From Methylobacter sp. (GTDB taxonomy: Bacteria; Pseudomonadota; Gammaproteobacteria; Methylococcales; Methylomonadaceae): a stretch of 64,000 nt of DNA. This document shows, piece by piece, positions 1 to 64,000 of the stretch. Position numbers and translations under genes: made by a program. Under the pieces are notes generated by a model, which saw only the letters and a program-made list of their open reading frames with translations, had not been told where the DNA came from and made no database searches. The stretch lies in contig JAPLRU010000094.1 in assembly GCA_026399025.1 (NCBI GenBank), positions 1-64,000 of the forward strand. Direction: 5' to 3'. How positions within the stretch are numbered: the stretch's first letter is position 1; each line of letters starts with the position of its first letter.

Positions 1-130
1 GTCGTGCATTCGCTGTACGCTTCTTTCAGGTTGGCCTCGCGGCTTCCCCCTTGCGTTGTCGCTACGGTTGTCGTTACTACTTCCGGTTATCTCCTTTCAG
101 ATAACGAGTTTTAGCCCATGCTGGGCACAC
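1..130 (-). mobile_element. Group II intron, 5' end (partial)
   Basis: On the minus strand the segment opens with GTGTG at 126-130, the usual start of a group II intron. It continues with a sequence that resembles the first part of domain I: a CCCAGCATGGG hairpin, a CGACAACCGTAGCGACAACG stretch and a GAAAGAAGC tract. The rest runs out of the window to the left, so no intron-encoded protein or domain V can be seen. The 5' exon is the outer arm of a REP palindrome (133-150). The identification rests on remembered intron 5' sequences, without a covariance search. Confidence 0.55.
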
Positions 131-132
131 TA

Positions 133-265
133 GGGTGCGCACCGCGCCCCATCTCCGTGTCTAATCGTACTTGGATATTTTGATGATCGAAATGAATTGT
201 CTGTTGGAATGCTTTAAAAACACCCCGTGTTGGTATTTGTAAATGGGGCGCGATGCGCCCCCTAC
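133..265. repeat. REP doublet, copy 1
   Basis: Two inverted GC-rich palindromes (gcgc-accgcgcccc at 133-150 and ggggcgcgatgcgcccc at 245-261) flank about 95 bp of spacer. The spacer matches copy 2 (920-1048) closely, including AATGAATTGTC and GGAATGCTTTAAAAACACCCC. Copies 1 and 2 bracket the RAYT transposase gene, the arrangement expected for a REP/BIME family mobilised by that enzyme. The intron fragment at 1-130 abuts the outer arm of this copy. Confidence 0.8.
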
Positions 266-328
266 ATCTGTCCCGGTTATCCTGCATTTGGATTTGCCTA
301 ATAAAAACTACATTCGATGGGTTGAATC

Positions 329-895
329 ATGTCGAATTACCGACGATGTTACGTTCCTGGCGGCTCTTATTTTTTCACGGTGGTGACTGAGCGGCGAGCA
401 AAGATTTTGGGGAACGATCTTGCCAGGGATTTATTACGTGCGGCTTTTCAGGACTGTTTTCAACGCTGGCCGCCGTTTCGCGTGGATGCTATGGTGATGT
501 TGCAAGACCACATGCACGCTATCTGGACTCTGCCGCCAGATGACTCCGCTTATCCAAAACGCTGGGGTGCGATTAAAAAACATTTCACTCAATCCTGGCT
601 TGCGTTAGGAGGCGCGGAAAAACCCCGTTCGTTATCTCGCATCGCCCATCGTCGGCGAGGTGTCTGGCAACGTTACTACGCAGAACATACTTTACGCGAT
701 GAACGAGACTACCAACGGCATTTCGACTACATCCATTACAACCCGGTAAAACATGGCTTAGTGGAAAAACCTTGTGACTGGCCTTATTCGACTTTCCATC
801 GCTGGGCAAAACTTGGTGTGTATAATCTCGATTGGGGAAGTTCATTAGAAGACGCTCTGGATTTCTCGGACATAAATTTAACCTCAGGCGATTAA
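329..895 (+). CDS. REP-associated tyrosine transposase (RAYT)
   Basis: This 188-residue protein belongs to the Y1/HUH transposases related to IS200/IS605 TnpA. It carries the HUH motif H61-M-H63 and a C-terminal YIHYNPVKHGL segment with Tyr134 as the likely nucleophile, preceded by the typical WQRYYAEHTLRD region. RAYTs nick and join single-stranded REP palindromes and are thought to spread them. Near-identical REP doublets lie on both sides, and a third, more diverged copy lies at 2068-2176. The length is normal and the frame intact, so the gene is probably functional. It has no transposase partner and no IS ends, as expected of a domesticated RAYT. Confidence 0.92.
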   Translation: MSNYRRCYVPGGSYFFTVVTERRAKILGNDLARDLLRAAFQDCFQRWPPFRVDAMVMLQDHMHAIWTLPPDDSAYPKRWGAIKKHFTQSWLALGGAEKPRSLSRIAHRRRGVWQRYYAEHTLRDERDYQRHFDYIHYNPVKHGLVEKPCDWPYSTFHRWAKLGVYNLDWGSSLEDALDFSDINLTSGD

Positions 896-919
896 AAAAT
901 TCCGCCGAGCCAAATAGAA

Positions 920-1048
920 GCGCATCGCGCCCCATTTCGGAGCCCAATCGTACTGGGTATTTTGATGATTGAAATGAATTGTCCGTTGGAATGCTTTAAA
1001 AACACCCCGATCTGTTGGTGTTTATAAAGGGGCCGCAATGCGCCCTAC
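920..1048. repeat. REP doublet, copy 2
   Basis: Inverted arms gcgcatcgcgcccc (920-933) and ggggccgcaatgcgccc (from 1029) enclose a spacer close to that of copy 1. It starts 25 bp after the RAYT stop codon and ends just before the tacT stop codon, so it fills the whole gap and may also act as a bidirectional hairpin terminator. Confidence 0.8.
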
Positions 1049-1054
1049 ATAACG

Positions 1055-1546
1055 TTATGGGATTTTCTCGATAGGCATGACCAGAATAAGTGGGTCACTG
1101 GGGAGAGCTACAAATCCATAGCGGGCATAAAATCCAGCCAATTTTATATCCTTGGCATCGACAAATAAAAAGCCGCCGCCAATTAGCCTGGATGCGGTTT
1201 TAACTCGCTTCATCGCGTCAAGCAGTAAACGCTCGCCATAGCCTTTCCTTTGCTCCTTAATTGAGACAGCCAAACGGGCAAGGGTCATTGTCGGCACATT
1301 TAATGGCAGCGATTTTTTCATGTTTTGCGGCAAAGCCTCAGTCATCGTTAAGCCTCGGATCGCAAGGGCATAGTAACCCAAAATGGTGGCAGGCGATTCG
1401 TCCTGCACCAGCACAAAGGTGCGGGATATATTTTTTTTCTGATGCTGCCGCGAAGTATTTTGCAGCCAAGTATTAAGAGCCGTGTTGCCGCAATTAAAAC
1501 TTTTCAAGTCATGTGCTTGATCCAGGCTGAGTATTGAGAATGCCAC
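1055..1546 (-). CDS. GNAT acetyltransferase toxin, TacT-like
   Basis: This 163-residue protein has a GCN5-related acetyltransferase fold. The acetyl-CoA loop is RKGYGERLLLDA, preceded by the ARLAV strand, and the C-terminal part reads FYARYGF. Enzymes of this type paired with a DUF1778 antitoxin (TacAT, AtaRT) acetylate the amino group of charged tRNAs and block translation. The antitoxin gene lies upstream on the same strand and overlaps this gene by 38 bp, which implies translational coupling. Length and motifs are intact. The exact tRNA target cannot be read from the sequence. Confidence 0.88.
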   Translation of the reverse strand: MAFSILSLDQAHDLKSFNCGNTALNTWLQNTSRQHQKKNISRTFVLVQDESPATILGYYALAIRGLTMTEALPQNMKKSLPLNVPTMTLARLAVSIKEQRKGYGERLLLDAMKRVKTASRLIGGGFLFVDAKDIKLAGFYARYGFVALPSDPLILVMPIEKIP

Positions 1547-1826
1547 TTTCTACCTCGTTTTTATAACGCTCGGATGCCTTTGCCAATACACTATTGGGGG
1601 GTGACGGCTGCTGGAGCATTGTGAATAACATGGCCGCATCTTTACGGGTCAAGCTGATTGACGTTTCCCGTTCAATAAGCTGCTCAGCTCTTTCAAGCGC
1701 TGTTTGAACCACAAATTGATTCAGCGTAGCGCCCGTTAAATCTGCCGCCTCTTGGAGTTTCTCTTGTATGGATAGGGAAACCCTTGCCGTAATACGGCCT
1801 CGTTCTGTAGTAGTTTGTTGTTTCAT
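1509..1826 (-). CDS. DUF1778 ribbon-helix-helix antitoxin, TacA-like
   Basis: The 105-residue protein has an N-terminal ribbon-helix-helix segment (ITARVSLSIQEKLQEAADLTG) and a C-terminal tail that should wrap the toxin. The spacing and the long overlap with the acetyltransferase gene are typical of TacAT operons. The antitoxin should bind its own promoter region between 1827 and about 1900 and repress the operon in complex with the toxin. No operator was identified with confidence. Confidence 0.88.
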   Translation of the reverse strand: MKQQTTTERGRITARVSLSIQEKLQEAADLTGATLNQFVVQTALERAEQLIERETSISLTRKDAAMLFTMLQQPSPPNSVLAKASERYKNEVESGILNTQPGSST

Positions 1827-2067
1827 ATAAGTAGTACCTTATTGCTACCCATGACCTATGTTAGGTATATAGTTGGACTGCCGATATTTTTGCCCGTTCA
1901 AGCAAAGATTCGACTCCGGGGTCATGGTGAATGTGTGGGGGGTGAGCCGACTATTTATTACTCTTTTTTTAGCATTCTCCTGGTTTGCGTGGTAAAGGTA
2001 TCATCATAACATTATGGTGTCATAATGGCACCATAGACTTGCCTAAAAATAATCATTGTCAAAGCCT

Positions 2068-2176
2068 GGGCGCATCGCGCCCCATTTCGGCTGGGAATTT
2101 TGATTTCAAAAATGGCTTGTCCTTTGGAATGTTTTAAAATAACCCTGATATGTAAATGGGGCGCGATGCGCCCTAC
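2068..2176. repeat. REP doublet, copy 3
   Basis: This is a shorter, more diverged copy of the REP doublet: arms gggcgcatcgcgcccc (2068-2083) and ggggcgcgatgcgccc (from 2158), with the shared GGAATGTTTTAAAATAACCC spacer. It sits in the 484-bp spacer between the tacA start and the next TA pair. That spacer otherwise holds only the palindrome at 2231-2254. Confidence 0.75.
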
Positions 2177-2230
2177 CAAGCCGGCCGGGGTTTGCAGCCC
2201 CTATACGCCAACTTAAGAAAAAACGACGGC

Positions 2231-2254
2231 TGGACGGGTTATTTAACCCGTCCA
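2231..2254. promoter_or_regulatory. Perfect 24-bp palindrome upstream of a TA operon
   Basis: TGGACGGGTTA and its exact complement are separated by two bases, 57 bp before the antitoxin start at 2311. It could be a TA operator or a stable hairpin; no T-run follows, so a terminator is less likely. Confidence 0.4.
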
Positions 2255-2310
2255 CACGTTTAGGGACACTACAACGTTACAATTAAAACTTATCGTTTGG
2301 AGGGCATATT

Positions 2311-2535
2311 ATGTCAACACATTTTGAAATTCTGGAAGCTGAGGTATTAAAGCTTGTACCCGCCGAGCGAGCGTTGTTAGCGGAACACATCATCGCCAGC
2401 CTTGATGAAGATAACGAAATCGAATCCGCTTGGGCGGTTGAAGTTGAAAGGCGTGTTGCCGAGATCGAGAATGGAGCGGTTATCGGCATGGCATTCGAAG
2501 AAGTGATCGCCCAAGCTCGCGCAACTTTGAAGTGA
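2311..2535 (+). CDS. Addiction module antitoxin (CHP02574-type)
   Basis: This 74-residue protein resembles the short antitoxins of the 'putative addiction module component' family: a LKLVPAERALLAEHIIASLD helix, followed by a W-A-x-E-x-x-R-R segment. A TTTGGAGGGC ribosome site precedes the ATG. The gene overlaps the downstream RelE/ParE-type toxin by four bases (GTGA), which implies coupled translation. It should neutralise that toxin and repress the operon. Confidence 0.85.
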   Translation: MSTHFEILEAEVLKLVPAERALLAEHIIASLDEDNEIESAWAVEVERRVAEIENGAVIGMAFEEVIAQARATLK

Positions 2536-2825
2536 AAATAATCGTTCATCCGGCTGCTGCGGCCGACCTGAATAATGCGGCGGCTTTTTATTCTGAGCAG
2601 GCAAATAAGCAGATTGGCTTGGCATTCATCACGGAGTTTGAAAAAGCGGCCGCGCTTTTGTCGGGCAATCCGGAGTTAGGTACACCATGGGTTTCCGGTA
2701 CACGCCGCTTTGTTTTGCGCAGATTCCCTTTTAACATTGTGTATCGTCTTTTCCCTGACTATCTTTTGATAATAGCAATTGCGCATCAGAAACGCCGCCC
2801 CGGCTACTGGCATCGGCGAAAATAA
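2532..2825 (+). CDS. RelE/ParE superfamily toxin
   Basis: The 97-residue protein starts at a GTG inside the GTGA overlap with the antitoxin. It shows the ParE/RelE pattern: an IIVHPAAAADL start, a helical FYSEQANKQIGLAFITEFE segment, then RRFPFNIVYRLFPD and IIAIAHQKRRPGYW strands. RelE-type members cut mRNA on the ribosome and ParE-type members poison gyrase; the sequence does not say which applies here. Length is complete for the family. Confidence 0.88.
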   Translation: MKIIVHPAAAADLNNAAAFYSEQANKQIGLAFITEFEKAAALLSGNPELGTPWVSGTRRFVLRRFPFNIVYRLFPDYLLIIAIAHQKRRPGYWHRRK

Positions 2826-2842
2826 TAAAGGGGTTGTGCATT

Positions 2843-2947
2843 ATGACTAAATTTAAAGCTAACACCACTACCAAAACATATCCCTCCCTGCTTAACATTT
2901 TTGCGATGTTTGAGCTAAACGGATATATCAACGCCTTACTTTTCTGA
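2843..2947 (+). CDS. Possible small protein, 34 residues
   Basis: An ATG preceded by AAAGGGG opens a 34-codon frame that starts MTKFKANTTTKTYPSLL. It has no recognised family. It may be the third, non-conserved part of the upstream TA transcript, or chance. The evidence is limited to a good ribosome site and a position 17 bp after the toxin gene. Confidence 0.2.
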   Translation: MTKFKANTTTKTYPSLLNIFAMFELNGYINALLF

Positions 2948-3030
2948 CGAGGCGCACAACATGCCCCGTCCGGCTCGTAAAATATTGTCTTTAGCGGGAA
3001 GAACAACAAGCAATCCGTAAACGGCGCTGA

Positions 3031-3921
3031 TCATTCTTTGTTTTGGATCAACCAGTAAGTAATACCCAGCGCTATCAAAACCAATGCCGATGCGCTTACA
3101 TATTCCGCCGGTAATTTTTTGTAGTCAAACACGATGACTTTCCGGGAAATAGCCATTAAAGCGGTAGCCACCACCAGGTTGACGGGAATCACATCGCTTC
3201 TGATATAGACCGTAATGTTCAGAAAAATTTCGATGGCGATTAATACCGCCAAAAAAGCGCCGAAGGTTTCCAACATGTCGTTAATCGTCAGCAACATAAA
3301 GGGCGGTTGAGTGATTTTTTCATAAATCACATAAACGACTTCCATAATGCCGAATAAAATAACGATGGTCATCAGCAAAGCCAGAAATTTAAGACCCAGG
3401 CGTATGGCGCGATGCAGAAATTGTATATACGGATCTTCGTGCTCCATAGGCAGCTCTTCGTGCTGTACGGGCAATTGCTCGGCGCTTTCCAAAATGGCTT
3501 GTTTCACCAGCTTGCTGTGCAGATAGGCCAATAAAGGTTCGATAAGGTGTTTATGAGCGGCAAAACCGGCGGGCGTCAGGTCTTTTTCCAAAAAGTGACT
3601 AAAGCCTTCCATTTCACTCAGCTCTTTAGCTTCCAATTTGTCAAAGCCCATACTCCAGTAAGGAAATAGGCGCTCCGTTATCGGCAGTTGTTCAATTAAA
3701 GTGACGTCTTTGTGGCGTTTATCTTTTTTTATGGCTTCAAAGATAGCGTCAACGGCGACCTCGTCGCCTTCCAATACCTGAAAAAAAGTGCCCTGTGCAT
3801 AAAGCAGGATGCCGGTTATATTTTTAGTGATGTTGTTTATTCGGCAAATTTTTAACAACGCTACTAACTTTTCCGGGCTAAAGTCGGTAACTGCGGTGCT
3901 GGCGTAAGTCAGTCTGATCAT
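3031..3921 (-). CDS. BLUF photoreceptor with C-terminal PsiE-like membrane domain
   Basis: Residues 1-95 form a BLUF flavin-binding blue-light sensor. The key residues fall exactly where AppA predicts: Tyr6, Asn30, Gln48, Trp89 and Met91. After a linker of about 85 residues rich in acidic and His residues, the last 120 residues hold four hydrophobic helices resembling the phosphate-starvation-inducible PsiE family. BLUF output is usually an EAL or cyclase domain or a short cap helix; here the photosensor appears to be tethered to an inner-membrane module of unknown function. The start ATG and the upstream 92 bp are duplicated at 4636-4726. Confidence 0.85.
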   Translation of the reverse strand: MIRLTYASTAVTDFSPEKLVALLKICRINNITKNITGILLYAQGTFFQVLEGDEVAVDAIFEAIKKDKRHKDVTLIEQLPITERLFPYWSMGFDKLEAKELSEMEGFSHFLEKDLTPAGFAAHKHLIEPLLAYLHSKLVKQAILESAEQLPVQHEELPMEHEDPYIQFLHRAIRLGLKFLALLMTIVILFGIMEVVYVIYEKITQPPFMLLTINDMLETFGAFLAVLIAIEIFLNITVYIRSDVIPVNLVVATALMAISRKVIVFDYKKLPAEYVSASALVLIALGITYWLIQNKE

Positions 3922-4006
3922 TGCGGCCTTCCGTAAGTGATTACTGATTTTTCAAACAGTCTAAAGGCTATGGCCGGTAAATCACAGTATTAGTCTGCCA
4001 AATTTT
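3915..4006. repeat. 92-bp direct repeat, copy a (BLUF 5' region)
   Basis: This segment covers the BLUF start codon and about 85 bp of its upstream region. It is nearly identical to 4636-4726 in the same orientation, 721 bp apart. The DUF1640 gene lies between the two copies. Confidence 0.85.
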
Positions 4007-4184
4007 AAAAGGACAGTGGGATGCGGCGAGTTTACGAACCCAAGTTAATCCTTTTGATAATGGGGGCTTTCTACGCGAGACAGCGTTCACGACCTGTTTA
4101 TCTTAATCTGCATTGACAGCGGCTAACCATTTGGGCTACTTTGAGCCATCAGTATTCAAGCGTCCGCTAGGGCGGGATAAATCC

Positions 4185-4427
4185 ATGACCACGATTACTT
4201 TTGACACGCACAAATTTATACGCAAATTGCGAGATGCAGGTTTTGAAGAAAAACAGGCCGAGGCGGTAGCGGATGCTTTCCGGGAAGCGCAGTCGGAATC
4301 GCTCCCCGTTACTCGCGACTACCTTGATTCAAGATTGTTTGAACTGGAAGATAGAATGGTTAAATGGGGCATTGGCTTGGCGCTGGGACAGGTCGCTGTA
4401 ATAGCCGCGCTGGTTAAGCTGCTATGA
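4185..4427 (+). CDS. DUF1640 (CCDC90-like) small coiled-coil membrane protein
   Basis: The 80-residue protein begins MTTITFDTHKFI, the usual start of short bacterial DUF1640 proteins, so I chose the ATG at 4185 rather than the longer frame from 4113. Residues 10-55 form an amphipathic coiled coil (LRDAGFEEKQAEAVADAF) and the last 20 are a single membrane anchor (WGIGLALGQVAVIAALVKLL). Its role in bacteria is unknown; the eukaryotic relatives are mitochondrial MCU-regulator-type coiled-coil proteins. A terminator follows at 4500. A decayed relative lies upstream of dnaE (30873-30965). Confidence 0.75.
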   Translation: MTTITFDTHKFIRKLRDAGFEEKQAEAVADAFREAQSESLPVTRDYLDSRLFELEDRMVKWGIGLALGQVAVIAALVKLL

Positions 4428-4499
4428 ATTGTTTAAATTATTAGCGCTGCCGGACGAATTCGCGTTAGCAATTCGCCCTCATCGGGATGACCTAATTTG

Positions 4500-4534
4500 A
4501 TCCTTGCCTGGATTTTTCCAAGCGAGGATTTTTT
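4500..4534 (+). terminator. Rho-independent terminator after DUF1640
   Basis: The stem ATCCTTGCCTGG / CCAAGCGAGGAT (one mismatch) with an ATTTTT loop is followed by a run of six T. It lies 73 bp after the DUF1640 stop codon. Confidence 0.65.
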
Positions 4535-4635
4535 ATGTCTGATTGTCTTGGATATTGTGTGCGTCGCCTAAAGCGCCTGCTGTTGGCGGTTTGTTGGCGC
4601 AAAATACCGTGATTCGGTTCCGCCAAGGAAAGGTT

Positions 4636-4726
4636 TGATCATTGCGGCCTTCCGTAAATGATTACTGATTTTTCAAACAGTCTAAAGGCTATGGCCGGTA
4701 AATCACAGTATTAGCCTGCCAATTTT
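4636..4726. repeat. 92-bp direct repeat, copy b
   Basis: This is a duplicate of the BLUF start and upstream region (3915-4006) with only a few substitutions, in the spacer before sodB. The minus-strand ATG is present, but no BLUF reading frame follows it. The rest of the 571-bp spacer (4428-4998) holds the terminator at 4500 and, presumably, the sodB promoter. Confidence 0.85.
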
Positions 4727-4998
4727 TGAAAGTATTTTTTAAATGAGGTATAAAGCAACCGGCCTTCAACATATCGGGGGACTGCTTTTTATCACCACTC
4801 CAAAGCTGAACATTTTTCAGGTTAGCGTTGGTGCCGCATAAGCGAATTTAACCAATTGCCCAGCTACTGCTTGTGCTACTGCTTTATTTAATCGGCCAGC
4901 AATGCTAAAGTAAATGTCTATTAAAACACTCGGTATTTATTTTGTTGCCGGCTGTTTACATGCCCTAACCTTTCAACAACTTTATTTAGGAGAATCTC

Positions 4999-5580
4999 AT
5001 GGCTTTTGAACTTCCCGCTTTACCTTATGCTAAAAATGCATTAGCGCCCCATATTTCCGAAGAAACTTTGGAGTTTCATTATGGCAAGCATCATCAAACT
5101 TATGTCACCAACCTGAATAACTTGGTTCCCGGAACTGAATTTGAAGGCTTGTCATTGGAAGAAATCATCATGAAATCTTCCGGCGGTATTTTCAATAACG
5201 CGGCGCAAGTCTGGAATCATACTTTTTACTGGAACAGCATAGCGCCTAATGCAGGCGGCGAGCCTACCGGTGCTTTAGCCGATGCTATCGACGCTGCTTT
5301 CGGCTCGTTTGCAAAGTTTAAAGAAGAGTTCACCAAATGCGCGGTCACCACTTTCGGTTCAGGTTGGGCTTGGCTGGTACAAAACGCCGACGGCAGCTTG
5401 GCGCTGGTCAGCACCAGTAATGCGGGCTGCCCGATAACTACAGGTCAAACGCCTTTACTGACTTGCGATGTTTGGGAACATGCTTATTACATTGATTACC
5501 GGAATGCGCGTCCTGCTTATTTGGAAGCTTTCTGGGCCTTGGTTAACTGGGATTTTGCGACAAAAAACTTTGCAGCTTAA
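4999..5580 (+). CDS. sodB: Superoxide dismutase [Fe]
   Basis: This 193-residue cytoplasmic enzyme converts superoxide to peroxide and oxygen. The metal ligands are visible: a His in HYGKHH (about 27), His in VWNHTFYW (about 74), and Asp and His in DVWEHAYY (about 157 and 161). The Gln in [10 protein letters not shown] is the marker of the iron rather than the manganese enzyme. A clear TAGGAG ribosome site precedes the ATG, and a strong terminator follows 20 bp after the stop. The gene is monocistronic. Confidence 0.97.
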
Positions 5581-5600
5581 TTTTTAAGTAGTATAAGAAA

Positions 5601-5633
5601 CCTCCTGCATCGGCCGATGCAGGAGGTTTTTTT
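5601..5633 (+). terminator. Rho-independent terminator of sodB
   Basis: A perfect 13-bp stem, CCTCCTGCATCGG with its complement, has almost no loop and is followed by seven T. Confidence 0.9.
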
Positions 5634-5647
5634 ATGGGAGGTACTCA

Positions 5648-6340
5648 ATGGCTACAGTTTTAATTACCGGTGCTAATCGCGGCTTGGGTCTGGAATTTTG
5701 CCGCCAATATGCCGAACAGGGCTGGCATGTCATCGCCTGCTCCCGTAATCCTGACGATGCATTCGATTTAAATAATCTCGCCGGTCACCTTAATATTCAG
5801 CTGGAAACGCTGGATGTTTCAGCGTTCGATCAAATCGATGCGCTGTCGCAAAAACTGGCGAATCAAGCGATTGATGTTTTAATCAATAATGCCGGGGTTT
5901 ATACCGACCACAACAGTAACGGCTTCGGTCACCTTGACTATCAAGCCTGGACCAAGTCACTGTTAATCAATACGCAAGCGCCGGTCAAAATGGCCGAAGC
6001 GTTTTTAGCGCAACTTAAAACCGGCGATAAAAAATTGATTGTTAATATCAGCAGTTTAATGGGCAGCATGGCCGATAACAGCGGCGGCGGCAGTATCTTT
6101 TACCGCTCCAGCAAGGCGGCGCTGAACGCGGCGATGAAAAGCCTGTCCATCGATCTTAAAAATCAGTCTGTCGGCGTGCTTATTTTTCATCCCGGCTGGG
6201 TCAAAACCGACATGGGCGGACCCAATGCCTTAATTGATGCCGAGCAAAGCGTTAGCGGAATGCGCAACGTCATAACTAACTTTTCATTGGATCAATCCGG
6301 CAACTTCGTCAGGTACGACGGAACGCCCATGCCATGGTGA
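5648..6340 (+). CDS. SDR family NAD(P)-dependent oxidoreductase, C-factor-like
   Basis: The 230-residue Rossmann protein has the cofactor loop TGANRGLG near the start, NNAG near residue 81, and the catalytic Ser and Tyr-x3-Lys (ISSLMGS, YRSSKAA). It resembles the C-factor/carbonyl reductase group, whose substrates are mostly unknown. The stop overlaps the start of the DUF3455 gene, so the two are co-translated. The start is 15 bp downstream of the sodB terminator T-run. Confidence 0.85.
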   Translation: MATVLITGANRGLGLEFCRQYAEQGWHVIACSRNPDDAFDLNNLAGHLNIQLETLDVSAFDQIDALSQKLANQAIDVLINNAGVYTDHNSNGFGHLDYQAWTKSLLINTQAPVKMAEAFLAQLKTGDKKLIVNISSLMGSMADNSGGGSIFYRSSKAALNAAMKSLSIDLKNQSVGVLIFHPGWVKTDMGGPNALIDAEQSVSGMRNVITNFSLDQSGNFVRYDGTPMPW

Positions 6341-6846
6341 AGACTATGATTAAAAAGATATTAATTTTATCGGTGATGTTGCACAGCGTAGCGTATGCCG
6401 AAACCTTAATACCCGATCGGATTAAAGCGCCTGCGGGCTATCATCCGCTGCTAACGGTGCACGCGAAAGGCGACCAGATTTATCAATGTTCCGTTAATAA
6501 CGACCACTATTCATGGGACGTCCAAGCGCCCGACGCCAAGTTATTCGACGGCCAGGGCCATATCGTCGGCAATCATAGCGCCGGGCCGCTGTGGGAATAT
6601 AAAGAAGGTAGCCGCGTAGTCGGCCGGGTGCTCAAAAAAATCGATATAGCGCCCGAATCGGCTATTTCATGGTTATTGGTCGAGGTGGTTTCCCATCAGG
6701 GCGACGGTTTGTTTTCGAACGTCAGCTTTATTAACCGGATTAATACCCGCGGCGGTCTGCCGCCTTCATCAGTCTGCAACGCCAATCATCTGGGCAGCGA
6801 AAAGCGAGTGGCTTATACCGCGGACTATGTTTTTTTCGGAAAATAA
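6334..6846 (+). CDS. DUF3455 exported protein
   Basis: This 170-residue protein has an N-terminal signal peptide (KKILILSVMLHSVAYAE), so it is probably periplasmic. The mature part contains the DUF3455 hallmarks: GYHPLLTVHAKGDQIYQC, LWEYKEGSRVVG and NTRGGLPPSSVC. The function is not known; fungal relatives include secreted surface proteins. The ATG at 6334 overlaps the SDR stop; an alternative ATG at 6346 gives nearly the same signal peptide. Confidence 0.8.
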   Translation: MVKTMIKKILILSVMLHSVAYAETLIPDRIKAPAGYHPLLTVHAKGDQIYQCSVNNDHYSWDVQAPDAKLFDGQGHIVGNHSAGPLWEYKEGSRVVGRVLKKIDIAPESAISWLLVEVVSHQGDGLFSNVSFINRINTRGGLPPSSVCNANHLGSEKRVAYTADYVFFGK

Positions 6847-6872
6847 CAGCCGAATTCCGAAGCAAATCGGCT

Positions 6873-7020
6873 AGGAAATGAGCATGGAATAACTTGAATT
6901 TGATTCTCCTCACCCCAACCCTCTCGGCAATTGCTCCTGCATTGCCCTACCTCCTGCATCCATGCAAGTCGTCCAGCAGGAGAGGGAGCCAGTTGCCGAC
7001 GTTATTTCATACTCGTTCCT
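6873..7020. repeat. Nested palindromic repeat (family B holding a CACCCCAACC repeat)
   Basis: The outer inverted arms are AGGAAATGAGCATGGAATAA (6873-6892) and TTATTTCATACTCGTTCCT (to 7020). The same arms recur at 22631-22767. Inside lies another widespread repeat, a CTCACCCCAACCCTCTC / GGAGAGGGAG hairpin, which is itself split by a 48-bp element. This is three levels of nesting in 148 bp. Confidence 0.7.
6925..6972. mobile_element. 48-bp nested mini-element, copy 1
   Basis: The sequence runs from CGGCAATTGCTCCTGCATTG to CATGCAAGTCGT. Removing it restores an uninterrupted CCCTCTC-CAGCAGGAGAGGG hairpin. Matching 48-bp blocks occur at 54874-54921 and, inverted, at 24618-24665. No reading frame can fit, so any mobility must be supplied in trans. 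Confidence 0.65.
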
Positions 7021-7041
7021 AAACGGGCGATAAAAATTTTT

Positions 7042-7210
7042 TATTCACCACGAAGGACACGAAGTTTTATTCGTTGCTATTCAGTCCCCCTCTTTGAAAA
7101 AGAGGGGTTAGGGGAGATTTTTTAAATAAATCCCCCTCAATCCCCCTTTTTCAAAGGGGGAGGTGAATAATTACTTTTATTCTTCGTGTCCTTCGTGCCT
7201 TCGTGGTGAA
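7042..7210. repeat. Cacgaagg-type inverted repeat holding a 99-bp repeat
   Basis: The arms TTCACCACGAAGGACACGAA and CTTCGTGTCCTTCGTG-CCTTCGTGGTGAA face each other. Between them lies a 99-bp block (7076-7174) that differs by one base from 49415-49513: a palindromic CCCCCTCTTTGAAAAAGAGGGG unit and its partner. Together with 6873-7020 this fills the 379-bp spacer between the DUF3455 gene and panE, which converge. Confidence 0.75.
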
Positions 7211-7225
7211 GCTTTTTCAGCCAAA

Positions 7226-8152
7226 TTATGACGGACTGCCAAGCTTTAATTCCCTCAGCTTCATCAACGCATACACCGACTCCATATGCGGGACGGCAAT
7301 GCCTACGCGCTGAGCGGCGCGCACCGCGTTGCCCAAAATAACTTCCGTTTCCATCGGTTGGCCGTTTTCATAATCCAGCAACATGCTGGTCTTATACGGC
7401 GGCATCGCGTAGGTGTTTTCGATGTTAATGTTCACGGTATTTTCGGATAACGGATGCCCGCAAGCCGCCGCAATAGCGCAAACTTCCTGCATGATGCCGC
7501 GCACGAAAACTTCCTGAGCTTGCAGAATATCAAGCGTCAGCAAGCCGCCCGATAACACCGATAAGGGATTAAACGGCGCGTTCCAGACGCACTTTTGCCA
7601 GCGTCCGGTCACAATATTTTCGCCGGCGTTGCATTTAATGCCGGATTGATTAAACAGCTCGCAAAGCTGTGCGGTTTTACGGCTGACGCCGTTCGGCAGA
7701 TTGCCTAAAGCCAGACGGCCATAAGCCAGATGCACTATGTTGCCGGGGCTTACCCGATTGCAGCAAATAAACGCCAAGCCGCTGATGACTTCATTGTCGG
7801 GAAAAGCATCCTGCATTTCCTGTTCGATTTCCACGCCGTTCTGGATAAAAACGATTGCCGTGTTTTCAGCCACCGCCGGAGCTATCAAAGCGGCCCGATC
7901 CAGGCCGGGAACAACTTTGGTGCAGAGTAAAATATAATCCGCGGCGCCTTCAAAATCCGCAACATCCTTTAAAACCTGTGCGGGGGTAAAATTCCACCGG
8001 CCTAAAGGCTGACTATCGATACTAAAACCATGCCGCTTTACCTCCGCATAATCGGAACGGCAAACGACCGATACTTCCGCACCGGCCTTTGCCAGCAACG
8101 AACCGTAAAAAGCGCCGACGGCCCCTGCCCCGACGACGAGCACTTTAATCAT
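7226..8152 (-). CDS. panE: 2-dehydropantoate 2-reductase
   Basis: The 308-residue enzyme would reduce ketopantoate to pantoate with NADPH in pantothenate (CoA) synthesis. It has the cofactor loop GAGAVGAFYG at residues 7-16, the WQKCVWNAPFNPLS block containing the catalytic Lys and Asn region, and a C-terminal NGQPMETEVILGN with the catalytic Glu. The start overlaps the end of hda by 8 bp, making it the last gene of the arsC-wrbA-DUF2069-hda-panE operon. The ApbA/PanE family includes paralogues with other ketoacid substrates, so the substrate is inferred. Confidence 0.88.
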   Translation of the reverse strand: MIKVLVVGAGAVGAFYGSLLAKAGAEVSVVCRSDYAEVKRHGFSIDSQPLGRWNFTPAQVLKDVADFEGAADYILLCTKVVPGLDRAALIAPAVAENTAIVFIQNGVEIEQEMQDAFPDNEVISGLAFICCNRVSPGNIVHLAYGRLALGNLPNGVSRKTAQLCELFNQSGIKCNAGENIVTGRWQKCVWNAPFNPLSVLSGGLLTLDILQAQEVFVRGIMQEVCAIAAACGHPLSENTVNINIENTYAMPPYKTSMLLDYENGQPMETEVILGNAVRAAQRVGIAVPHMESVYALMKLRELKLGSPS

Positions 8153-8849
8153 GATGGTGTTGATCCAGAATCTGTTTTAAAAAAGGAATGGTTAATTTGC
8201 GTTTGGCGGCCAATGAAGCCTTATCCAACTTTTCCAATAAACCCCACAAAGAAGCCAAGTCTCTATCGTAATGCAGCAACAGAAAGCGTCCGGCTTGCGG
8301 GGCGATTTCAAAGCCCATTTGATCGGCTTTAAAGATCAGCGCCTCAATGCGGTCGCTGTCGCTTAGCGGCTGTATTTTTAAGGTCAATCCCCAGCTGAGA
8401 CGGGTTTTTAAATCGGGCAATTGAATCGCAATATCCTGGGGCGCAACAGCGGCCGATACAATCAGCTTATGTCCGCGGTCGCGATGCTGATTGAAAAAAT
8501 TAAAAAATGCCTGCTCCCAGGCTGCGTTACCGGCTATGTGCTCGATGTTGTCGAAACACACCACATCATATTCATCCAACCCGTTCAGTAACGAAGGATC
8601 GGGCAATGCAGCCTTCGGCAAATCAAAATAAAAAGAGCTGATTTTCTGTTTCTGAGCTTGATGGCAACAGGCTTGCAGCAAATGACTTTTGCCTTGCCCC
8701 GATGTGCCCCACAAAAAAATTTGTTGCTCGCCCAAATCGGCGATGCACTTTTGCAAATGGGTCACGGTTTCCTGATTGGCGCCGGGGAAAAAATCCTTAA
8801 AGGTCTGATTGGCCCTGAATTCAAAATGTAACGGAAGTTGTTGCGCCAT
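8145..8849 (-). CDS. hda: DnaA regulatory inactivator Hda
   Basis: The 234-residue AAA+ protein, together with the DNA-loaded sliding clamp, stimulates ATP hydrolysis by DnaA and prevents over-initiation. The N-terminal QLPLHF is the clamp-binding motif. Walker A is GTSGQGKSHLLQA and Walker B is VVCFDNIEH; the protein is DnaA domain III without the DNA-binding domain. Neighbours arsC, wrbA and a DUF2069 gene match the usual gammaproteobacterial hda context. Two DnaA-box clusters elsewhere in this window (27316 and 55209) are possible parts of the same control circuit. Confidence 0.92.
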   Translation of the reverse strand: MAQQLPLHFEFRANQTFKDFFPGANQETVTHLQKCIADLGEQQIFLWGTSGQGKSHLLQACCHQAQKQKISSFYFDLPKAALPDPSLLNGLDEYDVVCFDNIEHIAGNAAWEQAFFNFFNQHRDRGHKLIVSAAVAPQDIAIQLPDLKTRLSWGLTLKIQPLSDSDRIEALIFKADQMGFEIAPQAGRFLLLHYDRDLASLWGLLEKLDKASLAAKRKLTIPFLKQILDQHHHD

Positions 8850-8851
8850 TG

Positions 8852-10154
<1,303 letters not shown>

Positions 10155-10600
10155 GGTTCACCCGCTGATTAAAATAAAAAGGCTATGATAGCATTTTTTA
10201 ACGCAATTCCGGCTTTGAAAAAGACCAATGTTGCAGCGTAGCAGCATACCTTCGGAAGATCGCTACACAGCAGGACAGGTCTTGAATTTTGCATTTCTTC
10301 AAAGCAAGCTGATTTTGCACAGAGAAAGACTTAGGCTGTATTTTTATTTGCATAATCTAGTGTTCGAAGTTAGTATTTTTCGCAGTGGATAGTTATAGGT
10401 TGTTTTTCTCGTGTTGTCGGTGATGCCTCCAGTATTTATTTTAGGATACGCTAAATTTATTTAACCGAATGAAAAAGCAATGATTTTTAATTTTTATAGT
10501 GTATTAGACAATCAAATGACGCAATGTTTTACGTCTATTAGGATGGCTAATATTAGTTAGCTTACCAATGCCTTAAGCTATTTTCTTGGACTAATACGAC
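10155..10600. other. 446-bp AT-rich spacer before the cassette array
   Basis: No gene was seen. The right part is clearly more AT-rich than the arsC side. GTTAGC at 10556-10561, 40 bp before the next start codon, matches the right cores of the two attC sites downstream. It could therefore mark the left edge of the first cassette or an attI-like junction. No complementary left core was found upstream. Confidence 0.35.
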
Positions 10601-11563
10601 ATGAATCCTGCAAGCGTTCTACAAACAGTACCCTTAGTTATAGGAACAATCCTTGTTTTTCTTTACCACAGGCGCTGTGAAAAAGAGAAACGGAAATTTG
10701 AATACGAAATGATCTTTCATTGTTATGTAAATTCAATTGTTCTTACTACTGCTGGAGTTTTATTTGTTGCAGCTTATGTTGAGGCACTTCGTGACTTTAT
10801 TCCTGAATTAGGAGCTTATATCGCTATAGCTGCTGTTGTTCTTGGCCATATGGCATGGCAAACTTTAAAAGAAAAGGTCTTTCTCTCTGAACAAGAACAG
10901 CTAACAGCTGAAAATGAAGAAATTGAAAAAATTGTTTCCGAACGTAGTTTTCAGGGTTCTATGTCCCAAAATGGACTCAAAGATTTACTAATTCTCGTTG
11001 ATATCCAAAACGATTTTTTCAATTCTGGAAAACTTGAAGTTCCGAACACAGAGTCATTAATTGACCCGCTTAATCAACTTTTGGATTGTGCTAGAAAACG
11101 CAATTGTAAAATTATCCTAACTCGAGATTGGCATCCAGAAAACCATAGATCATTCAAAGGGTTCGGAGGAATTTGGCCTCAACATTGTGTTCGTGGCACA
11201 CACGGTGCAGAGTTTCATAGTCGTCTTGATAAAACCGATGATATGGAAATAGTAAACATTGGTATTGATAACGAGGCTCCAGACTACTCTGCATTTGATG
11301 ACGCTAGAATGGAAAAGATTATTGATAGTAAAGATATACGAACAATCTACGTTGCTGGGATTGCACTTGAATATTGCGTTCTTGCTACCTGTCTCAGTGC
11401 CCTTAAATACGGTAAACCGATAATTGCCCTTGAGCCTTATATTCGTTCAGGCAGTACCGATAAAGGGGAAATCGAAAGGTATTGGGAGGAATTAACATCA
11501 AGAGGTGTGATTCGGGCTAAAAATATAGCTGGGTGTATTTCATTACATACGCAAAGCAGCTAA
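10601..11563 (+). CDS. Membrane-anchored isochorismatase/nicotinamidase-fold protein (integron cassette)
   Basis: The 320-residue protein has two or three N-terminal hydrophobic helices (about 4-22, 45-63 and 71-88), a charged coiled linker, then an isochorismatase-fold domain from about residue 127. Visible nicotinamidase features are the catalytic Asp134 (VDIQNDFF), metal ligands Asp176 and His178 (TRDWHPENH), His195 (WPQHC) and the nucleophile Cys259 (LEYCV). The catalytic Lys expected ten residues before the YSAF Tyr-Ser pair is Ile220, so normal amidase activity is doubtful. Base composition is more AT-rich than the neighbours, and the stop codon lies inside an attC site, so it is a cassette gene. 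Confidence 0.75.
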   Translation: MNPASVLQTVPLVIGTILVFLYHRRCEKEKRKFEYEMIFHCYVNSIVLTTAGVLFVAAYVEALRDFIPELGAYIAIAAVVLGHMAWQTLKEKVFLSEQEQLTAENEEIEKIVSERSFQGSMSQNGLKDLLILVDIQNDFFNSGKLEVPNTESLIDPLNQLLDCARKRNCKIILTRDWHPENHRSFKGFGGIWPQHCVRGTHGAEFHSRLDKTDDMEIVNIGIDNEAPDYSAFDDARMEKIIDSKDIRTIYVAGIALEYCVLATCLSALKYGKPIIALEPYIRSGSTDKGEIERYWEELTSRGVIRAKNIAGCISLHTQSS

Positions 11564-11680
11564 CAAGTCGGTCAAAGGGACGCGCCGCCCGGTGGCAGTT
11601 TTGAAGTTCTGTTTTTTATCAAGGTTCGGCGGCTTTGCTAAAGCTCAGTGAGCGGCGCGCTCCTTACCGTAACGTTAGCT
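11558..11680. other. attC-like recombination site 1
   Basis: The left core GCTAAC (11559-11564) and right core GTTAGC (11674-11679) are exact complements. The inner arms GACGCGCCGC and GCGGCGCGCTC also pair, and a variable hairpin of about 70 bp lies between. The cassette gene's TAA falls within the left core, as is common for integron cassettes. Confidence 0.8.
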
Positions 11681-11696
11681 TTTAAAGGAGATTACC

Positions 11697-12074
11697 GTGC
11701 TTACTGATGAACAAATTGAGTATGGCAAAGCCAATGTGAAATACAGTCTTCAAGAGGGCGGTCATCACGAACACAATGATTGCATTCGAATGGCTTACGA
11801 ATGGCTAGACGCCCAGAAGAAAACCAAAAACCCAACAACAAAAACACGTCCGCTGAAACATATTATTGAGAAGTGGGCTGGCCGCTACGTATCAACTACA
11901 GATGTAGATGTTGCGGCATTTCTTCATCCTGAAATACACGGAACATATCCACATTTCAATATTAGCGCACGGCTGATGGAGCCTTCAGTTTCAAGGCTGG
12001 AAGGCATTTCTGAAGCATTTAAGCAAGACTACAGGGATCGTTTTGATCCATCAGTCTACTCAACGCATGAGTAA
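11697..12074 (+). CDS. Integron cassette protein of unknown function, 125 residues
   Basis: The gene begins with GTG seven bases after an AAAGGAG ribosome site and ends four bases before the next attC half-site, so it nearly fills its cassette. The protein is soluble and has no recognised family. It begins MLTDEQIEYGKANVKYS, has HEHNDCIRMAYEWLDA near residue 25, and ends with an acidic RDRFDPSVYSTHE. The His-rich HHEHND segment could bind metal, but that is only a guess. Confidence 0.75.
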   Translation: MLTDEQIEYGKANVKYSLQEGGHHEHNDCIRMAYEWLDAQKKTKNPTTKTRPLKHIIEKWAGRYVSTTDVDVAAFLHPEIHGTYPHFNISARLMEPSVSRLEGISEAFKQDYRDRFDPSVYSTHE

Positions 12075-12077
12075 AGC

Positions 12078-12151
12078 GGCTAACATGGCGCTCAAAGGGA
12101 CGTGCCGCCTCATGGCGGTTTTAAAGCCCGGTAGGGGGCGCATCGCGCCCC
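12078..12151. other. Broken attC site with a REP unit
   Basis: The left half (GGCTAAC, then GGCGCTCAAAGGGACGTGCCGCC) closely matches the left half of attC site 1. No GTTAGC right core follows. A single REP palindrome (GGGGGCGCATCGCGCCCC, 12134-12151) lies where the hairpin should continue, so the site was probably destroyed by REP insertion or by a deletion around it. Confidence 0.6.
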
Positions 12152-12285
12152 GTTTACAAACACCAAGGACGACGGGGTCGGGTCTTGCAATCACGCATCC
12201 AACCTCTCAAGAAGCTCATTTTAACTAGCTGATATACAACCCGTGTAAGACTGAACGCGAATGAAAGCTAAAAGAATCACAGAAT

Positions 12286-12558
12286 ATGCATTTTGAATGG
12301 GATCCGAAAAAAGCTAGAGCAAACCGGCGCAAACATGGCGTTACCTTTCAGGAAGCAACCAGTGCTTTGCGCGATGTCTTTTCGGCTACCGCCCACGACC
12401 CTGACCACTCGGACGATGTGGAACGATTTGTAACATTTGGCGTTTCTTCCCAGGGGCGGTTGCTTACCGTATCACATACCGACAGAGGTAATGCGATTCG
12501 CATCATATCGGCACGATTGGCAACTAATGCTGAGAGGCAAATTTATGAAGAAGGTTAA
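12286..12558 (+). CDS. brnT: BrnT family toxin (integron cassette)
   Basis: The 90-residue protein has the BrnT pattern: FEWDPKKARANRRKHGVTF at the start, an HDPDHSD loop, and a GRLLTVSHTDRGNAIRIISAR C-terminal part. BrnT is a RelE-like ribonuclease toxin. The antitoxin gene begins inside its last codons. Promoter-bearing TA cassettes like this are thought to stabilise integron arrays. Confidence 0.88.
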   Translation: MHFEWDPKKARANRRKHGVTFQEATSALRDVFSATAHDPDHSDDVERFVTFGVSSQGRLLTVSHTDRGNAIRIISARLATNAERQIYEEG

Positions 12559-12790
12559 ACCAGAGATGACAGACGAACTTAGATCAGAATACAAACGATC
12601 AGATTTCGGTGAGATCGTGCGTGGCAAGTACGCAAACCAAATCAAAGAGGAAACCAATGTAGTGCTTCTTGAGCCTGATATTGCAGAGGCTTTTCCTAAC
12701 GATGAAGCGGTAAACAAAGCGCTTAGGTATCTACTGGAAGTAGCAAAAACATCAACCAGCCTAACCCAACGCCCCAGCGGGCTCCGCTAA
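12545..12790 (+). CDS. Antitoxin of the BrnT cassette
   Basis: The protein of about 81 residues starts at the ATG at 12545 and overlaps brnT by 14 bp; the longer open frame from 12437 is out of place inside brnT. Its middle (VVLLEPDIAEAFPNDEAVNKALRYLL) is the C-terminal dimerisation/DNA-binding type helix pair found in BrnT partners. The last eight or so residues (TQRPSGLR) are translated from attC sequence, and the stop lies inside the site. It should repress the operon with BrnT. Confidence 0.8.
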   Translation: MKKVKPEMTDELRSEYKRSDFGEIVRGKYANQIKEETNVVLLEPDIAEAFPNDEAVNKALRYLLEVAKTSTSLTQRPSGLR

Positions 12791-12818
12791 CGCTCTACCG
12801 CTGAGCGTTACGTTAGCA
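12759..12818. other. attC-like recombination site 2
   Basis: This short 60-bp site has cores CTAAC (12761-12765) and GTTAG (12812-12816) and inner arms AACGC and GCGTT, each separated from its core by two bases. A further CAGCGG / CCGCTG stem lies inside. The architecture fits a folded attC hairpin very well. It ends the recognisable array; 72 bp of plain sequence follow before the DUF2231 gene. Confidence 0.8.
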
Positions 12819-12890
12819 GCTCTGAGCTGGAAGCGGTTGGTTTCGGTTTGCCCACGTTGCTTTGCATGGGTTGTTTTTAGGATTATGCGC

Positions 12891-13550
12891 CTAATGATTA
12901 TGCATATGCATTTCATGATTATGCGGATGCATATCACCTGTTTCAGAAACAGGAACGGTTACCGCTTTGACCGAAACGCCATAGCGATAAACCATCAAGC
13001 CGCCTAAATCCGCGCCTAATGCCATCAACACCCAAAGCAATCCCGCTAAGACCAGAAAAAAGCTGTTCGCTCCGCCACTGATAACGCCACCGGCTTTCAT
13101 GCGCCAAAGCGACAACAACGCCGCCAAAGACAGCACCGAGATGCCGAAGTGCTCATGCCGTTCCATGATCTCATGGACGTCCTCGCCATGCGCCACCGTA
13201 TTGGCGGCAATGAAGCCCGCGGTCACCGTAAAAGCGGCGGCGACGGTGCCCAAATACAACAACCACCCGGCGACATTCCGCCACTGTTGTTTTCCAGCCA
13301 GCGTACCGAGCAGATCCAACACAAAAAACGCCGACAAAAACGCGATAGGAAAATGCACCAGCAAAGGATGAATATTTTCCATGCTCGAAATACCGGGCAT
13401 TAATGCGGAAAAGATACCGCCCGGATCGTGTGTTGAAAGCTCTTCAAAAAAAGCCAGCAGACCGGTCACGCCATCGATTATGCCGCCACCGTGATCGGCT
13501 CCGCCGTGAATTTGAAAAGACAAAAAATTATTCATATCAACCATCATCAT
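12891..13550 (-). CDS. DUF2231 membrane protein with His-rich tail
   Basis: The 219-residue protein has four predicted membrane helices. The family hallmark [13 protein letters not shown] begins near residue 60, and further conserved His and Glu residues lie in [16 protein letters not shown]. The last 16 residues alternate His, Met and Asn ([12 protein letters not shown]), a likely copper or other metal-binding tail. The family is thought to be a haem- or metal-linked membrane protein, but its function is unknown. The hydrophilic first 55 residues are longer than in most members; a later start near residue 57 (MENIHPLL) is possible. Confidence 0.75.
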
Positions 13551-13634
13551 TGTTTATAAAGAAGCTAATCTACCCGATATTCAGGCAATTGCAAATAGCT
13601 CGTGTTTACAGCAAATCCTCCTGCAAGCGAAATT

Positions 13635-15119
13635 TTACGGCTTGGATTGTTGAATCAACAGCGCTGTTTTGTCTAAAGCCGCCAAGCCGTTTTTAATCAC
13701 GGCATTGCCTTTATCGTGGTGCGTTGCGGCTTCGATAATCAAGCGAGAACTGAGGCATAAACGCAAGGCGCTGACCGCGATGCCGTGACGCGTGCCGCAC
13801 AGGACGGGTTGTCCCAATTGACAGCGCAGTGGCGACATCAAGCCTGGCGTCGGCAGCTGTCGATAGACGTGCAGCGTTTGTTCGCGATTGAGCGGTATCC
13901 GTCCGGTCGGCCCTGGCGCGTAAAGCAGGAAAGGAAAAATGGTTTGGAAATGATCCCAGCTCTTTGCTTCCAGTAACGGGCGGCGGTCGAGCAAAGGCAC
14001 AGCTAAGGGTTCGAAATGCGGATCGGATAGCAGGCGTTGCTCAATCGCCTGTGCAAAAGCGTCCATAAAATCCAGCGTAGCGGTGAGCGGCACGGCGCGG
14101 AATCGGCGCAATTCCGCCAAAGCCACTTCGCAACGCAGCAACCAGCCAAAATTGACGGCATGATCCGGCTGCCCTGCTCCGGTCCAATCAAGCGGCCAAT
14201 TGACCTTGGCTGAGCAAGACAGTGAACTGCCGGGGAAAACGCGTTTTTGGAAGCGTTTCGCGATGATCGACGGCAGCAATAAGGCCGCCGAAAAAGATGG
14301 CGCGCCCAGAAATTTCGATCCGGTCAGCGCGACCATAAAGCCCTGCTCCAGATAAGCGCGCAAAGTCGGCATGGCGATACGGAACTGACAGGCATCGACC
14401 AGTACTTCAACATGAGTGGGGAAACGTCGGTGTAAGGCGATGACGCAGCCCGGACTCGGCGCAATTAAGCCGGTTTTGGATTGATCGACGAGAATTAATA
14501 AAACCCGTCGGTCCAAAGCAACGGCCTTACTGACCCAGCCTTCAACGTCGGCATCAATGGCCGCTGCCGGTCGGGGCGTTCCATCCTCCAGCCGGACGGC
14601 TATTTGCGCGACTTCAACGGCGTTACCGTCGATGCCTATTTCACCGGCCAGCGCGGAAGCCACTCCGCTTCCGGTTTCGTTGGCGTCCACCATAATGATC
14701 AAGGCCGGAGCGGATGCGCCGCTGCCCGTGTACCGCGCGACCACGGCATGAATGTCGGTGCCCGACGGCGAGAAGACCAATTCCAGCCCGGCGATGTCGT
14801 CCAGTTCGCATAAGCTTAGCCATTCCAAACGCATCCGCTGCATTTCCCGAGCATAAACGGCGGCCTGCGATTGGCTAACGATGGCTTCCCCTAATTTTTG
14901 CCGCAGCCGGTCGGCCACGGCAAAACCTTCCGGGGAAATAACGGACGCGGTGGAAGAACCGAACGCCAATAGCTCCGGGTCGGGAAACGGCCCGCAGCCG
15001 TATTTGTTCAAGCCGCTGACCGGGTCCAGTTCGAGACGCGCATCGCCGTCGGCAATCAGCAGTTGTTCGGTCGACGGTAGCGCGTTGTCCGCTTTAGATG
15101 GCTTTAGCACAATCGTCAA
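13635..15119 (-). CDS. PLP-dependent aminotransferase-like enzyme (fold type I)
   Basis: The 494-residue protein has fold-type-I PLP enzyme features: a phosphate-binding SPSGTD loop at 117-122, VDACQF at 241-246 with Asp242 for the pyridine nitrogen, and TGSKFLG with Lys269 as the likely Schiff-base residue. It resembles class V aminotransferase/desulphurase relatives but matches no named family that I know. The TTG start overlaps the stop of the ATP-grasp gene (TTGA), so the two are coupled. It is the last gene of a three-gene operon with an amino-acid decarboxylase. Confidence 0.65.
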   Translation of the reverse strand: MTIVLKPSKADNALPSTEQLLIADGDARLELDPVSGLNKYGCGPFPDPELLAFGSSTASVISPEGFAVADRLRQKLGEAIVSQSQAAVYAREMQRMRLEWLSLCELDDIAGLELVFSPSGTDIHAVVARYTGSGASAPALIIMVDANETGSGVASALAGEIGIDGNAVEVAQIAVRLEDGTPRPAAAIDADVEGWVSKAVALDRRVLLILVDQSKTGLIAPSPGCVIALHRRFPTHVEVLVDACQFRIAMPTLRAYLEQGFMVALTGSKFLGAPSFSAALLLPSIIAKRFQKRVFPGSSLSCSAKVNWPLDWTGAGQPDHAVNFGWLLRCEVALAELRRFRAVPLTATLDFMDAFAQAIEQRLLSDPHFEPLAVPLLDRRPLLEAKSWDHFQTIFPFLLYAPGPTGRIPLNREQTLHVYRQLPTPGLMSPLRCQLGQPVLCGTRHGIAVSALRLCLSSRLIIEAATHHDKGNAVIKNGLAALDKTALLIQQSKP

Positions 15120-16330
15120 ACGGCGCCGCGCTGCTTGGCATTGATCAGCATTTGCCGAAAAGCGCTAAATACCTTATCCATTTGCGGCTTCTTATAAGGA
15201 AAAATATCGACCGGATCCATAGCGTGAATAATCATGCAGCTGTCCACTTCAAAAATCAGCAACTTGCCGTCAGCGCTTTCTCCGCAATCGATGCCCAGAT
15301 AGTCCAAGCCAACCCGTTCGTTGATCGCGCGAAAAGCTTCCGCATGTTTGCAGGCGAAATGACTGTCGAAGTCGCGCATAAAACGTTCTTCCTCGGCGCG
15401 TTTTTCCGCGCTTTCGGCCATGCCCGCATTCAGGTAATGAATCATCCAATGCTCGGATATGCCGACATGGCAAATAAACGGCTTTCCTTCAATCAGCACA
15501 ATACGGTATTTTCTAAACAAACCGTCCTGACTGCGGTAATCGACAAAGCGGGACATATAAAACTCGCTATTAGGCATGTTGTGCAGATAATTAATCAGTT
15601 CAGCCGGATCTTCTATCTTGTCCAAGTCTTTCCCGGCATGGGAATCGACCGGACGGACAATGATCGGAAATTCGGCGTCGGCTGGCCTATCGATCAGCGG
15701 CAATTCCTTATCGGCGATTTGCTGTAGGGCTTGCCGGTCGATGCGCACGGTAATCGGCATGTCCACGCCCGGAGCCGATTTTAATAAGGCGCAAGCTTCA
15801 TTGCGCGACATCAACGCAATACGCTCCGGCTTGTTTAATACCGGACGCGGCCATGAGCCGATAGCGCTGCCGAGCTGCTTTAGCAAAGCCATGTTTTGAT
15901 CGGATTGAGCCACGGCAACGAATAGCGCATCGTGTTTCGGCAACTTGGCCGGTAACGGCAAATTCTGCGTCACATAAACGATAGTGAGCGCGACATCGGA
16001 ATTTTCCAACAGAAACTCCAACGGCGTATTAGCCATCAAATCGCCCGCGCCCATGATCGCAAGCAAGCGGATCTTGACTTTGCCGGTTGCAGTCGGCGGA
16101 GCATAGAGTTGCTGAGCTTCGATAGCCTGCGCCTGCATGGTCAAGGCCAAGCTGCGGCTGCCCCGCAGTTGCAACACCGTGGATAAATCCATCAGCGCAT
16201 GGCCGCCGCTTTCGGTCTCGGCGCGTTGGATTAATTGCGTGCCCAAGGGCGCGAGATCGCAATCGGAATAAGCCATCCGCATCAGCTTGGCCAAGCCGAT
16301 TAAGGGTTTTCCAGGTTTTTTTGAGGACAT
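15116..16330 (-). CDS. ATP-grasp ligase-like protein with N-terminal helical repeat
   Basis: The 404-residue protein has an N-terminal helical segment (about 24-75) that resembles a single TPR/Sel1-type repeat. A Rossmann-like preATP-grasp region (85-165) and an ATP-grasp fold follow. Nucleotide-binding features are RPVDSHAGKDL (226-236), FVDYRSQDGLFRKYR, and the metal-binding LGIDCG...FEVD (345-362) with Asp348 and Glu361. Such enzymes join a carboxylate to an amine through an acyl phosphate. Placed between a decarboxylase and a PLP enzyme, it may ligate the amine product, but the substrate is unknown. Confidence 0.7.
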   Translation of the reverse strand: MSSKKPGKPLIGLAKLMRMAYSDCDLAPLGTQLIQRAETESGGHALMDLSTVLQLRGSRSLALTMQAQAIEAQQLYAPPTATGKVKIRLLAIMGAGDLMANTPLEFLLENSDVALTIVYVTQNLPLPAKLPKHDALFVAVAQSDQNMALLKQLGSAIGSWPRPVLNKPERIALMSRNEACALLKSAPGVDMPITVRIDRQALQQIADKELPLIDRPADAEFPIIVRPVDSHAGKDLDKIEDPAELINYLHNMPNSEFYMSRFVDYRSQDGLFRKYRIVLIEGKPFICHVGISEHWMIHYLNAGMAESAEKRAEEERFMRDFDSHFACKHAEAFRAINERVGLDYLGIDCGESADGKLLIFEVDSCMIIHAMDPVDIFPYKKPQMDKVFSAFRQMLINAKQRGAV

Positions 16331-16389
16331 TGAATTTTCCTAGGAATGGGCGTTTTTTATCGCCGGGAAGGGTGTGTATGCAGCAAGCT

Positions 16390-17829
16390 TCAGGAACAGG
16401 CGCGATCACCCAATGCGAGCGCCGCATCGATCAAGGCGTCAATATCGCTTACCGTGGTGCGGTGATTGACGATGGCGGCTCGAATCGCTAATTGTCCGTT
16501 GAGCATAGTGGTTGACGGCGCGGCAATACCGGATTCTTGCAGCGCAACCACCAAGTCGGCATTGACCCGATTGGCCTCGGCGCTGCGATAGCGAAAGCAG
16601 ACGATATTCAGCGCCACCGGCGCGAGCAGTTCCAGCCGCGGTTCGGCTTCGATGCGCCGCTTCATGTGTTGAGCCAACGCGCAGGTATTTGAAATAACTT
16701 GCCCCAATTTTTCCGCGCCGTACACTTTTATCGTAAACCAGGTTTTCAGCGCCCTGAAACCGCGCGACAGATCCGGACCGAAATCGCAAGGCCACGGCGA
16801 ACCGGCCGCCATGCCGCACGTTGCGCGTTTCAGGTAGGCGGCGGACGAGGCAAAGGTGTTTTGGTGCAATTCGCCGTCACGCACCAAAATAAATCCGGCA
16901 TCGTACGGAACTTGTCCCCATTTATGGAAATCAAAGGCAATCGAATCGGCGCGCTCAATGCCTTGCAGACGCGGTGCGAGATCGGGTGCGAGCATCGCCA
17001 GCGCGCCGTAAGCGCCGTCCACATGGAACCAGATATGTTCGCGTCGGCAAAGTTCGGCGATAGCGTGGAGATTATCGATAGCGCCGACGCCGACGCTGCC
17101 TACGGTTGCGGCGATGAAAAACGGCGTCCTGCCGGCTTTTTTGTCTTCGGCAACAGCACGCTCAAGTGCCGCTATATCCATTTGCCGCTGTTCATCGACC
17201 GCTATCATCCGTAGCGCGTCGCTACCGAAACCGGCAATATCCATGGCCTGGACAATGCTGATATGAGCGTCGGCCGAGGTGTAGGCCGTCAACTGTTGCT
17301 TGCCGAAAGCAAGGCCTTGTTGTCTGACATCGACGCCTAAGCGGGCGGTGCGGGCAATTAATACGCCGAGCAGATTGGCCATTGAGGTTCCGGTCACGAA
17401 CAGTCCGGCGGCGCTTTCCGGGAAATGAAATAATTCCCGAACCCACTGCACCACTTGCCGTTCGATTTCGATTGGCGCTTGATCGCGTCCGCCAAGATTG
17501 GCGTTAAGCCCGCCCGCCAACATTTCCGCCAACATCCCGACCGGGGTTCCGCCGCCGTGAACCCACCCCATAAAACCGGGATGAACGTTGCCTAAGGCAT
17601 AGGGCAGCACATCTTTCATGAACAGTTCATGCGCGGTTTCAAGATCGGACGGTTCGTCATCCAAAGTTTGCCGAAATGAATGCCGCAGGTCCTCGGGCAT
17701 CGGTTGCCAAACCGGCTGATCGCGCAGGTGTTCTAAATAATCGATCATATCGTCCAGCATCCGATGGCCTTGTAAGCGAAAGGCCTTCCAATCGGACGGG
17801 TCCAGTGTGTCTTCAGAGGTTTCCAGCAT
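16390..17829 (-). CDS. Pyridoxal-dependent decarboxylase, aromatic-L-amino-acid group
   Basis: The protein of about 479 residues is a group II PLP decarboxylase. It shows His189 stacking on the cofactor (SADAHIS), Asp271 (HVDGAYG), Lys303 (DFHKW) and the mobile-loop Tyr332 (AAYLKR). The retained Tyr favours true decarboxylation over the aldehyde-synthase variant. I chose the ATG at 17829 (MLETSEDTLD); the open frame extends to 17910 with no homology-like sequence. It is the first gene of the operon, 59 bp ahead of the ATP-grasp gene. The substrate (aromatic or other) cannot be read from the sequence. Confidence 0.85.
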   Translation of the reverse strand: MLETSEDTLDPSDWKAFRLQGHRMLDDMIDYLEHLRDQPVWQPMPEDLRHSFRQTLDDEPSDLETAHELFMKDVLPYALGNVHPGFMGWVHGGGTPVGMLAEMLAGGLNANLGGRDQAPIEIERQVVQWVRELFHFPESAAGLFVTGTSMANLLGVLIARTARLGVDVRQQGLAFGKQQLTAYTSADAHISIVQAMDIAGFGSDALRMIAVDEQRQMDIAALERAVAEDKKAGRTPFFIAATVGSVGVGAIDNLHAIAELCRREHIWFHVDGAYGALAMLAPDLAPRLQGIERADSIAFDFHKWGQVPYDAGFILVRDGELHQNTFASSAAYLKRATCGMAAGSPWPCDFGPDLSRGFRALKTWFTIKVYGAEKLGQVISNTCALAQHMKRRIEAEPRLELLAPVALNIVCFRYRSAEANRVNADLVVALQESGIAAPSTTMLNGQLAIRAAIVNHRTTVSDIDALIDAALALGDRACS

Positions 17830-17977
17830 AATGATAGGGGATTGAAATCGGCATGGAGTGGGTGAGAAAGCGGCAAAACTGAGCGTCGGCCAACGGTCTT
17901 TTAATAACAAGTGTAAGTCTTTATTACACTTTCCGGTTTGTCAGTCGAACAGAAAACGGCGTATTTGCGAACATGCA

Positions 17978-18507
17978 CTATCGCATTAAACCATGCTTTC
18001 TGGCGCCGTCTTCATTGAGAACAACGACCGAGGTCGGGGCTAGATTCCATATTTTAACGGTTGACTTAAGTGCTTTTTGCAGCGCATCTTTCACCGGTAT
18101 CAACCATTCTTCTTTACTATTTTTGATGACCAAAATTAAAACAAATTTCACCTTGGCGAGTTCAAGGTGTCTGAAATGGTCGGATAATTCCGAATTAGTT
18201 GCAGAGTGCCTCTGTAAATAAAGTGCTGCAAATAACGCCAGACTATTGGCGAGTTTTTGTTTAATTTCGTCAATTAGCGGTTACTGTTTTCCGGACGTGG
18301 GGAAGTGGTTTTTGCTTCAACGATAAAAACTTTTACTTGATCATCCTTCGTTTCAAGTAATAAAAACTCCGCTACCTGTACACCTTCACCTTTTTTTGCA
18401 TGTTTGTTGATTTTTTGGATCGTTTCATCTTTTTCAATATAAAAACAATGCCCTTCAGCATAAGGGCCAAATGTCATACCGGATTCTATAATCGATTCCG
18501 TGGTCAT
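17978..18507 (-). pseudogene. Frameshifted nuclease-like partner of the AAA ATPase
   Basis: The open part (18274-18507, 77 residues) runs MTTESIIESGMTFGPY to EAKTTSPRPENSNR. From about 18271 the minus-strand frame shifted by one base continues open to a stop at 17978-17980. It encodes a well-formed C-terminal half: LIDEIKQKLANSLALFAALY, then KVKFVLILVIKNSKEEWL and TSVVVLNEDGARKHGLMR. Together these give about 175 residues. The EFLLLE...VFIVEAK pattern resembles a PD-(D/E)xK nuclease core. The start overlaps the ATPase stop (ATGA). A single-base indel near 18271 seems to have split the gene. Confidence 0.6.
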
Positions 18508-19517
18508 TTAAATGCCAAATCCACTTCTTCTTTGTAAAGTCGAATCGACTCATTAATAATCGGGTTGTCGGGCATTTCATCTTTTAAATCGAATTGTTGC
18601 CAACTATCGCCTTCATTGGAAAGCACTGGAATTGACATGTTTTTTTCTTGGGCAATTAAAAACAATTTTTTTACAACAAAATAGGAGTGGCTTGCTATAA
18701 AAAACTGAATGCCTCGTTCAGCAAGCTTGGCGACAATATCCAATAGCTTGGAAATTGCTTCAGGATGCAATGCAGCTTCCAGTTCATCGATAAAAATAAT
18801 TGAATCGTCAGTCAAATAACGATTGCCAAGCAACGTATCCAGAATAGCTATTTTTTTAATGCCTTCCGCAGTAACGCCTATAGGAAATTTTTGATTACCT
18901 TTTTTAAATTGCCAACGACTGGAAAATTCATCGTATTCAATCTTACCGCCAAACATACCTTCTAAAGACTGGCGGGATTGTGCAAATTCCTGCGAGTTTC
19001 TTCCTCTTGTAGGAGATTGTCGCAATGCTCTGGCCAAATCCAGATAAGTATCGTCAAAACCAAATACATTATCTTGTTCTCGGGATTTTAAAATTATATG
19101 GTGCAGCGATAGAACTTCTTTAGCGGGCAAAAAAATTGAATTACTGGCTCGTGGAGAAACCTGGTTTTCTAAGTTTGTTATGAGCTTCGTGGTGTCTTTA
19201 CCGAAACTATAATTAAATTTACGATGATCAAGTTCAAACTTAAACGACAACGCGGAATCAGCTTGTTTATTAACCAAATCGCCAATTTTTTCCGGTTGAA
19301 AGGTCCAGTAAAGTTTTGTCGCAAGTATTTCAGAAGCCGTGCGTTGATCATCGCCACGATTGTAATCTTCCAGCGTGCGCACAGCGGTATACAAGGCTTT
19401 GAGCAAAAACGACTTACCGCTGCTATTGTTGCCGATCACTAAATTGATAGGGCCTATATTTTGCCAATCAAGCTGAGTGAGCGGACCAAAGTTTTTTATC
19501 CGGACATTATTAAGCAT
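18504..19517 (-). CDS. AAA family ATPase, OLD/ABC-like
   Basis: The 337-residue protein has Walker A GNNSSGKS (29-36), Walker B IIFIDELEAALHP (240-251) and an H-loop ASHS (275-278). The N-terminal start MLNNVRIKNFGPL is typical of the AAA_15/AAA_21 group related to OLD and to DNA-repair SMC-like ATPases. No Toprim nuclease domain is fused. Together with the small coupled gene downstream this looks like a two-gene operon of the kind found in phage-defence loci, with the ATPase as likely sensor or regulator. The role is inferred. Confidence 0.75.
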   Translation of the reverse strand: MLNNVRIKNFGPLTQLDWQNIGPINLVIGNNSSGKSFLLKALYTAVRTLEDYNRGDDQRTASEILATKLYWTFQPEKIGDLVNKQADSALSFKFELDHRKFNYSFGKDTTKLITNLENQVSPRASNSIFLPAKEVLSLHHIILKSREQDNVFGFDDTYLDLARALRQSPTRGRNSQEFAQSRQSLEGMFGGKIEYDEFSSRWQFKKGNQKFPIGVTAEGIKKIAILDTLLGNRYLTDDSIIFIDELEAALHPEAISKLLDIVAKLAERGIQFFIASHSYFVVKKLFLIAQEKNMSIPVLSNEGDSWQQFDLKDEMPDNPIINESIRLYKEEVDLAFK

Positions 19518-19613
19518 GTTCCAGTCTCAAGCACTTATCAGTTGAATCTAAGAAAAAACATCATTGTGCTTAATCTCGTGTTCTTCGTGTCCGCAACGCA
19601 TTGCATACCGCCG

Positions 19614-20609
19614 TCATTTGCCCACCGCCGACTCAATATAAGGCCTAAACGCAGACCTTAAATCGCGCACTTTTTGGCTGGCGCAAAGCTCAACGCCCAA
19701 CGACGACTCCCGGCAGCGAATATCGAGAAAAAGCTGATATTTTTTGTTTTCATCTTCTATTTTCGATACCGACAAACTCAGATCGCTGTCGGTGGCAGGC
19801 GCGCGGCCCATGATCAATTTATCGGTATCGGTGTCAATCGGGGTTGTCGCATGGGCCTTGATAAATTCATGCGCGCCGGCCCAAGCCTTGGCGCAGAGCG
19901 CATCGGTTTCGCAGGCATACAGGCCGATTTCGTCGGCGGTCTTATTTTCGGCCATTTTGTCGGACGCTTTGGAAGGATCGGTGTTTTCCTGGGTTAAAAA
20001 CTTAAAGCGTTCAATATCGGCTTCAAACTCGGCCTTGGCCCGATTCTTCTTTTCGATTTGTTTATTGATTTCGGCATAAGCCACTTGTATCTGGGCTTCC
20101 GTTTGCTTGATTTCATCAAGCAAGGTTTGCGGCACTTTTTTGCCGTTACGCTCCAGTTCCGCGGCTTTCTTTTGTTGACTTTCGAGTTGATTTTCGACCC
20201 GTTTCAAATTGCCCTGAGCCACTTTACGCTGCGCATCCAACGATTGCAGGGTGGCGTAAAGGCTCGCTTCCATGTCCTTCAGATTGCGAAAAGTACTCAG
20301 CAGCACTTTGTCGTTAGCGGCTTGCTGAGCGACGATTTTTTCCTGGGCTTTTTTCAAGGCCTGCAAGCGATTGTCTATCGCCAGTTGTTCTTTGGTTTTT
20401 GCCTGCTCGGTAACTTCAAGCACCCGGCCTTTTTCGTTCAGCGATTCCCGGCGATATTGCGCATCTTCCGGCGGCACTTGATCGGAAAAAATAGTTTCGC
20501 CGTTCTCATCCACCCAGCGATACATTTTTTTGGCGAATACCGGCTGACTGCCGCAGAAATAAAGGAAACAGGCTAGAAAAATACCGACTGAAAATGTGCG
20601 CGTGTGCAT
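19614..20609 (-). CDS. DUF4124 exported coiled-coil protein
   Basis: The 331-residue protein has a signal peptide (FSVGIFLACFLYFCGSQPVFA) followed by a DUF4124 domain at about 28-60 (KMYRWVDENGETIFSDQVPP). A long Lys/Gln/Glu-rich coiled coil spans about 65-200, and the C-terminal domain contains four Cys (YACETDALC, RCRESSLGVELC). It is probably periplasmic, and its function is unknown. It is not in an operon with proC. Confidence 0.75.
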   Translation of the reverse strand: MHTRTFSVGIFLACFLYFCGSQPVFAKKMYRWVDENGETIFSDQVPPEDAQYRRESLNEKGRVLEVTEQAKTKEQLAIDNRLQALKKAQEKIVAQQAANDKVLLSTFRNLKDMEASLYATLQSLDAQRKVAQGNLKRVENQLESQQKKAAELERNGKKVPQTLLDEIKQTEAQIQVAYAEINKQIEKKNRAKAEFEADIERFKFLTQENTDPSKASDKMAENKTADEIGLYACETDALCAKAWAGAHEFIKAHATTPIDTDTDKLIMGRAPATDSDLSLSVSKIEDENKKYQLFLDIRCRESSLGVELCASQKVRDLRSAFRPYIESAVGK

Positions 20610-20782
20610 GGCTGATTAACTGATTTTTCCGGGAAACAGGAATTATATTGCAAAGATAGCGGATATGAAATTTTATGACGGAGTCGCATTCGCCGATTTA
20701 AACCGGCTCGGTTAAATAACCGGCAACCCGCAATAGCCATGCAGACGCCTGGTTTTGGCATCCACGTTCTATTTTTTGACTT

Positions 20783-21100
20783 TTACCGATGGCGAGTTGT
20801 CAAGCTAATATCGAATTGTAGGGCATCGGGCAGGACGGGCAGTTTTTTAGGCGCGCTAATGGCGATACGTTTTTCCCGTCCCGATTCCCCTGAGATGAGC
20901 TTGCACGCCGACTTACTCACCGCAAACTCATCGGCAATAAAGCCAAGCAGATGTTGATTGGCTTTGCCGTCAATCGGCGCGGCCTTGATTCTCAGCTTCA
21001 AGCGTTCGCCATGCAAGCCCGCCCATTCATCCTTGGCGGCCTTGGGTTGAACATGGAGACTCAAGGTCAAAATCCCCTGCTCCCAATGGTACCAACTCAA
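20783..21100 (-). CDS. yggU: YggU family protein (DUF167)
   Basis: The small protein shows the DUF167 pattern: LHVQPKAAKDEWAGLHGERLKLRIKAAPIDGKANQHLLGFIADEF. The open frame extends upstream to 21223 inside yggT, but a TTG at 21100 overlaps the yggT stop (TTGA) and matches the usual length of about 100 residues, so I prefer that start. The function is unknown; the gene follows proC-yggT in many proteobacteria. Confidence 0.82.
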   Translation of the reverse strand: MSWYHWEQGILTLSLHVQPKAAKDEWAGLHGERLKLRIKAAPIDGKANQHLLGFIADEFAVSKSACKLISGESGREKRIAISAPKKLPVLPDALQFDISLTTRHR

Positions 21101-21672
21101 CCGATCAAGCCGGCTAATTGATGCAACGGCGGCAGCAACACCATTTTTGCCAGTTGCAACAACATCAACGCAGCTAAAGGCGACAAGTCGATGCCGCCCA
21201 GATCGGGAATAAATTTGCGGCAAAGGCCAAGCACGGGCTCGGTCAGGCTGTACAAAATAGACGACGCCGCGTTAAAGGTGCCGGGATTAATCCAGCTCAG
21301 GATGGCGCGGGCAAATACCGCATAGATAAAAATGTTGATCAGCAACGAAACCAGCTGAGTCAGCGACAAAATGGTCAATGCGCCAATACTGATGGCGACG
21401 CCTTTCAGCAGTAATATCGAAAAATCGGCCAACATTTGCAAGCTCAGTACCAGCACCAGCGACGAGGTATCGATCTTTCCGATTGACGGTACAAAGCGGC
21501 GCAACAGTTTTAACGGCGGATGCGTTGCCTTGACCAAAAATTGGGAGATTGGATTGTAAAAATCGGCTCCGGACCATTGCAATAAAAACCGCAGCAACAC
21601 CGCCAGAATGTACAGCGAAAACAGCGAGTCGATGACAAAAATAGCCGGGTCGGTCATGTAACTGGAATCCAT
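21097..21672 (-). CDS. yggT: YggT family membrane protein
   Basis: The 191-residue protein is a duplicated two-helix unit typical of YggT: an LFSLYILAVLLRFLLQW first half with NPISQFLVKATHPPLKLLRRFVP, and an FARAILSWINPG second half with LTEPVLGLCRKFIP. It is predicted to be an inner-membrane protein; relatives are linked to osmotic stress and to envelope or division functions. It starts one base into the proC stop region and is coupled to yggU. Confidence 0.9.
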   Translation of the reverse strand: MDSSYMTDPAIFVIDSLFSLYILAVLLRFLLQWSGADFYNPISQFLVKATHPPLKLLRRFVPSIGKIDTSSLVLVLSLQMLADFSILLLKGVAISIGALTILSLTQLVSLLINIFIYAVFARAILSWINPGTFNAASSILYSLTEPVLGLCRKFIPDLGGIDLSPLAALMLLQLAKMVLLPPLHQLAGLIG

Positions 21673-22499
21673 TATGAATTCTCCATTTGTTTAGACATTT
21701 CAATAGAGCGGTCTCGCGCCGCGTATAAGGCTTTTGTAACCAGTTGGCTAAAACCGCCTTGTTCAAAAGTTTCAATCGCCTGTTGCGTGGTGCCGCCGGG
21801 CGAGGTAACGCGTTTGCGCAACTGTTCCGGAGACTCCGCCGATTCCAAGGCTATTTTAGCCGCGCCCAATGCGGTTTGTTGCACCAGTAACCGCGCGGTT
21901 TCCTGACTCAGCCCCAACTCCAACGCGGCTTTTTCCATCGCTTCCATCAACAGAAAATAATAAGCCGGGCCGCTGCCGGAAACGGCGGTCACCGCGTCCA
22001 ACTCGGCTTCATCGTCCACCCACAGCGCAATGCCGACCGAACGTAGTATATTTTCCGCCAGATCGCATTGTTCGGCCGTTACCTTGCCGTTGGCATGCAA
22101 TGCCGTCGCCCCGGTCAATACCAAGGCCGGAGTGTTGGGCATGCAGCGCACGATAGCGATGTCGGCGCCCAGCCAACGGCTTAAACTCGTTTGGTTAATG
22201 CCCGCCGCGATGGACACCACCAGCGATTTTTTTTGCTGGATCAGCGCGGCGATGCTTTGCGCCACGGCGCTCAGCGTCTGCGGTTTAACCGCTAAGACCA
22301 CGACATCAACCGCATTGACCACATCGTCATTATTCGCCGATGTATTAACGTTGAGCTGCGCAGCCAGATTGTTTAGCGTATCCGGGTTAATATCCGACAC
22401 CCAAATCTGTTCGGCGGCATGGCCGCTGGCAATCAATCCGCTGATCAGGCTGGACGCCATATTGCCGCCGCCGATAAAACCTATCTTGTTTGTTTTCAT
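21672..22499 (-). CDS. proC: Pyrroline-5-carboxylate reductase
   Basis: The 275-residue enzyme catalyses the last step of proline synthesis. It has the NAD(P) loop FIGGGNMASSLI, VLAVKPQ, the VRCMPNTPALV block, and the C-terminal SGSGPAYYFLLMEA and RVTSPGGTTQQAI motifs of the active site. It is the first gene of the proC-yggT-yggU set. Length is typical. Confidence 0.96.
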   Translation of the reverse strand: MKTNKIGFIGGGNMASSLISGLIASGHAAEQIWVSDINPDTLNNLAAQLNVNTSANNDDVVNAVDVVVLAVKPQTLSAVAQSIAALIQQKKSLVVSIAAGINQTSLSRWLGADIAIVRCMPNTPALVLTGATALHANGKVTAEQCDLAENILRSVGIALWVDDEAELDAVTAVSGSGPAYYFLLMEAMEKAALELGLSQETARLLVQQTALGAAKIALESAESPEQLRKRVTSPGGTTQQAIETFEQGGFSQLVTKALYAARDRSIEMSKQMENS

Positions 22500-22552
22500 G
22501 ATCGTTCGTGTGTTTGTTAAGTTGAAAGTATTTTACCCTATAAGCATCGCTA

Positions 22553-22596
22553 TCGGCACAAGTCATCTCGGCAAGAATATGACTTGTGCCGATGCC
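22553..22596. repeat. Strong hairpin upstream of proC
   Basis: CGGCACAAGTCAT and its exact complement are separated by about 17 bases, flanked by the mirrored halves CCTATAAGCATCG and CGATGCCTATATAAGG. No T-run follows. It may be a small palindromic repeat or a regulatory hairpin in the 5' region of proC. Confidence 0.5.
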
Positions 22597-22630
22597 TATA
22601 TAAGGTCGGCTCGACAAATCACAAGGTTTT

Positions 22631-22767
22631 TCGTTAAGGAACGAGCATGAAATAAAGTGGACAACTGTGTGCAGCGGGAGTGCAAGCTTTGCTTGCCCAT
22701 GCAGGCGAAGCCTGCACTCCGACTATTGGCAACGTGCCTAAGTTATTCCATGCTCATTCCTAAGCGA
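22631..22767. repeat. Family B palindromic repeat, copy 2
   Basis: Inverted arms TCGTTAAGGAACGAGCATGA and its near complement (22743-22767) enclose a second hairpin, GAGTGCAAGCTTTGC to GCACTCC. The outer arms match those at 6873-7020. Together with the preceding hairpin it fills the 306-bp divergent spacer between proC and the photolyase-like gene. Confidence 0.7.
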
Positions 22768-22805
22768 GCTGTTAAAGTACGCGCACTCAACAAAAAACCG
22801 AACTT

Positions 22806-23810
22806 ATGATCGAAACCATTTATATTGAAGACGCTATTTTGCAGCATCCGCGGGTCCGGGATATTGTTGCAAAGTTCCCGCAAGCCCGGAACATAAGCTG
22901 CGCTCGTTACGGCGAAGTGTTTAACCCCAAAGCGCAAAACTTTCGCCTGCAAAAGCAGCAACCGGCGCTGATACTGGCGGAAAAATATAACCACTTTGCG
23001 CTGCCCGCACCTGTAGGTTACGGCATCGGCGCCGCAAGAAACTATTATTTTTCGCACATGCTCAATTGCCTGTACGATTGCCGTTATTGTTTTTTACAGG
23101 GCATGTACCAATCGGCCCACTATGTCTTGTTTGTTAATTACGAAGATTTTCAGAACGATATTAGGCGGCTGTGCGCCGAATCGCCGGATGAAAACCTGCA
23201 TTTTTTTTCCGGCTACGATTGCGACAGTTTGGCCTTGGAGCCGGTAACCGGCTTTGCCGAACAATTTTTGCCGTTTTTTGCAACATTGCCCAATGCTTGG
23301 CTGGAATTAAGAACCAAAAGCACCCAAGTCAGAAGCCTGCTCAATCGCGAGCCCTTACCTCGCTGTATCGTCGCGTTCAGTCTGTCGCCCGAGCCGATAG
23401 CCGAAAAAGTCGAAGCCAAGGCGCCATCGCTGCAACGCCGCTTGGATGCCTTGTGCAAAGTGCAACAACAAGGCTGGCAAATCGGCTTGCGCTTCGATCC
23501 TTTGATTTATCAATCCGGCTATCAGCAACAGTACCGGCACCTGTTCGAACAGGTTTTTTCGCGGATCGATTTAAACCGGCTGCATTCGGTCAGTCTTGGC
23601 GTGTTCAGGCTGCCGGAAAACTTTTTTAAAAAAGTGCATAAACTTTACCCGGAGGAAAAACTTTTCGCCGGTCCCTTGACCCATCAAAAAATCGGCCAAC
23701 AACGCATGGTTTCTTACCAACCGGAACTGGAACAGGAGATGATGCGCTACTGTACCGAACAACTCTTAAACTACATTCCGTCCGACAAGTTTTTCCCATG
23801 CACAGTCTAA
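22806..23810 (+). CDS. Spore-photoproduct-lyase-like radical SAM protein
   Basis: The 334-residue protein carries the radical SAM cluster motif C-x3-C-x2-C in NCLYDCRYCF (near residue 92), preceded by YYFSHMLNC as in SplB. The ELRTKST and IVAFSLSPEPIAEKVE strands are also SplB-like. SplB reverses spore photoproduct in Bacillus. Non-spore-formers carry relatives of unknown substrate, perhaps another thymine lesion. It overlaps the downstream SDR gene by 13 bp, so the two probably act together. Confidence 0.85.
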   Translation: MIETIYIEDAILQHPRVRDIVAKFPQARNISCARYGEVFNPKAQNFRLQKQQPALILAEKYNHFALPAPVGYGIGAARNYYFSHMLNCLYDCRYCFLQGMYQSAHYVLFVNYEDFQNDIRRLCAESPDENLHFFSGYDCDSLALEPVTGFAEQFLPFFATLPNAWLELRTKSTQVRSLLNREPLPRCIVAFSLSPEPIAEKVEAKAPSLQRRLDALCKVQQQGWQIGLRFDPLIYQSGYQQQYRHLFEQVFSRIDLNRLHSVSLGVFRLPENFFKKVHKLYPEEKLFAGPLTHQKIGQQRMVSYQPELEQEMMRYCTEQLLNYIPSDKFFPCTV

Positions 23811-24514
23811 AACGCACCATTTTAGTGACCGGTGCCGGCTCCGGCATAGGCCGCGCCATCGCCAGGCAGTTATTACAACAAGGCCATCACGTGCTGGGCG
23901 TATCGAGAGACAGCGGCAAATTTATCCGGCACATGGCTAACTTCAGTCCCGTGCAACTGGATTTAAGCCGGTTGAATGACATACCGCAAAAAATCCGCGA
24001 ACTGGAGCTGGCCTTTCCCGACCTCGATGCGGTGATTTTTTGCGCCGGGCGGGGGCAATTCGGTTCGGTGGAAGAATTTTCCTATGCTCAAATCGAAGAC
24101 CTGATGACCGTCAACTTTACCAGTCAGGCCTTTTTGGTTAAAGCCTTACTGCCCGGGTTAAAACGCAAAAATCACGGCGATTTGATTTTTATCGGTTCGG
24201 AAGCGGCGCTGAAAGGCAGCCGCAAAGGCGCGATGTACTGCGCCGCCAAGTTTGCGCTGCGCGGCTTTACCCAAGCGTTGCGCGAAGACTGCGGCAAAAG
24301 CAATGTGCGGGTTTGTCTGATTAATCCGGGCATGGTTAAAACCGCATTCTTCGATCACTTGTCTTTTGAACCGGGAGACCATCAAAGCAATTTTATTGAG
24401 CCTGAAGATGTGGCGGAAGCCGTCTCTTATGTGCTTCATTCAAGAGCGCAGATTGTGCTTGATGAAATCAATCTGAGCCCTTTGAATAAAGTGGTGAAAT
24501 TTAAAAAACCTTGA
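23798..24514 (+). CDS. SDR family oxidoreductase
   Basis: The 238-residue Rossmann protein has the cofactor loop TGAGSGIG near residue 11, FCAGRG, the catalytic Ser in IGSEAALKG and YCAAKFA (Tyr-x3-Lys), and the INPGMVKT motif after the active site. It is translationally coupled to the SplB-like gene. The substrate is unknown; the neighbour suggests a link to DNA-lesion or nucleotide chemistry, but SDR enzymes are too diverse to say. Confidence 0.85.
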   Translation: MHSLKRTILVTGAGSGIGRAIARQLLQQGHHVLGVSRDSGKFIRHMANFSPVQLDLSRLNDIPQKIRELELAFPDLDAVIFCAGRGQFGSVEEFSYAQIEDLMTVNFTSQAFLVKALLPGLKRKNHGDLIFIGSEAALKGSRKGAMYCAAKFALRGFTQALREDCGKSNVRVCLINPGMVKTAFFDHLSFEPGDHQSNFIEPEDVAEAVSYVLHSRAQIVLDEINLSPLNKVVKFKKP

Positions 24515-24551
24515 ATTCATATACAGTATTTTCAATTTGACATCGTTCCCA

Positions 24552-24785
24552 CGCTGGAGAGACTGTGAAAGTATTCGTTTTAGAACAAAAGCAAAAGCAT
24601 TCACCACGAAGGCACGAACGACTGCACGGATGCAGGAGGTAGAGCAACGCAGGAGCAGTTGCCGAGGACACGAAGTTTTCAATACATTGGTTTAAACAAT
24701 TATTTTTCCTTCGTGATCTTCGTGCCTTCGTGGTGAATAGGTTTTTAAACTCATTATTTATAATACTTTCACAGTCTCTGGAGCG
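24552..24785. repeat. MITE-like palindromic repeat (family E) with a nested 48-bp element
   Basis: Long inverted arms (CGCTGGAGAGACTGTGAAAG... and ...CTTTCACAGTCTCTGGAGCG) enclose a second inverted pair, CACCACGAAGGCACGA and CTTCGTGCCTTCGTGGTG. The same structure recurs at 53545-53739. A 48-bp block at 24618-24665 interrupts the left inner arm. It lies in the 459-bp spacer between the convergent SDR and cupredoxin genes; nothing else was recognised there. Confidence 0.75.
24618..24665. mobile_element. 48-bp nested mini-element, copy 3 (inverted)
   Basis: This is the reverse complement of the element at 6925-6972, with about six differences. Its host is the cacgaagg repeat: deleting the 48 bp rejoins GGCACGA to GGACACGAAG, the form seen in uninterrupted copies. 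Confidence 0.65.
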
Positions 24786-24973
24786 ATAGCAACCATTGAA
24801 GTACCAAGCCTGCACTCCAGCGGGGCCCTATTTCCAATAACTATCGCGGCTATTTTAGTCATTAACCGATTTTGAAAACGCAGTAATAGAACGCAGATGA
24901 CGCTGACAAGCGCGGATAATAACCCGCGCTCCATTTTTGCCCGATTCATCGGGTTTATTGATGGCGAATTGCC

Positions 24974-25771
24974 TTATTGCCCGATAGTACACGCCGTAGT
25001 GGGTGTCACCGCTTTGGGTATGCTGGTTAAATACGCATAAATTGCATTTAAGTCATTGTCGCTCATCTGACCGAAAATAGGCCACGGCATCACTTGCAGA
25101 GTACGGCCGGGCACATCGGGATCATGACCGCTGCGGAGCAGATCTTTAAATTCCGCCCGCGTTAAACCGGCGGGTTTTCCGTTAGCATCGGGCGTCAAAT
25201 TAGGCGAGACCAGACCTTCTATTTGCACGCCGCCCGCTAAATAACTGGCGGCATTAAACTGTTTGGCTTCGCCGTTATAGGGATTATGACCTGCCGCGTA
25301 AGTCGGACAACTGTGGCAATTGGCGCAGCCCGCCTGCGCGTTGACAATATAACTGCCCATATACACATCGCTGGCGACCTTCCCCGCCAGATTGAGTTTG
25401 ATCGGTAATGCTTTAGGCGCGGCGGCAATCATGCTTTGACCTATGTTGATCCGGGATTGATCGGCGTTACGGACTTTAATAGTCCCGGTCATCGAAGGAT
25501 GAAACCGGCAATGGTAAGTGAATGTGCCCGCTGTGGTAAATTCCCGGCTAATCGATTGCCCCGGCGTTAGATCATTGCTCCATAAATTGTCGGTTTGCGT
25601 TGTGCTGTGGGGCGCTGCATCCTTATTGATCCATGTCACCGAATCGCCCAGATTGACGGTGATAACAGCCGGGGTAAAAGCAAAGTTTTGAATGGCGACG
25701 GTTGCCGCGGAGACGGAAAAAGAAATCGAAAGCAAACAAATGGAGAAAAACAAGCGCAATAAACTGTTCAT
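24974..25771 (-). CDS. Exported cupredoxin - cytochrome c fusion
   Basis: The 265-residue protein has a signal peptide ending near SVSAAT. Residues about 24-103 form a plastocyanin-like domain with type-1 copper ligands: His in DAAPHST and Cys, His and Met in YHCRFHPSM. A single-haem cytochrome c domain follows, with the haem motif CANCH and a C-terminal Met in QVMPWPIFGQMSD. It should shuttle electrons in the periplasm between copper and haem. The partner proteins are not in the window. Confidence 0.85.
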   Translation of the reverse strand: MNSLLRLFFSICLLSISFSVSAATVAIQNFAFTPAVITVNLGDSVTWINKDAAPHSTTQTDNLWSNDLTPGQSISREFTTAGTFTYHCRFHPSMTGTIKVRNADQSRINIGQSMIAAAPKALPIKLNLAGKVASDVYMGSYIVNAQAGCANCHSCPTYAAGHNPYNGEAKQFNAASYLAGGVQIEGLVSPNLTPDANGKPAGLTRAEFKDLLRSGHDPDVPGRTLQVMPWPIFGQMSDNDLNAIYAYLTSIPKAVTPTTACTIGQ

Positions 25772-26072
25772 AAGGCTCCCCTAACGGTAGGTAAATGGTT
25801 GTGCTACAGCGCACAAGTTCTTTTACACCAAGGCTGATAAGATTTCAATTAAACCCGCCGAACTTTAAAACTGCGCTATGTTTGGGTTTATTTAGACCCT
25901 CCCGGCTTCGGTTGAGCCGGGTACATACATCTGCGGTGAATTCTTCAAGATTTTTAATCGAATTTATCCGTTATTATCGATAAGCTATCTACTTTAGATC
26001 CCCTGGAAATGAATCACGCCCTTTTTCAATCACTCGCCCATTTTCGTTAACAGACAAAATAAGGTTTCTACG
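25772..26072. other. Divergent spacer with a hairpin
   Basis: The 301-bp region between the divergent cupredoxin gene and the exported-protein gene should hold both promoters. A CCCGGCTTCGGTTGAGCCGGG hairpin lies near 25907-25921. No promoter could be assigned with confidence. Confidence 0.4.
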
Positions 26073-27086
26073 ATGAATAAATTCTTTAGACTTTTTATAA
26101 GCTCTTCACTAGGCCTGGGCTTGTTGTTACCGTACTGCGCATGGGCGGAGCAAAATGCCGTCCCCCCGATGCAAGCACTGAGCCCGCTTAACCATACGGT
26201 GGACAACCATGTGATTCATGTTTTACCGAAAACGCCGATAAGACAAGCGCGCGCCGCGATGGCGACCAAAAACCCCGGCCCTTTACTCTATGCCAAGGGC
26301 GGTTCAGTCATGAACGATGTCACTATTTATGCGATTTACTGGGCTCCGCCAAAGCTGCAAAACGGAGCCCCGGCGCTTATGTCGAGCGCGTACCAAGCGC
26401 TGCAAACCCAACTTATAAGCGATTATCCGGGTCATGGTTTGGCCAATAACAATACCCAGTACTATCAAAACATCAACGGCACTGTCAGCTACATTTCCAG
26501 CCAAGGACGTTTTGGCGGCTCTTATATCGATACTTCGCCTTATCCAAACTCAAAATGCAAAGCCTCAACAACGCCCAATACTTGCATCACCGATGCCGAT
26601 ATTGCGGCAAAGGTACAGGAAATCGCTGCTTTACAAGGCTGGCCGAGCGGACTGAACAGTCTTTTTATGATCTACACCTCGAAAGGAGAAGATGTGTGCG
26701 ATGACAGCAGCGCTTCCAGTCAATGCGCAAATACCGATTATTGCGGTTATCACAGCTATACCGATCAAACCTCCCCGACGCTTATTTATGCGATTATGCC
26801 TTACGGCGACCCTGCCGGTTGCGGCGGCGCTAAAACACCGAACAACAACCCGGCCGCGGAAGCCGCTATGAATACAGCAAGCCATGAAATTACCGAAGCT
26901 ATTACAGACCCGTTAATAGACGCTTGGGCGACAGCCGATGGCGAAGAGATTGCAGATATTTGCGGAGGTTTCGGCGCCTTTACCTGGAAATCCGGCACTG
27001 CAAATCAAATGTGGAACGGCCATTTTTATGCGTTGCAGCAAGAGTACAACAATCATACAAAAAGCTGCGTTAGTATCGGCCCTTAA
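26073..27086 (+). CDS. Exported metallopeptidase-like protein with HExxE motif
   Basis: The 337-residue protein has a signal peptide (FRLFISSSLGLGLLLPYCAWA). The C-terminal part contains NTASHEITEAITDPL and DGEEIADICGG, with the spacing expected of a zinc peptidase-like HE-x2-E helix plus a downstream Glu. The middle region (VTIYAIYWAPP, YIDTSPYP) resembles the plant PHI-1/EXORDIUM group, which lacks proven enzymatic activity. Six or more Cys suggest disulphides. Function is inferred only from these motifs. Confidence 0.65.
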   Translation: MNKFFRLFISSSLGLGLLLPYCAWAEQNAVPPMQALSPLNHTVDNHVIHVLPKTPIRQARAAMATKNPGPLLYAKGGSVMNDVTIYAIYWAPPKLQNGAPALMSSAYQALQTQLISDYPGHGLANNNTQYYQNINGTVSYISSQGRFGGSYIDTSPYPNSKCKASTTPNTCITDADIAAKVQEIAALQGWPSGLNSLFMIYTSKGEDVCDDSSASSQCANTDYCGYHSYTDQTSPTLIYAIMPYGDPAGCGGAKTPNNNPAAEAAMNTASHEITEAITDPLIDAWATADGEEIADICGGFGAFTWKSGTANQMWNGHFYALQQEYNNHTKSCVSIGP

Positions 27087-27268
27087 CTTTTATTGGGTTA
27101 ACGGCGCTTATCCTTTGTCAGGCTTGACTGCCGCAATATGTTTTATTTACGCACAGTAACAATCAATGACTTAGCGCAGCCTTTAAATGAGCCGTCCAGC
27201 TCCGGAAAAACAGTCGTAAGTCATTGATAGTTGGCAAATTTATGGAGTTGTTGAGTTTTTGTACAATT

Positions 27269-27350
27269 TAACAAAACTTTAATAAAAACCGCAGCTAAGC
27301 GCTACATAAAACAATCAATCCACAGAGTTATCCACAGATTTTGTGAATAA
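27269..27350. promoter_or_regulatory. DnaA-box cluster 1
   Basis: A perfect DnaA box TTATCCACA (27328-27336) has a same-direction degenerate box (CAATCCACA, 27316-27324) three bases before it. An inverted box TGTGAATAA (27342-27350) lies five bases after it. An AT-rich TAACAAAA...AAAAACCGC tract precedes at 27269-27292. The same set with identical spacing occurs at 55162-55243. The site is in the convergent spacer between the metallopeptidase-like gene and the hybrid kinase, so it is not a promoter for either. It may titrate or recharge DnaA. Confidence 0.6.
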
Positions 27351-27395
27351 CTATCGAGTCATAGCCGAAGCTAAACCCTAATTGCTTTGGCGGCT

Positions 27396-30068
27396 TTATA
27401 ACGCTGCCAGTAAGCCCGATAATTTCTCAAAATCCAAGGGCTTGAGTAAGTGATGGTTAAACCCGGCCGATTGCGAACGCTTGCCGTCTTCAGTTTGCGC
27501 ATGACCGGTTAAAGCGATCAGGATGGAAGCGCGGGTCTCCGGTAATTCGCGTAACCGTTTGGCAACCTCATAGCCGTCCATATCAGGGAGACCAATATCA
27601 ATCAGCACAATCTGCGGCTGGAAAATCCGCGCTTGTTCGATGGCTTTCAGGCCGCAATCGGCGGTTTTGACCTGATGACCTTCCATTTGCAACAGCATCT
27701 CCAGACTTTCGGCGGCATCGGCATAGTCATCCACGACCAAGATACGGAGCTTACGCACCGGTAACGCGGTTTGGCTTGGCTGGGTTTCGGGAGCCGAAGA
27801 GGTTGCCGACACGGTCGGTAACCTTACCGTAAAGCAACTGCCTTGACCGATGCCGGCGCTTGCCGCCGTAATCGTGCCGCCATGTATCTGCACCAGTTTA
27901 TGCACCAGCGTCAAACCAATGCCGAGCCCGCCTTGGGAGTGGCCCAAGGAGTGCTTGGCCTGAGCGAAGAGATCGAAAATCCGCGGCAAAATATCGGGAG
28001 GAATGCCGATGCCGGTATCCCGAACCTCGATAACGGCATCGGCGTCTTGTTGCGTTACGTTCAAGGTGATTTGACCGCCTTCATCGGTATATTTGGCCGC
28101 GTTATTCAGTAAATTAGACAGCACTTGTGAAAGCCGGACACTGTCGCCTTCAATCCATTGCGGCGTCTTAGCGGGTGAAATAATCAACTGCTGTTTGCGG
28201 GACTCAATCAGCGGACTACAGGTTTCAATCGCATTATTCACAATATCGGCAAGGTCCAAACGCTTGATCTCCAGCCTGATTTTGCCTTGCATGATGCGAG
28301 CGACATCCAGCAAGTCATCAAGCAGCCGCACCATATGCGTCACTTGGCGATCAATGACCTCGCTGCTCCAGGTCAGTTGCGAGTCGGTAATTTCTTGCAT
28401 TTTCAGCACTTGCACGGCATTTCGGATCGGCGCCAGCGGATTGCGCAGTTCATGAGCCAGCATCGCCAGAAATTCGTCTTTATGGCGATCAGCCAAGCGT
28501 AGCGCTTCCTCGGCACGCTTTTGCTCGGTAATGTCGGTGGCTATGCCCAGCAGTTTGTTGCAAACGCCATCCTCGAGCAGCGGAATTTTGATGCAGCTGT
28601 ACCAATGCACGGAACCATCGGCATGGGTGATTTTTTCCTCCGGGATGGTCTTGGCAATGCGGGTGCTTATAACCTCAAGATCGTTTTTATAAAAATGTGC
28701 CACTTCGTCAGTATTGGGATTGAAGCTTTCATCGGTCAAGCCGACCAACCTTTCAGGGCGGGTGCTGTAGCTTCGGGCCAAGGCCTCGTTACCTAAAACG
28801 AATTGCCCATGGTAGTCTTTGACAAAAATCATGCTGGGCACGGCATCGATGACTTGCCTGAGAAAGGCCCGCTCATGCTGCAAGGCTTGCTGACTGCTTT
28901 TGATATCGGTTATATCTTCGGTCGTGCCGAAACCGCCCAGCAATGAGCCATGCTCGTTAAATTCGAGTTCGGCCAGTTCGCGCACCCATTTGACTTTCCC
29001 CTCTACCATAATGCGGTGTTCAATATCGTAGGGCTTACCGGTAAGCGCGTCATGCCAAGCCGTATCGACTGACTCCCGGTCTGCCGGGTGGACAAGGTCA
29101 AGAAAGGATTGATAGGTTAAACAGGTGCCTTTAGCTATGCCGAAAATGCGAAAATTTTCATCGGACCATTCCAAAGTATTACGGCAAACATCCAGACGCC
29201 AGCTGCCGATATGAGCAACGGCTTGGGCTCGGTTCAGGTCTATTTGACTCTTACGCAAAGCTTCTTCGGCTTGTTTGCGTTCGGTGATGTTAGTGCTTAC
29301 CGTGCCTAAGCCGATTATGTTTTCGTTTGAGTCCTCGAGTACGAAAACATTGTAGAGCATCCATAACGCGGCTTCGGTTTTGAAATGGCGGAAACGGATT
29401 TCGGTTTCTCCACGGCCGTTCTGTAACACCGCGGGAAAGAATTCATTCAGAATAAATGCCTGATCTTCCGGAAAAAAGAAGTCCTTGGCCGGCGTTTTAA
29501 GACCCTGTTCCAGACTATCCAGGCCTACCAGGCGCAAGCCGGCGTCATTAATAAAAAAAGGTGTGCCTTGGGTATTGCACATACCGATAAATTCGGTGCT
29601 GCTTTTGGTGACGGAGATATATAAATCCCTCTCTTTTTGGGTTTGGTTGAGTTTGGCAATTTGCCGCTTAAGCTGTTCCTCACGTTCCATGACCTTCTGT
29701 AAAGCCCGCTTTTCCTGATCGTGCAAGCGGCTAATGATTAGGCTGCATAGTGCGCCAACACTCACTAAGAACACAAGGCGCAGGATTTCGCTCGGTTGCG
29801 CGATATAAAACGACCGGTAGGGCGCGGCTAAAAAATAAGCGCTGACTACCGTACTTAACAAGGTTGTGAACAGCCCGGCTGTTAAGTCTCCGCACCAGGA
29901 GACGACAGCAATCACGACTAAAAAGAGCAATAACGGCGGGGAGTCTTCAAAAATAAATTGAAGCTTTATTAAGATCGATAAAATAGCCGCAGTGCCTAAT
30001 ACTGCGGCTATATAGACATTTTTGAAAAGATATTTAACGCGGACTTCGAATAGCTTTTTATCAGCCAT
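27396..30068 (-). CDS. Hybrid sensor histidine kinase (DUF4118, three PAS, HisKA, HATPase, receiver)
   Basis: In the 890-residue protein residues 1-110 hold about four membrane helices of the KdpD-like DUF4118 type. A coiled coil follows, then three PAS regions (about 150-265, 270-395 and 400-515), each ending in a TDITExKRAEEAL-type linker. Next come HisKA with the phospho-His in AHELRNPLAPIRN, HATPase (DTGIGIPPDILPRIFD, GGLGIGLTLVH) and a C-terminal receiver with the phospho-Asp in LIDIGLPDMDGYE. The input signal is unknown. The next gene, host attachment, is upstream on the same strand but 19 bp away. Confidence 0.92.
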   Translation of the reverse strand: MADKKLFEVRVKYLFKNVYIAAVLGTAAILSILIKLQFIFEDSPPLLLFLVVIAVVSWCGDLTAGLFTTLLSTVVSAYFLAAPYRSFYIAQPSEILRLVFLVSVGALCSLIISRLHDQEKRALQKVMEREEQLKRQIAKLNQTQKERDLYISVTKSSTEFIGMCNTQGTPFFINDAGLRLVGLDSLEQGLKTPAKDFFFPEDQAFILNEFFPAVLQNGRGETEIRFRHFKTEAALWMLYNVFVLEDSNENIIGLGTVSTNITERKQAEEALRKSQIDLNRAQAVAHIGSWRLDVCRNTLEWSDENFRIFGIAKGTCLTYQSFLDLVHPADRESVDTAWHDALTGKPYDIEHRIMVEGKVKWVRELAELEFNEHGSLLGGFGTTEDITDIKSSQQALQHERAFLRQVIDAVPSMIFVKDYHGQFVLGNEALARSYSTRPERLVGLTDESFNPNTDEVAHFYKNDLEVISTRIAKTIPEEKITHADGSVHWYSCIKIPLLEDGVCNKLLGIATDITEQKRAEEALRLADRHKDEFLAMLAHELRNPLAPIRNAVQVLKMQEITDSQLTWSSEVIDRQVTHMVRLLDDLLDVARIMQGKIRLEIKRLDLADIVNNAIETCSPLIESRKQQLIISPAKTPQWIEGDSVRLSQVLSNLLNNAAKYTDEGGQITLNVTQQDADAVIEVRDTGIGIPPDILPRIFDLFAQAKHSLGHSQGGLGIGLTLVHKLVQIHGGTITAASAGIGQGSCFTVRLPTVSATSSAPETQPSQTALPVRKLRILVVDDYADAAESLEMLLQMEGHQVKTADCGLKAIEQARIFQPQIVLIDIGLPDMDGYEVAKRLRELPETRASILIALTGHAQTEDGKRSQSAGFNHHLLKPLDFEKLSGLLAAL

Positions 30069-30087
30069 GGCCGGCCCGATTTTTTTA

Positions 30088-30531
30088 TCAAAGATTAGGT
30101 AAATATTCGGGTAGGTGTTGACGAATATCAGCCGGGCTCAGTGTGGTTATATCTTTAGCGAGTTCGAACCGAACGCTTTGTTTAAGCTGTTCGGATAGAT
30201 GGTTGCGCAGCAAGCCGAGAAAAGTGGGCGCGGCAATAATCAGCAGTTGTTCAAACCGCTTGGCCTTGTGCGCATCTTCCAGATAATGGGCGACACGATG
30301 CGCAAACGTATCGGCTTCATGTTTTTTCGGATCGGTGGGCTGCTCGAAAGCGTGCCCGCCGCCATCGGCGCTTTTGATTTTTCCGGGCAGATCGGAGGTT
30401 ATTTCCCGGTCATGTAAACGGCCCTCGGCATGATAAAGGTCTTCGACTTCCGCTAAGGGAGAAGAGGCCGTGTCGGCAGTAAAAATGCGGGCGCGAGTGC
30501 TGTCAGCAACGACTATCCAGGATAATTTCAT
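30088..30531 (-). CDS. Host attachment protein family (PF10116)
   Basis: The 147-residue protein begins SWIVVADSTRARIF and contains the DLPGK, HEADTFAHRVAHYLE and PTFLGLLRNHL segments of the 'protein required for attachment to host cells' family. The name comes from Agrobacterium; in free-living bacteria the fold resembles archaeal eRF1/peptide-release relatives, and the function is unresolved. It lies 19 bp upstream of the hybrid kinase gene and is likely co-transcribed with it. Confidence 0.82.
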   Translation of the reverse strand: MKLSWIVVADSTRARIFTADTASSPLAEVEDLYHAEGRLHDREITSDLPGKIKSADGGGHAFEQPTDPKKHEADTFAHRVAHYLEDAHKAKRFEQLLIIAAPTFLGLLRNHLSEQLKQSVRFELAKDITTLSPADIRQHLPEYLPNL

Positions 30532-30872
30532 GATTGTTCCTTCTGTGGAAGATTTTGTTTAAATAATACGCTACTCACAAAAATCCTGAGCAGTTTAAAG
30601 TTATCGTATTTTTAGGGCAATTATTTTTGATAAATATCAGTCTGTTGTATTTAAGTCTATACATTGACAACTAGGATAAAGACATCAAGACCTTCATTCA
30701 ATAAGTAGTAATACCAGAGTAGGACTATGAGTTTAGTCTAAGTCGCCGCAATCCCATGTACAGCTAGGCCGATTTATCGAGCTTGTGGCTATAGCCATCG
30801 TTGTTCGGTCAGGCGCTCAAGCTCGCGGCGGGAAGGCAATGTATAATGAAATTCGATACAAAGCGCCGGGGC

Positions 30873-30965
30873 ATGACCGCAATTACGCTTGATGCCGATA
30901 GATGCGTCGGTAAACTGAAAAAAACCGATTTCGAAGCAAAACAGGCTGAGCGGCAAACAGCTTAA
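30873..30965 (+). pseudogene. DUF1640 N-terminal remnant
   Basis: The 30-codon frame reads MTAITLDADRCVGKLKKTDF and then EAKQAERQTA. It matches the first 27 or so residues of the DUF1640 protein at 4185 (MTTITFDTHKFIRKLRDAGF, EEKQAE) at most positions. A stop follows and the coiled coil and anchor are gone, but a good terminator still lies 31 bp downstream. It looks like a decayed paralogue. Confidence 0.6.
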
Positions 30966-30995
30966 GTCAACAGTAGTGAGCCTTGAACGTGAACT

Positions 30996-31024
30996 CGCCG
31001 GAATTTTCTCCGGCGGTCTTTTTT
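30996..31024 (+). terminator. Rho-independent terminator before dnaE
   Basis: The stem CGCCGGA / TCCGGCG with a seven-base loop is followed by GTCTTTTTT. It presumably ended the transcript of the DUF1640 remnant and insulates dnaE. Confidence 0.8.
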
Positions 31025-31108
31025 GCGATAGTTTTATCCGAGCGCACGAAACTTTGTGTACGCGGTAAAATAGCCCGTCCAGCCTAACCATAACGTAAAT
31101 CAACTTTC

Positions 31109-34100
31109 ATGCAGCCGGCATTTGTCCATTTAAGACTCCACACCGAATTCTCCCTGGTCGACGGGATTGTCAAAATCAAAGCTTTGGTTAAACGACTGGC
31201 CGAGTTAAACATGCCCGCGATTGCGGTCACCGAGCACGCGAATCTGTTCTCGCTGGTCAAATTCTATAAAGCCTCCTTAGGCCAAGGCATCAAAGCCATC
31301 GCCGGTTCCGACGTACTGGTTTTTAATCCCGAAGATCCGGCCACGCCGTACCGGTTGACCTTGCTGGTCAACAATCACGCCGGTTACATCACGTTGACCG
31401 AGTTGATTTCAAAGGCTTATCAGGAAGGCCAGCATCAGGGCGTGCCGATGCTCAGGCAGGAATGGATAGAAGCCAACCATAACGGCTTGATTGCGTTATC
31501 CGGAGCGATGAGCGGCTGTATCGGCAAGGCGCTGTTAGCCGAAAATCATGATGCGGCGAAAAAGCTGGCGGAGTTTTGGGGCGGCTTATTCGAAAACAGC
31601 TTTTACCTGGAGTTACAACGGGTCGGTAAGCCCGACGAGGAACGCTATATCGCCGCGGCCGTCGAACTGGCTATCGCAACCGGTTTGCCGGTAGTGGCGA
31701 CCAACGATGTGCGCTTTATCGAGCAACAGGACTTTGCCGCTCATGAAGTGCGGGTTTGCATCAATCAGGGGCGAGTGCTGGACGATACCCGGCGACCCAA
31801 GGATTACACCGATCAGCAATATTTACGCAGCGTCGAAGAGATGCAGGCCTTGTTCGCCGATATACCGGAGGCCCTGGAAAACACCGTAGAGATTGCCAAG
31901 CGCTGTAACTTGACGCTGACATTGGGCAAAAACTTCCTGCCCGATTTTCCGGTGCCCGAAGGCATGAACTTGGGCGAGTTTATGACCGAGGAATCGATGA
32001 AAGGCTTGGAACAACGCTTGCAGCACCATCCGGCGGTGGGCAAAGGCACGGACGAGGAAAACCGGCGCGTTTATTATGAACGTCTGGATTTCGAATTGAA
32101 AATGATCACCCAGATGGGTTTTCCCGGTTATTTTATGATTGTTGCCGACTTTATCCAGTGGGCGAAAAACAATTTGATTCCGGTAGGGCCGGGACGGGGT
32201 TCCGGCGCGGGATCGTTGGTGGCTTATGCGCTTAAAATTACCGATCTCGACCCTATCGAATTCGATTTGCTGTTCGAGCGCTTTTTAAATCCCGAGCGGG
32301 TTTCGATGCCTGACTTCGACGTGGATTTTTGCATGGATCGCCGGGACGAGGTCATCGATTACGTCGCCCGCAATTACGGCCGGGATCATGTCGCGCAGAT
32401 TATCACTTACGGTTCGATGGCGGCGAAAGCTGTTATCCGCGACGTCGGCCGGGTGCTGGGTTTCGGCTACGGTTTTGTCGATCGCTTGTCTAAATTAGTG
32501 CCGTTTGAGATCGGTATGACGCTGACTAAAGCGCTAAGCGACAGCCCCGAACTGAAGCAGCTTTACGATACCGAGGAAGAAGTCAAAACCCTGATCGATA
32601 TGGCGCTGTCGCTGGAAGGCACCTCCCGAAACGCCGGAAAACACGCCGGCGGCGTGGTGATTTCTCCGACCAAATTGACCGATTTTACCCCGCTGTATTG
32701 CGACCAGGACGGCAATAACCTGGTCACCCAGTTCGACAAGGACGACGTCGAAGCGGTCGGTTTGGTCAAGTTCGACTTTTTGGGCTTGCGCACGCTGACC
32801 ATTATCGATTGGGCCTTGCAGGATATTAACGCCAAGCACACCAAGCTGGGCAAGCCCTTGGTCGATATAACCGTCATTCCCCGAGACGATGCCGCTTCTT
32901 ATAAGCTGCTAACCGCCGCCCAAACCACGGCCGTGTTCCAGCTCGAATCGCGCGGCATGAAGGAGCTGATCAAAAAACTAAAACCCGATTGCTTCGACGA
33001 CATTATCGCGCTGGTCGCGCTGTTCCGGCCGGGGCCTTTGGAATCGGGCATGGTCGACGATTACATCAACGTCAAGCACGGGGCCAAAGCGGAATACGCG
33101 CATCCGTTATTGGAGCCGATTTTAAAACCGACCAACGGCGTTATTTTGTACCAGGAGCAGGTGATGCAAATCGCCCGTGAAATGGCGTTATACACGCTGG
33201 GCGGAGCGGACATGCTGCGCCGCGCGATGGGCAAGAAAAAACCGGAGGAAATGGCCAAAGAGCGGGACAAATTCATGTCCGGCTCGGTGCAAAATCAGGT
33301 CGATGAAAAAATCGCCACTTACGTGTTCGATTTGATGGAAAAATTCGCCGGTTACGGTTTCAATAAATCGCATTCCGCCGCTTATGCGCTGGTCGCCTAT
33401 CAAACCGCTTGGTTAAAAGCCCATTATCAGCCGGAGTTTATGGCGGCGGTGTTATCTGCGGATATGGACAACACCGACAAAGTGGTCATTTTGATCGAAG
33501 AATGCAAACAGATGAAACTGGAAGTCTGTCCGCCGACCATCAACGTTTCCAAATATAAATTCACCGTAAACGATGCGGGCCATATCGTTTACGGATTGGG
33601 CGCGTTAAAAGGCGTGGGTGAAGCGGCCATTGAAGAAATGCTGATCGAGCGGGAAGCCAATGGGCCGTTTTCCGGGCTGTACGATTTATGCAAGCGGGTG
33701 GATCTGCGCAAATTCAACCGACGAGTGCTGGAAGCCTTAATTCGCGCCGGGGCTTTCGATGAATTCGACGACAACCGGGCCGGACATTTGGCGGAGTTGC
33801 CGACGGTGTTAAGAGTGGCCGAACAACACGGCAAAATGGCGCAAACCGGCCAAAACGATTTATTCGGCTTGGCCGTTAATGTCGATCAGGCCGACGATGA
33901 AGAGGCTTATGCGACCGTGGTTGAGCCGTGGTCGGAAAACGAACGGCTGGCGGCGGAAAAGCTGGTGCTGGGGTTGTTTTTGACCGGGCATCCGATCAAT
34001 CAATACGAATCCGAATTAAGGCAGTTTACCAACGGCACCCTAGCCTCGCTAAAGGACACGGTGGAACGCTCCAAAAGCCGAAAAATGGAGGCCAAAATAG

Positions 34101-34603
34101 CCGGTTTGGTCGTCGAAGTGCGCACCCGTCAGGCCAAAAACGGCAAGATCATGGCTTTTGCAACTCTTGACGACCGCACCGACAGGCTGGAAATCGCGGC
34201 TTTCGGCGAAATTTACGAAAAATACCGCAGCATTTTTACTCGCGACAGCCTGTTGGTCGCCGAAGGCTCATTAGGCGTAGACGATTATTTGGGAACGCTG
34301 CGTTTAACGGTGGAAAAGCTGTATAACATAGAGCAAGCCAGAGAAGTCAATGCCCGAAGTATTCAATTGGTATGGAACGCGACCGGCAACAGGCTGGAAG
34401 ATCAGGGCTTTATGACGAGGTTAAGCACTGCGCTGGAACCGTTTAAAGGCGGTAATTGTCCGCTAGGGATTGCTTACGCCTCACCGGTCGCCAAAGCCAA
34501 TTTATTGCTGGGCGATGCATGGCGCGTCCACCCCACCGATGAACTGGTGGCGCGCTTGAGAGCGCTGCCGGGCGGCGGCGCTGTCGAGGTTAAGTACAGG
34601 TAA
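31109..34603 (+). CDS. dnaE: DNA polymerase III subunit alpha
   Basis: The 1164-residue replicative polymerase matches the usual DnaE1 length of about 1160. It has an N-terminal PHP domain (HLRLHTEFSLVDGI at the start), palm aspartates in MPDFDVDFCMD and VKFDFLGLRTL, the GPGRGSGAGSLVAY and LFRPGPLESGM segments, helix-hairpin-helix elements near GAFDEFDDN, and a C-terminal OB fold (KIAGLVVEVRTRQAKNGK). No exonuclease is fused. It stands alone, without accA or rnhB next to it. Confidence 0.97.
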   Translation: MQPAFVHLRLHTEFSLVDGIVKIKALVKRLAELNMPAIAVTEHANLFSLVKFYKASLGQGIKAIAGSDVLVFNPEDPATPYRLTLLVNNHAGYITLTELISKAYQEGQHQGVPMLRQEWIEANHNGLIALSGAMSGCIGKALLAENHDAAKKLAEFWGGLFENSFYLELQRVGKPDEERYIAAAVELAIATGLPVVATNDVRFIEQQDFAAHEVRVCINQGRVLDDTRRPKDYTDQQYLRSVEEMQALFADIPEALENTVEIAKRCNLTLTLGKNFLPDFPVPEGMNLGEFMTEESMKGLEQRLQHHPAVGKGTDEENRRVYYERLDFELKMITQMGFPGYFMIVADFIQWAKNNLIPVGPGRGSGAGSLVAYALKITDLDPIEFDLLFERFLNPERVSMPDFDVDFCMDRRDEVIDYVARNYGRDHVAQIITYGSMAAKAVIRDVGRVLGFGYGFVDRLSKLVPFEIGMTLTKALSDSPELKQLYDTEEEVKTLIDMALSLEGTSRNAGKHAGGVVISPTKLTDFTPLYCDQDGNNLVTQFDKDDVEAVGLVKFDFLGLRTLTIIDWALQDINAKHTKLGKPLVDITVIPRDDAASYKLLTAAQTTAVFQLESRGMKELIKKLKPDCFDDIIALVALFRPGPLESGMVDDYINVKHGAKAEYAHPLLEPILKPTNGVILYQEQVMQIAREMALYTLGGADMLRRAMGKKKPEEMAKERDKFMSGSVQNQVDEKIATYVFDLMEKFAGYGFNKSHSAAYALVAYQTAWLKAHYQPEFMAAVLSADMDNTDKVVILIEECKQMKLEVCPPTINVSKYKFTVNDAGHIVYGLGALKGVGEAAIEEMLIEREANGPFSGLYDLCKRVDLRKFNRRVLEALIRAGAFDEFDDNRAGHLAELPTVLRVAEQHGKMAQTGQNDLFGLAVNVDQADDEEAYATVVEPWSENERLAAEKLVLGLFLTGHPINQYESELRQFTNGTLASLKDTVERSKSRKMEAKIAGLVVEVRTRQAKNGKIMAFATLDDRTDRLEIAAFGEIYEKYRSIFTRDSLLVAEGSLGVDDYLGTLRLTVEKLYNIEQAREVNARSIQLVWNATGNRLEDQGFMTRLSTALEPFKGGNCPLGIAYASPVAKANLLLGDAWRVHPTDELVARLRALPGGGAVEVKYR

Positions 34604-34713
34604 AGAACAATATCGGATTTAGGTTAGGTTTTGTATCGTGCATTTTTCGAAATTAGAAATTCCATCATGCCCAAAAGACTTGCCCCCGTGGTTTATGTTT
34701 TCAGGTGTAGGGT

Positions 34714-34794
34714 GTGGTGAGCACAGCGAACCGCACCTGGGGGGTATCTCCTACACATCGGAGTCTCCCTGTCGTGCGGTTCGTGCCTCACCAC
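34714..34794. repeat. Inverted repeat GTGGTGAG...CTCACCAC
   Basis: The left arm (34714-34736) and right arm (34774-34794) are near-perfect complements (GTGGTGAG-cacagc-GAACCGCAC), with a TAGGGTGTGG / TCCTACAC partner. It is a stand-alone palindromic repeat in the 392-bp spacer between dnaE and the mazE gene. An open stretch at about 34814-34917 (…SLEIKIKEKLKHLKELDKK) is probably chance or an unrecognised gene tail. Confidence 0.6.
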
Positions 34795-34995
34795 ACGCTA
34801 CGTCAGACCGCACGGTACGTGGTGAGGTATCTATATCAGCCGGTAGACCGCAGTCTGGAAATCAAGATCAAGGAAAAACTAAAGCATTTGAAAGAATTGG
34901 ATAAGAAAACCACCTAGCTAAACGATTTGTTGCTAAGCAAAGTATCGGATGCTACAGTCACATTATATTTATGTATAACTACCAGGGGCATAGTC

Positions 34996-35253
34996 ATGTA
35001 CACAACAAGTCTTCGCAAAGTGGGCGGCTCAATTATGATGGCCGTTCCGCCTGCACTTCTCGATATGTTGCATATAGGGGCCGGTACTACGGTTGGCATT
35101 GAGATTGATCATGGCAGGTTAGTAGTCAAACCTCAATTGCGACCGCGCTACACCCTTGACGAGTTGTTGGCGGAGTGTGACGCTTCCGCACCGGTCAGCG
35201 ATGAAGATCGCGCCTGGCTAAATTCCGGCCCGGTCGGTAACGAGCTACTGTAA
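34996..35253 (+). CDS. MazE-type antitoxin (AbrB fold)
   Basis: The 85-residue protein starts at the ATG at 34996, after an AGGGGC ribosome site. An AbrB/SpoVT-type swapped-hairpin DNA-binding region (TSLRKVGGSIMMAVPPALLD) is followed by an acidic tail that should occupy the toxin's RNA site. The toxin gene starts at the base after its stop codon. The longer open frame from 34927 adds 23 residues with no family similarity. Confidence 0.85.
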   Translation: MYTTSLRKVGGSIMMAVPPALLDMLHIGAGTTVGIEIDHGRLVVKPQLRPRYTLDELLAECDASAPVSDEDRAWLNSGPVGNELL

Positions 35254-35586
35254 ATGGAACGGGGCGACATATACCTGGTTTCGCTTGATCCGACTTCAGG
35301 TCGCGAGCAGCAAGGAACCCGCCCGGTGTTGGTTGTTTCACCCATTGCTTTCAATCGCGCAACCCATACGCCGGTCGTTTTGCCTATTACTGGGAGCGGA
35401 AATCATGCCCGCACCAGCGGCTTTGCGGTGACGTTGATGGGCGCGGGTACGAATACCACAGGTGTTATCCGCTGCGATCAGCCCCGAGCTATCGACTTAA
35501 GCGCCCGTCACGCCAAAAAGCTGGAAAGTGTGCCGGAATCCATTATGGATGAAGTGCTGGCGCGGTTGACCGTGATCTTCGAGTAG
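35254..35586 (+). CDS. MazF/PemK-type endoribonuclease toxin
   Basis: The 110-residue protein has the PemK/MazF features: RGDIYLVSLDPTSGREQQGTR with the catalytic Arg, RPVLVVSP, and CDQPRAIDLSAR. It cuts mRNA at a short sequence that cannot be predicted from this information. The gene is immediately adjacent to the MazE-type antitoxin, so the pair is a complete module. Confidence 0.92.
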   Translation: MERGDIYLVSLDPTSGREQQGTRPVLVVSPIAFNRATHTPVVLPITGSGNHARTSGFAVTLMGAGTNTTGVIRCDQPRAIDLSARHAKKLESVPESIMDEVLARLTVIFE

Positions 35587-35649
35587 AGCCATTGAAATAC
35601 GTTAATAGACAAGTCATAATGACCAAAAGGTAATTACGAGAAATAACAT

Positions 35650-35934
35650 ATGACAACTACCCTAGTATCCGTAGCAGAAGCCAAATCACATATTTCAGAA
35701 CTCATAGCCAAGAACCAGTATTCTCATCAGAGATTTATTATAACCAGGCGCGATAAGCCGGTTGCCGCATTGGTTAGTCTTGATGACCTTAATATTTTGG
35801 AACAATACGAAGAAAAACAAGGCTTAGCTGCAATCGCAGGAAAATGGCAAGGTTTTGATGAAGTCGCGGATGCGATGGGCGATATAGAAACTTTGCGTGC
35901 GAATGGTGGAAAAGGGCGCGATGTTTCTCTTTGA
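35650..35934 (+). CDS. Phd/YefM-family antitoxin 1
   Basis: The 94-residue protein has the VSVAEAKSHISELIAKN and FIITRRDKPVAALVSLDDL pattern of Phd/YefM antitoxins, followed by a toxin-binding tail. It overlaps the PIN toxin gene by 14 bp, giving translational coupling and operon autorepression. Confidence 0.88.
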   Translation: MTTTLVSVAEAKSHISELIAKNQYSHQRFIITRRDKPVAALVSLDDLNILEQYEEKQGLAAIAGKWQGFDEVADAMGDIETLRANGGKGRDVSL

Positions 35935-36322
35935 TACGGATACGATTACCAATATTGTAAAATCACGACCCTCACAAAATCTGTTAGCCAAGTTAGAGCA
36001 AGTATCAAAAAAACAGCAGTACATCTCTACGATCACTATTTCCGAGATTGTCTATGGCGCGGAAAAAAGCCAACGTCCTGAATATCACTTAAACAACCTG
36101 GAAACCCTTTTATTGCCGGCGGTCAATATAGTCAGCTTTGATGCAAAAGCCGCTTATGTTTGTGGCCGGATTCGCGCGGAACTTGAGAAACGCGGCACAC
36201 CACTCGATTTAGCCGATCTTGAAATCGCATCTATCGCAATTGCGAATAATTTGACCTTAATTACCAATAACGTACGACATTTTGATCGTGTGCCATTGCT
36301 TAAATATGAAAGCTGGCTGTAG
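35921..36322 (+). CDS. PIN-domain (VapC-like) toxin 1
   Basis: The 133-residue protein has the PIN acidic residues: Asp in MFLFDTDTITN, Glu in TISEIVYGAEK, and Asp in DLADLEIASIAI. The ATG at 35921 is preceded by GGAAAAGGG and lies inside the antitoxin gene. PIN toxins of this type cut tRNA or rRNA. The open frame starts earlier (35897), but that start has no ribosome site. Confidence 0.88.
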   Translation: MFLFDTDTITNIVKSRPSQNLLAKLEQVSKKQQYISTITISEIVYGAEKSQRPEYHLNNLETLLLPAVNIVSFDAKAAYVCGRIRAELEKRGTPLDLADLEIASIAIANNLTLITNNVRHFDRVPLLKYESWL

Positions 36323-36488
36323 GAATAGACCTTCTTTTATGGGAGTTATGGAAGACTAGGGCATGTGGTTTTGTTCGAAACGCTAAAAATACTCAAACTT
36401 TCAGGCAAAGCCTACGAATTCAATGTGCACTATCATCTAGCCGCAGGTTATCCTAAGCTAACGCACTGGAACAAACAGGGGAGACATT

Positions 36489-36671
36489 ATGAAAACATTA
36501 ACCATTCAAGTTGAAGATACTTTGTATGATGCGTTATTGGAAATATTAGAAAATTTACCGAAACATAAAATCAAAATACAGGAAACGGAGAGCGACAACC
36601 GCCTCGATTTTGATCAAGCTATGGACTACGCCCTGGATAAAAACGAAGAGCTATATAAACGGTTGTCCTAA
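36489..36671 (+). CDS. Antitoxin of the Doc module
   Basis: The 60-residue acidic protein (KTLTIQVEDTLYDALLEIL, then DFDQAMDYALDKNEELYKRL) has a helical C-terminal tail typical of small Doc/RelE antitoxins. A GGGGAG ribosome site precedes the ATG. It overlaps the doc start by one base. Its 166-bp upstream spacer (36323-36488) contains no recognised gene. Confidence 0.7.
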   Translation: MKTLTIQVEDTLYDALLEILENLPKHKIKIQETESDNRLDFDQAMDYALDKNEELYKRLS

Positions 36672-36973
36672 TGCAATTATTAACGCTGGAACAGGTTTTA
36701 AAACTGCATAAGCGAGTCATTGAACAATCAGGCGGCGCTATCGGAGTTCGCAATCAAGAAGGATTAGAATCCGCATTGGCACAGCCTCGCATGAGTTATG
36801 CAGATCAGGAGCTGTACCCGACATTAATCGAAAAAGTAGCGGCGTTAGGTTTCTCTTTGATTAACAACCATCCGTTTGTCGATGGCAATAAACGTATCGG
36901 TCATGCCGCGCTTGAAGTTACCTTGCTGATGAATGGTTATGAAATACAAGCCGATGTTGATAGCTGGATGTAG
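36671..36973 (+). CDS. Death-on-curing (Doc/Fic) toxin, C-terminally truncated by a repeat
   Basis: The protein carries the Fic/Doc motif HPFVDGNKRIGHA near residue 79 and the TLEQVLKLHKRVIEQSGG start. Doc phosphorylates EF-Tu. The usual family length is about 125 residues; this one ends at 100 with DVDSWM, and the TAG stop lies in the first bases of a palindromic repeat. About 25 C-terminal residues are therefore lost. The Fic motif is intact but the last helix is missing, so activity is uncertain. Confidence 0.8.
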   Translation: MQLLTLEQVLKLHKRVIEQSGGAIGVRNQEGLESALAQPRMSYADQELYPTLIEKVAALGFSLINNHPFVDGNKRIGHAALEVTLLMNGYEIQADVDSWM

Positions 36974-37086
36974 GCCGGAATAAGCCCTCCCGGCGACAGC
37001 AAGGGTGGGCGTTTCCGGCGCTTCGGAGTGCCGGAAACGCCTGACCAGCGCATAAGGCGCGGACAGGCTTATTCCGGCCTACGTCC
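36973..37086. repeat. GGCCGGAATAAGCC palindromic repeat, copy 1
   Basis: GGCCGGAATAAGCC (36973-36986) and its complement GGCTTATTCCGGCC (37066-37079) enclose inner arms around CGTTTCCGGC. Related copies lie at 42550, 45814 and 62121. Its boundary supplies the stop codon of the doc gene. A second element is inserted in its right flank. Confidence 0.8.
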
Positions 37087-37092
37087 AAATGT

Positions 37093-37241
37093 GGGCTACC
37101 CACTTAAGCCGGGACAAGCGACACACACCGGGAGCGCCGAGCCCCAGCTCGGCAATGTTGATCATTGTGGATACTCGCCAAGCTGGGGCTTGGCGTTCCC
37201 AGCCACTCGCTTAAAACTGTCCCGGCTTAAGTGGGTAGCCC
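37093..37241. mobile_element. 149-bp MITE-like element with 6-bp target duplication
   Basis: Perfect terminal inverted repeats (GGGCTACCCACTTAAGCC and its complement, at least 24 bp) are flanked on both sides by AAATGT (37087-37092 and 37242-37247). An inner GCCGAGCCCCAGCTCGGC / GCCAAGCTGGGGCTTGGC pair is also present. Removing the element and one AAATGT restores the flank seen in sister repeats (gcctacgtc-x-aaatgtgtataa). No protein is encoded. Confidence 0.75.
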
Positions 37242-37371
37242 AAATGTGTATAAGGATGAGCTCCAGAGCGCGGGAACGATAAGAAAGAAATTCGATGGCC
37301 TGTTGCAGTGGTTGCCGCATACATCCTTAAAATTCAGCGTTTTTTACGCTTTAACATTATAAAAACTAAAC

Positions 37372-39018
37372 ATGGCCGACAACTACAACGATTACAGCCG
37401 CGAGGAATTGATTCGCGAATTGCGCCTGCGCGACCGGCGGCCCCGATTTGGCTTGGTTTGGGAGCGTAAAGAGATTGAGCATGAAAAAGCGGTCAATGAC
37501 GATTTTGTCATGCTGGATTTTGACCCGGCGCTGTCCTGCGGCGATGCGCCGTATCGCAACCTGATTATTGAAGGCGATAACTTCGACGCCTTGCGCTATC
37601 TGCGCATGACTCATGCCGGTAAGGTCAAGTGCATTTATATCGATCCGCCGTATAACACCGGCAACCGCGATTTCATCTACAACGACCGTTTTGTCGATAA
37701 AGAAGATGCTTACCGGCATTCCAAATGGCTGGAGTTTATGTATCGGCGTCTGCAATTGGCAAAGGATTTACTGGCCGAGGATGGGGTAATTTTTGTTTCG
37801 ATTGATGATAACGAGGTCTTTAACCTTGCACCTTTGATGAATCAAGTGTTTGGGGAACGCAATTTTATTGCTACAGCCATTTGGCAAAAGGTTTATTCGC
37901 CTAAGAATACCGCTATGCATTTTTCGGACGATCACGAATATGTGCTGATTTACGCAATCAATCGTGATGTTTGGCGACCAAACGCTATACCAAGATCCGA
38001 AGCTCAAGATAAAGCTTACAAAAATCCGGATAACGATCCACGCGGCCTCTGGAAAGCTGGCGACTTATCGGCACGTAATTATTATGGCGAAGGCACTTAT
38101 TCGATTATTTGTCCTTCTGGAAGAGCGATTACTGGACCGCCACCGGGACGCTACTGGGTTATTTCACAAAATAAATTCAAGGAATTAGATGACGATAACC
38201 GTATTTGGTGGGGCAAGGATGGTAACAATGTCCCGGCGATTAAGAGGTTTTTGTCGGGGGTTAAACAAGGCGTAGTACCTCAAACTCTTTGGAAATATGA
38301 AGAAGTGGGTCATACGCAGGATGCTAAGAAAGAAGTTCAGGAAGTCATGCAATTTGAGGATACCGCTTCCGTATTTTCTACACCAAAGCCTATTCGTCTG
38401 ATCGAACGCATTCTGCGCATTGCCACCAAGCCTGATGACATTGTTCTGGATTTCTTTGCCGGTAGCGGCACAACCGCACACGCAGTCATGAAACTCAATG
38501 CCGAAGACGGCGGCAACCGTCGCTTCATTCTGGTGTCCAGCACCGAAGCCACCGACAACGAGCCGGACAAAAATCTGTGCCGCGATGTCTGCGCCGAACG
38601 AGTAAAGCGTGTGATGCAGGGTTACGCCAACAAAAAAGGGGAAGCCGTTGCCGGGTTAGGCGGCAATTTCGCCTATCTGCGCACTAATCGCCTGCCTGCC
38701 GAAACCTTGTTCAGCAGCATTCAGCATGAAGCTATCTGGACCGCGTTGCAGTTGATTCATGCTGAAAGTTTGTCGCCGTTTGCGGCCGATGCGCCGGTTC
38801 AGCAAGCGGTGCTCGAAAACAGCACGGTGCTGTATCTGCCCAAAATCAACGAAACGGTGTTAGGCGCCTTAAATACGGTGCGCGAGACTGCTTCAACGCT
38901 GGTTGTCTATAGCTGGCAGCCGGGTTTGCTGCGGCAACATTTTGAGGATCACCGTTTGAGTTTTCTACCGATTCCGCAGTTTTTAGTGGATCGTTTCGGC
39001 GCGGGGAGTAAGGCATGA
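37372..39018 (+). CDS. mod: Type III restriction-modification system methyltransferase (Mod)
   Basis: The 548-residue N6-adenine or N4-cytosine methyltransferase has the catalytic DPPYNTG (91-97) before the cofactor motif FFAGSGTT, the order of the beta group to which type III Mod belongs. The middle target-recognition region (about 190-340) has a local composition shift. It overlaps the restriction gene by 4 bp (ATGA). The target sequence cannot be predicted. No simple repeat tract for phase variation was seen. Confidence 0.92.
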   Translation: MADNYNDYSREELIRELRLRDRRPRFGLVWERKEIEHEKAVNDDFVMLDFDPALSCGDAPYRNLIIEGDNFDALRYLRMTHAGKVKCIYIDPPYNTGNRDFIYNDRFVDKEDAYRHSKWLEFMYRRLQLAKDLLAEDGVIFVSIDDNEVFNLAPLMNQVFGERNFIATAIWQKVYSPKNTAMHFSDDHEYVLIYAINRDVWRPNAIPRSEAQDKAYKNPDNDPRGLWKAGDLSARNYYGEGTYSIICPSGRAITGPPPGRYWVISQNKFKELDDDNRIWWGKDGNNVPAIKRFLSGVKQGVVPQTLWKYEEVGHTQDAKKEVQEVMQFEDTASVFSTPKPIRLIERILRIATKPDDIVLDFFAGSGTTAHAVMKLNAEDGGNRRFILVSSTEATDNEPDKNLCRDVCAERVKRVMQGYANKKGEAVAGLGGNFAYLRTNRLPAETLFSSIQHEAIWTALQLIHAESLSPFAADAPVQQAVLENSTVLYLPKINETVLGALNTVRETASTLVVYSWQPGLLRQHFEDHRLSFLPIPQFLVDRFGAGSKA

Positions 39019-41501
39019 CTATTGCGCCGAAAGGCTATCAGAATGACGCGGTAAACAACGCGCTGGAGATATTCCGTTACGCGGAAAACCAGTTGCAGCA
39101 GGTTGACGCCGCCCTAGACCAGTGCGCTATCAGCGCTTATAACGGTTGCGTGTTGCTGGAAGCTCCGACCGGCGCCGGTAAAACCTTAATGGCCGGGTTG
39201 ATTGCGGAAAGTTTTGCCCGTCCCGATCATCGCGATAATGCCAAGATTGTTTGGTTCTGGTTTACACCGTTTGCAGGCTTGGTGGAGCAGGCTAAAAGTG
39301 CGCTAAAGCGGGATTTTAACGGTTTGAAAATTCGCGATTTAGCCTGTGATCGTAAAACTTACAGCGCTGCCGGCGGCGATGTGTTTGTTACCACCTGGGC
39401 GTCGGTTGCCGCCCGCAATGCCGAAACCCGCAAATTGCGCAGCAGCGGCGATTTATCGTTGTCGCTGGACGAGTTTATCCCGGAATTGCGCGACGCCGGG
39501 TTTCGGATTGGCGTGGTGGTCGATGAGGCGCACCATAGCTTTACCAAAGCGACGGAAACGGTGAATTTTTACCGGCAAGTCATGCGTCCTGAGTTTACCT
39601 TGCTGATTACCGCGACGCCGGACGATGCCGATGTCGAAAAGTTTAAAAAAGCCGCGGGGCTTGCGGTGATTCATCGCATTCAGGTTTCGCGGCAAAACGC
39701 GGTCGATGCCGGGCTGATTAAAGAGGCGGTCAAGTCGATTGCCTATTTGGTGCCGGAAGATCAAAAAGAGCTGGTCGATTTATCGGCAACCGCTTTGGAA
39801 GACGGCTGGCGCACGCATCAGGCGATTAAAGCACGGCTGGCTGAAGCCAAGATTCGGTTAACGCCGTTGATGTTGGTGCAAATCGGTAATAACGGTAAAG
39901 CGGGCGAAGCTGCGATTGAGCAAGCCAGGCAGCATTTAATAAACGCAGGTGTGCCGGAAGAGGCGATTGCCTGGTACACCGCCGACGATCCGAACGACGA
40001 TTTGCTGGCTGTGGCGCGGGATGAAAGCAAAGAAGTTTTGATTTTTAAGGTGGCGGTCGCCTTGGGTTTCGATGCGCCGCGCGCCTTTACGCTGGTGTCG
40101 TTACGCGGTACCAAAAGCACCGATTTCGGCATTCAGGTGGTCGGGCGTATTTTAAGAGTGCATCCCCATTTACAGGCAATGGCGATCGGTAAAACCTTGC
40201 CGGAGGTATTGCGTTTTGGTTATGTATTTTTAGCCGATGCGGAAAGTCAGGGCGGTTTGATTGGCGCGGGGGCAAAAATCAATGCGATTGCCACGCAGAT
40301 GTCTGAAATTACGCCCTATACAATGGTGGTGAAATTAGGCGGTCAAACAGCGGTGCAGGTTTCCGCCGGCGGGCAAACGTCGATGTTGCCGCAACCTTAT
40401 GTTGCCCCGGTTTGGCAACCGGCAGACCCAGGCAACGCGGCTATTCAACCGCAAACGTCCTATGTATTGGGTTCAACCCAGGATGTTCTTGACGATTGGT
40501 TAATGCCGCAAACACCGCAGATTAAAGACTTAGAAACTGTCGCGCCTTATCGTCCGACATTAGCCGGGAATAACCGGTTTGCATTACGCGAGGGTTTGCC
40601 TGATCGATTTAAAACAGAACGTTTGCCGCTCAGTACCGATGATCTGGTGCAATGCATCAGCAAGCGCATTGATTTGAATGCTCAGGTGTTGAATGCCGGT
40701 TTACGGAAAAATCTGAAAATCACCCGTAAAACGATTGATAATATTTTCGGTAAGTCGGATGAAACTGTCGATAGTATCCAAGCCCGGCTGTCGAATACCG
40801 ATATTGCCAGACGTGCGCAAAAAGTTCTGTTCGATGCGGAGTTTATCGATCCTCGTGATCTGCATCCGCTATTGTTGGCGCGTTTGCAATCCGAATATAA
40901 CGAGCATCAGGGGATGGATTTAAGTGAGCAGGAGCTGGCGCGGGCTCTGAATTTGATTTTGGCGACCTTTCCGCATTTGCTGCGCGATGCTTCGAAAGCT
41001 TGTGCCGCTCGCTTTAAAGAAGTTTTCGATGCCGAGATGCTGCCGCGATTTATCGACGCGCCGGATTGCATCGCCCGTTCCAGGCTTAATGTCTACGGCG
41101 TAATGCCGCCAGACCTTAATGACACCGAACGCCGCTTTGCCCGGATGCTGGATGCGGACACTGGCGGCTTGTTGGCTTGGTGGCATCGCAATGAAGCTCG
41201 TAAACCTTGGTCGGTAGGTATTGTTTTGCCCGGAGGCGGGCGTTATTTTCCTGATTTTATCGTGGGCTTGAATGGCCGACATTATGGCGATGGTGTGTTG
41301 CTGGTGGAGATTAAGGGCGGTCACATCGTTAATTACGGCGATACTCTGGAAAAAATTGATGCGGAACATAAACAGTATGGCAAACCATTAATGCTGACGG
41401 AACAAGACGATGGGCGGTTCTGGATCATGCGTTATATCGAGTCAACTCGGAAAATCGAACAAGATCAAGTGTTTCGGGTTGAGAATATGGGGCAGTATTA
41501 G
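39015..41501 (+). CDS. res: Type III restriction-modification system restriction subunit (Res)
   Basis: The 828-residue helicase-nuclease has Walker A APTGAGKTLMAGL (50-62), the DEAH-type box VVDEAHHSF, TATPDDADV, and the late helicase motif VVGRILRVH. A C-terminal PD-(D/E)xK nuclease reads FPDFIVGL...LLVEIKGG. Type III Res cuts DNA at a fixed distance from unmethylated inversely oriented sites together with Mod. Length and motifs are intact. Confidence 0.92.
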   Translation: MTIAPKGYQNDAVNNALEIFRYAENQLQQVDAALDQCAISAYNGCVLLEAPTGAGKTLMAGLIAESFARPDHRDNAKIVWFWFTPFAGLVEQAKSALKRDFNGLKIRDLACDRKTYSAAGGDVFVTTWASVAARNAETRKLRSSGDLSLSLDEFIPELRDAGFRIGVVVDEAHHSFTKATETVNFYRQVMRPEFTLLITATPDDADVEKFKKAAGLAVIHRIQVSRQNAVDAGLIKEAVKSIAYLVPEDQKELVDLSATALEDGWRTHQAIKARLAEAKIRLTPLMLVQIGNNGKAGEAAIEQARQHLINAGVPEEAIAWYTADDPNDDLLAVARDESKEVLIFKVAVALGFDAPRAFTLVSLRGTKSTDFGIQVVGRILRVHPHLQAMAIGKTLPEVLRFGYVFLADAESQGGLIGAGAKINAIATQMSEITPYTMVVKLGGQTAVQVSAGGQTSMLPQPYVAPVWQPADPGNAAIQPQTSYVLGSTQDVLDDWLMPQTPQIKDLETVAPYRPTLAGNNRFALREGLPDRFKTERLPLSTDDLVQCISKRIDLNAQVLNAGLRKNLKITRKTIDNIFGKSDETVDSIQARLSNTDIARRAQKVLFDAEFIDPRDLHPLLLARLQSEYNEHQGMDLSEQELARALNLILATFPHLLRDASKACAARFKEVFDAEMLPRFIDAPDCIARSRLNVYGVMPPDLNDTERRFARMLDADTGGLLAWWHRNEARKPWSVGIVLPGGGRYFPDFIVGLNGRHYGDGVLLVEIKGGHIVNYGDTLEKIDAEHKQYGKPLMLTEQDDGRFWIMRYIESTRKIEQDQVFRVENMGQY

Positions 41502-41641
41502 CTTAATAAGGTTGCGCAGCGCTTAAACGCAACAATTAGTTATATTCTCTGCCATCTGGGTAGGCTGGGTAGGCTGGGTAACATATTTTCGTTGCGCAAA
41601 ACTTTTTTTACAAAAAAACGTCTTATAGAGTCCGAAGCGCC

Positions 41642-42019
41642 CTATTTCCTGATAAAAAGCACCTCATCAAGATAATCTTGAAAAATAGCATCGTAAGTTA
41701 CAATGCGCAGCTTTTCGTACTTGGCTTGGGCGATCAGCAATCGGTCAAACGGGTCTTTATGATGATCGCCCAATTCAAGAACGGTTTGGGCATGGTAGGG
41801 AGTAATATTCAGCCATTGAAAACCTTGCGCTGCAATATCTTCCGCGATGTGCCGCGAAGGCAAGGTCATTTTACCCAAGCCGTTTTTGATTGCCATTTCC
41901 CAGACCGTCACCGTACTGACCAATGCCCCTTCGGCCTGAATCTGTTCGATGATCGGGCGGTGTTTGATTTCGCCCATCAGCCAGTCATAAACGATACAGG
42001 TATCAAGCAGCAGACGCAT
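41642..42019 (-). CDS. PIN-domain toxin 2
   Basis: The 125-residue protein has the PIN acidic residues in MRLLLDTCIVYDWL, TVWEMAIKNGLG and DPFDRLLIAQAK, a VapC-like subgroup close to cyanobacterial PIN_Sll0205. It overlaps the antitoxin by 17 bp on the minus strand. The module faces away from the res gene. Confidence 0.88.
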   Translation of the reverse strand: MRLLLDTCIVYDWLMGEIKHRPIIEQIQAEGALVSTVTVWEMAIKNGLGKMTLPSRHIAEDIAAQGFQWLNITPYHAQTVLELGDHHKDPFDRLLIAQAKYEKLRIVTYDAIFQDYLDEVLFIRK

Positions 42020-42254
42020 TGTTGCAGTCGGTAAATAACTGTTCTACTTCGGCGTTGGTCTCGGTGGAATCCCAATCCGCCGCATAAGCGGCTCGGCCTT
42101 TCCAGGCGCCGGGGGGAGCGACCTTGGCGGGCTTGTATTTAACAAGTTTGGCGACGGGTACGCCATTGCGAGCGATCACGACTTCTTCATCCCTCTCTGC
42201 TGCAACGATAAGACTGGATAAATTGTTTTTGGCTTCGAGTATGTTAACTTGCAT
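42003..42254 (-). CDS. Phd/YefM-family antitoxin 2
   Basis: The 83-residue protein has the Phd pattern NILEAKNNLSSLIVAAE and VVIARNGVPVAKLVKYKP. The toxin gene follows with an overlap. A GGAGGGT-like ribosome site (reverse strand) lies in front of the ATG. Confidence 0.88.
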   Translation of the reverse strand: MQVNILEAKNNLSSLIVAAERDEEVVIARNGVPVAKLVKYKPAKVAPPGAWKGRAAYAADWDSTETNAEVEQLFTDCNNASAA

Positions 42255-42369
42255 AGGAGGGTGCCTATTATCTATTGGCTAATGTTAGCCAACCGTAATC
42301 AGATGCGGCTTTGTTGTCAACAGAAAATGTTGGGTAAGCTTACCACCTATCACTTTGCTTAATAGTACG

Positions 42370-42470
42370 TCATACCGGCATGGACTGCCGGTATCCAGGA
42401 CACATGGATGTGATCTGAGCCTTGCCATCCCTGGCTTCTGGATTCCGGCAATCCCTGCCGGAATGACGTA
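42370..42470. repeat. ACGTCATACCGGCA-type inverted repeat
   Basis: TACGTCATACCGGCAT and its near complement (ATGCC-GGAATGACGTA) enclose inner copies of CTGCCGGTATCCA / TGGATTCCGGCAATC. It is a common bacterial intergenic palindrome type and lies in the 669-bp spacer between the antitoxin and the DUF1538 gene. Confidence 0.6.
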
Positions 42471-42549
42471 TTGGAGGTTTTCGTTAAACTGATAGGTAGT
42501 AAGATTGGGCAAGTGAATTTCATTAATGCAAAACATTAAGGAACCAGTA

Positions 42550-42700
42550 GGCCGGAATAAGCCCGCCCGGCGATAGCCAGGGTGGGCGTTTCCGGCGCTC
42601 CCAAACCTCGAAATGCCGGAAACGCCAGTCCTGCGCTAAGGCGCGGACCGGCTTATTCCGGCCTACATTGAGATGCGTATAACGATGAGCGCGGGAACGA
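42550..42700. repeat. GGCCGGAATAAGCC palindromic repeat, copy 2
   Basis: The outer arms (42550-42563 and 42650-42663) and inner CGTTTCCGGCGC arms match copy 1. It is followed by the family tail GAGATGCGTATAACGATGAGCGCGGGAACGA. About 220 bp of unremarkable sequence then precedes the DUF1538 gene and should hold its promoter. Confidence 0.75.
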
Positions 42701-42923
42701 GGTCGCTTTATTCACTTCGGACTCTATATATCGACTGTATTGCCGACCGTTATCGAAGATAATCGGCATTATAGTTGGCGTTAGCATAACCCATTATGGC
42801 TGTTGCGGAAGTTAAGCTGATAGAATGGAAACTTACTCGCGCCCCAATTGGAGTTTGGCAACAAGTAAATACTAGCAATGATGCATAAACCTAATTTTTA
42901 ATAAACTTATACAAAGAGCCTGA

Positions 42924-43652
42924 ATGTTTAAAAACCCGTTTATCAAACAACTGTTCGGCAGTTTTCTGGACTTGGCGCCCATCCTTGCGGTTGTTTTGGT
43001 GTTCCAGGTGTTGGTTATTCGGCAGCCTATTCCCGATGTCGCCAGTTTAATGGTCGGCACGGTGTTTGTGATTATCGGTCTGACTCTGTTTGTTCAAGGA
43101 CTTGAGCAAAGCCTGTTCCCGATCGGCGAGGCGATGGCTTATGCGTTCGCGCGCAAAGGCAGTTTATTTTGGTTGCTGACTTTTTCTTTTTGCCTGGGGT
43201 TCGGCACGACGGTGGCGGAACCCGCATTAATCGCTATCGCCCAGGAAGCCGCAAGCATTGCCGCAAAAGCCGGCATTATCGCAGCCGGCGATGACGCTAA
43301 AGCCGATTATGCCTTGGGCTTACGCATTACCGTTGCGCTGTCGGTCGGCTTTGCTATTTTGGTCGGCGTATTAAGGATTATCCGCGGCTGGCCTTTGTAT
43401 TACCTGATTATCGGCGGTTATTGCGGGGTGATTGCGATTACGCCGTTCGCGCCGCCTGAAATTATCGGCATCGCTTACGATTCCGGCGGCGTTACCACCT
43501 CGACCATTACCGTTCCCCTGGTGACCGCGCTGGGCGTCGGTTTGGCGACCGCGATTAAAGGCCGCAATCCGATGATTGACGGTTTCGGGCTGATCGCTTT
43601 TGCTTCGTTAACGCCGATGGTTTTCGTGATGGCTTACGGGGTGCTCAAATGA
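42924..43652 (+). CDS. DUF1538 membrane protein, subunit A
   Basis: The 242-residue protein has six or so hydrophobic segments and the DUF1538 signature [21 protein letters not shown] near residue 190, with an earlier [11 protein letters not shown]. It overlaps the next gene, a paralogue, by 4 bp (ATGA). Members are putative transporters of unknown substrate. The two paralogues should assemble into one pseudo-symmetric membrane complex. Confidence 0.8.
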
Positions 43653-44428
43653 TAGCCTGGATGAACCATTTTGCACTGGTGCTGCTGAGCACCTGCCGGG
43701 ATATTTTACCGATTGCCGCCATTATTATCGGCTTTCAATTGCTGGTTATCCGCAAACCCTTGGCGCATCCTAAAAAGTTACTGCGCGGCTTTGTTTATGT
43801 TCTGCTCGGCATCGCGTTTTTTCTGGAAGGTCTGGAAATGGCGCTGTTTCCGTTGGGCAAGCTGATGGCGGCCCAACTCACTACACCGGAGTTTCTCGGC
43901 ATTAATCCCGCCGAACAAGGGGTAAGATGGCAAGCCTATTTCTGGGTGTATGTATTCGCCGCCAGCATCGGTTTTGCCACTACGCTGGCCGAACCGTCCT
44001 TACTGGCGGTGGCCTGGAAGGCCGAGCAGATTTCCGGCGGCGCTATCCGCGCTTGGGGACTGCGCATTGCGGTTTCGATCGGCGTCGCTTTCGGCATTGC
44101 GCTGGGCGCGTATCGCATTGTGACCGGTACCGAGCTTTATTATTATATTGTGGTCGGCTATGTCATCGTGCTGATACAAACCCTGTTTGCACCCAAAGTG
44201 ATCATCGGCTTGGCTTATGACTCGGGCGGGGTAACGACGTCAACGGTTACGGTGCCGCTGGTGACCGCGCTGGGTCTCGGTTTGGCCTCCACTATTCCCG
44301 GCCGCAACCCGCTGCTGGACGGCTTCGGCTTGATTGCCTTCGCCAGTTTATTTCCCATCATTGCTGTCTTGGGTTATGCGCAAATCGCACAATGGCTTAG
44401 CAAAGGCAGTATTTCTCCCAAACCCTGA
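43649..44428 (+). CDS. DUF1538 membrane protein, subunit B
   Basis: The 259-residue paralogue of the preceding protein shares [21 protein letters not shown] and [14 protein letters not shown]. It differs by a longer N-terminal helix pair and a loop at about 75-95. The tight pairing shows that the two were made by duplication and are used together. The next gene, PII-like, follows after 8 bp. Confidence 0.8.
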
Positions 44429-44436
44429 GGACAACT

Positions 44437-44787
44437 ATGCATTTCAAATTAATTATCGTCTTTGTCGAAGACGACAAAACCGACCTGGTGCTTGATACCG
44501 CGCGCGAGCACGGCGCTAAAGGCGCCACCGTGGTCAATAACGCGCGCGGCGAAGGCATGAAACAATCGAAAACTTTTTTCGGCCTGAGTCTGGAAGCTCA
44601 GCGCGATGTTTTATTGTTGTTGGTCGAAGAGCATCTGAGTCGACATATTTTGGAAGCCATCGCTAAGGTCGCGCAATTCGACAGCAAACCCGGCACCGGC
44701 ATTGCCATTCAGATCGATGTCGAAGACGCGGTCGGCGTTATGCATCAGGTCGAACGCTTAACTCAAGAATTGGAGGATAAAATATGA
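44437..44787 (+). CDS. PII-like signalling protein (DUF1538-associated)
   Basis: The 116-residue protein has a ferredoxin-like PII fold: an FKLIIVFVEDDKTDLVLDTARE first beta-alpha unit, an AKGATVVNNARGEG loop region and an SKPGTGIAIQIDVEDAVG B-loop-like region. It lacks the GlnB uridylylation Tyr context, so it is probably not nitrogen PII. PII-like trimers often bind nucleotides and gate membrane transporters. It overlaps the CBS gene by 4 bp. Confidence 0.75.
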   Translation: MHFKLIIVFVEDDKTDLVLDTAREHGAKGATVVNNARGEGMKQSKTFFGLSLEAQRDVLLLLVEEHLSRHILEAIAKVAQFDSKPGTGIAIQIDVEDAVGVMHQVERLTQELEDKI

Positions 44788-45194
44788 TTGCGCCACGCGT
44801 TATAATCCGCGTCAGAGACGTGATGAAAACCGATTTCGCCACCATCGACGGCATTGCCACCGTAGAAGATGCGCTAAAAAAGATGAAGACCTTTAAAACC
44901 TCGGTGCTGATTGTCAATAAGCGCCATGACGATGACGAATACGGTATGATTAATTCCGGCGACATTGCCCGTCATGTGTTGGCCAAGGACCGTGCGCCGG
45001 ATCGGGTCAACGTCTATGAAATTATGAGCAAGCCGGTGATTTCGGTGCATCCCGACATGGACATCCGGTATTGCTCACGCTTATTTGCTAATTATAATTT
45101 GGTCAGAGCGCCGGTCATTGAAAATAATATAATTATCGGCGTGGTCAGTCCGAATTCGCTGGTGCTGGATGGGATGTACCAGACTTGTCATTAA
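44784..45194 (+). CDS. CBS-domain pair protein
   Basis: The 136-residue protein consists of two CBS motifs: VRDVMKTDFATIDGIATVEDAL (first) and NVYEIMSKPVISVHPDMD (second). Such Bateman modules bind AMP, ATP or SAM. With the PII-like protein it probably forms a nucleotide-responsive regulator of the DUF1538 complex. It starts inside the PII-like gene end and its stop is 13 bp before the dsbB ATG. Confidence 0.82.
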   Translation: MIAPRVIIRVRDVMKTDFATIDGIATVEDALKKMKTFKTSVLIVNKRHDDDEYGMINSGDIARHVLAKDRAPDRVNVYEIMSKPVISVHPDMDIRYCSRLFANYNLVRAPVIENNIIIGVVSPNSLVLDGMYQTCH

Positions 45195-45207
45195 AAGGCC
45201 GTTTATT

Positions 45208-45720
45208 ATGTTCAAATTATTACGATTTAATTCAAGAATCTGGTTTTTTCTGGGTTGTTTAGGTTGCGTGTTTTTGCTGTCGATGGGCGCTTATTTTCAA
45301 TTTGTTCAAGGCCTGGACCCGTGTCCTTTATGCATTTCGCAACGCATTGCCATCTTGCTGACCGGCGTGGTCTTTTTAACGGCGGCCCTTCATAATCCAG
45401 GGCAAACCGGGGTAACCGCTTACGCGATTTCAGGTGCGCTAACCGCTTTGTGCGGCGCGGCGATTTCAACCCGGCATGTCTGGATTCAGCATTTGCCTGC
45501 CGATAAAGTGCCGGAATGCGGCCCCGGTTTGGACTACGTGCTGCAAAATTTTCCTTTGTTTGAGACGGTTAAGCTAATGCTCAGCGGCACCGGCGATTGC
45601 GCCAAAGTGGACTGGACAATGTTCGGCTTCAGTATGCCTGCCTGGACCTTGCTGGCTTTTTTGATGTTGGCAACGTTAAGTGTGCTGCAAATTTGGAATT
45701 ATAAAGAAGCCGACAGATAG
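45208..45720 (+). CDS. dsbB: Disulfide bond formation protein B
   Basis: The protein of about 170 residues is the four-helix membrane quinone reductase that reoxidises DsbA. CPLC is seen near residue 31 (DPCPLCISQR), and a second periplasmic Cys pair lies in ECGPGLDY and GDCAKVDW. I use the ATG at 45208; the frame opens at 45169 inside the CBS gene with no family-like sequence. It may be the last gene of the DUF1538 operon. Confidence 0.92.
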   Translation: MFKLLRFNSRIWFFLGCLGCVFLLSMGAYFQFVQGLDPCPLCISQRIAILLTGVVFLTAALHNPGQTGVTAYAISGALTALCGAAISTRHVWIQHLPADKVPECGPGLDYVLQNFPLFETVKLMLSGTGDCAKVDWTMFGFSMPAWTLLAFLMLATLSVLQIWNYKEADR

Positions 45721-45726
45721 ATTAGG

Positions 45727-45890
45727 TAACTCGCACTAATAAATCCCCCACAGCTATCGTTCCTACGCTCCGGCACTCGTCTTTATACACAAGTCTATTC
45801 AAGACGGGACCTAGGCCGGAAACGCCTGTCCTGCGCTAAAGCGCGGACAGGCGTTTCCGGCCTACGTCGAGATGTGTATAACAATGAGCG
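45727..45890. repeat. Composite repeat upstream of the ethylene-receptor-like kinase
   Basis: A TAACTCGCACTAATAAATCCCC block (also near 53511 and 62047) is followed by a near-perfect hairpin, GGCCGGAAACGCCTGTCC with its complement (45814-45862). Then comes the family tail GAGATGTGTATAACAATGAGCG. The repeat fills the whole spacer before the kinase, so the gene's promoter must lie within it or upstream in the dsbB operon. Confidence 0.75.
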
Positions 45891-45939
45891 TAGCGCGTGG
45901 CAACAAGACAAAATCGACCTTTCATTGCGCACCTTCCAC

Positions 45940-48900
45940 ATGCAAGCACTCATTGAACTTTTTGGCATTAAAGGCTTTATCCCGCATGGCTATTGTCTGT
46001 CGTGGAGTCCGGTATTACTTTGGCTACACGTTGTTTCGGATCTGCTGATTACGCTCTCCTATTATTCCATTCCGCTGATGCTGGTCTATTTTATCCGGCG
46101 GCGCAAAGACTTTCCCCATCAGGTATTGGCTACGATGTTTGCCGGATTTATTGTGGCCTGCGGCAGTACCCATTTACTGTCCGCTATCACAATCTGGATA
46201 CCCTTGTACTGGTTGGACGGTCTAGTTAAAGGTTTTACCGCGATTATTTCGGTCGTTACTGCGGTGGGAATACTTAGGATTATTCCCCAGCTTCTGCATT
46301 TGCCCAGTGCAACACAACTGCAAATTGAGATAGACCAAAGAAAAGCCGCCGAGCAAGAGCTACGTATTGCCAATGCCGAGTTGCAAAAAAATAACGCACA
46401 TACCCAGTTACTGCTGGATTCGGCGCTGGATGGAATCGTCAGCATGGACCAGAACGGTAAGGTGATCGGCTGGAATGCCCAAGCCGAACATATTTTCGGT
46501 TATACCGGCAGGCAGGCCTTAGGCTGCGACTTGGCCGAGTTAATCATTCCGCCCGCTTATCGGGAAAAACACCGGCAAGGCCTATCGCGGTTTACCGGCA
46601 CGGGACTATCGAACATTCTCGGTACGCGTTTGGAAGTGATCGGTTTGCGCGGCGAAGCGGTTGAATTTCCGATGGAGTTGACTGTCGACGCCATCAAGCA
46701 CAAGGACGGCTATTTTTTTAGCGCCTATGTTCGCGATATTTCGGAACGTAAGCAGGCCGAGGCGGCGCAGCAAGAAGCCCTAGACAAACTGTATAAAATA
46801 GCCTGCCAACTGCCCGGCGTGGTGTTTCAATTTCGTTTACGTCCTGACGGAAGTTGTTGTCTTCCCTATGCCAGCAAAGTGCTGTTCGACATTTACCGTA
46901 TCGATCCCGAAGACGTACTTGACGATGCCTCTGCCCTGTTTGCCGTGGTTCATCCTGACGACTTAGCGCAACATTTGGCTTCCATTCATGCGTCAGCGCG
47001 CGATTTAAGCCCGTGGCGCAACGAATATCGGCTTAAATTTGCCGACGGCAGCGAATGCTGGCTGTTCGGCAACGCCTTACCGCAACGCGAAGCGGACGGC
47101 TCGGTGCTTTGGCACGGTTTTGTGAGCGATATTACCGAGCGCCGAATGATCGAAGATGCCTTGCGGGAAAGCGAATTTCGCTGGAAGTTCGCTATCGAAG
47201 GCTCCGGCGACGGCCTTTGGGACTGGGACGTCGCCCATAGCACGGTATTTTTTAGCAAACGTTGGAAAGAAATGCTGGGCTTTGCCGAAAATGAAATCGA
47301 CAATAGCTTGGAAGAGTGGGCGAAGCGTATTCATCCCGATGATAAGGCCGATGTTTTAGCCGTAGTGCAGGATTACTTCGACGGTAAAATTCCGGTTTAC
47401 CTTACCGAGCACCGGGTGAGCTGCAAGGACGGCGGCTACAAGTGGATACTCGACCGCGGTATCGTGGTCAGCCGCGATGCGGGCGGTAAACCGTTGCGCA
47501 TGATCGGTACGCACACCGACATCACCGAGCACAAACAAATGGAGCAAAAATTGCGCGACAGCGATGCATTTAATGTCGGCATCCTCAACTCGCTGAGCTC
47601 GCATATTGCCGTCCTGGATGCACAGGGTGTTATTGTCGCGGTTAATGACGCTTGGCGGCGGTTTGCCAGAGAAAACGGTTTAATGGAATCGGATCAGGAT
47701 ATGTTGGGGGTTAACTATTTGGATGCCTATAACCAATCTTACTCCGATGAGGCAAGCATTGCTCAAGCAGGTATTTTGGCGGTGTTGCAGGGCAAACAGG
47801 AAAGCTTTCATTTAGAGTACCCATGCCATTCGTCCAATCAGCAACATTGGTTTTACATGAACGTAGCGCCATTACATGGCTCTCGTCAAGGTGCTGTAGT
47901 CAGTCATAAAAATATCACCGAACGCAAAAAAGCGGAAGAGATTGCTCAAGCCGCGTCTCAATACGCGCGCAGCTTAATTGAAGCGAGTTTAGATCCCTTG
48001 GTGACGATCAGCGCTGAAGGCAAGATCACCGATGTTAACACCGCCACCGAACATGTGACCGGCATGAGCCGGGATAAGTTGATCGGCAGCGATTTTGCGG
48101 ATTATTTCACCGATCCGGCGCAAGCACGCGCAGGCTATCTGCGGGTGTTTTCCCAAGGTTTTGTGACCGATTATCCTCTGGCTATTCGACATCTGTCCGG
48201 TAAGGTTACCGATGTGCTTTATAACGCCAGCGTGTACCATGATGGTAAGGGTAACGTGCTTGGCGTGTTTGCTGCGGCGCGTGATATTACCGAGCGTAAA
48301 CAGGCGGAGCTGGCACAACATCATAGTGAAGAGCAGTTGCGGGCATTTTATGAATTGGACTTGGTCGGCTTAACGATTACTTCACCTGAAAAGGGCTGGA
48401 TTCGGATTAACGACAGCCTGTGCAAAATGCTGGAATACCCGGAACAAGCTTTACATCAAATGACCTGGGTGGAACTGACGCATCCCGACGATTTAGCCGC
48501 CGACGTTGAGCAATTCAATCGCTTGCTGGCGAATGAAATTAACGGCTATGCCTTGGAAAAGCGCTTTGTCAGTCGCACCGGCAAAATCATTCCGACTCAA
48601 TTAGTCGTGCGCAGTGTGCGCAAAGCCAATGGCGAACTGGATTATGTGGTGGCGATGGTCGAAGACATCAGCGAATACAAGCAGGCCGAAGCCGAACTGA
48701 AACGCTCCAACACCGAGCTGGAGCAATTCGCCTATGCGATTTCACACGATATGCGCCAGCCCTTACGCATGGTGAACAGTTATTTGTCTTTGATTGAGAA
48801 CGCCTTGGCCGGACAGATGAATGAAGAAACCCAACAGTTTCTGAATTTTGCCATGGACGGCGCAAAACGCATGGATGCGATGATTTTATCGTTGCTGGAT

Positions 48901-49404
48901 TATTCTCGGGTCGGGCGTAAATCCGAAGCCAAAACAAGAATCGGCAGCAAGCTTTCTTTAGATGAAGCGCTGGCTTTTCTAGGCCCCGAAATCAGAACTT
49001 CCGGCTGCGAAGTTAAAATAACCGGCGAATGGCCCGAATTATTCGCCAGCCGGGATGAATTAACGCGGCTGTTGCAAAACCTGATTGGCAATGCGTTAAA
49101 ATATCACGACGAAAATCAAGCGCCTCAGGTTCATGTTCATGGCATGATCAAAGCCGATTCGTTACGGGTCGAAGTGCGCGATCAGGGTATCGGTATCGAG
49201 CCGAGTCAAATAGATCGGCTGTTTAAAGTGTTTTCACGGTTACAGGCGCGCAGCCGTTTTGACGGCACCGGCGTAGGCTTGGCATTGTGCCGAAAAATTG
49301 TCGAACATCATGGCGGCACGATTGGCGTAGAATCGGCGGGCGAAGGACAGGGCTGTCTGTTTTGGTTCGAGCTGCCTATTATCAACGCTGCCGCTCCGGA
49401 ATAA
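45940..49404 (+). CDS. Ethylene-receptor-like sensor histidine kinase with six PAS domains
   Basis: Counting from the ATG at 45940, residues 22-110 form a three-helix ethylene-binding domain. All key ETR1 residues lie at a constant offset of nine: Asp34, Tyr41, Ile71, Cys74 and His78. Six PAS units follow (roughly to residue 930), then HisKA with the phospho-His in AYAISHDMRQPLR and a HATPase (VEVRDQGIGIEPSQIDRLF, GTGVGLALCRK). The open frame begins at 45874 with a GTG inside a repeat; the 22 extra residues look repeat-derived. Ethylene or copper sensing is inferred from the five residues. It leads a four-gene signalling cluster. Confidence 0.88.
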   Translation: MQALIELFGIKGFIPHGYCLSWSPVLLWLHVVSDLLITLSYYSIPLMLVYFIRRRKDFPHQVLATMFAGFIVACGSTHLLSAITIWIPLYWLDGLVKGFTAIISVVTAVGILRIIPQLLHLPSATQLQIEIDQRKAAEQELRIANAELQKNNAHTQLLLDSALDGIVSMDQNGKVIGWNAQAEHIFGYTGRQALGCDLAELIIPPAYREKHRQGLSRFTGTGLSNILGTRLEVIGLRGEAVEFPMELTVDAIKHKDGYFFSAYVRDISERKQAEAAQQEALDKLYKIACQLPGVVFQFRLRPDGSCCLPYASKVLFDIYRIDPEDVLDDASALFAVVHPDDLAQHLASIHASARDLSPWRNEYRLKFADGSECWLFGNALPQREADGSVLWHGFVSDITERRMIEDALRESEFRWKFAIEGSGDGLWDWDVAHSTVFFSKRWKEMLGFAENEIDNSLEEWAKRIHPDDKADVLAVVQDYFDGKIPVYLTEHRVSCKDGGYKWILDRGIVVSRDAGGKPLRMIGTHTDITEHKQMEQKLRDSDAFNVGILNSLSSHIAVLDAQGVIVAVNDAWRRFARENGLMESDQDMLGVNYLDAYNQSYSDEASIAQAGILAVLQGKQESFHLEYPCHSSNQQHWFYMNVAPLHGSRQGAVVSHKNITERKKAEEIAQAASQYARSLIEASLDPLVTISAEGKITDVNTATEHVTGMSRDKLIGSDFADYFTDPAQARAGYLRVFSQGFVTDYPLAIRHLSGKVTDVLYNASVYHDGKGNVLGVFAAARDITERKQAELAQHHSEEQLRAFYELDLVGLTITSPEKGWIRINDSLCKMLEYPEQALHQMTWVELTHPDDLAADVEQFNRLLANEINGYALEKRFVSRTGKIIPTQLVVRSVRKANGELDYVVAMVEDISEYKQAEAELKRSNTELEQFAYAISHDMRQPLRMVNSYLSLIENALAGQMNEETQQFLNFAMDGAKRMDAMILSLLDYSRVGRKSEAKTRIGSKLSLDEALAFLGPEIRTSGCEVKITGEWPELFASRDELTRLLQNLIGNALKYHDENQAPQVHVHGMIKADSLRVEVRDQGIGIEPSQIDRLFKVFSRLQARSRFDGTGVGLALCRKIVEHHGGTIGVESAGEGQGCLFWFELPIINAAAPE

Positions 49405-49414
49405 AAATGAGGTA

Positions 49415-49513
49415 GCTATTCAGTCCCCCTCTTTGAAAAAGAGGGGTTAGGGGAGATTTTTTAAATAAATCCCCCTCAATCCCCCTTCTTCAAAGGGGGA
49501 GGTGAATAATTAC
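49415..49513. repeat. 99-bp palindromic repeat (family C), copy 2
   Basis: It is identical to 7076-7174 except for one base, 42 kb apart and in the same orientation. It lies between the two histidine kinase genes in a 198-bp spacer. Confidence 0.85.
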
Positions 49514-49602
49514 AAAATGAGCTTAATGTTACCCTTACAAAACCTCCACAGCCGGCATTGGCGGTATATCCGATTCGACTTTCAGATGCATAAAATATAA
49601 TT

Positions 49603-51726
49603 ATGAAATTACCTAGCAAGCGTCATCTCCGACTTATATTGCCTTGGCTAGCGTTACTGTTGGGATTAGTCGGTACGGGACTGCTCTCTTATTCGGTAAA
49701 GCTCGATATAGAGCGGGATAAGTATCGTCAATTTGCCTTTTATTGCGATGGAGTCAGATTAAAAATAGCGGCAAGGCTGGATACGCACAAACAGATATTG
49801 TTAAGCGGCACCGCCATGTTCGACGCATCGCAGACCGTGAACAGGCAGGAGTGGCATAGTTTTGTGCAGCGCTTGCGTAGCGATGAGCATTTTAACGGCG
49901 TTCAGGGGCTTGGCTTTTCGCTATGGATCCTGCCGGAACAACTGGCTGCGCATCAGGCGAAAATACGCGCGGAAGGTTTTCCTGAGTACACGGTACGCCC
50001 TGAAGGCAAACGCGATGCATACACTTCGATTATATTCTTGGAACCGTTTAGCGGGCGTAATCTTCGCGCCTTCGGTTACGATATGTATTCCGAAACGGTG
50101 CGCCGCTCGGCAATGGAACAGGCACGGGACGAAAATAAGGCCAGCCTGTCGGGCAAAGTAACCTTGGTGCAGGAAACCGATAAAAATAAGCAGGCAGGGA
50201 CGTTGATGTACATCCCTGTTTACCGAAAAAACCAGCCTGTCGATACTGTCGAACAGCGGCGCTCAGCCTTGCTCGGCTGGGTATACAGCCCTTTTCGGAT
50301 GACTGATCTGCTTGATAAGCTGGTGCCGAATATTGACGGCAACACGACGGCCCATGTGCATTTGCGGGTTTATGACGGACACTCCGCAAAAGCGGAAAAA
50401 TTGTTGTATAACAGCGCCGAGCCGGGTTATGCCGAGCCCCCTCACCCTGCGTCGATGATAGAAATAGAGACCGTTTTTAACGGTACGGCCTGGACGTTAC
50501 AGTTCGAGAAGATCGCCGATATCGAAGGCATCTACGATTACAGCAAGTTGTGGATTGTCTTGGGGGGCGGCGCTTTTAGCAGTTTCCTGCTGTTTTTATT
50601 GCTGCGCTCTTATCTAAATATGAGCGTCAATGCGAACAAAATGGCCCATGGGCTGACTACCCAGTTGCGTGAAAGCGAGCAGCGCTTCCGGTTAATGGCG
50701 GATTCCGCACCGGTACTGATCTGGCTGGCCGGCACCGATAAGCTGTGTTACTTCTTTAATAAAGTCTGGCTGGACTTTACCGGCCGAACATTGGAGCAGG
50801 AACAAGGTAACGGTTGGGCGGAGGGCGTGCATCCCGATGATTACCAGCGTTGTCTCGATACCTATATACAGGCATTCGACCGGCAGCTAGGCTTTTCAAT
50901 GGAATATCGCTTGCGCCGCTATGACGGCGAATATCGCTGGCTGATCGATACCGGCCGTCCCCGCTATGCCGACAATCATATTTTTGTCGGCTATATCGGT
51001 TCATGCGTGGATATTACTGAGCGGAAGCAAATCGAGAATAAGCTGGCCCGCGCCCATGCTGAATTGCAGCAATTTACCCACATTGCCGCCCATCACTTGC
51101 AGGAGCCGGCCCGCCGATTGGTGAGTTTTGCGCAACGGTTGCGGACGCATCTGCCGCAAGCGCAGTTAAACGAAGATACGGCAACCTCACTAGGCTTTAT
51201 TGAGCAAGGCGCCACACGGCAAAGCGCTCTGATACGCGACATTCAATTGTACCTTGCCTCCGACCAGCCACGCGGCGCGAGGGACAAAATTGCGGTTGAA
51301 GACGTCATTACCAAACTGTTGCAGCAGAAAGAATCGGCAATGCGCGAAACAGGCGCGCGCGTCGACTGCAATGCGCTTTGCCCGGCCTATATCGACCTTC
51401 CCCGATTGAAAGACATTTTCAGTATTCTGCTGGATAATTCCTTATACTACTGTCATTTAAAGCTTACGCCTCATATACAGATTAGCAGCGAATTAAAGGC
51501 GGGGCGGGTGACTTACCGGTTTGCGGATAATGGCATCGGCATTCCGGCGGAATACCGGGAGCGTGTTTTCGGGGTATTTGAGCGCTTGCAGGTGCATGAT
51601 AATCAAGATTCAACTGGCATTGGTTTAGCCATTGTCCGGCGTGTCGTTGAAAGTTGTGACGGCTCTGTATCATTGCAGGAAACACCCGGCGGCGGCACTA
51701 CCGTCGTATTTGATCTGCCCGGATAA
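49603..51726 (+). CDS. CHASE-domain sensor histidine kinase with PAS
   Basis: In the 707-residue protein, membrane helices at about 12-30 and 322-340 bracket a periplasmic CHASE domain (QKQILLSGTAMFDAS-like start, GVQGLGFSLWI, AFGYDMYSE). A PAS domain (about 355-485), a HisKA-like dimerisation segment with THIAAHHLQEPARRL, and a HATPase (FADNGIGIPAEYRERVFG, STGIGLAIVRR) follow. CHASE domains sense small ligands such as cytokinins. No receiver is fused; the single-domain response regulator downstream is the likely partner. Confidence 0.88.
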   Translation: MKLPSKRHLRLILPWLALLLGLVGTGLLSYSVKLDIERDKYRQFAFYCDGVRLKIAARLDTHKQILLSGTAMFDASQTVNRQEWHSFVQRLRSDEHFNGVQGLGFSLWILPEQLAAHQAKIRAEGFPEYTVRPEGKRDAYTSIIFLEPFSGRNLRAFGYDMYSETVRRSAMEQARDENKASLSGKVTLVQETDKNKQAGTLMYIPVYRKNQPVDTVEQRRSALLGWVYSPFRMTDLLDKLVPNIDGNTTAHVHLRVYDGHSAKAEKLLYNSAEPGYAEPPHPASMIEIETVFNGTAWTLQFEKIADIEGIYDYSKLWIVLGGGAFSSFLLFLLLRSYLNMSVNANKMAHGLTTQLRESEQRFRLMADSAPVLIWLAGTDKLCYFFNKVWLDFTGRTLEQEQGNGWAEGVHPDDYQRCLDTYIQAFDRQLGFSMEYRLRRYDGEYRWLIDTGRPRYADNHIFVGYIGSCVDITERKQIENKLARAHAELQQFTHIAAHHLQEPARRLVSFAQRLRTHLPQAQLNEDTATSLGFIEQGATRQSALIRDIQLYLASDQPRGARDKIAVEDVITKLLQQKESAMRETGARVDCNALCPAYIDLPRLKDIFSILLDNSLYYCHLKLTPHIQISSELKAGRVTYRFADNGIGIPAEYRERVFGVFERLQVHDNQDSTGIGLAIVRRVVESCDGSVSLQETPGGGTTVVFDLPG

Positions 51727-51773
51727 AGTTGCCGTTTTTTGGTTGCTGAACATTGAATTTGAGATTTTAAATA

Positions 51774-52229
51774 ATGAACACTCCTTACAATTCCCATTTT
51801 GTTGAAATTTTGCTGTTGGAAGATGAGCCCTCGGACGCGTATTTGGTCAAAATGGCGTTAAAAGAAGGCAAGGTGCTGGCACACTTGCATCATGTCGTCG
51901 ACGGACGCGAGGGGCTGGACTTCTTAAACAGGACCGAAAAATATGCCGAGGCGCCGCGTCCCGATTTGATTTTTCTCGACCTTAACATGCCGCGTATGAA
52001 CGGCTGCGAGTTTTTAACCGCGATCAAAGCCGATGAGCGCTTTAAAGGCATTCCGGTGGTGGTGCTGACCACTTCCGATGTTGAAAAAGACGTAGTCTGT
52101 TCTTATCAGCTTGGTGCGACCAGTTACATTACCAAGCCTGTCGATATATCGCAGTTTATTAAAGCCATCCAGCAGGTTGGCGAGTATTGGTTTAGCTTGG
52201 TGCGTCTGCCGCAAGATTACAAACTATGA
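51774..52229 (+). CDS. Single-domain response regulator (Rcp1-like)
   Basis: The 151-residue receiver has acidic residues LLEDEPSD, the phospho-Asp in LIFLDLNMPRMNG and Lys in YITKPVD. The ILLLEDEPSDAYLVKMAL start and HHVVDGREGLDFL segment are typical of the phytochrome-associated Rcp1 subfamily, although no phytochrome is in the window. It sits 47 bp after the CHASE kinase and overlaps the next gene by 4 bp. Confidence 0.9.
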   Translation: MNTPYNSHFVEILLLEDEPSDAYLVKMALKEGKVLAHLHHVVDGREGLDFLNRTEKYAEAPRPDLIFLDLNMPRMNGCEFLTAIKADERFKGIPVVVLTTSDVEKDVVCSYQLGATSYITKPVDISQFIKAIQQVGEYWFSLVRLPQDYKL

Positions 52230-53506
52230 GCGAAGTTAAAGCGATTCGGGTATTGCTGGTAGAAGACGAAGCCGGCGACGCGCATCTGGTTAAAATGAAA
52301 TTAAGACAAACCCAAAGCGGGCATTTCGATGTCAGCTGGGCTCAATCGCTGATTGAGGCGCAACAATGCTTGGCCGCCGCCTCTTTTGACGTGATGCTGC
52401 TGGACTTGTCGCTACCCGACTCGGAAGGTTTGGCAACGGTACACAGCGCGCGCGCCATGGCGCTGAATACCCCTATCGTCGTGCTCAGCGGACATAGCGA
52501 TACCGATTTTGCGCTAACGGCCCTGGAAGCCGGGGCGGTGGATTACATGGTTAAAGGCGACTTTGGCTATGATGGCTTAGCCCGAGTAATCCGTTACGCG
52601 TTGTTGCGAACCGAAATGGAGGCGAGGAACCATTTACTGATAGCGGCGTTGGAAGCGGCGGCCAACGGCATTGTGATTACCGATAAAGATGCCGTGGTTA
52701 TTTGGGCTAATCCGGCTTTTAGCCGATTGACCGGTTACAGCGCGGAAGAAGCGTTGGGCCGTAAACCGAGTGAACTGATCAAATCCGGCTTACAAAATGA
52801 AGCTTTTTACCAAGCCATGTGGGCCGATCTTCTGGAGGGGCAGCATTGGCGCGGCGAACTGGTTAATAAACGCAAAAACGGCAGCTTGTATCACGAGGAA
52901 CTGAGTATTGCGCCGGTGAAAAACGGCGCGGGTGAAATCACTCATTTTATCGGCATAAAAGAGGACATTAGCGAACGTAAGGAGATGGAGCAACAATTAC
53001 AGAAACTGGCCAGCACCGACCCTTTGACCGGGCTGTTCAATCGCCGCGTGTTTTTGGAACGACTGGAACTGGAACGCGCGAAAGTAGCGCGTTTGCGCCA
53101 TTATTCAACGGTATTGTTAATGCTGGATTTGGATTTTTTTAAGCGGGTTAACGACACTTACGGGCACGCTACCGGGGATGCGGTGTTAAAAGCGTTTGCC
53201 GACATCGCCCGTAATAATTCGCGGGCCATTGACGTTCCCGCCCGTTTGGGTGGCGAAGAATTTGCTATTTTATTGGCCGGCGCTAATAAAAAAGATGCTC
53301 TGACCATGGCCGAACGCTTGCGTCGCCAGGTTGCCGAAATCATTATCGAGCATGAAGCCGGACCGGTGCAAATTACTGTCAGCATCGGCGCCGCGGTTTT
53401 ATTGGCAGAGGATATCGACGGCGAAGCGGTATTGCATCGCGCCGATGCGGCGTTGTATGAAGCTAAGGACCGAGGCCGCAATCAAACCTATTGGTCTTGC
53501 TTTTAA
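52226..53506 (+). CDS. Receiver-PAS-GGDEF diguanylate cyclase
   Basis: In the 426-residue protein the receiver (about 8-125) has the phospho-Asp in MLLDLSLPDSEG, a PAS domain (about 130-255) follows, and the GGDEF domain (260-420) has RLGGEEFAILL. The GGEEF sequence is catalytically competent, so the cluster output is probably cyclic di-GMP. No inhibitory RxxD site was seen immediately before the motif. It is the last gene of the signalling cluster; repeats follow. Confidence 0.9.
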   Translation: MSEVKAIRVLLVEDEAGDAHLVKMKLRQTQSGHFDVSWAQSLIEAQQCLAAASFDVMLLDLSLPDSEGLATVHSARAMALNTPIVVLSGHSDTDFALTALEAGAVDYMVKGDFGYDGLARVIRYALLRTEMEARNHLLIAALEAAANGIVITDKDAVVIWANPAFSRLTGYSAEEALGRKPSELIKSGLQNEAFYQAMWADLLEGQHWRGELVNKRKNGSLYHEELSIAPVKNGAGEITHFIGIKEDISERKEMEQQLQKLASTDPLTGLFNRRVFLERLELERAKVARLRHYSTVLLMLDLDFFKRVNDTYGHATGDAVLKAFADIARNNSRAIDVPARLGGEEFAILLAGANKKDALTMAERLRRQVAEIIIEHEAGPVQITVSIGAAVLLAEDIDGEAVLHRADAALYEAKDRGRNQTYWSCF

Positions 53507-53544
53507 GGTAACTCACACTAATACCCCCTCAGCTATCGTTCCCA

Positions 53545-53885
53545 CGCTCCAGAGACTGTGAAAGTATTCGTTTTAGAACAAAAGCAAAAGCACTCACCAC
53601 GAAGACACGAAGGACACGAAGTTTTCAATACACTGAATTAAATAATTATTTTTCCTTCGTGCTCTTCGTGCTCTTCGTGCCTTCGTGGTGAAGAGTTTTT
53701 TAAACCGATTTTGATAATACTTTCACAGACTCTCCAGCGTGGGAATGCAGTGGTAGACGCTCCAGCGTCCCGCAACGCTGGAGCGTTGCGGACTGAATTC
53801 CCACGCCGGAGCGTGGGAACTATAAAATAATTTTTTAAACTCAATATATTGAAAACTTCGTGTTCTTCGTGCCTTCGTGGTGAAT
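53545..53885. repeat. Family E MITE-like repeat, copy 2, plus flanking hairpins
   Basis: Arms CGCTCCAGAGACTGTGAAAG (53545-53564) and CTTTCACAGACTCTCCAGCG (to 53739) match the copy at 24552-24785 but lack the 48-bp insertion. A CGCTCCAGCGTCCCGCAACG / CGTTGCGG hairpin and a half copy of the cacgaagg arm follow to 53885. The repeats fill the 426-bp spacer between the cyclase and the methyltransferase-like gene; no gene was seen. Confidence 0.75.
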
Positions 53886-53932
53886 TTTTAAAATGGCTGT
53901 AACCTCAGTTACCGATTGGAAATAAACGCTGA

Positions 53933-54742
53933 ATGAAATATATCTTATTAATTCTTTTACTGGCCGGCGGTGCTTTCCCGATCCCGCAAGCTGTTGCGAA
54001 AACAAACGCTTTGCAACATGCAATCGCCGGAAAACACCGTTCTATAGCCCATAAAAAACGGGATAAATATCGACACCCGCAACAGACGCTGAATTTTTTC
54101 GACGTTAAGGACAACATGACCGTTGTTGAAGTCTGGCCGGGCGAAGGCTGGTATACGGAAATTCTTGCGCCTTATCTAAAAGACCGCGGCAAACTGTATG
54201 CCGCCCATTTTTCAGCCGATGCCGAACCGTCTTATTTTAAAAAAAATCGGCGTGAATTTATTAAAAAGCTCAAACGCCGTCCGAAAGTTTACGGCAAAGT
54301 CCAACTAACGGTATTGCAGCCGCCGAAATTTTTGCAGATAGCCCCGGCAAACTCGGCTGATCGGGTTTTAACCTTCCGCAATGTGCATAACTGGATGAAA
54401 GATGACCAAGCGGCCGCGGTATTTAACGCGATGTACAAAGCATTAAAGCCCGGCGGCATTTTAGGCGTGGTCGAGCATAGAAACTCCACCTTAAAACCGC
54501 AAGATCCTAAAGCCGAATCCGGTTATGTCAGCGAGGACTATGTGATTGCATTGGCACGGAATGCGGGCTTTGAGTTTCTGGCAAAATCCGAAATCAACGC
54601 CAACAAAAAGGACAGCAAGAATTACCCCGAAGGCGTCTGGACCTTACCGCCCGCCTTAAAGCTCAAAGACAAGGATAGAAAAAAATATCTGGCTATCGGC
54701 GAAAGCGACCGAATGACGATTAAATTCATTAAGCCCCGTTAA
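53933..54742 (+). CDS. Exported class I SAM-dependent methyltransferase-like protein
   Basis: The 269-residue protein has a signal peptide (LILLLAGGAFPIPQAVA), which is unusual for a methyltransferase since no SAM is expected in the periplasm. The mature part has the SAM fold: VVEVWPGEGWYTEILAPYLK as the glycine-poor motif I, and ALKPGGILGVVEH as the post-I strand. The first 35 mature residues are a Lys/His-rich segment. Similar exported 'methyltransferases' are common in gammaproteobacteria, and their true activity is unknown. Confidence 0.8.
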   Translation: MKYILLILLLAGGAFPIPQAVAKTNALQHAIAGKHRSIAHKKRDKYRHPQQTLNFFDVKDNMTVVEVWPGEGWYTEILAPYLKDRGKLYAAHFSADAEPSYFKKNRREFIKKLKRRPKVYGKVQLTVLQPPKFLQIAPANSADRVLTFRNVHNWMKDDQAAAVFNAMYKALKPGGILGVVEHRNSTLKPQDPKAESGYVSEDYVIALARNAGFEFLAKSEINANKKDSKNYPEGVWTLPPALKLKDKDRKKYLAIGESDRMTIKFIKPR

Positions 54743-54787
54743 ATATCAGTCTTGTATTATAGAACCCGAAATTGATAAAGCGACATA

Positions 54788-54938
54788 AAGCCCTCTCCAG
54801 CGGGAGAGGGTTGGGTGAGGGGAATCTAAAATAAGAAAAAAAGCTTATTTGAATCCCCTCATCCCAACCTTCTCGGCAATTGCTCCTGCATTGCTCTACT
54901 ACCTGCATCCATGCAGGCATCCCTGAGGGAGAAGGAGT
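54788..54938. repeat. CCCTCTCC / GGAGAGGG palindromic repeat with a 48-bp element
   Basis: A CCCTCTCCAGCGGGAGAGGG hairpin (54791-54810) and outer arms GGGTTGGGTGAGGGGAATC / GAATCCCCTCATCCCAACC form the host repeat. A 48-bp block at 54874-54921 splits its second half. The rest of the 562-bp spacer up to priA is AT-rich and contains the DnaA-box cluster at 55162-55243. Confidence 0.7.
54874..54921. mobile_element. 48-bp nested mini-element, copy 2
   Basis: It has the same length and orientation as 6925-6972, with about six substitutions. Removing it rejoins CCTTCTC to CCTGAGGGAGAAGG as an unbroken hairpin. Confidence 0.65.
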
Positions 54939-55161
54939 AAACGTCGCTTTATTAAATGCGGGCTCGATAACGTAACAGGCAACACCGATTTGCCCTCCGA
55001 ACGGCCCTTTTATCGATGGCTTTCACACAGGGTCGACGCAGAGACACAGCGGCTGTAAATTAATGTTAGAAACGAGCACGAAAGCCGTTTACTGTCATGT
55101 ATTATTTATTAAGTATTTGAAATATAAATTAAAATAATTTGTGTCTTAAATGTAATCAATG

Positions 55162-55243
55162 TAACAAAAACGTAACAAAAACCGCTACTAAGGATGTTTA
55201 AAAACCGGTTTTCCACAGACTTATCCACAGCTTCTGTGGGTAA
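55162..55243. promoter_or_regulatory. DnaA-box cluster 2, upstream of priA
   Basis: TTTTCCACA (55209-55217), a perfect TTATCCACA (55221-55229) and the inverted TGTGGGTAA (55235-55243) show the same 3-bp and 5-bp spacings as cluster 1. The TAACAAAAACGTAACAAAAACCGC tract (55162-55185) lies exactly as far upstream as its counterpart there. It ends 61 bp before the priA start, so DnaA could regulate priA from here. Confidence 0.6.
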
Positions 55244-55304
55244 CTCGAATAGTTTAAACCGTATAATGACTTAGCCTTAAAACATCAAAAATACTTCACA
55301 TATC

Positions 55305-57533
55305 ATGGTCAAGTTGCAAAGCGGGAGCGAGTTGATTTTCAGAGTAGCCATTGCGCTTCCTGTCCATCGACTCTTTGATTATCTTGCCCCGGAACAGTTG
55401 GCGTCGACCCAAATCAAGCCGGGCATTCGCCTGGAAGTGCCTTTCGGCAAAGCGAAAAAAATAGCCTTTCTGGTCGAGTGCGTTCCGCATAGCGACATCG
55501 ACATTGCTAAATTAAAGCGCGTCGAACGGATACTGGACGAAAAACCGTTGCTATCAACAAAAGACTTGGCGCTGCTGCATTGGGCCGCCGGTTATTATCA
55601 TCATCCGTTGGGTGAGGTTTTCAGTGCGGCATTTCCTGTCGCCTTGCGTCAGGGCAAAGCCGCCGTTATTCAAACAGAGAAACGTTACACCCTCACCGAG
55701 TCGGGCAAAGCGCTTGACGGCGAATTGCTAAAGCGCGCGCCCAAGCAAAAAAGCATGCTGGAAAAATTTCAAGCGCAACCGAACGCGTTGTCCGAAACGG
55801 AACTTTCGGCATGGAACAGCAACTGGCGAGCCTCGGTAAAACAATTGCAAGACAAGCAATTGCTACAGCTTACCGCATCGGATTTAACGAGGGGCGCATC
55901 CAATCCGATCATCAAGAGCACCGCCCTACCCTGTAATACCGAACAGCAAGCGGCGGTCGATACGGTGTGCGGCAGTTTGGGCCAGTTCGGCGTTTTCCTG
56001 CTGGAAGGCGTAACCGGCAGCGGCAAAACCGAAGTGTATATGCAGATTATTCATGCCGTGCTGGAACGGGGCCGTCAAGTTTTGGTGCTGTTGCCTGAAA
56101 TTACCTTGACGCCTCAGCTTGAGGACCGTTTCAGGCAACGCTTTAACGTCAGCATCGCCATTTCGCATTCCAAATTGACCGACCGGCAACGGGCCGGCGC
56201 TTGGCTGACCATGCAGCGCGGCGAATGCTGCATTTTATTGGGCACCCGGTCGGCTTTGTTTACGCCGTTAAAAAATCCCGGCCTGATTATTCTCGATGAA
56301 GAGCATGACGCTTCGTTCAAGCAGCAGGAAGGGTTTCGCTTTTCCGCCCGCGATGTCGCGGTGGTGCGCGGCAAGCTGTTGAATATTCCGGTGTTGCTGG
56401 GTTCGGCGACGCCGGCGCTGGAAAGCCTGCAAAACGTCAACAACCAACGTTACCGCTTGCTGCATTTGCCGGAACGGGCGGGCAACGCGACGGCGCCGGT
56501 GTTGCAACTGTTTGACATCAGAAACAAAAAAATGCAGGAGGGTTTGTCCGAAGCGCTTATTACGGAAATGCGCCTTACGCTGGACAAGAACGAACAGGTG
56601 TTATTGTTTTTAAACCGGCGCGGCTTTGCGCCGACTTTAATCTGTCACAGTTGCGCTTGGGTTGCGCGTTGTCGGCGTTGCGACGCCAACTTGGTGATTC
56701 ATTACGATGAAAAGGTGCTGCGTTGCCATCATTGCGGCCAGGAGCAGCGCCTGATCAGGCAATGTCCCGCCTGCACAAGCGGAGAATTAACGCCGCTGGG
56801 ACTCGGCACCGAGCGGGTGGAAAAAGCCTTAGCTGAAATTTTTGCCGATAAAACCGTGGTGCGGCTGGATCGGGATTCGACTCAACGCAAAGGTTCATTG
56901 GAAAAGTATTTGCAGCAAATCAATCAGGGCGCGGTGGATATTATTCTGGGTACGCAAATGCTGGCGAAAGGCCATCACTTTCCGAATGTGACGCTGGTGG
57001 CGATATTGGACGTAGACAGCGGCCTGTTCAGCATCGATTTTCATGCGCCGGAAAAACTCGCGCAAATGATTGTGCAAGTCTCCGGTCGCGCCGGACGCGC
57101 GGAAAAGCCAGGTCGAGTGATTATGCAAACCCGGCAACCGGAGCATCCCTTATTAACCGCGCTGATTGCCCAAGGTTACAACAGTTTTGCCCAAACCGCG
57201 CTGGCCGAGCGTAAAGAGGCGTCATTGCCGCCGTTCAGTTATCAGGCCTTATTGAGAGTAGAAGCCGCGGATGCCGAGATGCCGAAGCTGTTTTTGCAGG
57301 CGGTTGTTGACTTGGCGAAAGCGCATAGCCAAGGCCATACCGATATTTTGGGGCCGGTTGCCGCGCCAATGGCCCGGCGCGCCGGGCTTTACCGCTATCA
57401 ATTACTGTTTCAGAGCGGCAGGCGGCCGGAATTGCATGTCTTGCTGGATGTGCTGATGCCGCTTATCGAAAAGCTCAAGCTGGCGAAAAAGGTGCGCTGG
57501 TCGCTGGATGTCGATCCGGTGGATTTGTATTGA
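55305..57533 (+). CDS. priA: Primosomal protein N' (PriA helicase)
   Basis: The 742-residue helicase restarts collapsed replication forks by loading DnaB. Walker A reads GVTGSGKTEVYM, Walker B LIILDEEHDASFKQ, and the zinc site has Cys pairs in CHSC...CRRC...CHHC...CPAC. The N-terminal 3'-DNA-binding domain is present, and the last helicase motif is QVSGRAGRAEKPG. Length is typical. It stands alone, preceded by a DnaA-box cluster. Confidence 0.97.
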   Translation: MVKLQSGSELIFRVAIALPVHRLFDYLAPEQLASTQIKPGIRLEVPFGKAKKIAFLVECVPHSDIDIAKLKRVERILDEKPLLSTKDLALLHWAAGYYHHPLGEVFSAAFPVALRQGKAAVIQTEKRYTLTESGKALDGELLKRAPKQKSMLEKFQAQPNALSETELSAWNSNWRASVKQLQDKQLLQLTASDLTRGASNPIIKSTALPCNTEQQAAVDTVCGSLGQFGVFLLEGVTGSGKTEVYMQIIHAVLERGRQVLVLLPEITLTPQLEDRFRQRFNVSIAISHSKLTDRQRAGAWLTMQRGECCILLGTRSALFTPLKNPGLIILDEEHDASFKQQEGFRFSARDVAVVRGKLLNIPVLLGSATPALESLQNVNNQRYRLLHLPERAGNATAPVLQLFDIRNKKMQEGLSEALITEMRLTLDKNEQVLLFLNRRGFAPTLICHSCAWVARCRRCDANLVIHYDEKVLRCHHCGQEQRLIRQCPACTSGELTPLGLGTERVEKALAEIFADKTVVRLDRDSTQRKGSLEKYLQQINQGAVDIILGTQMLAKGHHFPNVTLVAILDVDSGLFSIDFHAPEKLAQMIVQVSGRAGRAEKPGRVIMQTRQPEHPLLTALIAQGYNSFAQTALAERKEASLPPFSYQALLRVEAADAEMPKLFLQAVVDLAKAHSQGHTDILGPVAAPMARRAGLYRYQLLFQSGRRPELHVLLDVLMPLIEKLKLAKKVRWSLDVDPVDLY

Positions 57534-57540
57534 AGTTTAA

Positions 57541-57680
57541 GGCGAAGGGCGAAGGGCGAAGGGCGAAAAAAGCTTGCATTTGGATTTAAGGAGCGCTGCA
57601 ATTTTTAGCCTTTAGCCTTTAGCCTTTAGCCTTTAGCCTTTAGCCTTTAGCCTTTAGCCTTTAGCCTTTAGCCTTTAGCC
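57541..57680. repeat. Heptanucleotide tandem repeats
   Basis: Four GGCGAAG-type units (57541-57568) and exactly eleven TTTAGCC units (57604-57680) flank a 35-bp centre. The two units are largely complementary, so the whole can fold into a large hairpin. It lies between the convergent priA and bamD genes and ends 5 bp before the bamD stop. Confidence 0.9.
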
Positions 57681-57684
57681 CTTC

Positions 57685-58524
57685 CTATTTTTCCAACCCT
57701 ATAAAATCCCAAACCTTGTGCGAAAAGGTCGAATCTTTATGTTCGGGGACCGGCGGGCCGTTCGGATAGTTTAGCTCGTAGACGCGCTCGGTATCTTTGG
57801 CTAAATCCGGCAATTCAAGTTTGGTGTAGGCTTCCTGCATGATTTGCAAGGCAAAAGGAACCGCCGGAGTGCGCTGGTATTTGTCAATCACGGTCGACGC
57901 CCTGTCGATGGCGGCAACATAAGCTTTACGTTTCATGTAAAAACGGGCGACGTGGACTTCATACATCGCTAAATTGTTTTTAAGCGCAATCATGCGCTGT
58001 TGAGCATCGGGCACGTATTTGCTGGACGGGAATCTGCGGATCAGTTCGGCAAAATTATCATACGCATCGCGGGCATTGCCGGGGTCGCGTTGCGACGTAT
58101 CGGTGGGCAAAAAACGATCGATAAAGCCGATGCCGCGATTGTAATTAACCAAACCTTTTAAATAATAAGCGTAATCGACACTGGAACTGCGCGGATTGAT
58201 TTTGACAAAACGGTCGGCGGCGGCGATTGCGGCCTCGGAATCCCCGTTTTTGTAATAAGCGTAAGCCACATCCAGTTGCGTTTGCGCGGATTCGTCGCCG
58301 AAAGGGTAACGGGACTCAAGCGCTTCATAGAGCTTAATCGCTTTATCGTAATTACCGCTTTCCAGTGCCGCTTTCGCTTCAGTGCGGAATTTTTCCGCGT
58401 TCCAGTCGGCATATTCGTCCACCGTATCGGAATCGCCGGAGGTGAGACTTTTAAGTGTCTCGCAACCTTGAACAGACAGGCCTAAACAACAGACAAGTAA
58501 AAATTTAATTAAATTTAATCGCAT
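57685..58524 (-). CDS. bamD: Outer membrane protein assembly factor BamD
   Basis: The lipoprotein of about 279 residues is a subunit of the BAM complex. The signal peptide ends in LSVQGC, giving lipidation on Cys. Five TPR units follow, with SRYPFGDESAQTQLDVAYAYYK and a family-typical ALYEVHVARFYMKRKAYVAA-like block (MYEVHVARFYMKRKAY). I use the ATG at 58524; a longer start at 58548 adds eight residues. Expected in all gammaproteobacteria. Confidence 0.95.
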   Translation of the reverse strand: MRLNLIKFLLVCCLGLSVQGCETLKSLTSGDSDTVDEYADWNAEKFRTEAKAALESGNYDKAIKLYEALESRYPFGDESAQTQLDVAYAYYKNGDSEAAIAAADRFVKINPRSSSVDYAYYLKGLVNYNRGIGFIDRFLPTDTSQRDPGNARDAYDNFAELIRRFPSSKYVPDAQQRMIALKNNLAMYEVHVARFYMKRKAYVAAIDRASTVIDKYQRTPAVPFALQIMQEAYTKLELPDLAKDTERVYELNYPNGPPVPEHKDSTFSHKVWDFIGLEK

Positions 58525-58645
58525 AGTGCTAACGACACGTTGTAACATTGGGGGTTTTTCTCGCCGGATATAACTGCGATACTTGAGATGGCTTGAATAT
58601 CTCCGCGAGTATAACTTAACAATGGGTTAATCAGAAGAACTTGTT

Positions 58646-59590
58646 ATGACAAGAATGACGGAAGAAGTGCCATTTGCAATGGCCGGAATGCGATTGGATC
58701 AAGTGCTGGCCGAACTGTTTGCGGATTATTCGCGCAGCAAGCTGCAAACCTGGATTAAAGCCGGCCGGGTGCAAGTCAACGGCTTGACGCTTAAGCCCAG
58801 AGACAAACTTGAGGGCGGCGAAGTGATTACGCTGGATGCCGAAGCGGAAGTCGTGGTGACCTCCGAAGCCGAAGCCATTCCTTTGGATATTGTTTTTGAA
58901 GACGAAAGCATCTTGATTGTGAATAAACCGGCCGGTTTGGTCGTGCATCCGGCGGTAGGGAACTGGAACGGCACGCTGTTAAATGCGCTGCTGAATCATG
59001 ACCCCAACCTGGAAACCTTGCCCAGAGCGGGTATTGTGCATCGGCTCGATAAGGAAACCAGCGGACTGTTAATGATTGCAAAAACTTTGCAGGCCCATAA
59101 CAGTCTGACCCAACAGCTGCAGGACAGAAGCATTACCCGTGAATATCTGGCCATCACCCGCGGCCGCATGACCGCCGGGGGCACTGTCGATGAACCTATC
59201 GGCAGGCATCCGACCGAGCGCAAACGTTACGCGGTCAGGGAAAACGGCAAGGCTGCGGTAACTCATTATCGGGTGGGGCAGCGCTTTACCCGCCATACTC
59301 TGGTTCAGGTTAAGCTGGAAACCGGGCGTACTCATCAAATCAGGGTGCATATGGCGCATATCCGTTTTCCGCTATTGGGCGATCAAGTCTACGGCGGACG
59401 CTTCCAAATGCCGCCGGATTGCAGCGAACGGTTGGAAAAAGAATTGCGCAGTTTCAAACGTCAGGCTTTACATGCGGCAAAACTGGGCTTACAGCATCCT
59501 GTTACTGACGAATATCTTGAGTGGGAGCAGCCGATGCCTGACGATATGATCCGCTTGTTGGCAGCGTTGGCGGAAAATGAACGCGATTAA
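58646..59590 (+). CDS. rluD: 23S rRNA pseudouridine(1911/1915/1917) synthase
   Basis: The 314-residue enzyme modifies helix 69 of 23S rRNA. An N-terminal S4 RNA-binding domain (YSRSKLQTWIKAGRVQVNG) is followed by the synthase domain with catalytic Asp in HRLDKETSGLLMIAK and GRTHQIRVHMAH. It is divergent from bamD, as in E. coli, and overlaps pgeF by 14 bp, the usual gene order. Confidence 0.95.
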   Translation: MTRMTEEVPFAMAGMRLDQVLAELFADYSRSKLQTWIKAGRVQVNGLTLKPRDKLEGGEVITLDAEAEVVVTSEAEAIPLDIVFEDESILIVNKPAGLVVHPAVGNWNGTLLNALLNHDPNLETLPRAGIVHRLDKETSGLLMIAKTLQAHNSLTQQLQDRSITREYLAITRGRMTAGGTVDEPIGRHPTERKRYAVRENGKAAVTHYRVGQRFTRHTLVQVKLETGRTHQIRVHMAHIRFPLLGDQVYGGRFQMPPDCSERLEKELRSFKRQALHAAKLGLQHPVTDEYLEWEQPMPDDMIRLLAALAENERD

Positions 59591-60479
59591 AGCTGAGTTG
59601 AGCAGCTTGTCTGCTCAAACGAAACTTATGCCCTCTGGGTATAAACCCTGGCTGGTCCCGGATTGGCCCGCCCCCGCCACTATCCATGCGGCAACCACCT
59701 TACGTAGCGGCGGCGTCAGTTGCGGCGCTTACAGCAGTCTTAATCCGGCCCTGCATGTAGGCGATGACATTAATAACGTTAAGCAAAACCGGCAGCTTAT
59801 TAAGCAATGGCTGGATTTGCCCGGCGACCCGGTTTGGCTGGATCAAGTACACAGCAATCGCGCGGTGCAGGCGATAACAAATGCACCTTTAGCACAAGCC
59901 GACGCCGCCTATACGGCCGAGTCCGGCGTTGTTTGCGCGGTGATGACGGCCGACTGTTTGCCGCTGCTGGTTTGCGCGGCCGACGGCAGTCAAGTGGCCG
60001 CCATTCATGCCGGATGGCGCGGCTTGTTGTCCGGGGTAATCGGCAATACTTTGACTGCAATGAAAATCCCCCCCACCCCCCCTTTTGCAAAGGGGGGGGA
60101 TAGTCGGCTTCGTAATAATGACCTTAGTTCCCCGAATAATATGGGACGGGAAGCTCCCCCCCTTTGTAAAAGGGGGGCTAGGGGGGATTTTCTGGTCTGG
60201 CTGGGCCCTGCCATAGGCCCGGATTGCTTTGAAGTCGGTGCGGAAGTGCGGGACGCTTTTGTGGACAAATCGACAGCATTCGACGCCGCTTTTAAACCGC
60301 AAAGTAACGGCAAGTGGCTGGCGGATATTTATCAATTGGCGCGAATCGACCTGGCTATGGCGGGCATAGCTAAAATTTACGGCGGCGGTTTTTGTACCGT
60401 TACCGAACATGAACGTTTTTATTCCTATCGTCGGGATCAACAAACAGGGCGTATGGCTACGCTAATATGGAGAGCTTAA
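59577..60479 (+). CDS. pgeF: Purine nucleoside phosphorylase-like / polyphenol oxidase family protein with an in-frame repeat insert
   Basis: The 300-residue YfiH/LACC-family protein has LNPALHVGDD, WLDQVHSNRAV, VMTADCLPLLVC, AAIHAGWRGLLSGVI and FCTVTEHERFYSYRRD. PgeF edits peptidoglycan precursors, and relatives act as purine phosphorylases. Family members are about 240-260 residues. Here 43 codons (60063-60191) between VIGNTLTAM and LVWLGPAIGPD are translated from a palindromic repeat. The insert falls in a loop of the fold, so the protein may still work. It starts inside rluD. Confidence 0.92.
   Translation: MNAIKAELSSLSAQTKLMPSGYKPWLVPDWPAPATIHAATTLRSGGVSCGAYSSLNPALHVGDDINNVKQNRQLIKQWLDLPGDPVWLDQVHSNRAVQAITNAPLAQADAAYTAESGVVCAVMTADCLPLLVCAADGSQVAAIHAGWRGLLSGVIGNTLTAMKIPPTPPFAKGGDSRLRNNDLSSPNNMGREAPPLCKRGARGDFLVWLGPAIGPDCFEVGAEVRDAFVDKSTAFDAAFKPQSNGKWLADIYQLARIDLAMAGIAKIYGGGFCTVTEHERFYSYRRDQQTGRMATLIWRA
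60063..60191. repeat. Protein-coding palindromic repeat inside pgeF
   Basis: Terminal arms AAAATCCCCCC and GGGGGGATTTT enclose inner CCCCCCTTTTGCAAAGGGGG and CCCCCCCTTTGTAAAAGGGG hairpins, related to family C (7076 and 49415). The length of 129 bp keeps the pgeF frame open and encodes a Pro/Gly/Lys-rich 43-residue stretch (IPPTPPFAKGG ... PPLCKRGARGDF). Confidence 0.8.
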
Positions 60480-60483
60480 CAGA

Positions 60484-61308
60484 GTGAGTTTATTGCTATT
60501 AATTGTCATCTTTACCGCGGTGGGCGGCGTGTTAAGCGTGATGGCCGCCGCGGTTTTTTTATTGTTGCCGGATCGGCGCCGGAATGCGGTGTTGCCGCAC
60601 GGTATTAGTTTTGCGATTGGCGCATTGTTGGCGGTGGCTTTTTGGGGATTGATTCCCGAAGCCTTTACGCAAGTTAAGCCGGAGCAGTTTCAAACCTTAT
60701 CGGGAACGATTTTAGCGGGCATACTCGGATTTTTTGTCCTGGAAAAACTGCTGATTTGGCGGCATTGCCATTCCGGCAGTTGCGAAGCGCACGGCGATGA
60801 GGATGATCATGACCATGATCACGGGCATAGCCACAGTCATGGCTCAGCCAAGTCGGCCGGTACGCTGATTATTTTGGGCGACAGCATCCATAACTTTGTC
60901 GATGGCGTATTGATTGCGGCGGCGTTTTTAACCGATGTGCAATTAGGCATAGTCACCAGTCTGGCCGTTGCCGCCCACGAAATTCCGCAGGAAGTCGGGG
61001 ATTTTGCGATTTTGCTGCACAGCGGTTATTCCAAAAGCAAGGCGCTTTTTTACAATGTGCTTGCCAGTTTAACTACGGTTTTGGGCGGTACCTTGGCGTA
61101 TTTCGGTTTGGAGGATTTGCATAACAGCTTGCCGTATTTTTTGGCCTTGGCCGCTTCGAGTTTTATTTATATCGCAGTGGCGGATTTGATACCGTCATTG
61201 CACAAAAAGACCGACATGAAAACCTCATTGCAACAAATTGCGTTGATTGCTCTGGGCGTGTTATTGATTTGTTCATTGCACGGTATTGCGCATAGCATGG
61301 AGGTTTAG
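60484..61308 (+). CDS. ZIP family metal transporter
   Basis: The 274-residue membrane protein has the ZIP helices: GDSIHNFVDGVLIAAAF (helix IV) and AVAAHEIPQEVGDFAIL (helix V) carry the metal-binding His, Asn, Asp and Glu. A His-rich cytoplasmic loop (DDHDHDHGHSHSHG) precedes helix IV. It imports zinc or another divalent metal. The start codon is a GTG four bases after the pgeF stop. Confidence 0.92.
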   Translation: MSLLLLIVIFTAVGGVLSVMAAAVFLLLPDRRRNAVLPHGISFAIGALLAVAFWGLIPEAFTQVKPEQFQTLSGTILAGILGFFVLEKLLIWRHCHSGSCEAHGDEDDHDHDHGHSHSHGSAKSAGTLIILGDSIHNFVDGVLIAAAFLTDVQLGIVTSLAVAAHEIPQEVGDFAILLHSGYSKSKALFYNVLASLTTVLGGTLAYFGLEDLHNSLPYFLALAASSFIYIAVADLIPSLHKKTDMKTSLQQIALIALGVLLICSLHGIAHSMEV

Positions 61309-61354
61309 GCGGCAGCGAACGGTAAAACTGCTGTTACCTGAGATCAGTACAGCA

Positions 61355-61597
61355 TCACGCCGCTTCGCTTTCTTCATACAACGTTTCCGGCGCGATGTCG
61401 GCGCCGTTGGGCCAGGATATGGACCAGCCGTCGACAAAAAAACGTTGAAAATAACCGATGTCTTTGAGCGGCTCAAACACTTCGCCGCTCAGCCATTTTG
61501 CGCAATCCGCGATTTTTTCTTCGCCATTGTCAAAAGTGATTTTGATTTTGTAATCGGTCAAATAAGTCGCCTGCACGACCACGGGCATATAATCCAT
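61355..61597 (-). CDS. DUF2442 protein
   Basis: The 80-residue protein has the DUF2442 signature ATYLTDYKIKITFDNGEEKIADC and FQRFFVDGWSISWPNGADIAPETLY. DUF2442 proteins are often paired with DUF4160 in possible TA modules, but no partner is adjacent here. The function is unknown. Confidence 0.85.
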   Translation of the reverse strand: MDYMPVVVQATYLTDYKIKITFDNGEEKIADCAKWLSGEVFEPLKDIGYFQRFFVDGWSISWPNGADIAPETLYEESEAA

Positions 61598-61701
61598 TGC
61601 TTTTTACCTTTGTTTAATTTAACGGTGTTATTCTGTCGACTTTACACCCGCATCCTACTCTGTTTTCCTCTTTTTTAATCTCCATTGCTGCGCATGAACG
61701 G

Positions 61702-62109
61702 TCAAAGATGAAAATCCTTACCCACCGACACCGCTTGGACATAACCGGTTCTAATAACAAAATCACCGAAGCGCTCGCCCGCTTCCCGCTCACGGGCATA
61801 ACGATGAATAATCGGGGTCAGTTCGGCCAATATCTGTTCCTCGTTAATATTCTCGCGGTACAGTTTATTCAGGCGTTGACCGTAAAAGCCTGCGCCCAGA
61901 TACAAATTATACTTGCCCGGCGCTTTGCCGATAAAACCGATTTCGCCCAGCACTGAACGTGCGCAGCCGTTCGGACAACCGGTCATGCGGATCAGGATCG
62001 GGTCGTGTTCAAGCCCCGCCTCTTTAATGATTGCATCAAGCTTAGGTAACTCGCAATAATAAATCCCCCTACAGCTCGTTCCCACGCCGGAGCGCTCATC
62101 GTTATACAC
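61702..62109 (-). pseudogene. cysI: CysI sulfite reductase C-terminal remnant fused to a repeat
   Basis: The last 115 or so residues match the haemoprotein subunit of NADPH-sulfite reductase, including the siroheme/[4Fe-4S] motif TGCPNGCAR and the C-terminal [12 protein letters not shown]. About 430 N-terminal residues are missing. The open frame starts with a GTG inside a palindromic repeat, so the first 20 or so residues ([10 protein letters not shown]...) are repeat-derived. The protein cannot be an active reductase. Confidence 0.85.
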
Positions 62110-62205
62110 ATCTCGATGTAGGCCGGAATAAGCCGGTCCGCGCTTTAGCGCAGGACAGGCGTTTCCGGCATCCCGAAGCTTGGGAGTGCCGGAGCGTGGG
62201 AACTA
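62045..62205. repeat. Composite repeat at the cysI break
   Basis: It contains in order the AACTCGC-aataataaatcccc block, a CGTTCCCACGCCGGAGCG hairpin, the inverted tail CGCTCATCGTTATACACATC, and a GGCCGGAATAAGCC / GGCGTTTCCGGC palindrome (62121-62168). It marks the exact break in cysI. The remaining spacer to 62450 holds nothing recognised. Confidence 0.75.
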
Positions 62206-62450
62206 TTCGAACGGCTTAAAATACATAACGGCTGAGCCGATAGAAAAACACAACGCAGCAGCCAAAACACAGACAAACGTTGTCGTATGCGACTTCACGG
62301 AACCGAACGGTTAAAAACTTTAAGAGTGAAGACCACTGAAAACGGTCGCTTTAGCGAGAGCCGGATAGTCAAATGACCGGCAAAACAGTCATCGTACTGA
62401 AGCTGTTTATCTGCGATAATTAATGCCCGAAATTTTTCCAAGGCTTCATT

Positions 62451-63257
62451 TTGAATTATTTTTTGAATAGATTCCTCAGCTTGCTGAGAAGTTTCCCGCT
62501 GATCAAACAAATGGTTAGGCGCGAAGTGATCGGTCGTTACCGCGGCTCATTCTTGGGCTTATTATGGTCGTTTATTAATCCCGTTCTGATGCTGACGGTT
62601 TACACGTTTGTCTTCGGTTTTGTATTTAAAGCGCGCTGGGGACAAGGCGACACCGACAAGTATGAGTTTGCGATGGTGCTGTTTGCCGGACTGATTGTAT
62701 TTAACCTGTTTTCCGAATGCGTTTCGCGTGCGCCGGGCCTGATTTTGGCGAACGTCAATTATGTCAAAAAAGTTATTTTCCCTCTTGAAATACTGCCTTG
62801 GGTCGCGTTAGGGTCGGCGCTGTTTCATTCAAGCATCAGCCTGGGCGTGTTGCTGATTTTTTTAGCCGTGCTCGGCCACCCTTTTTCGTGGGCGATGCTG
62901 TGGCTGCCGGTCATCGTATTGCCGTTTTTATTGTTGATTATGGGCTTGTCATGGCTGCTGGCCTCTATAGGGGTTTTTGTCCGCGATGTCGGGCAACTGG
63001 TCGGCATGACCATTACTGTGTTGATGTTCATGAGCCCCATTTTTTACCCCTTGAGCGCCTTGCCGGAATCTGTCAGCGCTTACCTGTTTCTAAACCCGGT
63101 CACTTTTGTGGTGGAACAAGTCCGCAACGTTCTGTTATGGAATCTGCAACCGAATTGGCAACATTTGGCTATTTACAGCGCTGTATCCATTGTTATCGCT
63201 TGGTTCGGCTTGTTTTGGTTTGAAAAAACCAGAAAGGGTTTTGCCGATGTTTTATAA
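62451..63257 (+). CDS. ABC transporter permease for polysaccharide/O-antigen export (Wzm/TagG type)
   Basis: The 268-residue protein has six membrane helices and the ABC-2 export signature REVIGRYRGSFLGLLWSFINP near the start, PLEILPW, and the late FLNPVTFVVEQVRNVLLW. It would form the channel for a polysaccharide with a cognate ATPase. The start is a TTG at 62451; an ATG at 62511 would lose the N-terminal amphipathic segment. The cognate ATPase gene is not next to it: MNT genes follow. Confidence 0.88.
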   Translation: MNYFLNRFLSLLRSFPLIKQMVRREVIGRYRGSFLGLLWSFINPVLMLTVYTFVFGFVFKARWGQGDTDKYEFAMVLFAGLIVFNLFSECVSRAPGLILANVNYVKKVIFPLEILPWVALGSALFHSSISLGVLLIFLAVLGHPFSWAMLWLPVIVLPFLLLIMGLSWLLASIGVFVRDVGQLVGMTITVLMFMSPIFYPLSALPESVSAYLFLNPVTFVVEQVRNVLLWNLQPNWQHLAIYSAVSIVIAWFGLFWFEKTRKGFADVL

Positions 63258-63307
63258 TTCCGCCTCCCGGAATAGCACGGCCAAGCCACAGGACACGAGA
63301 GGAATAC

Positions 63308-63637
63308 ATGCGTTTAGCTTATGAAGAACAGCTAGCCATCACCGACGCTATTCATCAAGCCGATGCCGAAGCAATCATTTACCTGTTCGGGTCGCGTGCG
63401 GACGACACCGCCAAAGGTGGCGACATTGACCTATTGGTTCTCTCTAAAAACATCAATCTGTCGGCTAAGCTGGAAATTTTGGCACAACTGCACCGAAGCC
63501 TGGGTGAGCGCAAGATAGACATTGCGGTCTATCCCGATGCCACCCGCCCCTTTCCCAGACTGGTTATGCAGTCCGGGCTGCCGTTATGGCGCGAGCAAAA
63601 ACCGAGTTGCTGCAAGAACAGTTGGCCGGTCGCCTGA
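63308..63637 (+). CDS. MNT-type minimal nucleotidyltransferase 1
   Basis: The 109-residue protein has the nucleotidyltransferase core GSRADDTAKGGDIDLLV (31-48) with the Gly-Ser and Asp-x-Asp metal site. MNT proteins usually pair with HEPN toxins and act as antitoxins by AMPylating them. The C-terminal ten residues (KPSCCKNSWPVA) read into the next frame and may have been altered by a frameshift. Confidence 0.85.
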   Translation: MRLAYEEQLAITDAIHQADAEAIIYLFGSRADDTAKGGDIDLLVLSKNINLSAKLEILAQLHRSLGERKIDIAVYPDATRPFPRLVMQSGLPLWREQKPSCCKNSWPVA

Positions 63638-63666
63638 AATATGCCATGGCGAGATGCCTCAAATAA
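63586..63666 (+). pseudogene. Possible HEPN-partner remnant
   Basis: A 26-codon frame (MARAKTELLQEQLAGRLKYA, then MARCLK) starts inside MNT 1 and ends with TAA overlapping the ATG of MNT 2. The helical Lys/Leu-rich start resembles HEPN or nucleotidyltransferase-substrate-binding partners, but it is too short to be functional. It could also be chance. Confidence 0.3.
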
Positions 63667-63965
63667 TGAGACTTTCTGAACAAGCACAGCAAATTATCCG
63701 GAATACCGTCCGAGAGGTTTTCGGCCTGGAGGCTAAAGTAAAACTTTTCGGATCAAGAATAAACGATGGCGCCCGTGGCGGCGATATTGACCTGCTCGTT
63801 GAGCTGTCGTCAATCACGGCGGACAGTGAACGTAAAACCTTGCAACTTATCGCCAAACTTCAATTACGCCTAGGCGACCAGCCTATTGATGTGTTGGTGC
63901 TTGATCCTTCAACGCCCATGCAATCGATACATGAACATGCCGCCATGACCGGAATAATATTGTGA
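63666..63965 (+). CDS. MNT-type minimal nucleotidyltransferase 2
   Basis: The protein of about 99 residues from the ATG at 63666 has KLFGSRINDGARGGDIDLLVE near residue 27, a more complete core than MNT 1. It starts at a TAATG junction and overlaps the next gene by 4 bp (GTGA). The open frame begins earlier at 63522, but that part overlaps MNT 1 and has no family similarity. Confidence 0.85.
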   Translation: MRLSEQAQQIIRNTVREVFGLEAKVKLFGSRINDGARGGDIDLLVELSSITADSERKTLQLIAKLQLRLGDQPIDVLVLDPSTPMQSIHEHAAMTGIIL

Positions 63966-64000
63966 GTTTAGCCTTGGACTTACCGGTAACGCGCTTTCTG
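63962..64000 (+). CDS. Start of the partner gene of MNT 2 (partial)
   Basis: A GTG in the GTGA overlap opens VSLALDLPVTRFL, cut by the window end. By position it should be the HEPN or substrate-binding partner of MNT 2. Confidence 0.4.
   Translation, partial: MSLALDLPVTRFL

Follow-up and report, generated by a model that had tools for sequence, protein, structure and literature searches.

DUF559 endonuclease-like genes as candidate mobilisers of a triplex-type palindrome translated in frame inside pgeF of Methylobacter

We analyzed a 129-nt segment translated within the pgeF gene of a Methylobacter sp., and the comparisons suggest that it is a non-autonomous mobile palindrome whose mobiliser is probably a DUF559 (Vsr-fold) endonuclease, acting in a RAYT-REP-like manner with an unrelated enzyme; we hold this reading with somewhat more confidence than doubt. 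The broader proposal, that a pan-bacterial class of triplex palindromes owes its mobility to DUF559 Vsr-fold endonucleases, the mobilisers missing so far, and would spread independently of transposases, partly by homing, and enter proteins in frame, is put forward more tentatively, as one on which we are almost evenly divided.

The analyzed stretch, here called the window, comprises 64,000 nt of contig JAPLRU010000094.1, and the following features are needed in the text.

59577..60479, + strand: pgeF (yfiH) open reading frame, 300 aa, interrupted in frame.
60063..60191, + strand: whole insert, an inverted pair of palindromic units plus linker, 129 nt = 43 codons, in frame.
60063..60099, + strand: left unit, AAAATCCCCCC-type arm, short spacer and hairpin CCCCCCCTTTT-GC-AAAGGGGGGGG, translated KIPPTPPFAKGG.
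60100..60155, + strand: variable linker, 56-57 nt, its sequence and length varying by species at the pgeF site.
60156..60191, + strand: right unit, inverted, CCCCCCCTTT-GT-AAAAGGGGGG-CTA-GGGGGGATTTT, translated PPLCKRGARGDF.
7087..7161, strand not given: family-C pair, related units of the same TTT-loop superfamily.
49426..49500, strand not given: second family-C pair, units of the same TTT-loop superfamily.

The reading frame continues through the insert, as the original prediction had it, and the predicted likeness to family C was borne out by the units at 7087-7161 and 49426-49500. The right unit (60156-60191) has three arms in a triplex-type layout. Inverted ends had been described and are present, with arms longer than claimed: they measure 37 nt, are 92% complementary and lie 57 nt apart. 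The folded strand of the insert is far more stable than its shuffles (z -5.8, 0 of 200 equally stable). An Rfam search of the insert gave one match, far under the gathering score, and a known RNA family was rejected on that ground. In the window the hairpin pattern was matched 16 times (partly overlapping) against 0.37 expected, and genome-wide 147 times (each strand, overlaps counted) against once for a reversed control pattern, counts that exclude chance. At 54789-54935 the window also contains another type of paired palindrome, AGCCCTCTCC-AGCG-GGAGAGGGTT with a degenerate partner; this type, found at 128 places in the genome, also flanks the other DUF559 gene of the same genome.

The claim that the insert splits the PgeF fold with both sides intact was confirmed by model matches. 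Pfam PF02578 matched the pgeF product (E 3.8e-71) in two stretches flanking the insert, the NCBIfam YfiH and PgeF models each gave two stretches on both sides of it, and the same was seen in 10 of 11 matches to solved PgeF relatives; the Pfam, NCBIfam and solved-relative matches are all interrupted at about residues 163-203. The insert-bearing peptide lies between KIPPTPPFAK and GDFLVWLGPAIGPD, in a loop spanning only a few residues in the solved relatives, so the essential-looking enzyme that was thought to accept a repeat need not be disturbed by it.

The genome (5.23 Mb, 138 contigs) was then the frame for counting copies. Only the ends of the insert recur there, and a unique 129-nt repeat was rejected; what stands of the predicted repeat is an end unit of about 36 nt, which recurs in pairs or alone, the whole being found once. 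Reading-frame status was worked out for the 22 distinct units that carry no more than one mismatch. Ten of these lie in frame inside conserved proteins (two each in PgeF, BioH, CcmI and the BREX protein PglX, one each in HsdR and HsdS), four are in frame in the ends of open reading frames (two in a DUF559 C-terminal tail, one in a NarG-like C-terminal tail and one in an N-terminal stretch), and the other eight lie outside such frames. Model matches flank the insert on both sides in PgeF, BioH, PglX, HsdR and HsdS, and in CcmI only behind it; BioH is interrupted just before its GWSLG motif. The look through other open frames that the original prediction had suggested was thus productive, with ten in-frame units in six genes, and pgeF is no special case.

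Two arrangements in this genome were also noted. On contig C8 (L045, 456-6925) a type I restriction operon, hsdR-hsdM-DUF559-hsdS, contains six units, with in-frame copies in hsdR, hsdS and the DUF559 C-terminal tail; two of the units are separated by a short tandem repeat. On the minus strand of contig C106 (L003) a BREX-1 PglX methyltransferase gene holds two in-frame units about 90 nt apart.

Selection for coding-compatible repeats, which had been proposed for such copies, was not supported. Survivorship is enough to account for the preserved frames, since four of six frames are open through the consensus half-unit and two of six through the full palindrome, and genes that are kept require in-frame copies. 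A palindromic repeat translated in a conserved gene is, as was recognised beforehand, the behaviour of Rickettsia palindromic elements, which in the available portions of two reviews are likewise 100-150 nt long, with inverted ends and in frame in conserved genes (PMC2229807, PMC10969869). The same portions report in-frame fusions also for ERIC and 107-bp Correia elements, and one review calls the frequency of the Rickettsia elements unusually high (PMC2229807, PMC10969869); the statement that such cases are rarely described outside that group was therefore somewhat strong. The likeness drawn here is one of description, not of sequence, and the present case differs in that its host is a free-living methanotroph and that a candidate mobiliser can be named.

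Occupancy of the site was compared between relatives. The genomes, partly drafts of limited completeness, include pgeF in 60 of 61 cases, and the site was examined at 30 loci, own genome included. Fourteen are empty with an interval of 54 nt, seven, including our own, hold a pair (129-183 nt), and five hold a single palindrome or a remnant (81-87 nt), one of them in another genus (G026); three further loci lack the repeat and have other lengths (33, 69 and 69 nt), and the loop of G024 could not be parsed. A non-repeat loop of equal length in close relatives, named at the outset as the contrary outcome, was found at none of the 30. At the bioH site, six of 23 parsed loci are occupied, all in frame (a pair in three, a single palindrome in two, three units in one), and 17 are empty. 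The species tree was made from PgeF (insert removed), DabB and BioH and has many open forks; on it pgeF occupancy changes nine times among 30 genomes (shuffled labels: mean 9.7, minimum 6), with unparsed G024 and the odd-length G003, G017 and G034 taken as empty, and bioH occupancy changes six times among 20 genomes, G012 being omitted. Insert presence at pgeF and bioH shows little inheritance signal, and the comparison shows that the element comes and goes at one pgeF codon between close species.

Two observations at bioH concern other forms of insertion. In L256 (G017) there are three in-frame units and a duplicated DQLVEIIPP stretch, as if element end and target had been co-copied. The BioH proteins of L261 (G006) and L262 (G014) carry other long in-frame insertions after LLAGNPLF, unlike this palindrome.

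The clearest case of gain was seen between G015 and G019. Their pgeF inserts are identical at 101 of 105 nt (96.2%) without gaps, including 34 of 36 in the linker, whereas the host flanks are 82.1% and 86.0% identical, falling to 78.3% and 81.7% in the nearest 60 nt. G007, which is closest to G015 (gene halves 96.7% and 98.6% identical), is empty at this site, and so is G022. The next-best full-length copy within G019 is 82% identical and in frame in a NuoM-like C-terminal tail. Since the insert is far more alike than its flanks and the sister is empty, the same codon was reached in another lineage without the flanks, and as read from this comparison it is a recent, site-precise gain. It would thus be a homing-like gain, and this one pair (G015/G019 against G007) alone displays it so clearly; most other paired pgeF inserts have diverged about as much as their genes.

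An alternative is that an ancient pgeF insert has descended vertically and disappeared on several occasions through recombination with empty alleles. Its position is common to many congeners and to one other genus (G026), as an old insert would have it; this account nevertheless sits badly with the G015 and G019 inserts being so much more alike than the genes around them, and with the ancestral-looking CAACAGAGC common to the empty G007 and G022, and we regard it as quite unlikely. Retention for PgeF function, as an adaptive domain or through regulation by the hairpin, appears highly improbable to us: the frame is kept in all 12 occupied copies, as function would predict, while occupancy is patchy between close species, length varies (42-144 nt), and unrelated proteins contain peptides like these.

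When filled and empty pgeF loci were set side by side, no target-site duplication was seen and a few target bases were replaced; the empty CAA-CAGAGCAA-TTTACTGG of G007 corresponds to the filled CAA-ATCCCC..GGGGGGA-TTTACTGG of G015, again without duplication. The target-site duplication expected of a miniature element (MITE) of a DDE insertion sequence is thus missing at pgeF. A defined cleavage site was not found among the filled and empty sites.

The preferred reading, of a palindrome moved by a DUF559 enzyme, builds on the gene neighbourhoods. DUF559 was taken as the probable mobiliser because its genes are bracketed by matching palindromes. Our genome has two DUF559 genes with two different palindromes: the first is placed within the type I restriction operon, between two units, and the second between genes that we take to be dabA-like and dabB-like, with AGCCCTCTCC-n4-GGAGAGGGTT on both sides. 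The two proteins match PF04480 with E 3.8e-35 and 4.7e-41, a solved relative is 3hrl, 'Endonuclease-Like Protein' (E 2.2e-19), and E23, D52, E63, D65, H69 and D78 are invariant in 34 aligned rows; judged by sequence, the DUF559 protein has an endonuclease-like fold and is a predicted nuclease. The available part of one report describes a Caulobacter DUF559 protein as a Vsr-like repair endonuclease, and we counted this report against DUF559 as mobiliser (PMC12907096). The protein search for DUF559 also returned 28 plasmid and two phage records. We recognised no published link of DUF559 to repeats, palindromes or mobility in the open-access literature, and one may exist elsewhere.

The association extends over many phyla. 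Around the DUF559 genes of the best 80 of 396 relatives found, 131 pyrimidine-run hairpins lie within 200 nt of the gene (31,449 nt searched) against 47 beyond 400 nt (368,477 nt), a 32.7-fold higher density near the genes, compared with 1.6-fold for other hairpins. In this set of the best 80, 64 loci have at least one such hairpin within 200 nt, 35 have it on both sides, and 16 have none within that distance. A loose pattern, applied without a control, placed a third purine arm on one side of 135 of the 173 hairpins flanking DUF559 genes. Among Methylococcales, 24 of 26 DUF559 loci have a hairpin, 18 of them on both sides, at 19-fold density; the 26 leave out L115-L118, which are weak or partial PF04480 matches without such a hairpin. 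The background was eight hairpins in 135.7 kb, including some occupied pgeF and bioH sites. Ten further DUF559 places comprised seven new ones, two that repeat L131 and L132 and one that repeats L116; of the seven new places, all in Methylococcales, four have a hairpin within 200 nt; the three that lack it include a weak partial match. We also looked at a gene of our own genome that is presumably vsr-like and stands beside a presumably cytosine-methylase-like gene, and found no such palindrome in its 4-kb stretch. In Rodentibacter heidelbergensis (L163) about twelve hairpin units, mostly some 95 nt apart, follow the 3' end of the DUF559 gene, an array that resembles tandem amplification.

Inverted pairs of palindromes are REP-like, and Y1 matches occur in 57 of 61 genomes, ours included, so that an IS200/IS605-type (Y1/RAYT) transposase might move these palindromes as ordinary REPs or BIMEs. 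This would leave several observations unaccounted for. None of eight Y1-transposase loci examined, out of many Y1 matches, is flanked by these hairpins, although some carry other palindromes, and on those eight loci Y1 was rejected as the mobiliser. Read by eye, the unit flanks have no conserved GTAG/GGAG head of the RAYT-REP kind, and Y1 genes are also found in G002, G004, G007, G009, G018 and G022, which are free of TTT-type hairpins. We consider such a transposase improbable.

The reading of DUF559 as mobiliser was further supported by covariation. With looser arm length, a usable palindrome was found at 95 of 106 DUF559 loci. On a DUF559 tree of these 95 rows, made quickly from 115 columns and with many open forks, the palindrome class (T-rich or C-rich beside the loop) changes five times, compared with a mean of 28.1 and a minimum of 23 in 300 shuffles. 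Finer classes gave 13 changes against a shuffled mean of 34.6 and minimum of 29, and within the 29 Methylococcales loci five against 16.9 and 12. G000, G023, G036 and G039 each have several DUF559 genes whose palindromes differ by type, which shows that host composition alone is insufficient. In the counter-case of G051, L105 and L122 are apart on the DUF559 tree and yet have one palindrome type in common, so host or neighbour effects do exist. On this tree, palindrome sequence appears largely to follow DUF559.

The junction between the dabA-like and dabB-like genes was compared in 30 relatives, and there the DUF559 gene behaves as part of a cassette. G000, G012 and G003 each carry a DUF559 cassette, about 500 nt in size and complete with both palindromes, and G010 has a solo palindrome without the gene; the remaining junctions, which lack the gene, measure 5-36 nt in 19 of 30, 60-71 nt in four and 222-289 nt in three. 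As a side observation, in L211, L214 and L224 the left palindrome of the cassette is translated as a DabA-like C-terminal tail (e.g. DKPSPEGEGWVRGK). Elsewhere, the DUF559 pairs L027/L103 (74% identical) and L104/L119 (82%) have no similarity in their flanks, and many of the closest DUF559 pairs do have their neighbourhood in common. Compared in this way, the single, paired and gene-carrying versions are shown to have one layout in common, palindrome-cargo-palindrome.

Copy number was examined in 61 genomes. The seven with a TTT-type DUF559 gene hold 7-47 TTT-type palindromes and the others a median of 0 with a maximum of 35 (p 1.9e-5), and type-2 palindromes are likewise more numerous where a type-2 DUF559 gene was found (p 5.8e-4). 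The cross-type comparisons were also significant (p 1.4e-3 and 4.1e-3), and the association of copy number with DUF559 type is only partly type-specific. Palindrome-rich genomes in which no matching DUF559 gene was detected are G021 and G012, with 35 and 30 TTT-type copies, and G006, with 86 type-2 copies. In the wider set, the dispersed TTT-type pattern exceeded its reversed control in 16 of 22 genomes drawn from the best 80 DUF559 relatives, most strongly in a Geomonas (105 vs 1) and a Chloroflexota genome (75 vs 1). It was not above the control in six (L163, L172, L189, L194, L197 and L200), of which L172 (Nitrospira) and L163 (a CCCTCTTT hairpin) have a TTT-type hairpin at the DUF559 gene despite the missing dispersed excess; L186 has another palindrome type at its DUF559 gene, yet 17 TTT-type copies against 6 in the control.

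Such genomes bear on the possibility that there is no dedicated enzyme, and that palindromes multiply and vanish by slippage, template switching and recombination while DUF559 is a passenger or a repair enzyme. The 86 type-2 palindromes of G006 can be read in this way, as can the pgeF inserts that replace a few target bases without duplication and the bioH target of G008, which has ATCCCC, like an element end. In the part available, a 2015 survey (Holder) ties triplex motifs to genome instability in E. coli and found around these repeats no activity that gives genetic mobility (PMC4666352). What this explanation leaves aside is the palindrome sequence that largely follows the DUF559 tree, the differing palindromes at two DUF559 genes of one genome and the bracketed cassette with its empty sites, and we judge it unlikely while giving it real weight.

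Triplex-motif repeats were earlier named PIT elements. Like our right unit at 60156-60191, the triplex motifs (TM/TMECO) consist of Y-arm, loop, R-arm, a loop of about 3 nt and R-arm. As far as the accessible text of their description goes, they are likewise dispersed, sometimes in inverted pairs, with strain-variable copy number, and our own type-2 palindromes (128 places) resemble its CCCTC-type pattern (PMC4666352). The pgeF copy is of the CCCCCCTTT type with a TTT-loop and differs from the exact TMECO pattern CCCTCNCCC..GGGNGAGGG..GGGNGAGGG. The same text gives 3610 copies of the TMECO-type pattern in 262 proteobacterial genomes and 23 in E. coli MG1655, where they are always intergenic, and large differences in number between strains (PMC4666352). 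Set against those intergenic MG1655 repeats with no mobility gene nearby in the portion seen (PMC4666352), the present palindromes include in-frame copies and have a bracketing nuclease family.

A perfect match to the TMECO pattern lies 168 nt downstream of ycjD, the DUF559 gene of E. coli; the association is one-sided in K-12, and the chance of one of 23 motifs lying within 200 nt of ycjD is about 0.004. Strain HYM1 has a second intact motif, which overlaps the ycjD 3' end. A search for near matches found ycjD in 3365 of 5426 complete E. coli genomes. Motifs were counted in 60 evenly spaced records, of which 37 contain ycjD. These have 12-27 places (median 19, or 18 without ycjD's own) and the 23 that lack it 1-18 (median 4), a difference of p 3.6e-10 (1.1e-9 when ycjD's own place is excluded), with lineage ignored in both. 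The link between ycjD and copy number is suggestive only. Two strains without ycjD have other genes at the locus and not a clean empty site: ST95-32 (L284) and 7784 (L285) carry a TetR-type regulator and efflux genes beside fabI, not the sap operon.

Taken together, these comparisons suggest the following course of events. The insert, two pyrimidine/purine palindromes of intrastrand-triplex type in inverted orientation around a linker, is seated in a tolerant loop of PgeF, and the cargo between such palindromes is a DUF559 gene, a short linker or nothing. We infer that the DUF559 protein recognises its own folded palindrome and cuts or nicks there and at the target. Repair would then insert a copy, in some cases into another species at the matching allelic site, in a homing-like way. 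Possibly the targets resemble the element ends AAATCCCC/GGGGATTT, a guess from the two sites in pgeF and bioH. Copies borne within genes would survive only where the frame is kept, in tolerated loops.

The nearest known parallel is RAYT-REP/BIME, for which the available part of the published study used the same lines of evidence and describes likewise an open reading frame between inverted palindromes, an enzyme and a palindrome that covary, and solo and paired forms, as well as a link of gene presence with copy number, which in the present genomes is only partly type-specific (PMC2817692). With DUF559 in the place of Y1, the gene is here also bracketed by its palindrome and covaries with it, the exceptions being the 16 loci without a hairpin in the best 80 of 396 relatives and G051. 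The DUF559 system differs in that a Vsr-fold endonuclease is unrelated to the Y1 HUH enzymes and in that its loci come from many phyla. Homing endonuclease elements likewise have a nuclease gene in the gene-carrying form and site-precise gain at the same allelic position; they differ in that no self-splicing part was seen here, the pgeF copies lack the gene and the palindromes spread to other sites.

How triplex palindromes spread had been open, and DUF559 is now a candidate, by an association that is close and largely sequence-specific. Mobile palindromes are commonly captured in frame by conserved proteins of a free-living bacterium, and selfish DNA may be the source of some of the loop diversity that such proteins show. 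E. coli lives both with and without ycjD. If the proposal is true, a small nuclease gene and its gene-less derivatives would spread as palindromes, a form of mobile DNA that is independent of transposases.
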